Source of the DNA: Candidatus Aerophobetes bacterium Ae_b3b
GTDB lineage: Bacteria; Aerophobota; Aerophobia; Aerophobales; AE-B3A
NCBI GenBank assembly: GCA_005223085.1
Contig: NJBP01000079.1
Span: 1 to 6,851, forward strand
DNA: 6,851 nucleotides
Direction: 5' to 3'
A program made the translations under genes and the position numbers. The notes below the pieces were generated by a model. That model ran no database searches, was not told the origin of the DNA, and saw only the letters and a list, made by a program, of their open reading frames with translations. This document shows positions 1 through 6,851 of this stretch, piece after piece; within the stretch, counting starts at the first letter, position 1, and each line of letters starts with the position of its first letter.

Positions 1-692
1 CCCTACCAGCTCAGGTAGATGATTATGCTTTCCTGATTTGGGGAATGCTAGAACTATATGAAACCATCTTTGAGGTGCGTTACCTTCAAATCGCACTCGA
101 CTTGAACAGGGATTTAATAGAACACTTTTGGGATGATAATAACGGTGGATTTTACTTTGTGGCAGACGACGGTGAGAACCTTCTTGTTCGCCAGAAAGAG
201 ATTTACGACGGTGCTATTCCCTCGGGAAACTCGGTAGAAATGTTAAACCTGCTTCGTCTAGGACGGATAACTGCCAATTATGATTTCGAAGAGAAAGCAG
301 CAAGAATCGGACGTGCTTTTTCCAGGAATGTCAAGCAATCACCATCAGCATATACCCAACTCATGGTTGCCGTGGACTTTGGAGTGGGACCTTCTTACGA
401 GGTGGTCATCGCCGGTAACTCACAGGCCGAGGATACCAAAGAAATGTTGAAAGCCATCCGCACCCAATTTATACCTAACAAGGTAATGATTCTTCGTCCA
501 ACTGAACAAGAATCACCTGATAGCGATCATCTTGCCGAGTTTACCAAACATCACCTGAGCATTGAGGGCAAAGCCACTGCTTATGTCTGCCTTAACTATA
601 ATTGTAGACTTCCAACCACAGATGTAAATAAAATGCTGGAGCTGCTTAATGTAAGCAAGAAGGATCAAAAGATGATTAAATCAGGAAAGTGA
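1..692 (+). CDS. YyaL/SSP411-type thioredoxin-domain protein (DUF255), C-terminal part, 5' truncated
   Basis: The frame is open from the left edge. The first complete codon is at base 3 and 229 residues are visible before the TGA at 690-692. The ATG at 45 is internal: the 14 codons before it read LPAQVDDYAFLIWG, which is typical conserved family sequence, so the gene starts outside the window. Family members have an N-terminal thioredoxin-like DUF255 domain followed by an (alpha/alpha)6-barrel resembling N-acylglucosamine 2-epimerases. Only the end of the barrel and the C-terminal tail are present here. Recognisable blocks are DDYAFLIWGMLELYE, GGFYFV, the strongly conserved DGAIPSGNSVEMLNLLRLGR, and a C-terminal AYVCLNYNCRLPTT, where the family usually ends with a Cys-containing segment followed by PTTD. 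The molecular function of the family is unsettled; it is probably cytoplasmic. It converges with the CDF gene and is not part of the hydrogenase operon. Family assignment is firm; substrate and role are unknown. Confidence 0.88.
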   Translation, partial: LPAQVDDYAFLIWGMLELYETIFEVRYLQIALDLNRDLIEHFWDDNNGGFYFVADDGENLLVRQKEIYDGAIPSGNSVEMLNLLRLGRITANYDFEEKAARIGRAFSRNVKQSPSAYTQLMVAVDFGVGPSYEVVIAGNSQAEDTKEMLKAIRTQFIPNKVMILRPTEQESPDSDHLAEFTKHHLSIEGKATAYVCLNYNCRLPTTDVNKMLELLNVSKKDQKMIKSGK

Positions 693-753
693 AAGGGTTT
701 TATAATACAAAAAAATATCCGTATGGTAAAGGAAAAAGATCTTAATATCATTT

Positions 754-773
754 GTCCTTGTGATTACAGGGAC
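754..773. terminator. Hairpin in the convergent intergenic gap, possible weak bidirectional terminator
   Basis: The segment GTCCTTGT-GATT-ACAGGGAC forms an 8-base-pair stem (one T-G wobble) with a 4-base loop. It sits between two convergent genes, 61 bases after the plus-strand stop and 25 bases after the minus-strand CDF stop. No T-run follows immediately on either strand; the nearest on the minus strand is TTTTT about 15 bases further. The rest of the 693-798 gap is AT-rich with no ORF. Position favours a terminator; the missing U-tract argues against a strong one. Confidence 0.35.
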
Positions 774-798
774 CCGATCTCACCGAAATGGAAGGCAA

Positions 799-1746
799 TC
801 AGCGAACCTCAAACTGAATATTGGTGTGACTGATATTGAACTGTCCATTCACCAACTTATTTATTTTTTCCAGAATTTCACGACTCCTGCTGAGGGGAAT
901 GTCATCCACAATGACATGGGCTGTCATCGCGTACATATGAGAAGTAATTACCCAGACGTGAACATCGTGTACTGCCTTCACCCCGGGAATTCTTCTTTTA
1001 ATGACTTCTGCCATTTCATCAATATCTACATCCTTGGGCGTTGCCTCCAGGAGGATATTGGTGGATTCTGTCAGGAGCCTTCCTGCCCATATCAAGATCA
1101 AGCCACAGATGAGGATGCTGATGAGGGGGTCAATGATGAAATTGCCGGTGTAGTAAATAATCAATCCTCCTAGAACTACCGCACAAGAAGAAGCCGTATC
1201 TCCTATAAGATGAAGGAAAGCGCTCCTCACATTTATGTCTTCCCTTCCCAAGCCTGAGAGAAGAAAGATCCCTGCTCCATTGGCTGCTAAACCCAGAATG
1301 GCTACTAAGAGCATCTCCAACCCAGCTACCGACTGAGGAGAGAAAACCCTGAAGATGGCCTTATAAAAAATAAAGGCGGCGATAAATAAGAGAGCTATGC
1401 CATTGACAAAAGCCACCAGCACCTCTGCCCGATAAAAACCGTAGGTTTTCTCTTTAGTAACCGGCCTGGCAGCTAGAACAATGGCAAAAAAACTCATCCC
1501 CAGAGCAAAAAGATGGGTAAGCATGTGTCCGGCATCGCTGAGGAGAGCCAGGCTATTAGTCAGAAAACCTCCCACCACTTCTATCCCCATCACTATCGCC
1601 GTAATGATAATAACGAACTTCAGTCTTGTCCCTTTGAGAAATCTGTCTTCATCTAATGACCGAGAATTTTTTTTCAGATCACCGCTAAGATATACTGGAT
1701 CTTCATACGCCGGCGATAATTTTCCCTTTTTAAAAAAATAGGCCAT
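799..1746 (-). CDS. Cation diffusion facilitator (CDF) family metal transporter, CzcD/ZitB-like
   Basis: A 315-residue membrane protein of normal family length (ZitB is about 313). CDF proteins exchange Zn2+, Co2+, Ni2+, Cd2+ or Fe2+ for protons across the cytoplasmic membrane, usually as exporters. Six hydrophobic helices are visible at about residues 43-63, 66-92, 108-130, 141-165, 175-200 and 203-224. Helix 2 has DAGHMLTH (H74, H78) and helix 5 has HLIGD (H179, D183). A C-terminal cytoplasmic domain (about 235-315) contains HDVHVW at 260-265 and ends HTNIQFEVR, both family hallmarks. Helix 2 normally carries HxxxD; here the second ligand position is His, which may change metal choice. There is no His-rich loop between helices 4 and 5. 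ATG 1746 is chosen over ATG 1752 because GAGAGG at 1753-1758 lies 6 bases from the former and 0 from the latter. It lies 158 bases downstream of the GAF gene on the same strand, so it may or may not share the hydrogenase transcript. Family is certain; metal is not. Confidence 0.92.
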   Translation of the reverse strand: MAYFFKKGKLSPAYEDPVYLSGDLKKNSRSLDEDRFLKGTRLKFVIIITAIVMGIEVVGGFLTNSLALLSDAGHMLTHLFALGMSFFAIVLAARPVTKEKTYGFYRAEVLVAFVNGIALLFIAAFIFYKAIFRVFSPQSVAGLEMLLVAILGLAANGAGIFLLSGLGREDINVRSAFLHLIGDTASSCAVVLGGLIIYYTGNFIIDPLISILICGLILIWAGRLLTESTNILLEATPKDVDIDEMAEVIKRRIPGVKAVHDVHVWVITSHMYAMTAHVIVDDIPLSRSREILEKINKLVNGQFNISHTNIQFEVR

Positions 1747-1818
1747 CAGCATCCTCTCTCTTAGGGATAATCAATGATTTCCCAAACTTTTGCTAACATG
1801 GCTTTCCTGCAGCATCCT
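1747..1818 (-). repeat. Pair of 9-base direct repeats upstream of the CDF gene
   Basis: AGGATGCTG (minus strand) occurs at 1755-1747, covering the CDF start region, and again at 1818-1810, 63 bases upstream. The upstream copy also opens a 14-codon reading frame ending at a TGA. The 1747-1904 gap otherwise shows no convincing -35/-10 pair and no terminator hairpin after the GAF gene. The repeat may be chance. Confidence 0.25.
1753..1758 (-). promoter_or_regulatory. Ribosome binding site of the CDF gene
   Basis: GAGAGG on the minus strand directly abuts one ATG (1752) and lies 6 bases before a second in-frame ATG (1746). The spacing decides for the second. Confidence 0.6.
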
Positions 1819-1904
1819 AAGGTATTGATTCCTTTGTTCAACTAAAATTCCGCTTGCACCAATATTCTTCTAACATTAAGCTTTCCGGATCTATTCTATT
1901 TAGT

Positions 1905-2972
1905 TCATAACTTAGGAGGGCGAGACCCCCAGTCATACCACTTCCACACGTTCTGGGTAAGGTCCTCATGATCTCTCTTTATCTGTTCAAATAACCTGGC
2001 ATTTTCAATAGCGGTAGCTACCTGGTTGGCCAGAGCGGAGAGAAAATCCACCTCGTCAGGAGTAAACCGGTGAGGAAGAGATGAGTAAACTCTGAGCAGT
2101 CCGATGGCCTTATTTTTCACCAATAGGGGAACATACAGAACCGCGGATATTCCTTCCCGTTTTATCTCTTCTCGATAGCCAACTCGAGGCTCGGCATCCA
2201 CATCAGCAATATTGACCGGTTTTCCCGCTAAACATTCCTGATCCAGCGGACTCTCGCTAACCCGGACCGGTCCCTTTTCCAGGTATTTCGTACTTAAGCC
2301 ATAGGTTGCTCTAATTTTGAGAGTTTCTCCCTCCCTATTTAGAAGTCTCAAAGAAGCAGCCTTATATCCCATTGTCCTGGCGGCACTTTTCACAATCAGA
2401 TCGAGAACCTCAGAAAGATTAAGGGTAGAGTTGATGCTCTTGGCTATTTCCATAAGGGTTTGCATTCTTTGCTGAAGCCTGGCTTTTTCAATGGCAATTG
2501 CTCCCTCAAGGGCAAGAGTATTGGCAATGGCCACTTCGCTTTTCTTAAACTGGTGAGGCTGGGAGGTATAGATTCTGAGGACCCCTACCGGCTTTTCCCT
2601 CATTTTGAGGGGAACCGAGAGAAGGGAGCATATCCCCTCCTTTTGGGCTTCTTCAGGATACTGGAAAAGTGGTTCTTTGGTCACATCCGCGATGCTCACT
2701 ATTTCCCCTCCCAAAACCTTTTGATCCAGAGGATTTTTTTCTATCTCTACCGGCCCCTTTTTGAGGTACTCCTGGCTTAGTCCATGGGCCGCCCTCATTT
2801 CTAGCCTCTCCCCTTTTTCATCCAGAAGTCGAATAGAACAGGCTTTAACCTTCAAGGATCCGGTACATCCCTTAGTTAGAACCTGCAGGGTCTGCTGGAG
2901 ATCTTCGGCGGCAATCAGATCCCCACATAGTTCACATAATTTTGATATATACCTGGTTTCTGAACATTCCAT
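1905..2972 (-). CDS. Tandem GAF-domain protein linked to the hydrogenase operon
   Basis: 355 residues, probably soluble and cytoplasmic: no signal peptide or membrane helix. GAF domain 1 covers about residues 8-166 and GAF domain 2 about 168-330. They align without gaps at residues 43-122 versus 204-283, with 43 of 80 positions identical by hand count, so the gene holds an internal duplication. GAF domains bind small ligands or cofactors and act as sensors. No kinase, cyclase, HD, sigma-54 or DNA-binding output domain follows; the protein ends with a short tail containing WKWYDWG and RPPKL. Five cysteines lie in the first 45 residues (C3, C13, C16, C36, C45), including a CELC pair. The frame extends upstream to 3098, but those 42 codons overlap hydA, and AAGGGAGG with a 5-base spacer marks ATG 2972. 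The gene begins 40 bases after the hydA stop with no terminator between, so cotranscription is likely. A redox or ligand-sensing or accessory role for the hydrogenase is inference only. Confidence 0.85.
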   Translation of the reverse strand: MECSETRYISKLCELCGDLIAAEDLQQTLQVLTKGCTGSLKVKACSIRLLDEKGERLEMRAAHGLSQEYLKKGPVEIEKNPLDQKVLGGEIVSIADVTKEPLFQYPEEAQKEGICSLLSVPLKMREKPVGVLRIYTSQPHQFKKSEVAIANTLALEGAIAIEKARLQQRMQTLMEIAKSINSTLNLSEVLDLIVKSAARTMGYKAASLRLLNREGETLKIRATYGLSTKYLEKGPVRVSESPLDQECLAGKPVNIADVDAEPRVGYREEIKREGISAVLYVPLLVKNKAIGLLRVYSSLPHRFTPDEVDFLSALANQVATAIENARLFEQIKRDHEDLTQNVWKWYDWGSRPPKL

Positions 2973-2977
2973 CTCAT

Positions 2978-2985
2978 CCTCCCTT
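2978..2985 (-). promoter_or_regulatory. Strong ribosome binding site of the GAF gene
   Basis: AAGGGAGG with a 5-base spacer (ATGAG) before ATG 2972. It is the best Shine-Dalgarno in the window and fixes the start downstream of hydA. The ATG inside the spacer is out of frame. Confidence 0.75.
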
Positions 2986-3012
2986 AACTTATGTTCATTG
3001 CTCGAAGAAGAG

Positions 3013-4272
3013 TCAATGCACCGAACAGGAAAAGCAAGGATCATAGGCCCTAGCCAGCATCTCACAGAGAAGAGCGATCTTCTTCTCCGGCAGGTCACTG
3101 TTTTGTCTCACTAAATGGCGCATATCCTCCTCAATATTGGCAAAATTATGGACGGTCGGGGTAACTATATTGGCCTTTTCTATTACCCCCCTGGCATTTA
3201 TAGCATACCGGTGGTAAAGTAGGCCCCGGGGGGCCTCGGTTACAGCTCCCCCTTCCCCGGCCCTCACCCGGTAGCTACTATCCTCGGGGAAAAGCTCCAA
3301 ATTCTCGAGAATTTGCCGGCATTCCTGGATGCCGTAGAGGAGCTCCAGGGACTGAGCTAAATTATTATGGAAAGGATTGTAATCGGGGATCTTGAATCCC
3401 ACTTCTTGAGCCAATTTCCTTACCGAGGGCGAAAGCTGGTCAAATTTGAGGTTCAATCGAGCCAGAGCTCCTACCATTAATGGACCTCCCGCTTTAACTT
3501 TGGCTCGCTTGGCCATACTGTAGGAAACCTCTTCCTCCTCAAAATATTCCTCATAATCTTCCTCGGGGATGTCCAGACCCTCGCTGGAAACAATACTTCC
3601 TTCCATCATAGCGTAGTGGTTAGCCGCATTTAAAGCCACATACTCGGCTTTTCGGAAAAAATTGGCAAAAGGAAACTCAGAGACCATCCTTACCGTTCTG
3701 ACTGCATCGTCCTCCGTTTTTTCCAGATCCCGGTGCAGTTTCTTTAACGCCTGGGGAGAGGAAAGATCAGTGAACCCATTTACCACCGCACTCACTGGAT
3801 GACTGGCCCTCCCTCCGATGGCTGCCGTTAAATCATTCATGACTTTTTTCATCCGCATAAGACGGGATAGCTCCTCGGTAAACTCGGGCAGCATTTCTTG
3901 AGCACCGGGATAGCCATAATAATCAGGCATAGCTAGCATATAAAGATGAATAAGATGACTGGATACCATCTGGGAAAGAGACATTAGTCGGCGTAAAATC
4001 TTTGTTTGTTGACTGGGATTGATTCCCATAGCCTTCTCTATAGCTCTAAGGGCCGTAGTCATATGAGAGACTGGACATATTCCGCAGATTCTGGCTACTA
4101 TATCGGGAACCTCGTCATGTTTTCGCCCCACCAGGAAACCTTCAAAAAAGCGGGGAGGCTCAAAAATGTTAAGTTTCAGCTCCTGGGGCTCTTTACCTTT
4201 GATACTAATTTTAATAGCCGTCTCCCCTTCCACCCGGGCTAAATAATCTATGGAGATAACTTTTTCACTCAT
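3013..4272 (-). CDS. hydA: [NiFe] hydrogenase large (alpha) subunit, group 3b/sulfhydrogenase type
   Basis: 419-residue catalytic subunit that carries the NiFe(CN)2CO site and splits or forms H2 in the cytoplasm. The N-terminus has the family's ARVEGE motif (residues 12-17). The L1 motif RICGICPVSH (61-70) supplies C63 and C66. IGGRASHP (152-159) is the usual conserved block. The L2 motif DPCFSCSVH (411-419) supplies C413 and C416, so all four metal-binding cysteines are present; the first L2 residue is Cys, not selenocysteine. The protein stops directly after H419, the residue after which the C-terminal peptide of most large subunits is removed, so this form looks pre-matured. ATG 4272 is chosen because AAGGAG lies 9 bases upstream and the sequence matches family N-termini; an in-frame ATG at 4314 lies well inside hydD. 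The gene overlaps the hydD stop by 8 bases (ATGAGTGA), implying coupled translation. Group 3b is inferred from the hydBGDA gene set. No maturation genes are in the window. Confidence 0.96.
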   Translation of the reverse strand: MSEKVISIDYLARVEGETAIKISIKGKEPQELKLNIFEPPRFFEGFLVGRKHDEVPDIVARICGICPVSHMTTALRAIEKAMGINPSQQTKILRRLMSLSQMVSSHLIHLYMLAMPDYYGYPGAQEMLPEFTEELSRLMRMKKVMNDLTAAIGGRASHPVSAVVNGFTDLSSPQALKKLHRDLEKTEDDAVRTVRMVSEFPFANFFRKAEYVALNAANHYAMMEGSIVSSEGLDIPEEDYEEYFEEEEVSYSMAKRAKVKAGGPLMVGALARLNLKFDQLSPSVRKLAQEVGFKIPDYNPFHNNLAQSLELLYGIQECRQILENLELFPEDSSYRVRAGEGGAVTEAPRGLLYHRYAINARGVIEKANIVTPTVHNFANIEEDMRHLVRQNSDLPEKKIALLCEMLARAYDPCFSCSVH

Positions 4273-5032
4273 ACATTTCTGCTCCTTTGCGAAACTCGAT
4301 GGTGGGACTGGCAAATTGGGTAAACTTTCTCACTATATCATCGGGAGCTAAACCCAATTGTTCAAATTTTTTTGCCAGAGCAGGAGCATTGGCATCGCTC
4401 ACCGGCCCCCAACAGCCATAACAGGCTCTTCTGTGAGAAGGACATAGTGCTCCGCAACCGGCATTGGTTACCGGTCCCATACAGGGTTTCCCTTCGGCTA
4501 TGAGAAGACAGATAGCTCCCTTTAGCTTACACTCTACACAGACACAGTATTCAGGAAAAGAGGGCTTGGTGTTTAGAAGGAGAGAAGTCAACAGCTCCAG
4601 AAGATCCCTTTCTCCCATAGGACAGCCTCTTACATACCCATCTACCCTCACATACTCATCTATGGGATGAGCTTTTACTGAGTGAATAACTGAGAGATCT
4701 TGATAGACCCGTTTTTCCACTTCTATTTCGGGGTAGATGTCTTTAATGGCCGGGATGCCTCCGTTAACGGCACAGGATCCTATGGGAATCAAAAAACGAC
4801 TGACCTCTCTTATTCTTTTTAATTCATCAACTTGCCAGGATTCGGTAATGGCTCCCTCAATTAAAGCTACCTCAAAGGGACCTTCTTTTACCCCGCCACT
4901 GGTTCCCATTTTACAGTAGAGGATATCCACCGCTCCTAAGGTTTCCAGAACATGTTCCTGAAAAAAGAAGAATTGAAACTGGCACCCAGCACAGCAGCTA
5001 TATTTGAAGATACCCAGGGGAATTTTTTTCAT
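4265..5032 (-). CDS. hydD: [NiFe] hydrogenase small (delta) subunit, sulfhydrogenase type
   Basis: 255-residue iron-sulfur subunit that passes electrons between the NiFe site of HydA and the HydB/HydG module. There is no twin-arginine signal peptide, consistent with a cytoplasmic enzyme. The proximal [4Fe-4S] cluster is assigned to C14 and C17 (CCAGCQ), C87 (PIGSCAV) and C137 (RGCPMG). A cysteine-rich C-terminal half follows: C163, C165, C168, C175, C184 (GKPCMGPVT), C193, C197, C204 and C207 (CYGC), enough for two more [4Fe-4S] clusters as in group 3 small subunits. An in-frame ATG also exists at 5038, but AAGGA at 5040-5044 would then have a 1-base spacer; ATG 5032 has 7 bases and is preferred. 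The Shine-Dalgarno overlaps the hydG stop codon, and the 3' end overlaps hydA by 8 bases, so the gene is translationally coupled on both sides. The subunit identity is firm; exact ligand assignment of the distal clusters is not. Confidence 0.95.
   Translation of the reverse strand: MKKIPLGIFKYSCCAGCQFQFFFFQEHVLETLGAVDILYCKMGTSGGVKEGPFEVALIEGAITESWQVDELKRIREVSRFLIPIGSCAVNGGIPAIKDIYPEIEVEKRVYQDLSVIHSVKAHPIDEYVRVDGYVRGCPMGERDLLELLTSLLLNTKPSFPEYCVCVECKLKGAICLLIAEGKPCMGPVTNAGCGALCPSHRRACYGCWGPVSDANAPALAKKFEQLGLAPDDIVRKFTQFASPTIEFRKGAEMYE
4282..4287 (-). promoter_or_regulatory. Ribosome binding site of hydA inside the end of hydD
   Basis: AAGGAG on the minus strand lies 9 bases before ATG 4272, within the last codons of hydD. 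It supports this start over the upstream ATG at 4314. Confidence 0.65.
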
Positions 5033-5042
5033 GGACATTTCC

Positions 5043-5870
5043 TTAAATTAAAGTATCCGGAAGACCCCGAATTTCTCTATAGGAGAAAACCGGCCCATCC
5101 CGGCAGACGTATTGGGGCCCGATTTGACAATGCCCGCACTGGCCTATTCCGCATTTCATCCTTCTCTCCAGGGATAGATACAGGCGCGAGCCTACATATC
5201 CGCGCTGGAGAAGACCCACCACTACAAATCTCATCATTATCTCCGGTCCGCAGATTAAAGCCAGCGTATTATCGGGAGAAACCCCCACCCGGTCAAATAA
5301 AGTGGTTACCACTCCTTGATTTTCTTTCCATCGGGTTCGGGGAGGAATTTCGTCTACTGTTAACAGAAGCTGAGTATTTGGTTTTTTGCGCCATAGAGGT
5401 AGCTCCTCCTTAAAGAGAAGATCGTCAGGGGTGCGGGCTCCGTAGAGGATGACCACTTTGCCAAAATCATTATGATTTTTCCAGATATAGAGAAGAAAAC
5501 CTCGTAAGGGAGCTAGTCCAATGCCTCCGGCCACCACCAGGATATTCTTTCCCCGGGCTTCTTTCAGGGGCCAGCCCCTACCATAGGGACCTCGGATCTG
5601 CAACCCGTCTCCCTCCTTGAGTTGAGCCATAGCCTGAGTGACTCTTCCCACCGCTCTTATGGTGTGTTGGAATTTGTTTTTCTCTCCCGGTTCGGAACTA
5701 AAGGAGATAGGAGCTTCCCCAACTTCGGGGATGCCTACCATATTGAATTGTCCGGGAAGAAAGGAAAAACCTGGATTCTCTTTCAACTGGAGTCCGTAAG
5801 TACTGGTATCGTAAGTCTCTTTTTTTATGAAGGTAATTCTGGCCATAAAAGGTCTAAGAGTATTGTTCAT
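5043..5870 (-). CDS. hydG: Sulfhydrogenase gamma subunit: FAD/NAD(P)-binding oxidoreductase with [2Fe-2S] cluster
   Basis: 275-residue ferredoxin-reductase-like subunit that exchanges electrons between NAD(P)(H) and the iron-sulfur chain of the hydrogenase. An N-terminal FAD-binding barrel (about residues 6-100) includes FLPGQF (38-43) and GEAPISFSS (51-59), in place of the classical RxYS motif. The nucleotide-binding domain (about 105-225) has AGGIGLAPLR (114-123) and CGPEIMM (207-213). The C-terminal [2Fe-2S] site resembles that of PyrK: C240, C245, C248 and C256 in MKCGIGQCGHCQIG...VC. ATG 5870 is chosen because its ATGA overlaps the hydB stop and the length then fits the family; the in-frame ATG at 5930 would overlap hydB deeply. 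A Shine-Dalgarno AAGGGA lies 10 bases upstream, inside a small hairpin (5871-5884). NAD versus NADP preference cannot be read here. The symbol follows Pyrococcus and is unrelated to the [FeFe]-hydrogenase maturase HydG. The other plausible family, PyrK-like reductases, is excluded by context. Confidence 0.94.
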   Translation of the reverse strand: MNNTLRPFMARITFIKKETYDTSTYGLQLKENPGFSFLPGQFNMVGIPEVGEAPISFSSEPGEKNKFQHTIRAVGRVTQAMAQLKEGDGLQIRGPYGRGWPLKEARGKNILVVAGGIGLAPLRGFLLYIWKNHNDFGKVVILYGARTPDDLLFKEELPLWRKKPNTQLLLTVDEIPPRTRWKENQGVVTTLFDRVGVSPDNTLALICGPEIMMRFVVVGLLQRGYVGSRLYLSLERRMKCGIGQCGHCQIGPQYVCRDGPVFSYREIRGLPDTLI

Positions 5871-6851
5871 GGGATTTTGATCCCTTGAATTTCTTTGGCT
5901 ATCTCCGTCAAATCTATACCGGTGGGACACCAGCTAATACACCGTCCACAGCCCACGCAGCCAAAACATCCGTACTGCTTTACCCAATAGCTAAGCTTAT
6001 GAAGCACAAATTGCCTCAACCTTGCCCCTCTGGTGAAGCGGAAGTTGCCTCCATGGACTTCGGCAAAATGGAGTTCCTGACAGGAGTCCCAGTGTCTGTA
6101 TCTTTCGGTTTTGCTCAAATCAAGCTCGACCTTATCTACTGTGTTATAGCAGTAGCAGGTAGGGCAGACCATAGTACAATTGGTGCAGGAAAGACACAGT
6201 CCCTCGCCTACCCTGGACCAAACCGGATGATCCAGATTCTGCAGAAGTAAGGAAGCTAGGTTTTCGATATTCAGTTTCTTGACAAATTTTTCCTTTACCT
6301 TGGCTTCTTTTTTCTTCTTAAGCTGAATATCCTCATCAGTAGCTATTTCTAAGGGAAAGGAGAAGAGTTTCTTAGCTTTTTTACTGAAAAACCCTACCAG
6401 ATACCGATCCCCGAGATCAGTGAGTTCAAGATCACAACCTTTTGCCGGATCCTGTCCCATCCAGGGATGGAGGAAGGGACCAGTCCCCATAGAATCGCAA
6501 AAACAATTTTTATCAACCTCCTGGCAGTTAACAACAACCAGGACAGTGTTTTGCCTCTGTCTTGCATAATATGGATCGGTAAACTCATCCAGAAAGACTC
6601 TATCGAGCACCATAATGGCATGAGCATCGCAAGGGTGCACTGCTAGAAGGATCTGCTGGCCCTGGGGAAGGATCTCCTCGGTAACAAGCTGATTATGGTT
6701 CTGGCGGACAAATCGAAAAAGAAGCTCTCGGGAATGATAGATGTATCTCCGGGGAGCCGCCATAGTGCTGATATAATCCATCTGGAGTTCTTGAGGAGAT
6801 TTGATAGGCTGAAACATAATCTCTCTTCCCTCTCTTACCGGTCCAATTATG
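5867..6851 (-). CDS. hydB: Sulfhydrogenase beta subunit with two [4Fe-4S] ferredoxin-type motifs, 5' truncated
   Basis: An electron-transfer subunit linking HydG to HydD in the cytoplasmic hydrogenase. The first in-frame ATG is at 6817, but the frame stays open to the right edge. The 11 upstream codons read IIGPVREGREI, which matches the usual N-terminus of this family, so the true start lies outside and roughly 20 residues are missing. Counting from M(6817), 316 residues remain. An N-terminal region has HPCDAHAI (61-68) and NCFCDSMGTGP (104-114), both characteristic of HydB. A lysine-rich linker follows at about 146-181. Two CxxCxxCxxxCP motifs come next: C208/C211/C214/C218 and C287/C290/C293/C297, the latter preceded by an extra C284. 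Additional cysteines occur in CPTCYCY and WDSC. The stop overlaps the hydG start by 4 bases (ATGA). The promoter of the operon is outside the window. Identification is strong; whether the complex reduces sulfur in vivo is unknown. Confidence 0.93.
   Translation of the reverse strand, partial: IIGPVREGREIMFQPIKSPQELQMDYISTMAAPRRYIYHSRELLFRFVRQNHNQLVTEEILPQGQQILLAVHPCDAHAIMVLDRVFLDEFTDPYYARQRQNTVLVVVNCQEVDKNCFCDSMGTGPFLHPWMGQDPAKGCDLELTDLGDRYLVGFFSKKAKKLFSFPLEIATDEDIQLKKKKEAKVKEKFVKKLNIENLASLLLQNLDHPVWSRVGEGLCLSCTNCTMVCPTCYCYNTVDKVELDLSKTERYRHWDSCQELHFAEVHGGNFRFTRGARLRQFVLHKLSYWVKQYGCFGCVGCGRCISWCPTGIDLTEIAKEIQGIKIP
5871..5884 (-). promoter_or_regulatory. Hairpin covering the hydG Shine-Dalgarno
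   Basis: On the minus strand GGGAT-CAAA-ATCCC forms a perfect 5-base-pair stem with a 4-base loop, ending directly before the hydG ATG. Its left arm contains most of the AAGGGA ribosome site. It lies in the last codons of hydB, so ribosomes finishing hydB would open it. Stem is short; the regulatory role is inferred. Confidence 0.35.

Follow-up and report, generated by a model that had tools for sequence, protein, structure and literature searches.

The C-terminal extension of the [NiFe]-hydrogenase large subunit is usually cut off by a protease after insertion of Fe(CN)2CO and Ni, and this cleavage triggers binding of the small subunit (PMC7294309; PMC12134894). The natural exceptions listed as lacking an extension belong to groups 2b, 2d, 4c, 4e and 4g, and group 3b is not among them (PMC7294309; PMC12134894). 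The stretch of DNA analyzed here (6,851 nucleotides, referred to as the window) encodes a group 3b-type hydrogenase whose large subunit, HydA, already ends at the cleavage point. This raises the question of how such an enzyme is matured. The window contains the following features.

799-1752, minus strand: gene for a cation diffusion facilitator, with ZitB/DmeF-like scores, behind the hydrogenase and GAF genes and in the same orientation
1905..2972, minus strand: tandem-GAF protein with an N-terminal CxxC and a C-terminal VWKWYDWG; membership in the system suggested by linkage only
3013..4272, minus strand: hydA, [NiFe]-hydrogenase large subunit, 419 aa (PF00374, 104 bits; predicted start MSEKV)
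3013..3042, minus strand: C-terminal nickel-binding motif DPCFSCSVH and stop TGA, without extension (direct reading and clade comparison)
4075..4092, minus strand: N-terminal metal-binding motif RICGIC with Cys63 and Cys66 (invariant in the clade alignment)
4265..5038, minus strand: hydD, hydrogenase small subunit (PF01058; NCBIfam HydD, 175 bits)
5043..5870, minus strand: hydG, FAD/NAD-binding gamma subunit, start uncertain (PF00175, PF00970, PF10418; NCBIfam ShyC/HydG/AsrB)
5867..6817, minus strand: hydB, Fe-S beta subunit (PF17179; NCBIfam ShyB/HydB)

The operon order hydB-hydG-hydD-hydA comprises the full group 3b subunit set (beta, gamma, small delta and large alpha). The assignment of HydA to the group 3b type in the first-pass annotation was supported by this operon and by the tree, in which HydA was split from the 3c-like outgroup at 100/99 support. 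The best solved-structure matches of HydA were also 3b enzymes, HyhL (5yxy, 263 bits, the best match) and SHI. Against the SHI HydA equivalog NF040832, HydA scored 286.6 bits, under the curated cut-off of 880, indicating a divergent group 3b-type enzyme that is related to this equivalog but does not belong to it. All four cysteine ligands (Cys63/66 and Cys413/416, in two CxxC motifs) are invariant across the HydA clade, which together with the intact operon suggests a working enzyme. The window thus encodes a cytoplasmic-type HydBGDA [NiFe]-hydrogenase of the group 3b kind, whose H2 activity may be NADP(H)-linked. The host is Aerophobetes-like, and its assembly (G000) is 88.6% complete.

The C-terminus of HydA reads ...ARAYDPCFSCSVH, followed by TGA. 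The codons GAT CCT TGC TTT TCC TGT TCG GTG CAT (3016-3042, minus strand) encode DPCFSCSVH, and the TGA lies directly after them (3013-3015). The first-pass annotation, which had HydA stopping exactly at the maturation cleavage point, was therefore right in both description and position. In the solved structures, the alpha chain of Pyrococcus furiosus SHI (9e15_B) terminates at the equivalent His, residue 424, and the Thermococcus kodakarensis chain 5yxy_A continues four residues beyond that end, i.e., to 428. An AlphaFold model of HydA (pTM 0.84) had pLDDT values below 50 for the last five residues and was uninformative on the C-terminus.

The absence of an extension was shared by all close relatives. 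A same-genus orthologue with 90% identity terminates at the same His as the window HydA, as does a same-family orthologue (G002, 84% identity), whose stop is TAA. The C-terminal comparison of the closest homologues, proposed in the first-pass annotation, covered 15 clade species with 53 to 90% identity to the window HydA, and in 15 of 15 the protein ends DPCFSCSVH-stop. Neither tailed close relatives nor an erroneous TGA, the combination named there as the way the claim could fail, was found. The stop was TGA in seven species, TAA in four and TAG in four, and synonymous codons within DPCFSCSVH varied among them. That all 15 species share one endpoint while their synonymous codons differ goes far beyond coincidence and rules out an assembly error.

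The tail-less clade spans several bacterial phyla. In a scan of named genomes, relatives at 54 to 59% identity were found in genomes labelled Latescibacterota, TA06, Nitrospirota/Thermodesulfovibrionales/Nitrospira and Proteobacteria/Pseudomonadota. Whole-genome searches added the members G281, G285, G290, G396 and G397, and a search of 74 genomes from the phylum of G285 yielded no additional clade member. The assemblies of G290 and L049 are frame-shifted upstream of the motif, yet the DPCFSCSVH end is unchanged. The clade members L095 and L049 seemed to be without the motif, but both are frame-shifted assemblies in which the next frame also ends DPCFSCSVH.

The tree contained 87 large subunits, of which 74 were in the 3b-type part; the outgroup rows were 3c-like sequences and one other enzyme, all with tails of 15 to 28 residues. 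Within the 3b-type part, 57 of 74 sequences carried a tail (4 to 46 residues) and 17 were tail-less, supporting the view of the first-pass annotation that the tail-less state is unusual for group 3b. The window clade (11 rows, all tail-less, support 100/100) has a tailed sister (98/98) with tails like FLKLHIERE. A second tail-less clade consists of G111, G251, G117 and G023 (100/100), and two single tail-less cases, G008 and G334, were found in addition. The tail state changed at least four times within the 3b-type part, a minimum forced by the supported branches alone. The window clade probably descends from a tailed ancestor and lost its extension in one of at least four separate changes in the sampled group. 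G008 sits among Aerophobetes 3b enzymes with LVR-type tails and represents a recent tail loss, provided that its MAG sequence is right.

Substitutions specific to the window clade include Phe414, located within the motif (Ile in 55 of the 57 tailed enzymes), and His375 (Gln in 52 of the 57). A search for residues common to both main tail-less clades but absent from tailed enzymes gave nothing convincing, only one conservative position and one gap. A difference in N-terminal length, for which the "crane arm" model of HypA (PMC7294309) gave the idea, was discarded because no clear difference was seen and start codons are uncertain.

Unusual C-termini were also seen elsewhere. In two 3b large subunits, L141 (G026) and L150 (G184), the first cysteine position of the C-terminal motif is occupied by an in-frame TGA that probably encodes selenocysteine (DP*IACAVH), and a tail of 14 residues comes after the motif. 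L204 (G067:C556) is a 491-aa large subunit of another group that is also tail-less and ends DPCIACAVH-stop.

Proteases were searched with a profile derived from those detected at these loci, and adjacency was defined as a position on the same strand within about 1 kb after hydA or overlapping it. PF01750 alone was set aside as a protease test, since it missed the protease beside the group 3c gene of G023, and a broader alignment was used instead. A HycI/HyaD-type protease gene adjoined 38 of 54 assessable tailed hydA genes versus 0 of 17 tail-less ones. Fisher's test gave a P value of about 1e-7 for this association, but the rows share ancestry and provide only four independent contrasts, which allow no significance, so that evolutionary coupling of tail and protease is not proven.

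The lack of a matching protease, which the first-pass annotation named as support for its reading, held at the loci, with none near any tail-less hydA, but not in the window genome as a whole, which has two HycI/HyaD-type proteases. On contig C29, one of them follows a tailed enzyme at a distance of 1.8 kb. Contig C76 carries the second as a partial gene at its edge; the gene that is likely the same-genus counterpart of this partial gene is most similar to TIGR00072/HycI. The genome encodes four other large subunits, one on C29 and three on C2, all tailed and including a second 3b enzyme on C2 that ends SVH-LVRVR. These four tailed hydrogenases could account for the two proteases, leaving no spare protease to explain.

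Most genomes of the window clade hold at least one HycI/HyaD-type gene, and across the genomes with tail-less enzymes most of the proteases detected genome-wide sit near tailed hydrogenases. G334 has three proteases beside three tailed enzymes and none at its tail-less operon, and G023, G111, G251, G117 and G290 each have one protease near a tailed hydrogenase. One exception is G285, where the region inspected on either side of the sole protease contained no hydrogenase. In the MAG G066, one large subunit, of the window clade, was detected together with HypD in two fragments, and no protease was detected. No protease was detected in the MAGs G065 and G069 either, yet other tailed hydrogenases are present there, and missing sequence may be the cause. 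The Hyp machinery was judged by HypD, which in the window genome is encoded on C76. HypD was not detected in G064 or in G281; the G281 genome is 97% complete and encodes one protease along with two hydrogenase large subunits.

Among characterized enzymes, the group 3b hydrogenases P. furiosus SHI (PF0891-0894) and T. kodakarensis HyhL are the closest solved structures; they have a HydBGDA set like that of the window, and their mature large subunit likewise ends CSVH. The window HydA is only about one third identical to them and has no tail, whereas their large subunits are synthesized with four additional residues at the end, which in P. furiosus are VVRL and require FrxA for removal (PMC2865534). 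The CooH and regulatory hydrogenases were correctly cited in the first-pass annotation as tail-less precedents (PMC7294309, PMC12134894). The regulatory hydrogenases HoxC/HupV (2b, 2d) are naturally tail-less and depend on Hyp proteins, but on no protease, for maturation (PMC7294309), but they are H2 sensors of another phylogenetic group with other partners than HydA. CooH and the Ech-type enzymes (4c, 4e, also 4g) are naturally tail-less too (PMC7294309, PMC12134894); they form membrane-bound energy-converting complexes, whereas the window operon has HydB and HydG instead. When the tail of Ralstonia eutropha MBH HoxG was genetically removed, the subunit ended at the His like HydA, still received its full cofactor and gave active enzyme (PMC7294309). 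Unlike HydA, this HoxG is an artificial group 1 variant, present in a lower amount in the membrane.

Taken together, HydA is probably synthesized at its final length, with the Hyp proteins loading it and no proteolysis needed for its closure (probability about 0.83, judged from sequence comparisons). Fe(CN)2CO and, after it, Ni would be placed between Cys63/66 and Cys413/416 by the standard Hyp proteins. No proteolytic trigger would be needed for the C-terminal segment to close over the metal site, and HydD, the small subunit, would then bind. Natural tail-less enzymes of other groups rely on the Hyp machinery (PMC7294309). The simplest account by analogy is that this canonical route would be enough for HydA, with intrinsic proof-reading of the kind proposed for the regulatory hydrogenase, in which occupancy of the metal site may itself serve as the quality control. 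The clade-wide absence of the extension in several phyla suggests that assembly of the clade enzymes probably proceeds without a trimming step. A different nickel-insertion checkpoint, as raised in the first-pass annotation, is a possible but speculative idea. In E. coli Hyd-2 and R. eutropha SH, tail removal led to nickel-free enzyme (PMC7294309), indicating that tail loss is not free in every enzyme.

Other explanations concern the stop codon, the protease and the function of HydA. A short tail could be made through an assembly error or through read-through of the TGA and then be cleaved. The TGA is followed by C, and the five in-frame codons beyond it (LFFEQ) lead to a second TGA, in a post-stop stretch that is similar in the two same-genus genomes. 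This peptide is not conserved outside close relatives, however, and with TAA in the same-family orthologue and all three stops in use across the clade, read-through is not a conserved feature; such a tail is hardly credible. That HydA is a sensor or a degenerate scaffold instead of a catalytic hydrogenase is very unlikely. Known tail-less enzymes do include the H2 sensors of groups 2b and 2d (PMC7294309), and the operon has a GAF protein gene as a linked neighbor, but the invariant cysteine ligands and the retention of the FAD/NAD-binding and Fe-S subunits of NADP-linked enzymes speak for catalysis, and the window contains no kinase or HupUV-like partner.

The enzyme may also be tail-free but not protease-free, if a protease encoded elsewhere were still needed as a binding checkpoint or chaperone and not as a cutter. 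The HycI-family protease of most clade genomes could act in trans in this way, and a Salmonella protease binds a large subunit that is without the peptide, for which a chaperone-like role has been suggested (PMC7654741). Such a requirement is nevertheless unlikely, as the detected genes lie mostly beside tailed hydrogenases and none was detected in the MAG G066, where the window-clade enzyme is the only large subunit detected. Assembly of HydA at mature length by the Hyp proteins remains the preferred reading.

In 10 of 15 clade loci (the window, L041, L042, L043, L047, L048, L094, L095, L249 and L250) the tandem-GAF gene directly adjoins the operon, either ahead of hydB or behind hydA, and in at least two of the remaining five the contig ends before the GAF position. 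It is upstream of hydB in most loci and downstream of hydA in Aerophobetes. The conserved C-terminal motif KRDxxDLxxxVWxWYDWG had six strong matches in 386 genomes, all adjoining clade operons, and the next match was far weaker and partial. From this linkage, the GAF protein could be a regulatory or assembly partner. It is an improbable extension of this idea that a dedicated tandem-GAF CxxC/WYDWG partner replaced the tail-plus-protease checkpoint and helps or gates nickel loading or subunit joining.

Other neighbors were found in the Nitrospirota-type loci L044, L045 and L049, where a small ORF, thioesterase-like in L044, follows hydA. A carbamoyl-phosphate synthase large-chain gene is located downstream of hydA in L044, and a long ORF of fitting size is found there in L045 and L049. 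The cyanide ligands of the NiFe site derive from carbamoyl phosphate. L049 has no hydB or hydG directly upstream of hydD.

No description of a tail-less group 3b enzyme was found in the open-access literature, which does not establish priority. Other hydrogenase groups are known to include tail-less enzymes, and the repeated, clade-wide occurrence of this state in 3b is apparently new. The role of the C-terminal extension in [NiFe] maturation is an open question, as tail removal kills some enzymes and not others. For group 3b, the structure of the unprocessed large subunit together with HypA has been solved, and P. furiosus SHI plus FrxA provides a heterologous system that works. Tail-less 3b lineages beside tailed sisters offer a like-for-like test of tail function, and tail-less forms could make recombinant hydrogenase production simpler.
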